Source: a virus
Length of the DNA stretch: 35,243 bases
IMG/VR virus record: IMGVR_UViG_3300008110_000686
Location: 1-35,243 of that record
Strand: one strand, 5' to 3'
Positions within the stretch are counted from its first letter, which is position 1. Each line of letters starts with the position of its first letter. Positions 1 through 35,243 of this stretch are shown in pieces. The notes below the pieces were generated by a model. The model searched no databases and had not been told where the DNA came from. It was given only the letters and a program-made list of their open reading frames with translations. The position numbers and the translations under genes were made by a program.

Positions 1-600
1 GTGACTAGCATGCATAGATCCAAATTGATTTCGTTGTTGTGAGATGAGAACAAGTAGTGTGTTTTTGTTTGCATAGTTTAACATCTTGACTGCGTGGGTC
101 ATATCCTTTGCTTCTGCGCCGATTTGCTTAGTGTCTTGCAAATCCTTCATTTCATTTCCATCTTTTTCAAAGTAGATGGCGGGAAGTAGAGCTGAAATAG
201 AATCTACTACAATCATATCCACCCCTGCATCCATAAGCTTGGTTGCAACATCAACCATATCGTTGACTGTTTTTGCTGGTGAGTAAATAAGCTTTGATGA
301 ATCTACGCCTAAAGACTCTGCCCATGACTGATCATATGATGCCTCTGCATCAATCCAAGCACAGGTCTTTCCTTCTTTCTGAGCCATTGATATCATCTGT
401 AGGCAGAAAGAAGATTTACCAGCAGATTTATTTCCCCATACAAGAACCTGGCGACCATAACCTAGTCCGCCTTTGAGTGCCATGTTTAATCCGATACTAG
501 GAGTTAATTGTTTTTCAACCTTAATATCCTGTGCCGACTGTACTCTTGCTCTTGTTTTTGGGTCTAACTTTGCCAATATATCATCTAATACGATTGTCAT
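1..600 (-). CDS. recA: RecA-like DNA recombinase, C-terminus cut by window edge
   Basis: The first 200 residues of a RecA/UvsX-family ATPase are present; the gene continues past position 1. RecA-type proteins form filaments on single-stranded DNA and carry out strand exchange, here for phage recombination and repair. The Walker A loop is GNKSAGKSS (residues 56-64) and Walker B is MIVVDSIS (about 129-136). ISQQRNQFGSM (186-196) matches the end of the RecA core, near loop L2. The usual RecA sequence IDAEHA reads IDAEAS here, so it is a divergent phage form. The ATG at 600 follows a weak purine-rich stretch (agagagaagaaag). It is the last gene of the replication cluster, 34 bases after the MazG-like gene, with a promoter candidate in that junction. 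The family is clear; whether it is closest to RecA, UvsX or Sak4 is not decided. Confidence 0.85.
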   Translation of the reverse strand, partial: MTIVLDDILAKLDPKTRARVQSAQDIKVEKQLTPSIGLNMALKGGLGYGRQVLVWGNKSAGKSSFCLQMISMAQKEGKTCAWIDAEASYDQSWAESLGVDSSKLIYSPAKTVNDMVDVATKLMDAGVDMIVVDSISALLPAIYFEKDGNEMKDLQDTKQIGAEAKDMTHAVKMLNYANKNTLLVLISQQRNQFGSMHASH

Positions 601-625
601 TTATTTATCTTTCTTCTCTCTACCA

Positions 626-654
626 AGTATAGCATTAAAATGCGTTTCCGTGAA
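626..654 (-). promoter_or_regulatory. Candidate extended -10 promoter for recA-like gene
   Basis: On the minus strand, TTCACG (649-654) lies 17 bases upstream of TATACT (626-631), and TG precedes the -10 with one base between. The -35 box overlaps the 3' end of the MazG-like gene. It would let recA be expressed apart from the upstream operon. The -35 match is only moderate. Confidence 0.4.
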
Positions 655-982
655 GCTTTGGACGATCCTTGTTTATGTTAATTTTCTTTTCTAAAACTTC
701 ATCTAGACTATGCAATACTGCTTCTTCATTTCTCATTGCCGCATAAATATCAAGCAGTCGAATAATAACGTCTGCCATTTCTTCTACTACCGCTTCTGAT
801 CCTTTATTTTTTCTAATTGCTTCTAAAACTTCTGTAACTTCTGAATGAACTAGGGCTAGTTTATTTCCTACCTTGTCGTAGTTATAATCACCATCCCAAA
901 ATCCTTTTTCCTTAGCAGTCTCATGCAACATTGCAGATAAAGCATCTAGGCCGTACTCAGTTAGAACTTGGTTCGCTTGCAT
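635..982 (-). CDS. MazG-like nucleotide pyrophosphohydrolase
   Basis: A 115-residue all-alpha NTP pyrophosphatase of the MazG/dUTPase-2 superfamily. These enzymes hydrolyse (d)NTPs to monophosphate and pyrophosphate; phage copies are thought to adjust nucleotide pools or host alarmones. The Mg2+-binding signature is visible as EVTEVLEA (E48-x2-E51) followed by EEMADVI, the E-x2-E ... E-x2-D arrangement of the family. The length suits a single-domain phage MazG. The ATG at 982 overlaps the end of the upstream small gene by 26 bases and follows aaggga, a fair ribosome binding site. It lies between polymerase and recombinase genes, consistent with nucleotide metabolism. The substrate cannot be told from the sequence. 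Confidence 0.75.
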   Translation of the reverse strand: MQANQVLTEYGLDALSAMLHETAKEKGFWDGDYNYDKVGNKLALVHSEVTEVLEAIRKNKGSEAVVEEMADVIIRLLDIYAAMRNEEAVLHSLDEVLEKKININKDRPKLHGNAF

Positions 983-1172
983 CTTTTTCCCTTAAGCTGA
1001 AAGTAAATGATGGGGATGTCTCATCATAATCAATAACTAATTCTTTATTACTTACATTAACATCTAAAAATCTTAGAGTTGGAATTGTAATCTTTTTATG
1101 CTCTTCTAAAATTGCAACCAGAACCTGGTTCATACTTATAGAAGTAATTAGACCCTCTAAATCATCTGTCAT
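957..1172 (-). CDS. Small conserved-type hypothetical protein
   Basis: A 71-residue acidic protein that I do not recognise. Its first half is hydrophobic-helical (residues 10-25, MSMNQ to ILEEH region); the second half looks like beta strands (ITIPTLRFLDVN, KELVIDYDE, SFTFSLRE). It has no cysteines and no membrane segment. Its ATG overlaps the polymerase stop codon as ATGA, and aaagga lies just upstream, so translation is probably coupled to the polymerase fragment. Its own end overlaps the MazG-like start by 26 bases. Position suggests a replication accessory role, but nothing in the sequence proves it. Confidence 0.65.
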   Translation of the reverse strand: MTDDLEGLITSISMNQVLVAILEEHKKITIPTLRFLDVNVSNKELVIDYDETSPSFTFSLREKDASEPSSN

Positions 1173-2821
1173 TTTATTTCCTTTACCATTAAAGTTCCGT
1201 CGTCTAATTTAGACAGCGTAGGCTTACACTTCATTCCCTCTCGCATTCTAGCAAGTGACTGCTTATACATGGTCGGGAATACAATTACTCTAGTTAGTTC
1301 TTTGTCTTTATTGCTTAATACTATGTGGCTCATTGTCTTACCAGCCTTTGTAGTATAAGGTGTGAAGTTGACCACAATGTATTCGTCATCCTGTAGGTCA
1401 TATTCTTTTCTATAAAGATAGTCTACAAATATATCTGAGCCGTTTGGATCAATATCTAGAACCTTAACGTACCTTGCAATTCTATTATCTCCGACCAAGA
1501 TAAAGTACATTTGATTTGTTTCAATCTGTGTTTGCTCATGATGGAATAGACCGATAGTTCCAGTTTCATCTACCAGCTCTACTCTAGCCCAGCCGCTTCC
1601 ACGTTTAATTGCCTTAACCATTCCAAACATTACGAATGAACCTAGGTCCTCAAACTCTTCAATTGGGCGAGCCTGCGCCTTAATACGTGGAGGAATTCCT
1701 TCAAGATTAAAAGTTGGGATTCCTAGATACTCATAGTAGTTATCCTTTTCATTTCCAGATCTAAGGTTATCCTCAAAAGCTGCGCCACCAATTGTATTAA
1801 GTGCTGCTATAGCTCTGCTATTAATTCCGCTTCCCTTAGCAGAAGCCTTTTCAATAAACTCTGAGTAATCTTTAAATGGACGGCGCTCAATTATTTTGTT
1901 CGCAATGCTGTCGGAAATAAACTTAACCTCAGCCAAACCGAATCGAATAGATTCACCCTGAAGAGAGAAATAAACATCTGATTCATTTACATGTGGAAGC
2001 TTAATGCTCAGACCCAGGCGCTTTGCCTCAATTAGATACTCTGTTCTTGCATCCTTGTCATTTTCATTTTTAAGAATTGAAAACATAAATTCAAGAGGGT
2101 AATAAGTCTTGAGCCAAGCAGTATAGTAAGAAAGCATAGAATAAGCAACAGCGTGGGAACGGTTAAAAGAATAACCAGCGTGAGCTTCAAAAGTATGCCA
2201 GAGGTCTTCGGCTTGCTTCTTAGAAATGTGCTTTGAAGCCCCATCAATAAAGCGATCCTTGAACTGGTCGAATTCTTTTGCATCCTTCTTCTTTCCAATA
2301 ATCTTGCGGACCTTATCAGCCTCTGACCAAGACATACCGCCAAGGTGTACACATGCCTGCATAACCTGCTCCTGATATATAATAACACCATATGTGTTTT
2401 CTGTAAAAGGCCGTGTAATTGGATGAGTGTATTGAACTGCTTCACGTCCGTGCTTACGATTAATATACGATGCTCCAACAGTATTCATTGCTCCTGGACG
2501 AACCAAGGCGTTTGATGCTGCAAGGTCTTCAAATTTATCTACTCCCATCTTCATAAGAAGATTAGTGTAAGGAGTTGCTTCTGCTTGGAATACTCCCTTT
2601 GTGTACCCCTCACTAAGCATTTGATAAACCTTTGGATCATCCATGGGAAGATCTGAAAGGTTTATATCTTTTTTGTGTCGCTTCTTAATTGAATCTAATG
2701 TATCAGAGATCACAGATAAAGTCTTAAGTCCTAGCGCATCTAGTTTAATAAGACCTATATCTGCAACCGTATCCATATCGTATGCGACGACAGGAATTCT
2801 TCCTGATACTTTAGGTATCAA
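1169..2821 (-). CDS. dnaE: DNA polymerase III alpha subunit, C-terminal fragment
   Basis: A 550-residue C-terminal part of a family C replicative polymerase. It begins inside the palm: GLIKLDALGL carries the third catalytic aspartate (D28, equal to the DFLGL aspartate of DnaE). Fingers motifs follow, including YGVIIYQEQVMQ and HAGYSFNRSHAVAYS, then helix-hairpin-helix-like sequence and a C-terminal OB-fold (from about residue 390). The only usual start in frame is TTG at 2821; a TGA lies three codons upstream. There is no convincing Shine-Dalgarno; translation could be coupled to the upstream half, which ends at 2811 in another frame. Compared with the family, about 75-80 residues between the halves are missing, including the GxHAAG-type segment. 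This may be a real split polymerase, a deletion allele or an assembly error. Confidence 0.85.
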   Translation of the reverse strand: MIPKVSGRIPVVAYDMDTVADIGLIKLDALGLKTLSVISDTLDSIKKRHKKDINLSDLPMDDPKVYQMLSEGYTKGVFQAEATPYTNLLMKMGVDKFEDLAASNALVRPGAMNTVGASYINRKHGREAVQYTHPITRPFTENTYGVIIYQEQVMQACVHLGGMSWSEADKVRKIIGKKKDAKEFDQFKDRFIDGASKHISKKQAEDLWHTFEAHAGYSFNRSHAVAYSMLSYYTAWLKTYYPLEFMFSILKNENDKDARTEYLIEAKRLGLSIKLPHVNESDVYFSLQGESIRFGLAEVKFISDSIANKIIERRPFKDYSEFIEKASAKGSGINSRAIAALNTIGGAAFEDNLRSGNEKDNYYEYLGIPTFNLEGIPPRIKAQARPIEEFEDLGSFVMFGMVKAIKRGSGWARVELVDETGTIGLFHHEQTQIETNQMYFILVGDNRIARYVKVLDIDPNGSDIFVDYLYRKEYDLQDDEYIVVNFTPYTTKAGKTMSHIVLSNKDKELTRVIVFPTMYKQSLARMREGMKCKPTLSKLDDGTLMVKEIK

Positions 2822-4253
2822 TAGATTTCATTGCACGGTTAACCTCTTGAAGTGGAACCATAAACACACGTGCTGCATCTCGCACAACACCCTTATCTTT
2901 AAAATAAGTATAAGTTGAAATAGAAGCTACGTGCTTAAATCTTTTCTTCAAATAATCTTTAACCTCTTTACGACGACGGTCTTCAAAGTCTGTATCGATA
3001 TCTGGGAAGTCATTACGCTCTGGGTTAATAAATCGAAAGAAAAGCAGATCATATTTAATTGGATCTACATCTGTAATTCCTAGGGCATAGCAGACCAACG
3101 AGCCTGCTGCCGAACCACGGCCTGGGCCTACCTTAATATTATTATCTTTAGCCCAGTTAATCATATCTGCCACGACCAAGAAGTATGAGGCAAAGTTCTT
3201 TGAGGCAATAACCGAAAGCTCTTCCTCTAAACGCTCCTTATAAATAGGGTCTGAAGCCTTCTGAAGGCCTTCTAAGCCCTTTTCAGACAGCTCCCTTAGT
3301 CTTTCATCAGCATCGGTCTTTGGGACGGGCAAAAGGTCCAATCCCTGATGAAAGTCATATTCCTTGACCTTATCGGCAATCTCCATAGTATTATCATATA
3401 TGTCTGTACGAGTTATATTAGATTTATTAAAGTCTGCCTGAATTTCTTCACGGGTCTGGATAAATAGGTTATAGTTCTGAAATGAGATTCTACGATCTGG
3501 ATACAGATAGTTTAATCTATCATTAATATCTTTAATCTGTCTAGACATATCAAAGTCTGCATCCTTATCCATCTTAGGGGATGTAGATAAAATAAGCATA
3601 GCCTCTTCTAGTACTCTATCTTCTTCCTTAGCAAAGTGAGCATCTCCTGTTGCTACCGCCTTAATTTTAAGTTCGTCAGCAAGTTCTAGGAGCTTTGAGT
3701 TTATTTCTTCTGGGTTGTGAGACTGTACCTCAATATAAAAATCATCACCGAAAGTCTTTTGAAAGTCTTTGAGAATAAGTTTAGCTTCAGAGAACTCGCC
3801 CTTTTCGATAGCCTTAGAGATAAGACCATTAAGGCATCCAGAGAGTACAATAATACCTTCCGCATATTCCTTAAGCACCTCCCTATCAATACGTGGCTTG
3901 TGATAAAAGCCTTCATTCCACGCAAGCTCCTGCAAAATATTTATATTCTCTAAACCCTTTTTATTCTTAGCCAAGAGGATGATGTGGTTGTAAGCCTGAA
4001 TAGACTTATCTGTTTTAGAGGAGCGATCAAACCTATCTGTCGGTGAGATATACGCTTCTACTCCAAGGATAGGCTTTATGCCCTGATCCTTACATGCAAT
4101 CTGCATTTCACGATGTGAAGACAATGTTCCGTGATCTGTGATTGCTAATGCTGTTTGACCAGCATCCTTTGCTGCCTTTACAAGTTCGGCAGGAGAATTA
4201 AGGCCATCCATTAACGAATAATACGAATGAACGTGTAAGTGTGTGAATGACAT
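2811..4253 (-). CDS. dnaE: DNA polymerase III alpha subunit, N-terminal fragment (PHP and palm)
   Basis: A 480-residue N-terminal part of bacterial-type DnaE. The PHP domain comes first, with HLHVHSYYSLMDG at residues 5-17, AITDHGTL, GVEAYI, VLSGCLNG and ATGDAHFA all kept, so the metal site of a PHP exonuclease looks intact. The palm follows with GPGRGSAAGSLV and PDIDTDF (417-423), which supplies catalytic aspartates D418 and D420. The protein stops 57 residues later at a TAA, soon after the RDAARVF motif, where full-length relatives continue. The third catalytic aspartate is on the next gene, in a frame offset by +1. The ATG at 4253 has a ggag-type binding site upstream. It follows the ssDNA-binding protein gene by 24 bases. 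Confidence 0.88.
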   Translation of the reverse strand: MSFTHLHVHSYYSLMDGLNSPAELVKAAKDAGQTALAITDHGTLSSHREMQIACKDQGIKPILGVEAYISPTDRFDRSSKTDKSIQAYNHIILLAKNKKGLENINILQELAWNEGFYHKPRIDREVLKEYAEGIIVLSGCLNGLISKAIEKGEFSEAKLILKDFQKTFGDDFYIEVQSHNPEEINSKLLELADELKIKAVATGDAHFAKEEDRVLEEAMLILSTSPKMDKDADFDMSRQIKDINDRLNYLYPDRRISFQNYNLFIQTREEIQADFNKSNITRTDIYDNTMEIADKVKEYDFHQGLDLLPVPKTDADERLRELSEKGLEGLQKASDPIYKERLEEELSVIASKNFASYFLVVADMINWAKDNNIKVGPGRGSAAGSLVCYALGITDVDPIKYDLLFFRFINPERNDFPDIDTDFEDRRRKEVKDYLKKRFKHVASISTYTYFKDKGVVRDAARVFMVPLQEVNRAMKSIDT

Positions 4254-4277
4254 TAATTCTCCGCCTTTAACCTTGTG

Positions 4278-4949
4278 TTACCAGTCTACACTGCTGGATG
4301 ATGCAGTAGACTCTTCGTTGCCACCATTTTCGCCTGCGAAAAAGGCTTCCTGCTCTGTGTAAGGTAAGTCACGCACAGCAGATTCTTCAAGCTTGAATAG
4401 TTCAAGGGCAGATGAATCAAATGCTGCTTCATCTTTTGCCAATGGAATAATTGTATAGCTTGTATCGGTCTTGGTACCAGAACGCTTAATGCGCCACATT
4501 AGATTAGTAATGCTGCCCATTTCTCCTGCGTACTCAATTAGTGTTGGGGTTATAGTCTTTCCACTTGAACCCTGTGAAAGAATTGCGACATACGGATCTT
4601 CTTTACCGTCATCAACAAGCACGTTGATATAGAGTCGTGAACGACCCTTCCAGCCTGCTTTATAGTCTTTGCGGTGTTGCTCACAACCATAGCACTTTCC
4701 TTGGTCTTCCATTGAGCACAGAGCCTTACGGCGATAATCCTTTGGATTAGTATGTTCTACGGCAATAAATCCTAAGCCGTTAACTTCATTATATGTTGGT
4801 GAATCTGGATCTAGTTCTTGAAGGAAGCGAACCTTTACGCTCTCTCCGTCTTCTAGCTTTACCCAGCGACCCTTTGTTCCATCTCCGCTGGAAGCTTGCG
4901 GTTTATCCATTACTTTGTTTAAGTCTTTAAGACCTTTTACGATACCCAT
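4278..4949 (-). CDS. Single-stranded DNA-binding protein, phage type
   Basis: A 223-residue protein resembling phage ssDNA-binding proteins of the gp32-like, zinc-containing group. It begins with a basic helical leader (VKGLKDLNKVMDK), followed by an OB-like core (VKLEDGESVKVRFLQEL). A probable zinc site is C78, C86, C89 and H92 within CSMEDQGKCYGCEQH. The tail is acidic and serine-rich and ends in SSVDW, comparable to the acidic tails SSBs use to recruit partners, though with a final Trp rather than Phe. It lies directly between primase and polymerase genes. It has its own extended -10 promoter and a strong aaggag ribosome site, which fits a protein needed in large amounts. Assignment rests on composition, zinc motif and context. 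Confidence 0.72.
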   Translation of the reverse strand: MGIVKGLKDLNKVMDKPQASSGDGTKGRWVKLEDGESVKVRFLQELDPDSPTYNEVNGLGFIAVEHTNPKDYRRKALCSMEDQGKCYGCEQHRKDYKAGWKGRSRLYINVLVDDGKEDPYVAILSQGSSGKTITPTLIEYAGEMGSITNLMWRIKRSGTKTDTSYTIIPLAKDEAAFDSSALELFKLEESAVRDLPYTEQEAFFAGENGGNEESTASSSSVDW

Positions 4950-4970
4950 TTATATCTCCTTGTTATAGTT

Positions 4971-4987
4971 GATGGTATAGATCCATC
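4971..4987 (-). promoter_or_regulatory. Small hairpin in 5' leader of ssDNA-binding protein gene
   Basis: On the minus strand GATGG (4983-4987) and CCATC (4971-4975) flank the 7-base loop atctata, just downstream of the predicted transcription start and upstream of aaggag. It has no U-tract, so it is not a terminator. It may stabilise the mRNA or serve as a translational operator; T4 gp32 is known to repress its own mRNA, but that comparison is inference. Confidence 0.3.
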
Positions 4988-4996
4988 TGTATTTCT

Positions 4997-5005
4997 ATTA
5001 TATCA
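4997..5005 (-). promoter_or_regulatory. Extended -10 promoter for ssDNA-binding protein gene
   Basis: The minus strand reads TGATATAAT, a perfect extended -10. Its TGA is also the stop codon of the primase gene. No good -35 box is seen at 16-18 bases, as is common for extended -10 promoters. It would boost expression of the ssDNA-binding protein and polymerase genes. Confidence 0.55.
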
Positions 5006-6001
5006 CGAGTTCCAAGACCTATATTCAATATCGGAGACTGCATTCTTAATACAGCTCTTAATTTCCTCATCAGTCATGTCGCCCGCATCTTTTGCATCAT
5101 GTGGATATATCTTACCATATTGGTACGAAGACCACAAGAGGTCCTTCATTCTTAGCTTATTGGCTATGCTAAATCCTAATTCTCTGCCAGCCAAATCTGC
5201 GTCTGTCATAATTGTTATTCTATTAAAATGTCTGTTGAGTAGCTTTTGCTGTTCTGTTGATAGAAATCCGCCTAGCGTAGCAACCACATTAGGAAAGCCA
5301 ACCTGATGCACACGGATTGCATCGAAGTTGGACTCCACAACTATTACATGGTCGCCAATTTTCTTAGCACGATGTATGTTAAACAAAGTCTTGCTCTTCG
5401 GAAGATTAGTGCTATTCTTAAAAGCCTTACCCTCAATAGATCTTCCGACTAATCCGATAGGAGTTCCGTCTGGACTATGCACTGGAGTAATAATCATATT
5501 CATAGAGTTTGAATATCCTAGTCCAAACTGTTTCATAGACTCTTCGTTAATGCCTCTTGAATTTAAATAGTCTCTTGCTGGCTTACTACCGAACAGATCT
5601 GCGTGAAGCCTATCTAATGTATCTTGCGAGAACTCTTCAAAGACTGGCTTGTCTTCCATGGTCTCTGCTAGCAGTTCATCAAAGTTTTCTAGAGCCTCTG
5701 TTTCTTTAGTAGAAATAAATCTCATTGCTTCGAAGTCGTTTTTATTCATAACACGCTTTACTAATTCAAGTAGTGTGCCTGCTTCTCCGCATGAAGGATT
5801 AAAACAAATGAATGCGCCCTTCTCACGACTCACGCTAAAGCTAGATGTGTGTCTATTAGAATGAAATGGGCAGTAGCATAAGAAGTCATTAGATGTTTCA
5901 CCAACTACTTCAAGGCCAATAGACTTTATGACTGACTTGATATGCGCTGGGGCATACTGCGTGGTATCAACTTGCTTTGTATTATACCCTCTGATTGCCA
6001 T
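5003..6001 (-). CDS. DnaG-type DNA primase (zinc finger and TOPRIM)
   Basis: A 332-residue primase that makes RNA primers at the replication fork with the DnaB-type helicase encoded upstream. The CHC2 zinc finger is C44-x2-H47 ... C66-x4-C71 within CYCPFHSNRH and ICFNPSCGE. The TOPRIM domain shows the catalytic glutamate in VIVVESNFDAIR (E223) and the DxD motif in IMTDADLAGRE (D267, D269). It is shorter than bacterial DnaG and lacks a helicase-binding C-terminal domain, as is usual for phage forms. I chose the ATG at 6001, which has aagaagg upstream. The frame is open 51 bases further to 6052, but those codons lie inside the upstream gene. The first 76 bases overlap that gene. Confidence 0.87.
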   Translation of the reverse strand: MAIRGYNTKQVDTTQYAPAHIKSVIKSIGLEVVGETSNDFLCYCPFHSNRHTSSFSVSREKGAFICFNPSCGEAGTLLELVKRVMNKNDFEAMRFISTKETEALENFDELLAETMEDKPVFEEFSQDTLDRLHADLFGSKPARDYLNSRGINEESMKQFGLGYSNSMNMIITPVHSPDGTPIGLVGRSIEGKAFKNSTNLPKSKTLFNIHRAKKIGDHVIVVESNFDAIRVHQVGFPNVVATLGGFLSTEQQKLLNRHFNRITIMTDADLAGRELGFSIANKLRMKDLLWSSYQYGKIYPHDAKDAGDMTDEEIKSCIKNAVSDIEYRSWNS

Positions 6002-6228
6002 GCCTTCTTCTTTCCTACATATACACCGTGAAGAGTCATTAAGAACTTCCACGTCTCGCCCGTAAATTCTACCGAAAATGCTGGGTCTATGTCAAGAACC
6101 CTGACATATCCTTTAGACCTCATGTCGTGAGTTAATAGTGTTTCGTACTGTGGACGAAGACTAATTAGCTGACTATTATCATGAAACTCTACATTGATTT
6201 GAAATCTTTTAATTCTTTTGTGAGTCAT
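5926..6228 (-). CDS. Hypothetical protein between helicase and primase
   Basis: A 100-residue protein of unknown function. It has a basic start (MTHKRIKRFQINVEF) and aromatic strands in the middle (YVRVLDIDPAFSVEF, WKFLMTLHGVYVGKKK), suggesting a small beta-rich fold. The C-terminal 25 residues, read from the overlap with the primase start, look less constrained. The chosen ATG at 6228 lies inside the 3' end of the helicase gene (20-base overlap). An in-frame start further upstream at 6267 would lengthen that overlap. The ribosome site is weak. The position between helicase and primase makes a replication accessory role likely, but no family motif is visible. Confidence 0.55.
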   Translation of the reverse strand: MTHKRIKRFQINVEFHDNSQLISLRPQYETLLTHDMRSKGYVRVLDIDPAFSVEFTGETWKFLMTLHGVYVGKKKAWQSEGIIQSKLIPRSMPQRISSQS

Positions 6229-7456
6229 TCTGGAATGGGTTCTCGTAGATCTCCTTGACGATACCACGGTTGATATCCCAGTCTAGGAAGAAGTTGAACT
6301 CCGTTCCATGGCGATTCTTTCTTGATACTACTTCAATCATATTGCTATTTGGATATCTGTGAATAGCCATAGCCATATCAGCATCATACTCAATTGCCTT
6401 TGACCACGCCACCTGACTCATCATTGGTGGATTATCTTGATCTGAAACATCGTCTGCTGTTGCTGCAGTAATATCAATAATAGGAATGTTGTTTGCAACT
6501 GCAAGTAATTTAAACTCACGAGAAATATTACGGTTACGTTCTACTTCAGAGTTGCTTCGCTTATTGTCATTAAATAGCTGGTGGTAGTCAAGGATTACTA
6601 GGTCTGGCTTATGCTGATCAATCTTTCCTTGAATAGTAGATGGAGTTACTTCAGTATTACCTTCGTTTGAAATAAGGATAAAGCTATTCTTATTCTCAAA
6701 CTTCTTTTGTGACCACGATCTAAAGTCATCTACATTGACCGCACCCTTTGAGAAATCGCTTGCCTTAAACATACCAGACCCCATCATCGTATAGATACGG
6801 TCACGCATATTTTCTGGAGACATTTCAAGAGATACGATCATAGGCTTGAAGCCTTGCTCCCATGCCTTACAAGCAAGGTAGGATGTGAACCAGGTCTTAC
6901 CACGTCCTGGCCAACCAATAGCAACAATTAAATGTCCTGGTGCCATTCCAGTTGGATAAGCTTTATCGATTGCATCGAACCCAGTTGTAATTCCTGGAGC
7001 ACCCCCCATAATTGCAGAACGTGCCTGCACTGCCTCAAAGTGTCTTACTGCTGACTCAGCATCAATAACATCTAGGTCACGCACATTGTTTGTGTATCGA
7101 CTAAGATTAGATAACTGAGACTGCATCTCTGCAAGTACTCTTGATGCTGCATCTTCTTTAAGCATAGAGCCACCCTTAAGAATAATATTCTTTAGGCGGT
7201 TAGTTAAATATTCATTTTTAAGTTTATCTAGGTAGTAACCAGTCTCAGCTTTAGGTGCTGGATCTGGCTCAAAGTCTTTAAACTTTTCCTGTAGGATTCC
7301 TACTTCTGGAACAGCCTTAAACTTATAATAGTATGACTTGAGACCTTCCCAAATATCTCTATGTGATGTAAACAACTCATCTACGTTATCGGCAAGAAGG
7401 GTGCTGATGTCCTTGTTCTTACACACAGCAGAGATTAATGTTGACTCTGTATTCAT
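6209..7456 (-). CDS. DnaB-type replicative DNA helicase
   Basis: A 415-residue RecA-fold hexameric helicase that would unwind DNA at the phage fork. The N-terminal helical part (residues 1-130) matches a shortened DnaB N-domain, including the initial segment with SHRDIWEGLKSYY. The motor domain begins near TGFDAIDKAYPTGMAPG. Walker A is GWPGRGKTW (181-189), motif H1a is IVSLEMSPENMRDR (208-220), and Walker B is DLVILDYHQLF (285-295). NRNISREFKLLAVANNIPII and a final RKNRHG arginine-finger-like segment follow. The ATG overlaps the stop codon of the upstream gene as ATGA, so translation is coupled. The primase gene follows after one small overlapping gene, the normal helicase-primase partnership. 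Confidence 0.88.
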   Translation of the reverse strand: MNTESTLISAVCKNKDISTLLADNVDELFTSHRDIWEGLKSYYYKFKAVPEVGILQEKFKDFEPDPAPKAETGYYLDKLKNEYLTNRLKNIILKGGSMLKEDAASRVLAEMQSQLSNLSRYTNNVRDLDVIDAESAVRHFEAVQARSAIMGGAPGITTGFDAIDKAYPTGMAPGHLIVAIGWPGRGKTWFTSYLACKAWEQGFKPMIVSLEMSPENMRDRIYTMMGSGMFKASDFSKGAVNVDDFRSWSQKKFENKNSFILISNEGNTEVTPSTIQGKIDQHKPDLVILDYHQLFNDNKRSNSEVERNRNISREFKLLAVANNIPIIDITAATADDVSDQDNPPMMSQVAWSKAIEYDADMAMAIHRYPNSNMIEVVSRKNRHGTEFNFFLDWDINRGIVKEIYENPFQNDSQKN

Positions 7457-7776
7457 GCTATTCCGCCTTCTTCTACCATCTTCTTCGTTTCTTCTAATAA
7501 CAAACGACGCTTTTCTTTATCTCTGTCAATCTCAATCTTTAGTGCATCCATCTTATCAAAGTTGTAAAAGAAGAACTGCAGTGGGTGCCCATTCTTATTT
7601 AAACTAAAGTAGTATGTCAAAAGCTGCTTGGCACGATCAAACCCTACGCTATCAATAACATCCTGCATGGCCCACTTCTCTCTGAACTTATTCATAGTTG
7701 GGATACGACCATACTTTTCTTTAAATAAAGATTGGTACAGTCCGATTAATACGTATGGCTCTTTCTCACTTGCCAC
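7453..7776 (-). CDS. Hypothetical protein upstream of helicase, possible loader or helicase partner
   Basis: A 107-residue, lysine- and aromatic-rich helical protein. After a short leader come LIGLYQSLFKEKYGRIP and MNKFREKWAMQDVIDSVG, then LLTYYFSLNKNGHPLQFFFYNFDKMD. The last 35 residues form a charged helix likely to be a coiled coil. This helical-bundle appearance, together with translational coupling to the DnaB-type helicase (ATGA overlap), makes a helicase loader or replisome adaptor plausible, but that is inference from context. It overlaps the preceding small gene by 11 bases. No catalytic motif or zinc site is present. Confidence 0.65.
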   Translation of the reverse strand: MASEKEPYVLIGLYQSLFKEKYGRIPTMNKFREKWAMQDVIDSVGFDRAKQLLTYYFSLNKNGHPLQFFFYNFDKMDALKIEIDRDKEKRRLLLEETKKMVEEGGIA

Positions 7777-7972
7777 GCTTTAGCTCTTCTTCTACTTCAC
7801 GAGTCTTTTCTATGAGCTTATTCTCAACAAAAGCATAGACTCTTTCTGTGGCGGTATCGACATTTTCGCCTACACGCACATCATCCTCAACACCTAAACT
7901 AATCTTGATACTCTCATAGTTTCCTAGGTTACGAGTAAAAGATAGATCAACCTTAACTCTAGTCTCTGACAT
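7766..7972 (-). CDS. Small hypothetical protein
   Basis: A 68-residue acidic protein of unknown function. The first half looks like two beta strands (RVKVDLSFTRNL, YESIKISLGVED) and the second half a charged helix (VYAFVENKLIEKTREVEEEL). The ATG shares its A with the stop codon of the preceding zinc finger gene (TAATG), and its end overlaps the next gene by 11 bases. It is therefore translated as part of a chain leading into the helicase gene. There are no cysteines or membrane segments. Confidence 0.65.
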   Translation of the reverse strand: MSETRVKVDLSFTRNLGNYESIKISLGVEDDVRVGENVDTATERVYAFVENKLIEKTREVEEELKRGK

Positions 7973-8085
7973 TATTTATGCGCCGCCTTCTTATGTCTTA
8001 GCAATGTATCGTTGGCGAAGATACCCCAACGAACTTCTATTCCTTTTTTACAAATATCGCAAATCACAACTCTACCCTTTTCCAC
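7972..8085 (-). CDS. 37-residue C2H2-type zinc finger microprotein
   Basis: A very short gene starting with GTG at 8085 and ending with TAA at 7972-7974. The product contains VICDICKKGIEVRW followed by LLRHKKAAH, giving C9-x2-C12 ... H31-x4-H36, the ligand pattern of a C2H2 finger, with a long loop between the pairs. Support for translation is unusually good: the GTG shares its G with the TAG of the upstream gene (TAGTG), the TAA shares its last A with the downstream ATG (TAATG), and aaggcgg lies upstream as a ribosome site. It fills what would otherwise be a gap of 112 bases in a packed operon. Small phage zinc fingers often bind nucleic acid or host proteins; its target is unknown. Confidence 0.7.
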   Translation of the reverse strand: MEKGRVVICDICKKGIEVRWGIFANDTLLRHKKAAHK

Positions 8086-8570
8086 TAGTCCGCCTTCCAC
8101 ACGGGTACAAATCTTCCCTCGTCTGTCTTAGTATACAATATAATGTTGTGTTTGAGAAGAGCCTGTAATTCTGTGCGTGAAGGTAAATTACCAGAATGCC
8201 CAGCATCAACAATATATTGATGCAAGTCCAATATGTCCGATTCTTTAAACATATACTTAGACCAGTTTTCGTGATCGGGATTTCCAATAGGATAAATCTT
8301 TTGTGGAGACTTAATCTTACCCTGAATTATATATTCCTGAATAGTTACTCTATGCTTACCAAGCATTGAGGCAACCTCTACAACTGTAAAGGCATTCTCC
8401 ATATACTTGTTAACCTGAGAATAAGAATACAGCACTCTCTTCCTATCTGGATAACACCAAGCAACTAATTCATCTTTTGATCTAGATGATCTAATAACCT
8501 TATGTATTTTGTCGTTTAGGAAGAAATACCGAAACTTTTTAGGTTTAGGTTCTCTCTTTTTTCTAGCCAT
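8085..8570 (-). CDS. Helix-turn-helix DNA-binding protein
   Basis: A 161-residue basic protein. The first 12 residues are a lysine/arginine patch (MARKKREPKPKK). The middle contains FTVVEVASMLGKHRVTIQEY (about residues 61-80), then IIQGKIKSP, which matches the winged helix-turn-helix of the MerR/excisionase superfamily (helix, turn, recognition helix, then a GKI wing). The C-terminal part has no recognised domain. It is probably a transcription regulator or a DNA-architecture protein. It lies among small zinc proteins near the start of the replication operon, close to the operator-like repeat at 9546-9564, which it could in principle bind. The first 55 bases overlap the zinc ribbon gene upstream. 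Confidence 0.7.
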   Translation of the reverse strand: MARKKREPKPKKFRYFFLNDKIHKVIRSSRSKDELVAWCYPDRKRVLYSYSQVNKYMENAFTVVEVASMLGKHRVTIQEYIIQGKIKSPQKIYPIGNPDHENWSKYMFKESDILDLHQYIVDAGHSGNLPSRTELQALLKHNIILYTKTDEGRFVPVWKAD

Positions 8571-8701
8571 TTTCCAAAACCACTCGTCTCTTTGTTAACC
8601 ATCCAGCGCTTTCCGCACATAATGCAGAACAGTTCCATATGAAGCTTTTGTGAGAATACCCTATCAACAAATACTCTACCACCGCATTTTTTACACCACA
8701 T
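8516..8701 (-). CDS. Small zinc ribbon protein
   Basis: A 61-residue protein with two CxxC knuckles, CKKC (residues 3-6) and CIMC (26-29), separated by a hydrophobic hairpin: the classic zinc ribbon layout. The rest is basic and aromatic (KRWMVNKE, GKWLEKREN). The ATG at 8701 shares its A with the TAA stop of the metallophosphoesterase (TAATG), which is why I prefer it to an in-frame start further upstream at 8734. The 3' end overlaps the next gene by 55 bases. Such ribbons bind nucleic acid or RNA polymerase in many phages; here the role is unknown. Confidence 0.65.
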   Translation of the reverse strand: MWCKKCGGRVFVDRVFSQKLHMELFCIMCGKRWMVNKETSGFGKWLEKRENLNLKSFGISS

Positions 8702-9501
8702 TATAAGGTAAATACCTTTCCGTCTACAACGCAAGAGTAGTCTGGGGATACGTGGATCATCTGGATATGTGGATAATCATTTACAATGTGTGCAATTGCA
8801 AATCCCTTTTGCCAGTCGTGATGCTGGCTGTACTTCATGCCATCGCTTTTTTCGTCACACATATGGCCAATTTCATACCCACGAAGAGTTTCTCCATCTC
8901 CGTTATTTCTTAACTCATATGTTACCATATGCGAAGCAATTCTGTGAGAGTGTCCTCTGATTAAAGATACCTGAAGATCTTCCATATCTTTTCTAACAGC
9001 TCCAGTTGCTGAAACAGAAAGACCATGATGAACATGTATGTCTCCAAAGCGGCGCTTTGGCAATTCGTTATAATAGATATACTCATATCCTAAAGAGTCT
9101 AGGCTCCATAAAGATTCTGGAGTTACCTCGCTAATATATTCTGGAAGCTTTGCATCAACATAGTTAAATACTCTAATGTCATGGTTGCCTAATGCTGAGA
9201 ATAACTGTGCGTCTGGAAGCATCTCTCTAGTCTTTGCATAGAAATCTCTTGCTCCTTTTGCTTCATGCCTCATCATTGGAACAATAAGGTCTCCGCTTTC
9301 AGTCTTATGATAATTTAAAAACTCTGCAGATCTTCCCTCTGTGTACTTGCTATAGCATGCCTGATCATCTGTATCGCCAAGGTAGTCAACTACATCTGGC
9401 TTAAACCATTTCATTACTTTAAACCATAGGGAGATCATCTTATCATCCTGATATGGGAACTGCTGATCGGATGATAACATCCACTTTAAATCGTTGCTCA
9501 T
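8701..9501 (-). CDS. Calcineurin-like metallophosphoesterase
   Basis: A 266-residue two-metal phosphoesterase. The family motifs appear in order: SSDQQFP (Asp of motif I, with Gln where His is usual), YLGDTDD (GDxxD), LGNHDIR (GNHD), VHHG and RGHSHR (GHxH). Relatives include phage nucleases, nucleotide phosphatases and RNA-end processing enzymes; the substrate cannot be assigned. It is the first gene after the structural region and follows the promoter/terminator module at 9518-9584. The ATG at 9501 is preceded by aaggtag. It may act in DNA or nucleotide processing, given its place at the head of the replication cluster. Confidence 0.82.
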   Translation of the reverse strand: MSNDLKWMLSSDQQFPYQDDKMISLWFKVMKWFKPDVVDYLGDTDDQACYSKYTEGRSAEFLNYHKTESGDLIVPMMRHEAKGARDFYAKTREMLPDAQLFSALGNHDIRVFNYVDAKLPEYISEVTPESLWSLDSLGYEYIYYNELPKRRFGDIHVHHGLSVSATGAVRKDMEDLQVSLIRGHSHRIASHMVTYELRNNGDGETLRGYEIGHMCDEKSDGMKYSQHHDWQKGFAIAHIVNDYPHIQMIHVSPDYSCVVDGKVFTL

Positions 9502-9517
9502 GTTCTACCTTAATACG

Positions 9518-9540
9518 AAAAAAGTCACGGTTGCGTGACT
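9518..9540 (-). terminator. Intrinsic terminator or attenuator after the structural genes
   Basis: A perfect 7-bp stem (agtcacg / cgtgact, 9523-9540) with a 4-base loop is followed on the minus strand by six T (9518-9523). It closes the tail gene operon. It also lies only about 10 bases downstream of the predicted start of the promoter at 9557-9584, so it may attenuate that promoter. Confidence 0.85.
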
Positions 9541-9545
9541 TTGAT

Positions 9546-9564
9546 GTTACAACGTAATTGTAAC
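9546..9564. promoter_or_regulatory. Inverted repeat, probable operator
   Basis: The sequence gttacaattacgttgtaac (minus strand) is a 7-bp inverted repeat with a 5-base centre. Its left arm contains the -10 box TACAAT of the promoter. Since the repeat spans the -10 and the likely start site, it suits a DNA operator for a dimeric repressor rather than an RNA hairpin. Confidence 0.5.
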
Positions 9565-9584
9565 ATATTTTATTGGATTGTCAA
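9557..9584 (-). promoter_or_regulatory. Sigma70-type promoter ahead of the replication cluster
   Basis: Minus strand TTGACA (9579-9584), a 16-base spacer, then TACAAT (9557-9562) preceded by TGT, an extended -10. This is the best -35 in the window. Transcription would start near 9550, between the structural gene ending at 9587 and the metallophosphoesterase at 9501, but an intrinsic terminator follows immediately. Confidence 0.65.
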
Positions 9585-9586
9585 TG

Positions 9587-10027
9587 CTAAGAGATGTCCC
9601 TCATGCAGATTGCAATAACATCTACATATATAGCTGAGCGTGTTCCGTCTCCTACAAAATTTACGAATAGGGTTGGGCTTCCTGTATTAACTCCACCTAC
9701 GGTTGCAGTAATAACATCTTTGTCGCTCACAGAAGCTTTTACTCCTGTAGAAATGTACACCTTACTAGCAGATAGCTCTGCCTGTGTAAACTTATCTCCA
9801 AAGCTAAATACTGTATTCTGTGGCTTACCCGCCTTTACGTCCTCAAACTTATGTCTAAATGTAAATATGACTGGAACCTGTAACTTAGTACCATCTGAGT
9901 TTGTTGAGTTTGCTAAAGCGGCAGACTGATACACATTGTTTACATTCTTAACTAAATTGTTAAGCTTTGTAGGATCAAGCGGCTCCCCGTCATTAAATAC
10001 TACTGGGATAAATTCATTTGTTGTCAT
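9587..10027 (-). CDS. Probable minor structural protein
   Basis: A 146-residue protein, largely beta strand by appearance. It begins with a segment common in small phage virion proteins (FIPVVFNDGEPLDPTKLNNLV), then a helix with NVNNVYQSAA. The C-terminal 90 residues are a beta-sandwich-like stretch (VPVIFTFRHKFED, KVYISTGVK, SPTLFVNFVGDG, AIYVDVIAI). It is the last gene of the tail region, before the terminator at 9518-9540. The start is coupled to the upstream gene by TAATG. I do not recognise a named family; a tail-tip, decoration or fibre-associated role is inferred from position. Confidence 0.6.
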   Translation of the reverse strand: MTTNEFIPVVFNDGEPLDPTKLNNLVKNVNNVYQSAALANSTNSDGTKLQVPVIFTFRHKFEDVKAGKPQNTVFSFGDKFTQAELSASKVYISTGVKASVSDKDVITATVGGVNTGSPTLFVNFVGDGTRSAIYVDVIAICMRDIS

Positions 10028-10431
10028 TATAGACTTTCTCCTAAATCGTGCATATTTACTTCAGCTTCGCTTACTTCAATAACCTTAGATCTATCTAGAC
10101 CATACTTATTAAAAATATCTGGGTCTATAATATGCCTACGTTTATTCTGAGATATTAAATACAGTTTACCATCTGCTATATTTTTAATCAAGGTGCCGTC
10201 TCTAAATCCCAGCTTTCCAGCTATCTTCATTCCAGATACAGCATTTTCAGTTGCGTTTACAGTAGGAAAAGACCATGAGATCTCTGCCCTTTCTGATATT
10301 AACCTAAAACGTTTTCCGTCTTTAATCCAGTATGTGGCCTTGTCGGTTTTAACAGCAAGTCCCGTAGGGAAATTAGTCGGTGAGCTTATTAAGGTGCTCT
10401 GAGTAGGCTTGGGCAGCTTCTTCTTTAGCAT
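10027..10431 (-). CDS. Protein with two YxI...GKRR-type surface repeats
   Basis: A protein of about 134 residues from the chosen ATG at 10431. It carries two copies of a repeat found in bacterial surface and phage virion proteins: ATYWIKDGKRFRLISE and KLYLISQNKRRHIIDPDIF, the second followed by YGLDRSKVIEVSEAEVNMHDLGE. The core motif is Y-x-I-x2-G/N-K-R-x-x-I. Its position among fibre genes suggests a virion-surface or host-contact role. The start is uncertain: the frame is open to 10509, but those codons lie inside the upstream gene, whereas 10431 has a modest gaagag upstream. It overlaps the upstream coiled-coil gene by 59 bases. It ends in TAATG with the next gene. Confidence 0.6.
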   Translation of the reverse strand: MLKKKLPKPTQSTLISSPTNFPTGLAVKTDKATYWIKDGKRFRLISERAEISWSFPTVNATENAVSGMKIAGKLGFRDGTLIKNIADGKLYLISQNKRRHIIDPDIFNKYGLDRSKVIEVSEAEVNMHDLGESL

Positions 10432-10555
10432 CTCGCTCTTCCACAATACTTGTAAGCTCTGCACGAAGTATTGCAATTTGTGTCTCATAGTTTGAGACAA
10501 TTTCGCCAATACGCTGCTGCAAAGCAGTTATAATTAGTTCGGCTTTATCTGCCAT
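10373..10555 (-). CDS. Short coiled-coil protein
   Basis: A 60-residue, almost wholly helical protein. Heptad-like spacing of I/L/A runs from AELIITALQQRIGEIVSNYE to QIAILRAELTSIVEERDAKE, so it is probably a coiled-coil oligomer. There are no cysteines and no signal or membrane segment. It is the third of three short helical genes after the large fibre gene. Such proteins may be fibre chaperones or small structural components; nothing here decides. The start ATG at 10555 is 7 bases after the previous stop. Confidence 0.6.
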   Translation of the reverse strand: MADKAELIITALQQRIGEIVSNYETQIAILRAELTSIVEERDAKEEAAQAYSEHLNKLTD

Positions 10556-10562
10556 GATATAC

Positions 10563-10781
10563 CTATTCTGTTAGTGTTGCTAGTTCTGCAACAAGAGCTG
10601 ATCTCTTGGCATTTAACTTTGCAAGAACGCCTGCATAGGCATTCATCTGATCCTGATCTACTGGTGTTACGGCCTCAAGCTGTAGCACATCTAGCTCAGA
10701 CGAATAGATTGAATAGTCTATCTGTCTAATTGCCTGATCTACAATAGACTTTTTCTCTACATTACTTAGTGTTGTTGTCAT
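10563..10781 (-). CDS. Short helical protein downstream of tail fibre genes
   Basis: A 72-residue helical protein. MTTTLSNVEKKSIVDQAIRQ is followed by IDYSIYSSELDVLQLEAV, a short turn with PVDQDQM, and a final helix with YAGVLAKLNAKRSALVAEL. The layout suggests a helical hairpin. An aaggagg ribosome site and an extended -10 promoter candidate precede it. Unknown function; the position suggests a virion assembly or fibre-associated role. Confidence 0.65.
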   Translation of the reverse strand: MTTTLSNVEKKSIVDQAIRQIDYSIYSSELDVLQLEAVTPVDQDQMNAYAGVLAKLNAKRSALVAELATLTE

Positions 10782-10798
10782 TTGTTTCCTCCTTATAT

Positions 10799-10807
10799 AT
10801 TATAACA
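10799..10807 (-). promoter_or_regulatory. Candidate extended -10 promoter
   Basis: Minus strand TGTTATAAT, overlapping the stop codon of the preceding gene, 18 bases upstream of the ATG of the 72-residue gene and just before its aaggagg site. No clear -35 is seen. The spacing to the gene is short, leaving room for a leader of only about 10 bases. Confidence 0.35.
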
Positions 10808-10982
10808 TGCCAGGAATATTTTGTATAGCCCCTGCTGTCTCTATTTCTTCATTTAAACTAGTTAATATTAAGTTTAGCCTATTTACAGACTCTTCATCAA
10901 GGGTGATTAGGCCCTCTACATTTTTATTATATAAAGAGTTTGCTTTGGCGATTAAATTTTTAAGCTCTGCTATATGTTCCAT
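10800..10982 (-). CDS. Short helical protein after the large fibre gene
   Basis: A 60-residue protein, helical at both ends (MEHIAELKNLIAKANSLYN and ESVNRLNLILTSLNEEIETA). I set the start at the ATG at 10982 because taaaggag lies 6 bases upstream; the longer open frame to 11111 runs inside the fibre gene. It is the first of three short helical genes in series, spaced 18 and 7 bases apart. Function unknown. A trimeric or dimeric coiled coil aiding fibre assembly is possible but unproven. Confidence 0.6.
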   Translation of the reverse strand: MEHIAELKNLIAKANSLYNKNVEGLITLDEESVNRLNLILTSLNEEIETAGAIQNIPGML

Positions 10983-10992
10983 TTTTTCTCCT

Positions 10993-13900
10993 TTATGCGC
11001 TATTAGACATTGCTGTATTAGAAATGTCTTGCCCTGTAATTCCATTTGTAGCCCATGCTTGGCACCCATAAAGAGTATATGTTTTTGAAACAAGTACGTT
11101 CTGGACAACAAATGACCCGCCTAAACCAGCACTTACATATGGTCCAGTTTGCTCAACATAGTTGCTAGCATTTGCGCTTCCAAACCATTGTAGGTAATAG
11201 CTGGGATCTGGTACACCAGTAGTAGATTTTGTAATTGTAACATCATATGCCCATTTTGTGCTTGTGCTATTTGCAGAATCATAAACAATTACTGGTGCGC
11301 CTTGCGGCTTATTATTTCCAACATTTGTTACTGTTGCAGTAGTAATCTGAACAAAGCCAGATGTAGAGTTATTACTTCCGCCGTCATTTGTTGCAGTTAC
11401 AGTACAATAAATATAATAACCTACAAATGATGCAGAGCTTGTATAACTAGAGCTTGTTGCTCCACTTATTGTAATTGTTTCAGAATACGGAAAATATTGA
11501 AATGTTCTATAATAATACCACTGATAAGTATATCCAGTTGGGCTTCCTGTCCATGTTCCATTCGTTGTATTATATTTATAATTTGAAGCTGCATCTCTAC
11601 TAACTACTGGTGCGGTTGAAACAGTTGGTTTTGCAACTACAGCTGCAGGAGTTCCTGTTTTAGCTACAGCAGTTCCTGGAAACTGAACTGTGGTTTTAAT
11701 ATCAGAATCAGTAGCATCTGGATCTGTATAATAAACGTAATATGGTGTAACTGTTATTGTATGCGAAGACCCATTTGTTAAGCCACTATAGCTCAATGTT
11801 GTTGAGGACTGAAGATACTTTGTAGACACTGTAGTTGTTCCTCTAGTTAATATTGCTGTATATCTACTAGCATTAGCATCTAGGGTTACTGGAACGCTTA
11901 ATGTTCCATCTCCAGTCGTTACTGTGCCAAGTGTGACTCCTGGAAGATCGGCGGGGGTGCCAGTAGATTTTGAAGTCATATTAAAAAGATATTGAGTTGT
12001 TCCAGCAGTAGTTCCTCTTTTTGGAGTCATTTGACCAGTCCACTTATAAGATGTGTTTGAGTAGTCTGCAAATCCGCCAAACGATATTGCTATAAATCCA
12101 CGCTTGCTTGCAGTGTAGTTAACTATACCTCCTGTTTGGGTTTCATATGGATAAAATCTTGTAGCGTTAGCATCAAAATTTGTAACATCTGTAGTATTTG
12201 AAACAGTATAAAATACAGCTGCAAAGCCTCCAGTATACATTTCTTTATAGGTAAGATCTGTAAATGTTCCTACTGCCGCTTCTGTTGCTTTAGAGGTTGT
12301 TTGAGCCGTTCCAAGCTGTCCCTTAGAATTTTTTGGAGTTATTGTTATATAATAAGTTGTGCTTGCAGACAATGATGTTATTGATATTGGTGTTGAAGTA
12401 GTTTGATCTGTTTTAGGATATCCAGATATTGATGTACCGCTATGAGAAGTTGTCTTCACGTCTATATCAAATTTAGCATAAGATGCTCCAGTAGTATACG
12501 GAACGGATATTGAATTTGCATTTGAAGTAACTGTACCTATGGTAAGTGTTGGTGCAGTATAAAGATTTGTTGCCGTTGTAATTTGAGTATAGCCTTCATC
12601 TGCTGGAGGGTAAATACCACTAAATCCTGTTGCCGCTCCAGCCGAAACCATATCTGCAGGAACTGGAAGCTCTCCAGAAAAGTCAGTTCTAATTGATCCT
12701 GTTTGTCCGTCTAAGTAAATTCTAAATGTTGAACCCTGTGCTGGGTTTGCTAAGCCAGCTCCAAGAACAGTACCATCAAAATAGAATCCAGACGAAACAT
12801 TTGGTGATCCAACATTTGCACCCTTATTTTGTATATATATATCGCAATACTTTTGATCTTTATAAAATCTTACATAATACGTTAATCGATAAGAAGCAAC
12901 ACCAGCTTGTCCGTCTATATATCCATCCCACCTAATTACATAGTCATTTGCGTCTGACCATCTTAAAAGGAAACCGTCTCCTGTTGCACCAGTGCCTCCG
13001 TCAGAACCCTGATTTAAATCTTTAGGAAATATTTGAACTACTCTTCCAGAGGTTCCATCAGGAACCTGGGTTCCACGAGCAACATCTAGGTAGATAAGAC
13101 CATTTGTGCTTACATAAAAAGTATTACCGAATGCAAACGTATAGCTTGAAAAGTCATCAACAACTATACTATTTTGTGTTGCAGTCGCACTTCCAGTTAA
13201 AGCATTAGTGCTAACGTTGGTAACAGTTAAAGTAAAGTTATAAGTTCCTGCTGCTAATGGTTGGTATGTAAAAGTATCAGCACTTGAATTAACAGCAACG
13301 CTACCTGTGGCCTGCCCAGTCCAGGAAATTGTTCCAGATATAACACCTGGATCATCTACGCTAAAGTTAGCAACATAAGTAAATTTTCTAGCCCCCTTAG
13401 TTATTGTAAAGGTTGTAATTGAAGGAAGCTTATACTTAATCATTGCATCTGTATTAGATGTAGGATTTGATACCGTAATTCCTCCAGCAGTAGAAGGTAT
13501 TGCTACCCCTCCACTATTCGTTAAAGCATTGCCTTCATTGCTTTCTCCACTACCATTAGATGCCCAAACAACTGGGACTATTCTATTTGTTGTGCTTGTG
13601 TCTGAAGGCTTATATAAAGAAGCATCATAAGTGGCACTTGTTGCTCCAGATATTGGACTCCATGTGTAAGAAGATCCAACTGTTTGATTTTGTAAATACC
13701 ACTGATATCTATATGACGTTGGAGTATTACTCCAAGTTCCACGATTAGCATCCAAAACACTAACGGTATATGAAGTATTTGTTCTAGTCATTGTTACCGT
13801 ACCAGCAGTTCCGATTGGAACTGCTCCACTAATCTGTGCAACTATGTAGTCAGTAACATCATTATATGGGGCCACTGAATATTCAACGTCTGTATCTGAT

Positions 13901-14865
13901 GATGAGTTTTTACAAATTAATTTAACGTGAAGCCATTTGCCAGTTGTCGATACCTGATTAAATGTGGTTGGTATGCTGAAATAGTCTTCTCCAGTAAGGG
14001 TAGTTGTTGTTTCGGTTGGAAAGGTTGAATATATAGTTGTTGATCCTAATAACTTAGCATCTGTAGGAGTCTCATACTGAGTATCTAATATATACCATTT
14101 GAGTATTGAGGTATCCTGATTAACAGATCTATACCATTCATTTGCAATTGAGTAAGTAATATATTTTGAAGAGCCAGCTGCCACCGTATTACTTGTTTTA
14201 AAGGATAGACTATTAATTACTGGCTGCTGTTTAATAATTTTTACTGTTTGGCTGTATGAAGTTCCTGTTGATCCCGATACAGTAATTCTATCTCTATACC
14301 AAACATATTGGCCATCGTACTGCAAAATTACAGCTTCGCTGTTCCTTAGCTTATCTCCTTCAAAATTTCCTTCATCATTTGTAACCTGTTGTGCAATATC
14401 TGTAAGAGGCCTATCGCTAAATACAAAAGTTCTGCTTCGTGAGGTAAGGTTTTCAATGTTTTGCCAATCTTGACCATCTCTTCCCCACAAAAATGTTGGT
14501 GCCGAACCACCCTGTGCAATAGATTCTGAGCCAGGACCCATCATTGCGAAATCGCCTACGTCTATTCCAGTGTAGCTTGTGTATCTAATTTTTGCAGGGG
14601 TCTCTGGGTATGGCTGTCCTGCAAATTTACCAAATATCTTTTGCCACGTATTTGAAGATGTAAATCTGTATATGGCTTTAATTCTTCTCCAGGTTCTTGT
14701 ATCGTCTGTATATCTTCCTGGTACTGCAGTTAAACTTGCTGTTTCAAGATCGCTAGTTCTTCTGTAAATATTTTTATGCTGGCGCCAATGCTTTGAACTA
14801 TCAGTAAAGTTTGATGCTGGAGTATTTGGATAAGATGAAGGAGTTGTTTTTCTGTAAATTCCCAT
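10993..14865 (-). CDS. Large beta-rich minor tail or tail fibre protein
   Basis: A 1290-residue, Ser/Thr/Tyr-rich protein built from extracellular-type beta modules. The first 90 residues have a degenerate triple motif: WRQHKNIYRRT, WRRIKAIYRFT, WQKIFGKF. Ig-like modules appear near residues 345-460 (GTWSNTPTSYRYQWYLQNQ) and 1080-1180 (GTWTGSPTGYTYQWYYYR). A beta-sandwich module spans about 565-730 (NTFYVSTNGLIYLDVARG, FLLRWSDANDYVIRW, TYYVRFYKDQKYCDIYIQ). FN3-like modules start near 765 and 970 (TSLSASTTYYITITPKNS). Such proteins are usually at the tail tip and bind the cell surface. The ATG follows the previous stop directly (TAAATG). No enzymatic motif or intramolecular chaperone is evident. 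Confidence 0.75.
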   Translation of the reverse strand: MGIYRKTTPSSYPNTPASNFTDSSKHWRQHKNIYRRTSDLETASLTAVPGRYTDDTRTWRRIKAIYRFTSSNTWQKIFGKFAGQPYPETPAKIRYTSYTGIDVGDFAMMGPGSESIAQGGSAPTFLWGRDGQDWQNIENLTSRSRTFVFSDRPLTDIAQQVTNDEGNFEGDKLRNSEAVILQYDGQYVWYRDRITVSGSTGTSYSQTVKIIKQQPVINSLSFKTSNTVAAGSSKYITYSIANEWYRSVNQDTSILKWYILDTQYETPTDAKLLGSTTIYSTFPTETTTTLTGEDYFSIPTTFNQVSTTGKWLHVKLICKNSSSDTDVEYSVAPYNDVTDYIVAQISGAVPIGTAGTVTMTRTNTSYTVSVLDANRGTWSNTPTSYRYQWYLQNQTVGSSYTWSPISGATSATYDASLYKPSDTSTTNRIVPVVWASNGSGESNEGNALTNSGGVAIPSTAGGITVSNPTSNTDAMIKYKLPSITTFTITKGARKFTYVANFSVDDPGVISGTISWTGQATGSVAVNSSADTFTYQPLAAGTYNFTLTVTNVSTNALTGSATATQNSIVVDDFSSYTFAFGNTFYVSTNGLIYLDVARGTQVPDGTSGRVVQIFPKDLNQGSDGGTGATGDGFLLRWSDANDYVIRWDGYIDGQAGVASYRLTYYVRFYKDQKYCDIYIQNKGANVGSPNVSSGFYFDGTVLGAGLANPAQGSTFRIYLDGQTGSIRTDFSGELPVPADMVSAGAATGFSGIYPPADEGYTQITTATNLYTAPTLTIGTVTSNANSISVPYTTGASYAKFDIDVKTTSHSGTSISGYPKTDQTTSTPISITSLSASTTYYITITPKNSKGQLGTAQTTSKATEAAVGTFTDLTYKEMYTGGFAAVFYTVSNTTDVTNFDANATRFYPYETQTGGIVNYTASKRGFIAISFGGFADYSNTSYKWTGQMTPKRGTTAGTTQYLFNMTSKSTGTPADLPGVTLGTVTTGDGTLSVPVTLDANASRYTAILTRGTTTVSTKYLQSSTTLSYSGLTNGSSHTITVTPYYVYYTDPDATDSDIKTTVQFPGTAVAKTGTPAAVVAKPTVSTAPVVSRDAASNYKYNTTNGTWTGSPTGYTYQWYYYRTFQYFPYSETITISGATSSSYTSSASFVGYYIYCTVTATNDGGSNNSTSGFVQITTATVTNVGNNKPQGAPVIVYDSANSTSTKWAYDVTITKSTTGVPDPSYYLQWFGSANASNYVEQTGPYVSAGLGGSFVVQNVLVSKTYTLYGCQAWATNGITGQDISNTAMSNSA

Positions 14866-17487
14866 TTAGTCCACCGTCATCCATAGGTCTCCTGCTGTAA
14901 AGCTTACTGTATCAAAAACATTTACACCTTGCGCCGCCGATTTCTTTGTATTATAAACCTGTCTTGTAGTATTGCTTGAATTCGGAATAGTTGTTCCTCC
15001 ATAGTGAAAAGCTCTTCCTTTTGTTAACTGTGCATTTTGATTAAGAACAACAGTTGAATCTCCACCGTATCCGTTGTCGTCTCCAAATATTGCATTTGAT
15101 GCTCCTGTAAATGTTAATGATGATCCATTTAGAGTTACATCTCCTGATCCTGCGTATGTCAGAACTCCTCCACCAAGACTAAAAGTCTTATCAGATTTTA
15201 TAAAGTCTGTTCCTGCTGTAAACTCAAAGGACGATGCAACAACCTTTGTTCCAGATATCAAGCCTCCAGAAATAGTTCCAGTGCTTGCATCCATTATTAA
15301 GGCACTAGTCCCTGTTGGGAAACCAGAAGACTTTATTTGTGTGCCAGTAATTTCCCATCCAGTTGTAGCATTACCAATTCTTCCAGATGTGGCCTTTACC
15401 TCACCAGTAATAATTGCACCAGTTGCCCTAAGCACTCCCGCACTTGTTACAGAAAAGGGAGTACTAGTATCTGGAGTTCCTGCCCCAGCCCAAAGTGCGT
15501 AGGTTCCAGAAGCTGCCAGCCCTACGGCACTTGATCCACCTCCTGCAGACAACTTATCTGTACCAATTGTCCATCCTCCAATTTGTCCAGACTGGCTAAA
15601 CATGTATCCATCAGATGCTCTTACATAAAAGTTTGTTGTTGTCACGGCAGGGCTCCCAGATGTTACTGATGCAGTGATGCCAGCAGTTACTGTTGATCCT
15701 CCGATTAAAGCATTTCTTCCTATAAGGATTGTTCCGTTTCCAGAAGAAACTCTTAAAACTCCACTTGGATCGCTGCCAGTTCCAATATCAACCTGACCTT
15801 TAAACGTACCAGAATTTGCATTAATTTCTCCAGTAATCTTTGCACTTGAAGCCTCTAGGTATCCGTTATTTTGTACGAAGAAAGAGCCCGCATCTATTAT
15901 TCTTGTTGTTGAGGTTCCGTCTCCTATAATAGAAATGTTTCTAGCAGTTACTGCACCTGCATGCGTAACGCTAAATTTTGCAAGGCCGTCTGTATTTTTG
16001 CTTGAGTTTCCGCCTGCCCAAATAGCATACGTTCCAGATGGTGCTATACCTGTATATGTTCCAGTAGTTGCCGTTAAACCATTTTCAAATCTATCTGGAT
16101 AAATAATCCAGTCTGCTATTTTAGCCCTTGTTGTAATAAAAGTTGGCGCTACTGTATTTAAGTCTCCCTCTATTGCAGGAGCAGCATTTCCTATTATTTG
16201 AGTAGTTGGGCTTGCTGTTAATGAATCATAAACGTATAACCCAGTTCTATTAAAAAATACTCTTGCGCCAGATTGAATTGGCTGTCCGCTGCTATCTAAG
16301 TTTCCAGTAAATATAGAACCATTGGTTGATATTTTAACTGGATTATCAATTAAAGATAAAGAACCTGGGTCAGATGCTGCAATTTGCTGCTCTGCAGACC
16401 ATTTTGAAAATTGACCAGAAATAGTAAAGTATCTAGCTCTTATGTATTTATTGGTGTAATCTGTACTGATTACAGTTCCTGGATTAGATCCACTGTAAAC
16501 TAAATACTGTGCATCGATTACTCCAGTAACTGGGTCAAGGGTGCCAAAGCTAGTAGACTTTGCATAAATTTCTATGTAAGCAATATCGGTAATTGTATTG
16601 CTAAATTTTGCAACGTATCCATTTGCCAGAGAAGTTAGGGTATATAAAGGGATTAAGTCCGCAAGTGGATTTGTTTTTGTTCCAACCAGGAAAGCCGTTC
16701 CAGTTGTTGGATTTTCTCCCGCATCAATTGAAATAAAGTTACCAGTGTATGAAGAATATCTTTCTCCAATTTGCTGGTATATTTCATTGTCGTATAAAGT
16801 AATAGTATGTGTGCCAGTTTGTCCGCCTGGATATTCATAGAAGTCTCCAGAGTCCAAGCCGTTAGTAAGAGTTATTTTAAATCTAGATGCTGGATCTGTT
16901 GCTGGCATAGTATAAGTGATAACAATATTATTGCCAGACCAAACTGCACTATTTACCACAACCTCGTTTGGCGGAGTTGTATCAAATACAATCGGTACAT
17001 ATGCAGCAGCTTCTTTAGGATTTGAATATGCAGAGAATCCACCAGTTGTTAGTCTATGCCTGATCTTAATCCAAACTGTGTTTATTTCTGGAACCACTAC
17101 AGGAGCATTTCTTGCGCTTCCTACCGCCACGTAAGTTCCATTTTGAGTTGATGATTTATAAACTATTGTTTCCCAATATGTACCAGATGTTGATATTGCG
17201 TTCCAGCTTACAGAGATACCTTTATCGACAGATGTAATTAGCCAAGCTGAATCTGCAATTGCAGCTCCATTAAGGGAATCTGAAAATGGAGGAATTGTAA
17301 AAGAAGAACCTGAAGTTGATGTATCTATATATGTAGTTTTTAATAAACCAGTAAGGTTTGTTTCAAATACTCCTGCAAAGGAACCTCTGATATCCTGAGC
17401 AGTTATAATTAGTTTTTGTTCCGTTTTGCTTTTATCTAGTGTGTGTCCAAATGGTACTGTTGTTAATCCAGACGTTAGGTAAACCAC
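14866..17487 (-). CDS. Tail fibre-like protein with beta-helix repeats, N-terminus uncertain
   Basis: From its GTG this is 873 residues. The first 350 residues carry FN3-like modules (IVITYTMPATDPASRFKITL; ISVSWNAISTSGTYWETIVY). Next come two copies of a unit typical of phage fibre shafts: GTYAIWAGG...FSVTHAGAVTARN near 485-515 and GTYALWAGAG...FSVTSAGVLRATG near 660-690. These sit beside GEINANSGTFKGQVDIG, GQIGGWTIGTDKL and GEVKATSGRIGN, a GxxGGWxI beta-helix style. It probably forms a trimeric fibre at the tail tip. The GTG has no ribosome site, and coding-like sequence in the same frame continues 67 codons upstream without any ATG, GTG or TTG. The true product is probably longer and may be joined to the preceding gene by a frameshift. 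Confidence 0.75.
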   Translation of the reverse strand: MVYLTSGLTTVPFGHTLDKSKTEQKLIITAQDIRGSFAGVFETNLTGLLKTTYIDTSTSGSSFTIPPFSDSLNGAAIADSAWLITSVDKGISVSWNAISTSGTYWETIVYKSSTQNGTYVAVGSARNAPVVVPEINTVWIKIRHRLTTGGFSAYSNPKEAAAYVPIVFDTTPPNEVVVNSAVWSGNNIVITYTMPATDPASRFKITLTNGLDSGDFYEYPGGQTGTHTITLYDNEIYQQIGERYSSYTGNFISIDAGENPTTGTAFLVGTKTNPLADLIPLYTLTSLANGYVAKFSNTITDIAYIEIYAKSTSFGTLDPVTGVIDAQYLVYSGSNPGTVISTDYTNKYIRARYFTISGQFSKWSAEQQIAASDPGSLSLIDNPVKISTNGSIFTGNLDSSGQPIQSGARVFFNRTGLYVYDSLTASPTTQIIGNAAPAIEGDLNTVAPTFITTRAKIADWIIYPDRFENGLTATTGTYTGIAPSGTYAIWAGGNSSKNTDGLAKFSVTHAGAVTARNISIIGDGTSTTRIIDAGSFFVQNNGYLEASSAKITGEINANSGTFKGQVDIGTGSDPSGVLRVSSGNGTILIGRNALIGGSTVTAGITASVTSGSPAVTTTNFYVRASDGYMFSQSGQIGGWTIGTDKLSAGGGSSAVGLAASGTYALWAGAGTPDTSTPFSVTSAGVLRATGAIITGEVKATSGRIGNATTGWEITGTQIKSSGFPTGTSALIMDASTGTISGGLISGTKVVASSFEFTAGTDFIKSDKTFSLGGGVLTYAGSGDVTLNGSSLTFTGASNAIFGDDNGYGGDSTVVLNQNAQLTKGRAFHYGGTTIPNSSNTTRQVYNTKKSAAQGVNVFDTVSFTAGDLWMTVD

Positions 17488-17688
17488 AAAGCCATTTGCT
17501 AAAAGAGGTGCGTCCCAAGTAATCTGTAAAGCGTCTCCACTATCTAAAGTTATCCATTGTGCAACGATATTTGTTGATTCTGGTCTAGCAATTTCTGGAG
17601 TATTAAGAAGTTTTGATACTGACCATTCTCCAACAGTCTTATCTGCAAACTGCCATCTAAATTGAATTGGGTAGGCAGTACGCCAACT
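17488..17688 (-). other. Open, coding-like 5' extension of the fibre gene lacking a start codon
   Basis: In frame with the GTG at 17487, 67 sense codons run upstream to 17688, where TAA and TAG stop the frame. The translation looks like genuine protein (YPIQFRWQFADKTVGEW, VAQWITLDSGDALQITWDAP) and leads smoothly into the FN3-like sequence. There is no ATG, GTG or TTG; the only rare candidates are ATT, ATC and ATA. The preceding gene ends inside it, at 17657, in a frame offset by +1. A one-base insertion, a two- or five-base deletion, or +1 frameshifting would each explain this. Confidence 0.6.
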
Positions 17689-18559
17689 TTACTAGCGGTG
17701 TTGATAGAATTGAGCGACTAATTAGACCAAAGTCTGGGTTGAATGTGTCTTCGTCATTAACTCTTAATGCGTCTAGGCCAACTGATGTTGACTCTCCAGA
17801 TGTTGGGGTAATAACTACACCAATTTGATTAATGTTTGATGGATCAACGTTTGCTGTGCTAGCATTTGAAAATAAATTGTCTAAAGTTATATCTGTGGAT
17901 ATCTTATATCCTGTTCCAGATGCTGGAGTAATAGTGACTGAGTAGTAGTCTAAAGCAGAGCTATAGAACTTAATAGTAATGCTTGAAAGGTTTGCGTCAT
18001 TCTTAATATAAGCTAATCTTAGAGTGTCATTTATACTGTATCCAGAAAGGTCAATTGATTGTAGGCTTGACTTATACTCTTTTGCAGATGTCCCGTTTGA
18101 AGACATATTTAAAAGGTATTGTCCTACACGTACACCATCAGATGTAATTAAAGGAGTGTTTGTCCAATCAAGTTGGCTATCAAAGTCTCCCAAGAACTTG
18201 CTGTCGTATGAGCTCAGTGACTGCTTAAACTCTGGGTAAATTCCTACCTCTGTAATATATCCCGCAACATCTTGTGGAATCGTAGCCTTATATACTACTG
18301 CGTATGTTGTTGTATCATTTGCAGTTTGAATGTCCGTGCTACCAAATTGTACTGGAGTCCTATAGAACTCAAAGCCTAGTCTTGTATCTGTATCTACCGC
18401 CGCAGTATTGTCAATGCCAAAAGCCATAGACTTAGAAGAGAACGAATCTCTACCAGCCAGAAAGCTGGTAAGAAACCTTTTGCCATATTTAGTTATAACG
18501 TTTGATGAACGGTATATCTCTTTACCATCCTCGTAATATATGTATGTTCCTTTTATCAT
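17657..18559 (-). CDS. Minor tail protein, possibly 5' part of a frameshifted gene
   Basis: A 300-residue tail protein. It begins with a beta-hairpin typical of baseplate-associated proteins (IKGTYIYYEDGKEIYRSSN), followed by an acceptor-like core (ITKYGKRFLTSFLAGRDSF, VVYKATIPQDVAGYITEVGI) also seen in proteins next to phage hub genes. The second half is a jelly-roll-like beta domain (SINDTLRLAYIKND, SSITIKFYSSALDYYSVTI). It ends in GLISRSILSTPLVKLA, a conserved-looking end segment, then YCLPNSI, which looks out of place. In the +1 frame the sequence continues WRTAYPIQFRWQFAD, which aligns better with how I recall such proteins ending. So the last residues may be a frameshift product. The start has a strong aaggag site. 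Confidence 0.72.
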   Translation of the reverse strand: MIKGTYIYYEDGKEIYRSSNVITKYGKRFLTSFLAGRDSFSSKSMAFGIDNTAAVDTDTRLGFEFYRTPVQFGSTDIQTANDTTTYAVVYKATIPQDVAGYITEVGIYPEFKQSLSSYDSKFLGDFDSQLDWTNTPLITSDGVRVGQYLLNMSSNGTSAKEYKSSLQSIDLSGYSINDTLRLAYIKNDANLSSITIKFYSSALDYYSVTITPASGTGYKISTDITLDNLFSNASTANVDPSNINQIGVVITPTSGESTSVGLDALRVNDEDTFNPDFGLISRSILSTPLVKLAYCLPNSI

Positions 18560-18567
18560 TTCTCTCC

Positions 18568-19335
18568 TTAAATTGGTACAGAGTACCCTGAATAATATGT
18601 CTTGCCATCTGTAGCCAACACAACAGCCCTAACCCTTAGCCATCTTTCAGAAGATGTCGCTGGAGTATCTCCTTGAGCAGAGCTAACCCTATAATCTTTA
18701 AACACTCCGCTATTTCCAATCTGAAGGTTTCCATCTGCAAGGTAAGGCTCTGTGCCAGAACTTATCCTACTGCTTGTAATACTTGATGAAGATCTTATCT
18801 CCCACTCATATGATACTGAAGAATAAGATCCAAGTCCAGAAACATTATCCCATCCCCAAGCAATTGCTGTGCCGCTTCTATCAAACTTAACCGACGGAAC
18901 TCTTGGGGAAGGCATAATAAATCCTGATGGAGTAGCAGTTGCACTTCCAGAAGCCTGTCCTTTAGGCTCATTCCTTGCATCTACACCAGAAACATTAGAT
19001 TTATTCTTACTTGAATTTCTAACTTTAATGATTGCTTTAATTCTTATGGAATTAAATGTATCAAAATACTGTTGATAAGTGATGTTTTCTATATCTGTAA
19101 GTTGTGGGATATCGTTTATTACCCCTGGAAGATTTGGATCTGCTGGAGTTGAGCCGCCTAATCCTCCTCCTCCGCCTAGAGAAAATGGTGTAGTTAAATT
19201 TGTAGTAGATCCTTCATCAATGTCAAGGCCTACTGTTTTTCTTACGAATACACGGTCAGGAGAATTTTTAGGCAGAACAATTGGAGGGCCAACAACAATG
19301 CTCTTTCCGTCTGTTCTATTCTCGTCTTGTCTCAT
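18568..19335 (-). CDS. Minor tail protein with glycine-rich linker
   Basis: A 255-residue protein. The N-terminal 50 residues are polar and probably extended (VVGPPIVLPKNSPDRVFVRK), followed by the linker SLGGGGGLGGS (about 52-62). A short helix with ITYQQYFDTFNSIRIKAIIK leads to a disordered Asn/Ser stretch. The C-terminal 110 residues look like one FN3/Ig-type module (AIAWGWDNVSGLG, SVSYEWEIRSS, WLRVRAVVLATDGKTYYSG). Its context between hub and fibre genes suggests a tail-tip adaptor. The gene lacks a ribosome binding site; the -10 box TATAAT ends six bases before the ATG, which suggests a leaderless mRNA. Confidence 0.7.
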   Translation of the reverse strand: MRQDENRTDGKSIVVGPPIVLPKNSPDRVFVRKTVGLDIDEGSTTNLTTPFSLGGGGGLGGSTPADPNLPGVINDIPQLTDIENITYQQYFDTFNSIRIKAIIKVRNSSKNKSNVSGVDARNEPKGQASGSATATPSGFIMPSPRVPSVKFDRSGTAIAWGWDNVSGLGSYSSVSYEWEIRSSSSITSSRISSGTEPYLADGNLQIGNSGVFKDYRVSSAQGDTPATSSERWLRVRAVVLATDGKTYYSGYSVPI

Positions 19336-19341
19336 TTTATC

Positions 19342-19350
19342 ATTATATCA
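19342..19350 (-). promoter_or_regulatory. Extended -10 promoter with leaderless spacing
   Basis: Minus strand TGATATAAT, identical to the -10 element before the ssDNA-binding protein gene. TATAAT ends 6 bases upstream of the ATG at 19335, so transcription would start at or next to the start codon. No Shine-Dalgarno is present between them. Confidence 0.5.
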
Positions 19351-19357
19351 TTAGTCG

Positions 19358-21070
19358 CTATAAAGATCGACAGGTGATCTCCGTATCTAAGCCTTGATTA
19401 AAGCTATGTCTTACATTAGTTACAATAAATTTCTGAGTTCCGTCCAGTCCTTGGTATGAATATTTAACGGAAACAATATCTCCCACCGCAATAAATGGGT
19501 TTCCAAATACAGATAGATTAATTAGTTTGCCCTTATTAACAATATTGTTTTTAATCCATGTGCCTAGAGCCTCAACATCTGAAAGATTTTGCAGCCAAGA
19601 CGATTCAAATACGACTGGCTCTTGATTAATATAATCTGAAAGCATATCTGTCTTGTACTCAAGTGTGCCTGAAGGAGCAATTGTATCTCCGTATAAATAA
19701 AAGGTTGCTGACTGCTCATCATTTAATGGTGTTAGCGCTGCACTATTATTAAGCACATAGGTTTCCCCTCCAAAGTTACTTAACTTGGATCCGAGGATCT
19801 TTACTGAAGTGTTTACTCCAGTTGAAAATTTAATTGGGTAGGCGGGTGCGCTATTATATCTAAGCGATACCTTTCTAATCTCCCTAACAGATGTCCCAAA
19901 TTCATCTAGGGCATCAGGCTTCTTTTGGTTATCCTCTTCAATAGACGAGTTGTATATAATATCTCCAAAGCCCGTATTTAGGTAATCGTTTGAGAATGTG
20001 CCCTGGTACATATTTTTTACAAACTGTGAGTCATTGTATGCCTTTTCAAGGATGTCCGTTCCATACACATAATCAAATATGGCCTCACCATACTTACAGA
20101 CTAGAGCAATTGTTTTTGTAGGCTTGATTATCTGATTAAGAATATCTTTGCCATTCTCACCTTCTATAAGGCCACTGCTGTCCGTTGCTGTAATAAGAAA
20201 GCCATTAATATAAACATTAATTTTAATTGTTGAAAGGTTAACCTGAACTTTTACATCAATATCATACGAACGCCCGCCGTAGACTCCGTTAAGGCTTGTA
20301 ATAGTATTCTTTTGGCTATCGTTAAGCACACGAATATCTCCACCCTTTACCTTACAAATTCTTACTTCTTTTTTATTTACTGAACCAGCTGTCTCTGTAC
20401 TGTCAATCAAAATGTAGTAACCGTCATTGCCCTGCCCATCTACAAAAAACCCAAATCCAGCAGATTGCTTTGTACGATTAATAATTGAATCTAAAAATAG
20501 CTTGGTGCCAAATGCGTAGTAGCTGTTTGAATATGAAAAGTACTGCTCCTGTATATATGACGGTATGCCAGCATAATTAACTGTAGTGGTTGGCAGTGTA
20601 ATTGCACTAAATGTTCTATATGCCACTGAATATTCTTTAGGGCTAGTGGAGCTATTTGTCATTCTTAAAAATGATTTAGCGGCGGCTGGTTTTCCTGGAT
20701 CAACAACCACGCCCTTGTAGCCAGCAACATTGTATTCTATTGGCATTGCAAATGTTCTATATACGGTATTTCCGAAACGTGAGCCGTCCCATGCCTTTAC
20801 TGAAATTCCATATTTTTCATTAGGAGATAGTCCAGTTATTGTAAATGGGCTAGATGTTTTTGTAACTGTTTGTGAGGTTCCAGATACTTCAGTCCCCGAT
20901 GCATTAACCTTATAATATGTAACTGAATAATTAACTGGCTCAGTTGTCATATTAACTTTTGAAATTTTTACAGAAATAGATGTTGTTGAATCAAAGGTGA
21001 TCTCTGGTATGCTGCTTATATTTGTAGTAGCAGATACGTTATATGTTTCCCACTCGTAATAGGCAGCCAT
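19358..21070 (-). CDS. Minor tail protein (FN3, lectin-like and baseplate hub-type domains)
   Basis: A 570-residue protein. Residues 1-105 form an FN3 module (SVTYYKVNASGTEVSGTSQT, FTITGLSPNEKYGISVKAW). Residues about 145-330 resemble a LamG/concanavalin-like sandwich (KLFLDSIINRTKQSAGFGFF, GYYILIDSTETAG, IKINVYINGFLIT). The C-terminal 110 residues are of the phage hub/tail-spike base type (LGTWIKNNIVNKGKLINLSV, FGNPFIAVGDIVSVKYSYQG), followed by KFIVTNVRHSFNQGLDTEIT. This combination fits a tail-tip protein linking baseplate to receptor-binding parts. I chose the ATG at 21070 because it shares its A with the stop of the upstream gene (TAATG); a GTG at 21079 would add three residues. Confidence 0.75.
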   Translation of the reverse strand: MAAYYEWETYNVSATTNISSIPEITFDSTTSISVKISKVNMTTEPVNYSVTYYKVNASGTEVSGTSQTVTKTSSPFTITGLSPNEKYGISVKAWDGSRFGNTVYRTFAMPIEYNVAGYKGVVVDPGKPAAAKSFLRMTNSSTSPKEYSVAYRTFSAITLPTTTVNYAGIPSYIQEQYFSYSNSYYAFGTKLFLDSIINRTKQSAGFGFFVDGQGNDGYYILIDSTETAGSVNKKEVRICKVKGGDIRVLNDSQKNTITSLNGVYGGRSYDIDVKVQVNLSTIKINVYINGFLITATDSSGLIEGENGKDILNQIIKPTKTIALVCKYGEAIFDYVYGTDILEKAYNDSQFVKNMYQGTFSNDYLNTGFGDIIYNSSIEEDNQKKPDALDEFGTSVREIRKVSLRYNSAPAYPIKFSTGVNTSVKILGSKLSNFGGETYVLNNSAALTPLNDEQSATFYLYGDTIAPSGTLEYKTDMLSDYINQEPVVFESSWLQNLSDVEALGTWIKNNIVNKGKLINLSVFGNPFIAVGDIVSVKYSYQGLDGTQKFIVTNVRHSFNQGLDTEITCRSL

Positions 21071-23322
21071 TATTCCCACGTAGCCTTTCTTTGAGTCCAG
21101 TTTGCTAATCCAGTTAAAGATGAGGCTGGGTGATATGCTGGAGTAGTTCCAAATGCGCCTCTAGTCTTTACACGATATAATCCTGTTGGCCTAAAGTAGG
21201 CAGACTCAGATGGTTTATTAACATCAGCATATCCTGGTCTAGATAAATACCTATACTTGTTTACATCAGATGAAGACTCAACCCATACATTTTGAGATGT
21301 TGTAGATCCAATAGGTGTGTACTGATATTGAATTGCATCATACTCAATTATTTCTGAATCAATCATAACATATCCAGCGTAGTTATACAAGGTTGCCGAT
21401 GGACTATACTGATCTAATGTTTCAATATCTACCGCTAGTGTTGTATTCTCTGGTGAAGTATCTGCTGCTATGTCTGATCTTAGTCCACCTGCGCTTAAAT
21501 AAGAAACTTCATCTGTCCAAAGGTCTCCAGAGTTTCCTGCATAATTAGATGTTAGCTGGCTCTGCCATAAAATCTTTACCTGATTAGCAGAAGGTATCTC
21601 TTGCTTATCAAACGAGACAATGTTAGGAAGTGTTGTTCCGTCTTTATCATACGTAAAGGACCAGTCTATATTAGACTTCTTGTATATGTAATCTCTGCTG
21701 GCAAATTGAAGAATATTGTTCTCATCAAAGAATGCATTCATCTGTATATCTCTGCATAGCTCTTGTAATGCCTGCCATACAGTTTTAGATCCGTTTGTCC
21801 ACCAGTAATTTACTACTGGTATAGACTTGTCATCTGTTGCAATTCTAATCTCGTAGTTAGTAAATCCAATTGAGTCAAGGAGGCGTCTGATAATGCTGGT
21901 TACTGGATATGATTCACACAGCATATCTGGAGCTACGGTCTCCATTAGATACTTTGCTCCGTCTAAAGCATTTAATGATACTTCACCCTGCTCGCCTATA
22001 TTCCAAGAATCAATGTAGTAAGAGCCTTGTGGCACCTTGTCATATAGGGATCCAGCAGAACCATATGTTCCAGTTGAATGATATACGGAAAAGTATGGCT
22101 TAAGTTCTGCATTTTTAACCATATAGTTTTTTGTTATATCAAATGCTGCTGCTCTATTATATTCTAGATATTCTAAGGCAGACTGGTTATATTTAATTAA
22201 TTCCATGTTTATATTATTTGCCGTGATCTTTCCTACTGGCAAAATGTCTTCTGAGCTTGCAGAAGATTCTTTCTGAATTTCAAACCCTACTATATCTGAT
22301 GTAATATCCTTTATCCATCTAGCTGATAACTCTATAATTCCAACTACTTTACCGCCGCCTGGATTTGTAGCCTGCAATCTAATAGATTTAATTAGCTTGG
22401 GGGTTGCATAAGATGTTGGCTCTGTAGCAGTCCATGTTGTTCCATTATAATAAAGGATTACTTCTCCAGATGCCCCTACTGCTGTTGGCCCAACTGTTGC
22501 TGTTGTTGCATCCGAATATGTTATTGTCATTGTGTAGTTGCTTGGTAAGGCGTGTGTCTTTTCAAACCTAGCAATTATTTTATTCGAAACGGCTGGCTTG
22601 GTTGCTGCAGATAAAGTTGCTGTCGCAGTCTGCTCTCTTGACCATGCGCCTGTTGCTGAATTGGCTACTGTAAAAGATGTTGGCGTAGGAGTGGAAGCAA
22701 TTACAACTGAAGATAAATTAAATGCTGCTGTTGATAAACCAGTAACTGTTACTGTTTGTCCAGAAACAAAGCCGTGATTATTAAGAGTATTATACGTCAC
22801 AAGAGCTCCTGATGACGAAGCTTCTTTGACTGTTGCCGATGTGACTGAATATGTTACTGTAAGATCTGCATTCTGATTAATTGGAGTTACCCAATATTTA
22901 TACGATGTTGTAACTCCAGGATAATAAAGTCTTGGATAAAGTGTAGATACTGCTGACTCATATCCATCTGTCTGCGGAGATGTTGCTCTTGGATATGTTA
23001 GGGTCCTTGGGGAATAAAAACTATTTGCTGGAGTATCTGTTTGTGCAGTAGTCCAAATCAAATACTTGACTCCCGAATATAATGGTCTAAATGGGCGGAT
23101 AATAGAATCAATAGGGAACAGCTTCTTATATGTATTAACTTTGCCATTCTCAGACTTAGCATAATATTGATCCATAGTAGCAGGATAAGATACCGTTATG
23201 CTATCAAGCATTGAGTTCATATTGTATTCAATGGTGCATCCTACGTTTATTTTAACAGATGATTGCTGCTTAAATAAATTTTGAACTACGGTATTACTTG
23301 AGGATGGAACTGAGGTAATCAT
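21070..23322 (-). CDS. Baseplate hub or tail-associated protein
   Basis: A 750-residue protein, third after the tape measure, the usual place for the tail-associated hub. The N-terminal segment (SSVKINVGCTIEYNMNSML) leads into a beta domain with IDSIIRPFRPLYSGVKYLIW. An inserted module of about 150 residues is Ig/FN3-like (VTYSVTSATVKEAS, QTVTVTGLSTAAFNLSSVVI). The central and C-terminal regions are of the hub type: ITANNINMELIKYNQSALEY, TSIIRRLLDSIGFTNYEI, TVWQALQELCRDIQMNAFFD, ILQFASRDYIYKKSNIDWS. The family forms the ring at the tail tip that the tape measure passes through. No peptidase motif is visible. Start and end are both TAATG junctions. Confidence 0.75.
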   Translation of the reverse strand: MITSVPSSSNTVVQNLFKQQSSVKINVGCTIEYNMNSMLDSITVSYPATMDQYYAKSENGKVNTYKKLFPIDSIIRPFRPLYSGVKYLIWTTAQTDTPANSFYSPRTLTYPRATSPQTDGYESAVSTLYPRLYYPGVTTSYKYWVTPINQNADLTVTYSVTSATVKEASSSGALVTYNTLNNHGFVSGQTVTVTGLSTAAFNLSSVVIASTPTPTSFTVANSATGAWSREQTATATLSAATKPAVSNKIIARFEKTHALPSNYTMTITYSDATTATVGPTAVGASGEVILYYNGTTWTATEPTSYATPKLIKSIRLQATNPGGGKVVGIIELSARWIKDITSDIVGFEIQKESSASSEDILPVGKITANNINMELIKYNQSALEYLEYNRAAAFDITKNYMVKNAELKPYFSVYHSTGTYGSAGSLYDKVPQGSYYIDSWNIGEQGEVSLNALDGAKYLMETVAPDMLCESYPVTSIIRRLLDSIGFTNYEIRIATDDKSIPVVNYWWTNGSKTVWQALQELCRDIQMNAFFDENNILQFASRDYIYKKSNIDWSFTYDKDGTTLPNIVSFDKQEIPSANQVKILWQSQLTSNYAGNSGDLWTDEVSYLSAGGLRSDIAADTSPENTTLAVDIETLDQYSPSATLYNYAGYVMIDSEIIEYDAIQYQYTPIGSTTSQNVWVESSSDVNKYRYLSRPGYADVNKPSESAYFRPTGLYRVKTRGAFGTTPAYHPASSLTGLANWTQRKATWE

Positions 23323-23804
23323 TATACCTCTTCCATTGCGATAGATACATTCCAGAATTCTTGAGCTGGGTTACCTACGGCATCTTTAACATTTCGTTTT
23401 ACTATTTCAAAACTGCAGGACGTAAAAGATACTGTAAAGATCTCTTCTCTGTCTGCAAACGGTGATGTTTGATTCTTGCCATATACTACCTTAAGCTTAA
23501 AAACTCCCTGTCCTTTACTTCCTTCAAAGTATGACTTTAGGTCTACCGCACCATATCCAGAATCTAAGGTCATATTTGAAAATGACGGTAGCATATTCCA
23601 TGATGTACTAAACTCTCTTTTATCTGCAATAAAGAACTTTCTTAGAGTTCCGTTGCTCATTCTTGTTACCTTTTGAATACGGTTCTGGCCAATTGATACT
23701 GGCTGTCTATTGTGCTCAGAAAGCTTGACCCAAGTAGGAGTGTCTGTGGCAGATGTATCAACAAATAGGAGCGAGCCTACTGGTAAATATACTGTATGTG
23801 GCAT
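23322..23804 (-). CDS. Distal tail-type protein
   Basis: A 160-residue beta-rich protein directly after the tape measure, the standard position of the distal tail (Dit-like) protein that joins the tail tube to the hub. Visible strands include SLLFVDTSATDTPTWVKLSE, KFFIADKREFSTSWNML, FKLKVVYG, FTVSFTSCSFEIVKRN and FWNVSIAMEEV. YGAVDLKSYFEGSKGQGVF resembles the segment of tube-fold proteins between sheets. It is shorter than typical Dit proteins (about 220-300), so it may be a minimal form keeping only the N-terminal tube-like domain. Both ends are TAATG couplings with the tape measure and hub genes. Confidence 0.65.
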   Translation of the reverse strand: MPHTVYLPVGSLLFVDTSATDTPTWVKLSEHNRQPVSIGQNRIQKVTRMSNGTLRKFFIADKREFSTSWNMLPSFSNMTLDSGYGAVDLKSYFEGSKGQGVFKLKVVYGKNQTSPFADREEIFTVSFTSCSFEIVKRNVKDAVGNPAQEFWNVSIAMEEV

Positions 23805-26800
23805 TAGTATGATCCTCCCATAATTATGTTCTCTCCAATTTTTGCACCTTCTGAACGTGCCATATTCTTAAACTCTTTCCATAATTCTCTGCCATTTTTT
23901 GGCGCTTCCGCAAAATTAAGTGTAGCATTAATTGTAACATTTGAATTGCCAAATGCTGCTCCACCTTCACCATATTTTATTCTTCCACCCATTGAGTATG
24001 CAGGAACATCAAACTTTGTAGCTAGTCCACCTGCTGCCATTTTATTAATTGTTTCTAAATTTCCATACCCAAAGGCTGCTGATGATTTAGCATTTATAAC
24101 AAACTCTCCATTTGAAAGATAGGCTGGAATTGAATCTGATGTTCCAGTTCCTGGACCAGAAATTCTTCCACCAGTTGCCTGTCTTACAATGTAGTTAGAA
24201 GCCTTAACCTTGTAGGTCTGTCCATTATATTTAAAGTATTCTCCAACCTTTAAGCCGTAATCTCTTACAAGTGTCTCTTTAGCCACTTGAGATAGGCCTC
24301 CCTTATTGACATTTCCACCATACTTAGAGTAATCGGTTGTTATGTCTCTAGCTGTTTGAGCGGTCATTCCTTCACGTTTTCCAGTATAGGCATAGTATAA
24401 ATCAGTTAATGTTTTGCCACCGCTACCAGTAATAGCTTTAGCTCCTGCAAGAGCTGCGGATGAATCTTGCTTTAATTTTGTATCTGCAACTCCAGGTTTG
24501 TAGTATGGTGCGCTTAGTTGACTTCCACCAGTCTGGTAATCACGAGTTGTGCTACCAGCTAAAGACTTGCCACTTGAATCAATCAATGTACCAGTAAATA
24601 TTTTCTTCAACTCTGCGGCTAAGGTTTTGTCTTTCCCCTTTGAATCAGCTGCAATTTGTTTTGCTAAATCTCCAAGCGGTCCCTGAACTAAATCCCTTTG
24701 ATCTTTTAGCGCCTGTTTGTTTGTAGGGTCTTCACCAAGAACAAGATCTATTCTTGATTGTTCTTTAACAAGCCTTTCGTACTCATTTTGGTATTGATCA
24801 ATTTTGCTCATTCTTTCTGTAGCAGCAGATGCATTGTTTTGAGCTGTTGTAAGATTTTTAGCAGCTTTATCTGATTGCGCCTGAAGCTTTTCTCTTTGTG
24901 CAATTAATGCTTTCTCACGCTTTGCTCTATTTTCTTCAATAGCATCTATGGCCTTTTGAGTTTCTCTTTCTCCAACCAGTTGCTTAATTTTTAATTGGGC
25001 TTGCGCTGCTCCAGCCATATCTCCAGCAGCCATCTTGTCTGCATATTCCATTTGAGCTTTTTGAATCTCAAGAGCTAGGTTTTCCTTAGACTGGTTTGCA
25101 TCTAAAGCTTTCTTACGTGCCTCCGCCTCTTCATTAATCTTATCAATTTTCTTATCAATTAATTTAATTTCTTCCTTGATTTGATCTTGAGTTTTTTGTG
25201 CAGAACGTGCAGCATTTTGTCCTCCTGCTGCTATCTGCTTTTGAAGAGCTGCAATTGATTTCTGTGACTTAAAGGCAATTCCGCTGCCAGTATTTGCTGC
25301 TTCTGATGCAGTGATTGCGCTGTCTAGTGCTGATTCAAATGCCGCTAAAGCTTGAGCCTGCTCTGAAGTTATCTTGCTTAAATCAGTTCTAACTCCAGAA
25401 AGAAGTAGTCTCCACTTTGAATACATTCCAGCAATGTTGTCTGAAGTATTTAATATTGCGGCAAGCTCTGGGTGAGTCTTTTTAAGATTATTAATCTGTA
25501 ATTCAGTTATTGTTGTTCTAGAACCTTCTTTAGAATTTATCTCATCTAGAATTTTTTTCATAGCTTCTTGCTGTGTTATAAGTTCGCCATTTGCACCCTT
25601 TGTCTGCATTAACTTTTTTAAGTTTGAATCTAGAACATTAGCAACGTTTGAGATAGAGTTTCCTAAATCCTCTGCACTAAGAGTACTCATATTTTTTCCA
25701 AGCTTGGTAACCATCTCGTTGGCTGCAGTTGTTGAATCCAAAATGTTTCTAAATCCAGCACTTGATATTGCATTAAATGCCATGTTTGCTTTATCTGATG
25801 CAGAAACTATTGCATAGATTTTATTTGTTGCATCCTGTGCTGACATTCCAGCTGCAACAAATTGGGCTTTCATATTAGTTGCAATTTCAATTACCTTCTG
25901 CTGTCTTTGGATGTCAGTTCCTTCATCAATATTTGTAAATGTTGAAACTAGCTCTTTTTGATTTTTCTTTGCATCCTGAATACCCTTTTTAAGTTCTTTA
26001 ATGCTTAAAGTTAAGCCCTGAACCCCAGAAGAGTTCAAAGACTCATAGGCATTCTTTCCTTTAGCCCTAGCCAAGTCTAATTGAGCATTTACGCTCTTTA
26101 TTGACTCGGCAAGGTTGTTGTATTTAATACCAGCTTCTGCAGCAGATTTTTCTGTAATACCAATTGAGTTAGTTTGTTCAATTCTATTCTGTTCTTGTTC
26201 TTGCTTAAACTTTTGAAATAGCGCATATGCTCCAGCAATTGCTGCAGTGATTGCTAATAGAGGGCCAACTCTAAATGCCATTCCTATTGCTTTTCCAGCA
26301 AGTCCCGCCATGCCTCCTACGCCCTTTAGCCCACCAGATATCTTTCCTAGCATTCCAGGAATTCCGCTAAGAAGATTTGGAGCAAGCATTGGTAGAACCG
26401 ATGCCATCTGCATCATTGTTCCAGCTTGACCGCCAATCATTCCGCCAGCCATCTGCATGCCCATACCAACACCCATACCAGCCATTGGTCCGCCAACCAT
26501 ACCTCTGCCAACAAAACCCTTTTCTCTTTCTGCTGCTAAAGCAGAGCCAAATCTAATTCTTGCTGGTTGAACTTCATCTCCTTCAGCTAAATACTGTGGA
26601 ACCATTCCACCATTGTTCATATATACAGATCCACCCATGCTTCTTCTTATTGGATTAAATCCTCTATAAGCGCCAGGTGTGTATCTACCTCTAGGTAGTC
26701 TAGATCCAAGCTTGAATGCCCCAAGTCCAGCTTTACCAAGTCTTGCAAGGAAAGGTTCTGGAGTTTTTGCATGTGCAAATGTTACGCCCTTAGATCCTTC

Positions 26801-29800
26801 AAGTGTTCCAACCTTAATCTTTTTGCCGTCTGAAGTAGTTAAAGTTTGGGCTAGAGCAGAAGTGCTTGCTCCAGATTTTCCAGCCTTTGATGTTGTATCT
26901 CCAGTGTGTGCCCCAACATTTTGAGAAAACTGATCCCACAAATGTTTTACTTCTGGATTACCAGAAAGAGAGCTCTGAATTGATCTAGTTGCTAAAGTGT
27001 GATAATTGTTGTTATCATCTCCTACCATAATTCCTGCACTATTAATTTTTTGCAAATATCTATCATAAATTAAATCTGAAGTTTGCTTTGCTTCTGCCGC
27101 TGTAATAATTCCATTTTTAGCAAGCGCAGATAGGAACTGCTCGGTTGATCCTCTATTTGCAGACCCAGACGCTTTAATTGCGGCTGCTAGAATCTTGCCT
27201 GGAACTCTTCCATTTTTCATCTTGAGATTTATGCTTTGTCTGCTTATTTTGCCAGCTTTTTTTTGCTCATCTGTTCCAAACTCTTTTAAAATTGCTGGAT
27301 CTGTTACGTCTCCAATATATAAACCAGATGTTCCCTTTAATGTATAAACTCTATTTGGGTCACCCTTAAAACCAGGAATAACTTTAGAAACTTCTTCTCC
27401 ACTTAAACCACTAGTTTTTACTTCATATCCGCCATCAACTGGACCATTAGATCCCGTGTTGAACATTGGGCCGTCTGAACCTTTTCCATTAATAGCCTGA
27501 AGAAGGGGTAGGTTTTGCTTTGTAGCTTCTGCATTTACAACAAACTCTCCTGGGGTAAGCCATGCTGGCACTGTATCTGTTCCCATTGGTCCGCCAGGAA
27601 CTTGATCTCCTCCAGCCAAGTAAACAGCTCCACCATTTGCAAATCTCTTTGGCATAGTTGTCTCGGTGCTGTATCCAGCTCCATATGTTCTAACCTTTAA
27701 GCCACGTGCAATTTTATTCAATAAATCTCTTGTGCGTCCTGGACGTGTAATTTCTTTCATATTTGACTTACCGCTTGCGTCAACTACTGGCTGATCTACT
27801 AATGGTAATTGTGTAAGATTAATTGTTCTGCCAGTTGCTTGTGCAACTCCAGTTGCTGCCGCTCCCATTGCTGCTTCAATTTCATAGTTTAACTGAGTTA
27901 TTTTTGCACGAGCTTGATCAACTGTTAATTTACCAGCCTGTAATTCTGCAACAATTTGTGCAGATGCAGCAGCAGCTTTTGAGGTAAGAGCAGTCATTTG
28001 TGGAAGCAGGGCCTGATAAGAATCTGAAAGGCTTGATGTAATCATTCCAGTTGCGCCGACTTCTTGCTTTAATAATTCAATTTCAGCCTGTGACTGCATT
28101 GCAAGAGCACCAGTCATTGCATGCCATTTTGCAGCCTCTTCAGCAACTACTCCAGTAGATGCCCCTCTAATAGAAGTTACTCCTTCAATCTTTGGAAGAT
28201 CTCCAGACATATACATCTGTGGATTATCTTTAATCCTATTGTTTACTCTTGGTGCCCCAGGAACAACTCCAAATAAAGTCTGTGATAGTTTTTGCTGCTC
28301 TGTCATTCCAGCAACTGGATTCATATGTGACATTGAGCGAGTGTCTTCTTTACTAATTAATGGATGCTGTGGGTTAACAACTCTTCCACCTGGGCCTGCC
28401 GCCTGGACTAGGTTACCTGCCATTGTATTAATTGCTGGCGCTACAGAGATTGCTCCTGACTTAGCCTTACCTTCAAGTACTGTAAACTCATCAATTAAGT
28501 TTCTTAGCGCTAACTGCAATACTCCAGCTGCCTTAGCATCTGAATAGAATGTTTGCTCCATAAGCTTTCCAGCTTTTTCAGAAGCCAAAATTTCTGGAGT
28601 TAAGTATTTCCATCCTTCTCCGCCACGGAAAAATGCTTTCATATGACCGACACCCTTTAGAATATAACCAAAAAAGTTGGCGAGCACACCAGTAAGCATA
28701 ATAAGTGGTCCAGCAACTGCTGTTAATCCACCAAGGAATGAGAGTGCCTGCTTGAGCGGCTTAGGTAAATTGTTTACAAACTGCAAAACCTTATCAACAA
28801 TATTAATAAGTGCTGTATTAATTGAAAGGAACTGTTCTCCAACTCCAGCTAAATCAGCCTTTAATCCTTCTACTGCTCTACGGTATTTACCAGAAGCTGA
28901 CTCTGTTACTGCAGATAATTCTCGGCCAGCCACATTAGCAAGATCCTGTGAGCTTGCCTTCATTAGGTCCATAACCTGAAGCGTCTGACTTCCTTGCTTT
29001 CCAAGGTTTTCAAACAATGCGTTAAGTCTTGCAAACTGGAACTTACCAAATAACTGTTCGATAGCCTGCTGCTTCTTAAGTGGATCTAGGTTGTCTAGTG
29101 CTCCCTGTAATTCTAAAAGTGTTCCTGTTACGTCGCCAGCATTCTTGCTTACAATTCCTAGAAGATCAATTCCGAATCCTTGAAACTTTTCTACCGCAAC
29201 ATTTGTTGGGTTAATTAAAGAAGCAAGTGCTGACTTTAGAGCGTTTGCACCTTCTGATGCATTGATTCCGCCTTCTTTCATTGCTGTTAAATAAAGCGCT
29301 AAGTCTTTTACGCTTCCACCCAAACCTTGAATAACTGGGCCAGCTTTTGGAATAGCCTCTACTAAGTCATTAAGAGTTGTAGAAGTCTGGTTTTCAACTG
29401 CGTTAAGGAAGTTAATTGATTCTGAAAGTTCTTCTGTATTCTGCTTAAATGCTGTTTGAATTGCTAGAGTTGCCTTCATAGCATCTTGTCTGTCTACTTC
29501 ACCAAGTACCGCAAGTCTGCTTGTTTCTTTTACAGAGGCAAGTAGATCGTTTCCTTGCTTTCCAGTTGCCGCAATATCCGCAGCTAAAGCAATGGTATCC
29601 TTAAATGATACTCCGTATGCCTTTGACAACTCCTTAGATGTTGCAATTACATCGTCTCTAACTTTACCTAATTCCTGTGCTGATGTCCCAGCCACATCTC
29701 CATAAACCTTTGTAAGCCTAACAAGCTCTGCGTCTGCTTGTCTGAATGCATCTGCTGCTGCTTTACCAAATGCTGCTAGTGGGACTGTAAGTCCTACCGT

Positions 29801-30358
29801 TAACTGACGACCTGCCCATTGAGTATTCTTACCCCAGTTAATAAGTTGTCCAGCACCTTCCTGAATAACCTTATTCATGATCTGAAGTTCTTGTCTTGCT
29901 ATAGCAGACTTATTTTTAATTTCATCTAGACCTCTAGGTACATGCACATTAAATTGCATAAGACCCTGAGCGTTTTTACCCAGTGGCTGAAGTATTGCAT
30001 TTTGTAATGATACTTGCTGCTTTGCAAGATCTCTAATTAATCCGCCAGAAGTTCTTGCGTGTGTTTGAAGAGTTTGGAAATACTGATTTAGCTTTAACTT
30101 TCCGCCATCTAAGTTCTTTCCAAACTTCTCAACATCCGACTGTAAGCTTACAAAGTGCGTAGAGAATTGACCAGTGCTTCGTAATGTGTCCGAGAAGGAC
30201 TTATTCATTACCGAAATCTGATTTGCCAACATCTTGTTAGAGTTGGCTATTTGCTCCTGAAGTTTAGATAGCGAAGCTGTAACCTTATGCACATCTGCAA
30301 TAAGATTTGAGAAGTCGGCATTAGCGACTATATTCGTGACTATGTTCTCGTCAGCCAT
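23804..30358 (-). CDS. Tape measure protein
   Basis: A 2184-residue protein that sets tail length and is ejected during DNA delivery. The N-terminus is coiled coil (residues 20-120). A TP901/PhageMin-type domain follows (about 175-520), with AGRQLTVGLTVPLAAFGKAA, LARVFxx-like helices and AMKEGGINASEGANALKSAL. Hydrophobic segments near 540-573 (FLGGLTAVAGPLIMLTGVLA) and 1356-1381 (VGPLLAITAAIAGAYALF) suit membrane insertion. Three Gly-rich units occur near residues 904, 1239 and 2061, two with the motif SDSIPAYLSNGEFVINA or TDTVPAWLTPGEFVVNA. Residues 1700-1900 are a highly charged coiled coil. A unit of about 180 residues (977-1155) looks like a separate inserted domain. If the usual 1.5 angstrom per residue rule holds, the tail would be roughly 330 nm. 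Confidence 0.93.
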   Translation of the reverse strand: MADENIVTNIVANADFSNLIADVHKVTASLSKLQEQIANSNKMLANQISVMNKSFSDTLRSTGQFSTHFVSLQSDVEKFGKNLDGGKLKLNQYFQTLQTHARTSGGLIRDLAKQQVSLQNAILQPLGKNAQGLMQFNVHVPRGLDEIKNKSAIARQELQIMNKVIQEGAGQLINWGKNTQWAGRQLTVGLTVPLAAFGKAAADAFRQADAELVRLTKVYGDVAGTSAQELGKVRDDVIATSKELSKAYGVSFKDTIALAADIAATGKQGNDLLASVKETSRLAVLGEVDRQDAMKATLAIQTAFKQNTEELSESINFLNAVENQTSTTLNDLVEAIPKAGPVIQGLGGSVKDLALYLTAMKEGGINASEGANALKSALASLINPTNVAVEKFQGFGIDLLGIVSKNAGDVTGTLLELQGALDNLDPLKKQQAIEQLFGKFQFARLNALFENLGKQGSQTLQVMDLMKASSQDLANVAGRELSAVTESASGKYRRAVEGLKADLAGVGEQFLSINTALINIVDKVLQFVNNLPKPLKQALSFLGGLTAVAGPLIMLTGVLANFFGYILKGVGHMKAFFRGGEGWKYLTPEILASEKAGKLMEQTFYSDAKAAGVLQLALRNLIDEFTVLEGKAKSGAISVAPAINTMAGNLVQAAGPGGRVVNPQHPLISKEDTRSMSHMNPVAGMTEQQKLSQTLFGVVPGAPRVNNRIKDNPQMYMSGDLPKIEGVTSIRGASTGVVAEEAAKWHAMTGALAMQSQAEIELLKQEVGATGMITSSLSDSYQALLPQMTALTSKAAAASAQIVAELQAGKLTVDQARAKITQLNYEIEAAMGAAATGVAQATGRTINLTQLPLVDQPVVDASGKSNMKEITRPGRTRDLLNKIARGLKVRTYGAGYSTETTMPKRFANGGAVYLAGGDQVPGGPMGTDTVPAWLTPGEFVVNAEATKQNLPLLQAINGKGSDGPMFNTGSNGPVDGGYEVKTSGLSGEEVSKVIPGFKGDPNRVYTLKGTSGLYIGDVTDPAILKEFGTDEQKKAGKISRQSINLKMKNGRVPGKILAAAIKASGSANRGSTEQFLSALAKNGIITAAEAKQTSDLIYDRYLQKINSAGIMVGDDNNNYHTLATRSIQSSLSGNPEVKHLWDQFSQNVGAHTGDTTSKAGKSGASTSALAQTLTTSDGKKIKVGTLEGSKGVTFAHAKTPEPFLARLGKAGLGAFKLGSRLPRGRYTPGAYRGFNPIRRSMGGSVYMNNGGMVPQYLAEGDEVQPARIRFGSALAAEREKGFVGRGMVGGPMAGMGVGMGMQMAGGMIGGQAGTMMQMASVLPMLAPNLLSGIPGMLGKISGGLKGVGGMAGLAGKAIGMAFRVGPLLAITAAIAGAYALFQKFKQEQEQNRIEQTNSIGITEKSAAEAGIKYNNLAESIKSVNAQLDLARAKGKNAYESLNSSGVQGLTLSIKELKKGIQDAKKNQKELVSTFTNIDEGTDIQRQQKVIEIATNMKAQFVAAGMSAQDATNKIYAIVSASDKANMAFNAISSAGFRNILDSTTAANEMVTKLGKNMSTLSAEDLGNSISNVANVLDSNLKKLMQTKGANGELITQQEAMKKILDEINSKEGSRTTITELQINNLKKTHPELAAILNTSDNIAGMYSKWRLLLSGVRTDLSKITSEQAQALAAFESALDSAITASEAANTGSGIAFKSQKSIAALQKQIAAGGQNAARSAQKTQDQIKEEIKLIDKKIDKINEEAEARKKALDANQSKENLALEIQKAQMEYADKMAAGDMAGAAQAQLKIKQLVGERETQKAIDAIEENRAKREKALIAQREKLQAQSDKAAKNLTTAQNNASAATERMSKIDQYQNEYERLVKEQSRIDLVLGEDPTNKQALKDQRDLVQGPLGDLAKQIAADSKGKDKTLAAELKKIFTGTLIDSSGKSLAGSTTRDYQTGGSQLSAPYYKPGVADTKLKQDSSAALAGAKAITGSGGKTLTDLYYAYTGKREGMTAQTARDITTDYSKYGGNVNKGGLSQVAKETLVRDYGLKVGEYFKYNGQTYKVKASNYIVRQATGGRISGPGTGTSDSIPAYLSNGEFVINAKSSAAFGYGNLETINKMAAGGLATKFDVPAYSMGGRIKYGEGGAAFGNSNVTINATLNFAEAPKNGRELWKEFKNMARSEGAKIGENIIMGGSY

Positions 30359-30365
30359 TTACTAG

Positions 30366-31030
30366 TTACTCCCTAGAGTATCCCAAGCCTGCTCCGATAC
30401 CAAATCCTGCTTCCGATGCAAATGAACCTTGCAAAGAAACAACATCATTTGCCGATGCACTAATTCCTAGTGCTCTTGCTCTGATATCATCGAAGGTTGT
30501 ACCCTCGCTTTTTTCTTTTTCTTCCCCATCTAAGTCAATACCTTGAAGTGATGCTAGGAACTTTCGGTTCTCTTGCTCTTTCTTCTGTATCGCCTTAAAA
30601 GTGTTTATTAACTCTGGCATTGATAACTGCTCTTCTAGCTCTTCGTAATTTTTCCAATGACCTAGAAGAAACAGCTCTCCCTCTAATGCGGCAAGGTCTA
30701 GTTCTGACCAGCCAGAACCGCCGCCGCTAGAAGGTTTGGGTCGTCCATCTTAATCCCACCGCAAACTTCAAGAATGCGATTGATTGTGGGTACGTCCAGA
30801 GCATCTTCTAATGCGTCTCTATCTTTTACTAGTTCAGGTAACTGTCTTTCAAGTGCAACTGCACATGCATCAATTAACACTGTAAGTGTTTCATCTTCTG
30901 TTTTTGAGTCTGCGGTCTTTTGAATGGCCGCCATAAATTTTCTTAGCTCTTTAATTGTAAGGGGCTTAAGCTTAGCCTTATCCCCATTTTGTAGTTCAAT
31001 CTCTTCTACGTCATATATTGTAGTTGCCAA
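30366..31030 (-). CDS. Tail assembly chaperone, long frameshifted form (gpGT-like)
   Basis: A predicted 221-residue fusion made by a -1 ribosomal frameshift at 30734-30740. Residues 1-99 come from the first frame; after the slip the -1 frame reads PSSGGGSGWSELDLAALEG and FLLGHWKNYEELEEQ, then joins the open frame whose first Met is at 30620 (MPELINTFKAIQKKEQ). It ends at 30366 with a charged and then Gly-rich tail. The -1 frame has no stop over the whole stretch, and the Met at 30620 has no good ribosome site. As in lambda G/GT and most long-tailed phages, the long form bridges tape measure and tail tube proteins during assembly. The next gene is the tape measure, the expected neighbour. Confidence 0.85.
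30698..31030 (-). CDS. Tail assembly chaperone, short form (gpG-like)
   Basis: A 110-residue acidic helical protein made when ribosomes do not shift frame. It starts with the beta segment ATTIYDVEEIELQNGDKAKL and then LKPLTIKELRKFMAAIQ, a pattern common in actinophage and HK97-like tail chaperones. It ends IKMDDPNLLAAAVLAGQN. In lambda, the G protein coats the tape measure before tube polymerisation; the same role is expected here from its place between major tail and tape measure genes. The ATG has a ggagg-type ribosome site, and a clear promoter is located just upstream. Confidence 0.85.
   Translation of the reverse strand: MATTIYDVEEIELQNGDKAKLKPLTIKELRKFMAAIQKTADSKTEDETLTVLIDACAVALERQLPELVKDRDALEDALDVPTINRILEVCGGIKMDDPNLLAAAVLAGQN
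30734..30740 (-). promoter_or_regulatory. -1 ribosomal frameshift slippery site CCCAAAC
   Basis: The minus strand reads gaC CCA AAC in the chaperone frame, a true X XXY YYZ heptamer (CCCAAAC), 11 codons before the zero-frame stop. The -1 frame beyond it is open into the second chaperone part. I did not identify a downstream pseudoknot, although the region just after is G/C-rich (agcggcggcggttctggctgg region). Confidence 0.85.
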
Positions 31031-31056
31031 TTTATCCTCCTAGGATCGTCTAAATC

Positions 31057-31085
31057 ATTATACTAAAATACTATTACTAATACAA
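31057..31085 (-). promoter_or_regulatory. Promoter for chaperone and tape measure operon
   Basis: Minus strand TTGTAT (31080-31085), a 17-base spacer and a perfect TATAAT (31057-31062). It starts right after the terminator that ends the major tail protein transcript and gives a leader of about 20 bases with aggagg. A tail-length operon therefore has its own start. Confidence 0.7.
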
Positions 31086-31093
31086 GCAGAAAA

Positions 31094-31111
31094 CCCCCAA
31101 ATTAATGGGGG
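31094..31111 (-). terminator. Terminator after the major tail protein gene
   Basis: CCCCC...GGGGG stem (31094-31098 with 31107-31111, closed by one further A-T pair) and a short AT-rich loop. On the minus strand it is followed by ttttctgctt. It limits readthrough, so the abundant major tail protein and the low-abundance tail genes downstream are expressed separately. Confidence 0.75.
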
Positions 31112-31137
31112 CTTCTGGTTATAATAACTTAATATTA

Positions 31138-31878
31138 TTATGCAGTGACTGTAAGGATACGGTCAATAATCTTTCCATATTCCTGGCCAGCATATGCTGT
31201 ATTACCGTCTGGAAGCAGACGGAATGTTACTGGGAATGTGGTTGCTGCGTTACGAGCTAGCGAGAACTGTGATTGCTGTACTGAAAGCACACGACGTGCA
31301 TAATATACACGCTCTGCTGAAACGATCTTGTCGTTTGAGCCTGCTGGTGCCTGGCCTACTGCAATAAGTTGACGCTCTGTTGGAGCTACTCCAAGAGCAC
31401 CAGCTGCAAGGCCAAGAGTCTTGGTTCCTGCTGTTGTTGGTGATGCCTGTGAGTAAGTTGTAGTTGTTGTAAGTGTATTTGTTGCTGAGATTGGATCTGA
31501 AGAAGTATCTGTTCCGCCCTGGCCGAATACGACGAGCACGTTCTCAAGAGTTCCTTCTGACATTTCTGTTGCAATCATAACTTCCATAGCAGACTTGAAC
31601 AGCTTAGCTGTATCAAGAAGCTGATCTACTGTTACTGAATCGAATGTTGGGTTATATGTGATTTGAAGACCATTGTTGGTGTAACCAACGTTGCGGTACT
31701 TATCAGATGAGTCTGCATTCAAAGTTGTGGTATATGATGTACCTGTTGAGAATGCAACACCTGTTGAAGCGCCTGGTTCCATGTTTTCGACATAACCTGA
31801 CTGTGTAGAATCTTTCTCTGAAAGGAACAATGGTGATGCTCCAACGAGAATATTCTTGGCATTATTAAATGTTGCCAC
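31138..31878 (-). CDS. Major tail (tube) protein
   Basis: A 246-residue beta-rich protein with the position and look of a tail tube subunit. The N-terminus ATFNNAKNILVGASPLFLSE is typical of actinophage major tail proteins. The tube-fold strands include GLQITYNPTFDSVTVDQLLD and ENVLVVFGQGG. A Thr/Ser-rich loop (about 126-150) interrupts the fold, and SLARNAATTFPVTFRLLPDG matches the conserved C-terminal strand pair. It starts with GTG at 31878, preceded by a full aggagg site, and ends just before a strong terminator, as expected for a highly expressed gene. The leader at 31879-31990 is very A/T-rich; I found no clear promoter or terminator in it. Confidence 0.82.
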   Translation of the reverse strand: MATFNNAKNILVGASPLFLSEKDSTQSGYVENMEPGASTGVAFSTGTSYTTTLNADSSDKYRNVGYTNNGLQITYNPTFDSVTVDQLLDTAKLFKSAMEVMIATEMSEGTLENVLVVFGQGGTDTSSDPISATNTLTTTTTYSQASPTTAGTKTLGLAAGALGVAPTERQLIAVGQAPAGSNDKIVSAERVYYARRVLSVQQSQFSLARNAATTFPVTFRLLPDGNTAYAGQEYGKIIDRILTVTA

Positions 31879-31990
31879 TTTAACCTCCTATTATTTAAAA
31901 TAAATATTTAATTTTTTTAAAACTTTTTTTGGTTGGCTAGACCCTTTCCTCTATGTCCAATTTTAGGCCATTTAAGGTAATAAGGCAAAT

Positions 31991-32503
31991 CTAGAGGAAT
32001 CTGCCATTCACATCAGCCATTCTAGAGTATTTGACCTCTAGGATTACGTCGGCAGAGAAAAATCCCTGAAGCTCCTCAGATGGGGTAGTAGGGGAAATAT
32101 CTGCTATGAATATGCTATGGAATTTAAATTTATCTGACAATCCAGACCACTTGTTTACATCCCTAGCTGATTCGTCCATTCTTCTAAACTGATCAAACAT
32201 GAAGTTTCTCAAAGCGTTAATCTCTGATACGTCAGTCGAATAGATTGTAAATAATACCTGCTCGCAGCATATGGCCCACAAATCTTCATATGAGGTTCCG
32301 ATCTTGTCATAGACAATATGAGGCTTGCCGCTTAGAAATTGATTAAGTTCTGCTATCTGCTGTACTGGAATAATTGGGACAATCTCTTGGCCTATATTAT
32401 CGCTGTAATAATCTGATGCTTCAAATAGGCCTGCCGTCTTTAATTCTTCCCATATGAATTTACGCAGCTCAAGCATTGCGTCTAATTTATAGTTTGGTGT
32501 CAT
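31991..32503 (-). CDS. Tail terminator or tail completion protein
   Basis: A 170-residue protein just upstream of the major tail protein, the place of the tail terminator in lambda-like phages. The sequence has a helix at the start (LDAMLELRKFIWEELKTAG), strands such as EIVPIIPVQQ and CEQVLFTIYST, and a long helix with EINALRNFMFDQFRRMDES. FKFHSIFIADISPTTPSEEL is followed by FFSADVILEVKY, consistent with the alpha/beta fold of the lambda gpU/HK97 gp10-type terminators. The ATG overlaps the upstream stop by ATGA. The function is inferred from position and predicted secondary structure. Confidence 0.65.
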   Translation of the reverse strand: MTPNYKLDAMLELRKFIWEELKTAGLFEASDYYSDNIGQEIVPIIPVQQIAELNQFLSGKPHIVYDKIGTSYEDLWAICCEQVLFTIYSTDVSEINALRNFMFDQFRRMDESARDVNKWSGLSDKFKFHSIFIADISPTTPSEELQGFFSADVILEVKYSRMADVNGRFL

Positions 32504-33282
32504 AGTGCTCCTCCAAATGCTGCCACTAGACTAGCATCTGCCTGTAATTTAATTGAATTTGCTGAAAATTTATATTGAACTGTTTTAATGTTTGGCGGTA
32601 GTTTAAGTGCCTTTGTTACTCCAGAGTTAAATATCTTTTGAAACCCCGACTTTTTAATTGATGAGCTTACTAATTGTCCCGAAAAGAATATGCTGTAGGC
32701 AAGCCCAAACTGGTTTTTAACACCAGACCCTCCAGGCCTTTTAACGGTCACTGAGGCCCCTTTGGGCATAAAGACTGTAATACCATCAGATTCGAATACA
32801 AGTCGCTCAGATGACCTAGGAGAGATTACTACGGGCATCCCAGCTTCCATCACAGAAGCTTTACTTGCAAATACGTGGCGGTGCTTGCCTTTGCTTGTAG
32901 GAACCATAGATTTAGAAGGAAGTAATTCATAGTTTAATTTAAAGGAAAGTCCATCTTGTGATATCTTTTTTAATTTAAATAGTCTGGCAGTTACATCTCC
33001 AGTACGTTTCCATTCATAAACATGGTGCATTGATCTAGGCTTTACTCTAGCCTGAGCATCTATGTATGCCCCAAAGTCTAATTGAATCTGATCGAATAGG
33101 GTCTTAGAAAATTTGTTTTGAAATGCTTTGCTTGTTGTTAGTTTAGATATAACTTGAGATGTGTAATATACGTATGCAGAAATTTGAGCAACTGTGCTGT
33201 CCTTTAGGGGACCATTAGACTGGCCGACCATAAGTCTTTCTAGACCACTGGCTGCCTGAACTAACATTTTGCTATTGTCCAA
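32500..33282 (-). CDS. Neck / HK97-gp10-like protein
   Basis: A 260-residue protein between head closure and tail terminator genes, where HK97-gp10-like neck or tail completion proteins are found. The N-terminal 75 residues are helical (VQAASGLERLMVGQSNG, ISAYVYYTSQVISKLTTSKA). Mixed beta strands follow (GLSFKLNYELLPSKSMVP, ERLVFESDGITVFMP, ASVTVKRPGG). HRHVFASKASVMEAGMPVVI fits a family core. It overlaps the upstream gene by 11 bases and the downstream gene by 4 bases. The assignment is mainly by gene order. Confidence 0.6.
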   Translation of the reverse strand: MDNSKMLVQAASGLERLMVGQSNGPLKDSTVAQISAYVYYTSQVISKLTTSKAFQNKFSKTLFDQIQLDFGAYIDAQARVKPRSMHHVYEWKRTGDVTARLFKLKKISQDGLSFKLNYELLPSKSMVPTSKGKHRHVFASKASVMEAGMPVVISPRSSERLVFESDGITVFMPKGASVTVKRPGGSGVKNQFGLAYSIFFSGQLVSSSIKKSGFQKIFNSGVTKALKLPPNIKTVQYKFSANSIKLQADASLVAAFGGAL

Positions 33283-33700
33283 GTTTCTGATTCTCCGATC
33301 TCTTCATAGATGAGTTATATGCAAGAACTCTGCCAAAAGGATCTGTGATTGGCGTTGTTCCCATTACTTCAAATACGGTTGGGCTATCTGTTGGAAAGTT
33401 AATCTCTATCCAAATAATGTTGCCATGGTTATCTCTGATATTAGTAACCTTTTCTCTGGTTGTGATTCTCTCAGAAGTTCTAACCTGAATAATTTGATCG
33501 TTAGTATATTTGTTATCAAAAATCTGCTTGTCGCTTGATCTAGTTGTTGCAGAATTGCTAATGACTCCTTTGGCGTGGCAGTCAACAGTCTTATAATAGT
33601 GCCATTCTCTTACGATGGCTCCTGTGTCCTCATTCTGTGTATCAAACTGACGATATACGTCCATTTTCATAGACAGAACGGAGTCTATGAGGTCATTCAT
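33272..33700 (-). CDS. Head closure (stopper) protein
   Basis: A 142-residue protein following the head-tail adaptor gene. The pattern MKMDVYRQFDTQNEDTGAIV then WHYYKTVDCHAKGVISN is the standard beta start of SPP1 gp16/HK97 gp7-type stoppers. A loop with IFDNKYTNDQIIQVRTS leads to RDNHGNIIWIEINFPTD and TVFEVMGTTPITDPFGRVL, again typical of the fold. These proteins close the capsid pore after packaging. The ATG follows the upstream TAA directly (TAAATG), so the two are coupled. Confidence 0.7.
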   Translation of the reverse strand: MNDLIDSVLSMKMDVYRQFDTQNEDTGAIVREWHYYKTVDCHAKGVISNSATTRSSDKQIFDNKYTNDQIIQVRTSERITTREKVTNIRDNHGNIIWIEINFPTDSPTVFEVMGTTPITDPFGRVLAYNSSMKRSENQKLGQ

Positions 33701-34684
33701 TTAGATCACTACCATTTGAGTCAATACATACGCATCCAAAAGCTTGTCTACATATAAATTGCCAGTGCCCATAAATGAGTCTCCATTATATTCAAAGTTC
33801 CAGTCAAATGTCTTGACGTTCTTGACATACTTGTTTCTCCACATTTTATCTCTTGAGAAATAGTCTCTCATCAATTCAACGCATGCGATTTCAATTTCAT
33901 CTGGGACCTTCTCCCAGCCATATCTGCCCTGAACACGATATGTATAGTCTTTAAAGAACATTCCGCTGCCAGAGTAATTGATACTTGGCGGAACCATTCC
34001 ATTTGCTGTATACACAGTATTGTCCAGCATGTTAGCTCTATTTACCCTAATACCAAAACCCGATTCTGAGATCTGTGCATTGTAGCCCCAGTTATAAACA
34101 TTATTAATTGTGTCTTCTAAAAGAATATCATTCTGATATAGTTCATGCAATGTATTTAGTTTATATGGTAGAGGAAGAACATCTGAGCCTGAGCCATAAA
34201 CTGTTTGAACATCATCATATAAGTAGAAGTTCTGCCCTGTATAATTTTCAATAATTTTACGGGCATATCTTTCAGCGGCCAGAATCTCGTCATATGTTTT
34301 GTGATTTGGATCTGATGGGTCTACCCCAAATCCTAAATCACCTATAGCCTGAGTAATATCGCAATATGGAGTAACACAGAAAACAAGGTGCTCTTTCGTA
34401 ATGCTTTCTCCGCCTATATCGTACTGCCACAAAAACTTTAAAGTTCTATTTCTTGTAGTTAAAGACAGCGGAGGATATGCCTCATAGACACCTTGATCAG
34501 TTTCTACTTTTGTTGAAGTAATTGTCTGAAGAAGTTGTCCTGGCAGAATTGCTGGGGTAATAGCTGGATCCTCTGTAATGTCATAAATCTTTACAATAGG
34601 ATTGCTATCCGCATCTTGTGGCTGTCCCCTCCAAAAGACTTTTAGCTTTACTGGGGAATTTGTATTTAATAATATCTCAGCCAT
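33701..34684 (-). CDS. Head-tail connector (adaptor) protein with N-terminal beta domain
   Basis: A 327-residue protein. The first about 105 residues form an Ig-like beta module (PVKLKVFWRGQPQ, IVKIYDITEDPA, TLKFLWQYDIGGE, HLVFCVTPYCDI). The rest is of the HK97-gp6/SPP1-gp15 adaptor type: YDEILAAERYARKIIENYTG, QNFYLYDDVQTVYGSGSDVL, PLPYKLNTLHELYQND, then GWEKVPDEIEIACVELMRDY, and a C-terminal strand. The adaptor forms a dodecamer beneath the portal. Fusion to a beta module makes it about twice the length of the adaptor core. It starts 15 bases after the previous gene. Confidence 0.75.
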   Translation of the reverse strand: MAEILLNTNSPVKLKVFWRGQPQDADSNPIVKIYDITEDPAITPAILPGQLLQTITSTKVETDQGVYEAYPPLSLTTRNRTLKFLWQYDIGGESITKEHLVFCVTPYCDITQAIGDLGFGVDPSDPNHKTYDEILAAERYARKIIENYTGQNFYLYDDVQTVYGSGSDVLPLPYKLNTLHELYQNDILLEDTINNVYNWGYNAQISESGFGIRVNRANMLDNTVYTANGMVPPSINYSGSGMFFKDYTYRVQGRYGWEKVPDEIEIACVELMRDYFSRDKMWRNKYVKNVKTFDWNFEYNGDSFMGTGNLYVDKLLDAYVLTQMVVI

Positions 34685-34699
34685 TTATTTAGGTTTAGA

Positions 34700-34990
34700 T
34701 TAGCCGTAGTACTCTTGTACTTCCTTTGGTGTGGCTAAACGTCTAGTCATTCTGACAAGTACTGTATCTTCAGCAAGATCCTTCTTCGGATCAAACTTGG
34801 GTAGTACTTCATCAGAAATATCTTCTGCATCTTCAACGTCTTTCAACGTCTTTTTGTAAACTGCCCATGTCACGCCTTCTTCTGCTAGGGCTGCAATAAT
34901 ATCGTTCTTACTCCTGAGGCTACTTGCGTCTACCGCAAAATCATCGGCTATCTTCTTTAGCTCTGCTACCTTTAATGTCTCAAATGACAT
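34700..34990 (-). CDS. LEM/SAP- or Rho-N-like small protein
   Basis: A 96-residue acidic protein. It starts with FETLKVAELKKIADDFAVD followed by ASSLRSKNDIIAALAEEGV, a two-helix layout like the Rho N-terminal, SAP or HeH/LEM domains that bind nucleic acid; such domains are common between capsid and connector genes in actinophages. The C-terminal half is acidic and then basic (VLVRMTRRLATPKEVQEYYG). I set the start at the ATG at 34990, 6 bases after aggag; the upstream in-frame extension has no coding support. It has its own promoter at 35017-35045. Confidence 0.72.
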   Translation of the reverse strand: MSFETLKVAELKKIADDFAVDASSLRSKNDIIAALAEEGVTWAVYKKTLKDVEDAEDISDEVLPKFDPKKDLAEDTVLVRMTRRLATPKEVQEYYG

Positions 34991-35016
34991 ACATTCTCCT
35001 TTTTCTAGGTAAATCA

Positions 35017-35045
35017 ATTATAGCATCCTTAAATTAAAATGAAAA
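35017..35045 (-). promoter_or_regulatory. Promoter downstream of the capsid gene terminator
   Basis: Minus strand TTTTCA (35040-35045), a 17-base spacer, TATAAT (35017-35022), with TGC before the -10 (extended -10). The -35 box lies in the trailing strand of the terminator, so termination and new initiation are packed together. Confidence 0.6.
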
Positions 35046-35075
35046 GCCCCCAAAAATTAATTTGGGGGACTTTTC
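35041..35075 (-). terminator. Strong terminator after major capsid gene
   Basis: A long stem with gaaaag + cccccaaa on one side and tttggggg + cttttc on the other, with one unpaired A and an AT-rich loop. The minus-strand side ends in gggggcttttcatttt. It is nearly symmetrical, so it could act on both strands. It isolates the highly expressed capsid gene. Confidence 0.8.
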
Positions 35076-35098
35076 TTGCAGGTCTAATTCTTAATTAA

Positions 35099-35243
35099 TT
35101 AAGAAGCAACCTTAACGTTCTTGACTACGACCCAAGCGTCAGCTTGTTCGATCTGGACGCCAACACGAGTATACATTGTGTACTCAATTGAGTCCTTACG
35201 TGGCCAGAAGAAACGGTAAACAGTTACATCACGCTTGATACCA
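35099..35243 (-). CDS. Major capsid protein, C-terminal 47 residues (5' end off window)
   Basis: An open frame enters from the right edge and stops with TAA at 35099-35101. The 47 residues include KRDVTVYRFFWPRKDSIEYT, MYTRVGVQIEQADAWVVV and NVKVAS. A C-terminus with YRFFWPRKD, TMYTRVG and QADAWVV is characteristic of HK97-fold major capsid proteins in actinophages as I recall them, with aromatic-rich beta strands closing the axial domain. A strong terminator directly downstream and head-completion genes following agree. Only the end is visible, so fold and length cannot be judged. Confidence 0.75.
   Translation of the reverse strand, partial: GIKRDVTVYRFFWPRKDSIEYTMYTRVGVQIEQADAWVVVKNVKVAS

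Follow-up and report, generated by a model that had tools for sequence, protein, structure and literature searches.

A conserved promoter followed at once by a predicted weak terminator at the structural/replication boundary of aquatic phages

In phage lambda, the terminator tR' lies approximately 190 nt downstream of the promoter pR', and the known factor Q binds between the -35 and -10 elements. In the phiC31 early region, among the Streptomyces phages, hairpin terminators are located between genes, some of them without a U-run. In Escherichia coli, the greA leader is a proven combination of a promoter, a short leader and an intrinsic terminator, which stops about two thirds of the transcripts and lets about one third read through, and the released GraL RNAs of 37–59 nt act in trans (PMC6829880). 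In phage T4, the promoters of I-TevI and other genes are nested in a hairpin that only RNA started at promoters further upstream can form and that hides the ribosome binding site (PMC2988022). Our searches of the literature on Stanwilliamsviridae transcription, phiC31 early terminators and promoter-proximal phage terminators returned nothing usable, and transcription control in large freshwater actinobacterial phages is apparently unstudied in the literature searched.

We analyzed a 35,243-nt stretch of viral DNA (hereafter the window), in which the long gene blocks run on the minus strand, the same strand as the element described here. The last ORF of the upstream structural block (9587–10027, minus strand) is variable among relatives, has no match in PHROG or Pfam, and ends in TAG; the -35 element of the promoter starts 2 nt later. 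The first gene past the element encodes a metallophosphoesterase (8701–9501, minus strand), assigned by its match to phrog_221, with its ATG at 9501 and a Shine-Dalgarno sequence, AAGG, after the T-run. This gene heads the replication genes: the downstream operon holds a helix-turn-helix protein (HTH_17, phrog_9440; 8085–8570, minus strand), and a DnaB-type helicase, a primase and a DNA polymerase III-type protein are found further downstream, so the label of structural/replication boundary given in the earlier note is correct. A probable promoter of the structural (late) operon, TTTTCA-17-TGCTATAAT, is located at 35017–35045 on the minus strand, with a hairpin at 35068–35047 before it, which fits the earlier remark that elsewhere the terminator precedes the promoter. 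The motif of this probable late promoter, GGCTTTTCATTT-N-TGCTATAAT, also occurs as one copy in each of three relatives. A search of bacterial genome contigs with the phosphoesterase returned no relative and thus indicated no host or prophage. Relatives infect Streptomyces, Rhodococcus, Mycobacterium, and Gordonia, from which we infer an actinobacterial host.

The element consists of three overlapping or adjoining parts, all of which had been recognized from the sequence before. The promoter (9557–9584, minus strand) is of the sigma-70/sigma-A type, with near-consensus hexamers that are kept in relatives: the -35 element TTGACA (9584–9579) and the -10 element TACAAT (9562–9557), which is preceded by TGT, are separated by a 16-bp spacer. 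It matches the consensus at 11 of 12 positions and is among the two best sites in a 20-kb scan. Promoter geometry places the predicted transcription start at 9549–9551 on the minus strand, 6–8 nt past the -10 element. Over the -10 element lies an inverted repeat, ATGTTACAA-TTACG-TTGTAACAT (9544–9566, strand-neutral); its presence was confirmed, but its arms are 9 bp long with a 5-nt spacer rather than the 7 bp at 9546–9564 first described. The repeat spans approximately -14 to +3 relative to the predicted start, with the left arm upstream of the start and the right arm straddling it. Just past the predicted start, after a leader of about 8 nt that contains no start codon, a hairpin with six T was found as reported, AAAGTCACG-CAAC-CGTGACTTT (9542–9521), with a 9-bp stem and the loop CAAC. 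The T6 run occupies 9523–9518, so that three of the six T lie within the stem. On the basis of the scan, conservation, stem pairing and score, we annotated the hairpin and T6 together as an intrinsic terminator (9518–9542, minus strand).

In the first 20 kb, 50 promoter-like sites were found against 60.9 expected by shuffling, and 11 terminator-like sites against 12.3, which is at chance level; the score alone is not significant, and the significance of the element comes from conservation rather than from the scans. A search with the phosphoesterase yielded 80 IMG/VR viral contigs of 90–99% identity. The promoter is present in all 80, and the hairpin with its T-run in 79, comprising 78 detected by a regular expression and L021, whose GGTCAC stem was missed by the expression and recognized by eye. 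The earlier note had raised the case of a terminator conserved without its promoter; in these relatives the two are conserved together. In a second, more diverse and partly overlapping set of 80 loci, from a search centred on a Rhodococcus phage relative, the promoter stands directly before the gene in 56 loci, 43 of which also carry the hairpin and T-run. Over 76 distinct elements, pairwise identity averages 99% in the -35 element, 93% in the -10 element, 88% and 86% in the two stem arms, and 96% in the T-run, compared with 40% over the 10 bases that open the spacer and 43% over the 6 that follow the T-run; these freely drifting stretches serve as internal controls. A chance co-occurrence of promoter and hairpin was thereby ruled out. 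Since the T6 is kept on one side of the hairpin (96%) and the opposite side carries AAA, the hairpin is oriented properly for a terminator. The stem sequence GTCACG is identical in 66 of the 76 elements, a stricter constancy than pairing in a hairpin would by itself require and a hint of either a binding factor or sequence exchange among phages. As a separate observation, closely similar phosphoesterases in L057, L079, L300, L310, L320, and L324 follow very different upstream elements, so that the gene start resembles a recombination boundary.

By the d'Aubenton Carafa score, the terminator appears weak, lying not far above zero at 4.7 (4.0 for the consensus of the element) compared with 11–24 for other terminators of these phages. 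When intergenic regions were scanned with stricter criteria, no other terminator was identified on the window's gene strand. Intergenic terminators are few in the window and three relatives of about 115 kb, and among these four sequences it is the only gene-strand terminator with a strong promoter directly upstream, with the exception of a weaker-matching site at 56911 in G007. A DNA pattern built on the promoter alone was tried for finding such sites in viral contigs and rejected as too unspecific. Other promoter arrangements were noted in passing. On the minus strand of G003 (approximately 57060–57150 of the reversed record) and of G001 near the contig end (113846–113961, and again 66–91), a promoter is followed after 34–61 nt by a strong hairpin and T-run; the hairpin interior, CGGATCCGCCTCTGA, is identical in both and the stems differ, making this a candidate small RNA. 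In several promoters of the right-arm genes of G001, G003, and G007, the -35/spacer region resembles TAGACAATGTCAGTGG and TATAAT comes next, which may mark an operator shared by a regulon. Many promoters in G001 (58940, 90359, 95899), G003 (6106, 87638), and G007 have an ATG at the predicted start, which suggests leaderless transcripts.

We consider the element to be best read as an operon boundary with a weak promoter-proximal terminator, and give this reading about an even chance of being right. A weak terminator combined with a near-consensus, extended -10 promoter makes a fixed leaky stop the simplest mechanism. The host-type promoter right past the last structural ORF would drive the replication genes, and the weak terminator would begin about 8 nt past the start site. 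Transcripts of the late operon would cross the promoter and end at the terminator, and the promoter's own transcripts would meet the same terminator at about +32, where part of the RNA would end at approximately 30–35 nt and the remainder would continue into the replication genes. Overall, a fixed, leaky stop would limit the output of a strong promoter, and the replication genes would be isolated from late transcription. Late polymerases crossing the replication promoter would probably occlude it as well, an effect that would be lost if the terminator came first, which is one reason why this order might have been selected. The GraL-like traits are present, namely a promoter, then a GC stem and T-run within about 50 nt, ahead of the first gene, with the stem kept by compensatory change and the T-run kept. 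The element is conserved, and probably an ordinary gene-dosage control rather than a new system.

The earlier note had proposed an attenuator or an antitermination-controlled switch for the replication genes. Promoter-proximal attenuation agrees with the geometry and with the joint retention of promoter and terminator, but not in its classical form, because the leader of about 8 nt without a start codon leaves no room for a leader peptide and no fold competes with the terminator. In the predicted leader fold the terminator persists, and no alternative antiterminator fold was seen. Factor-controlled antitermination, in which a phage or host factor at the promoter or leader would make the polymerase ignore the terminator and so time the replication genes, as lambda Q does, could account for a promoter-then-terminator order kept across long distances, for the unusually constant stem sequence, and for a conserved repeat where a polymerase-loading factor could bind. 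We nevertheless judge it unlikely: comparison of the ten neighbouring proteins with PHROGs brought no Q-like gene to notice, the leader shows no alternative fold and is too short to encode a peptide or provide an RNA loading site, and a weak terminator needs no antiterminator.

We counted base pairs in 42 aligned elements and in 500 shuffles. For both helices together, 92.5% of the cells are paired and 20 cells are changed on both sides, values that none of the 500 shuffles reached in either respect; slid versions of the two-helix structure are only 29–52% paired. The terminator stem (helix 2) is 98.4% paired in the 42 sequences and has three pairs in which both partners have changed (U-A to C-G, A-U to G-C, and G-C to A-U) as well as G-U intermediates. 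The -10 repeat (helix 1) is 86.5% paired, also with three compensated pairs, at columns 22/38, 25/35, and 27/33 of alignment A2. Its GCTACA/TGTAGC variant cannot be placed on the phosphoesterase tree with fewer than four changes, which makes the compensatory changes repeated events. RNA started upstream is predicted to fold as two adjacent hairpins (-20.5 kcal/mol, z -3.3), and the -10 repeat would form the second hairpin, flush with the terminator, only in such RNA. The Shine-Dalgarno AAGG lies outside both hairpins, and sequestration of the ribosome site by the -10 repeat was rejected for this phage family. The element has no match in Rfam.

These folds bear on a second alternative, in which the terminator, with the -10 repeat hairpin stacked on it, would mainly stop upstream RNA, and a newly started polymerase would escape. 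The covariation of the repeat, the location of its left arm upstream of the predicted start, its variable spacer, the predicted two-hairpin fold of upstream-initiated RNA, and the T4 promoters nested in hairpins, where RNA from different promoters folds differently (PMC2988022), are all consistent with such a one-way stop. The one-sided changes in the repeat, however, show no significant bias of G-U over A-C (11 versus 9 cells), the repeat is missing in many relatives, and greA shows that an intrinsic terminator this near a start can work, which together render this alternative quite unlikely. A broader scheme places the promoter between two stacked hairpins formed jointly only in late read-through RNA, with the terminator stopping late transcription and passing fresh polymerase, or a phage factor overriding it, as a late-to-replication switch in a large group of actinophages; we regard it as somewhat improbable.

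The -10 repeat had also been proposed as an operator. It could be a DNA site at which a dimeric repressor, with the operon's helix-turn-helix protein as one candidate, would shut the promoter off; the position at approximately -14 to +3 is typical of operators, and the two arms change together. Several observations weaken this proposal to the point that we find it highly doubtful. The distance from GTTACA to TGTAAC is 5, 6 or 7, and several loci (L261, L266, L268, L301, L310, L313, L317, and L337) lack the repeat but keep the promoter and terminator. The helix-turn-helix protein's recognition stretch does not follow the repeat: it is identical in L261, which lacks the repeat, and L055, which has it (both MLNKHRVTIQDYI), and nearly identical in L301 (without) and L304 (with). 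The variable spacing, the loss of the repeat and the shared recognition stretch make a rigid dimer operator for that protein unlikely, and long palindromes are not known as common targets of HTH_17 proteins. The search for further copies that the earlier note had suggested revealed no more than a single copy in the genome of any of 12 relatives; the match in G004 may be another site, its boundary repeat being the longer GTTACAC/GTGTAAC form. An RNA hairpin in upstream transcripts would fit the variable spacing of the repeat.

The remaining suggestion, that the terminated RNA of about 30–35 nt is itself the product that matters and acts in trans, we find hardly credible. The geometry would release such an RNA, and GraL provides a precedent for action in trans in E. 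coli (PMC6829880), but it is the stem and T-run that are kept, with the loop and leader drifting, and Rfam gave no match; the claim of a tiny functional RNA is weakened accordingly.

Comparison with more distant phages revealed how far the arrangement extends. In Streptomyces phages (Stanwilliamsviridae), with a phosphoesterase approximately 42–44% identical, TTGACA or TTGACT, about 17 bases, and TACAGT, TACAAT, TACACT or TAGACT stand ahead of the phosphoesterase gene, followed about 10–15 bases past the -10 element by a 10–12 bp hairpin of quite different sequence and then by a Shine-Dalgarno sequence. The same order was found in Comrade, Sham, TunaTartare, Phredrick, Annadreamy, and Blueeyedbeauty. 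Because these hairpins have no proper T-run and a terminator score below zero, they may have another role; by eye, some of their 3' arms could pair with the Shine-Dalgarno sequence. In Circinus, Wakanda, and Faust, a membrane-protein gene is inserted, a promoter stays before the inserted gene, and the hairpin is absent. In the Rhodococcus phages Grayson, Weasels2, Trina, and NiceHouse the genes abut, with neither promoter nor hairpin at this place. Three aquatic contigs in which an HNH gene lies upstream (L079, L320, and L325) have the promoter without the hairpin, which indicates that the stop is dispensable. In the clade of L273, L274, L276, and L278, the -10 repeat and the hairpin are both replaced by other sequences (CCCCAGTT...AACTGGGG and TGCCA...TGGCA). 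Judged from these sequences, the promoter-then-hairpin order is a property of a larger phage group and not of one sequence. Elsewhere in the Streptomyces phages, an inverted repeat flanks the -10 element of the promoter past the phosphoesterase gene in Comrade (L103, approximately 1640–1675) and Navo (L112, approximately 1570–1613), and the right arm of the Navo repeat holds the Shine-Dalgarno sequence; both are candidates for T4-like nested hairpins.

The locus offers a precise, conserved and testable site, a promoter whose first approximately 35 nt include a terminator. It is conserved in a large, widespread family of aquatic phages and shared by very divergent phages, among them Streptomyces phages that can be cultured and allow direct mapping. 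Regulated read-through would make it a new late/replication switch; otherwise it would be a clean natural case of an operon-boundary attenuator with a fixed leak.

Among the systems described above, lambda pR'-tR' shares the succession of promoter, terminator and operon, as well as a conserved element at the promoter region, but here the terminator lies within about 15 bases of the promoter, and no Q-like factor was noticed among the ten neighbouring proteins. The Streptomyces relatives' hairpins without a U-run recall the phiC31 terminators. If the -10 repeat folds in RNA, the promoter would lie, as in T4, within a hairpin confined to upstream RNA; unlike in T4, the Shine-Dalgarno sequence is located outside both hairpins. 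The greA leader likewise has an intrinsic terminator no more than about 20 nt past the promoter in the 5' UTR. Its sequence is unrelated, and the element described here would, in addition, end the upstream operon. At greA, short terminated RNAs are released and read-through yields the mRNA; the geometry at the phage boundary is the same, with the leak predicted from the terminator score.
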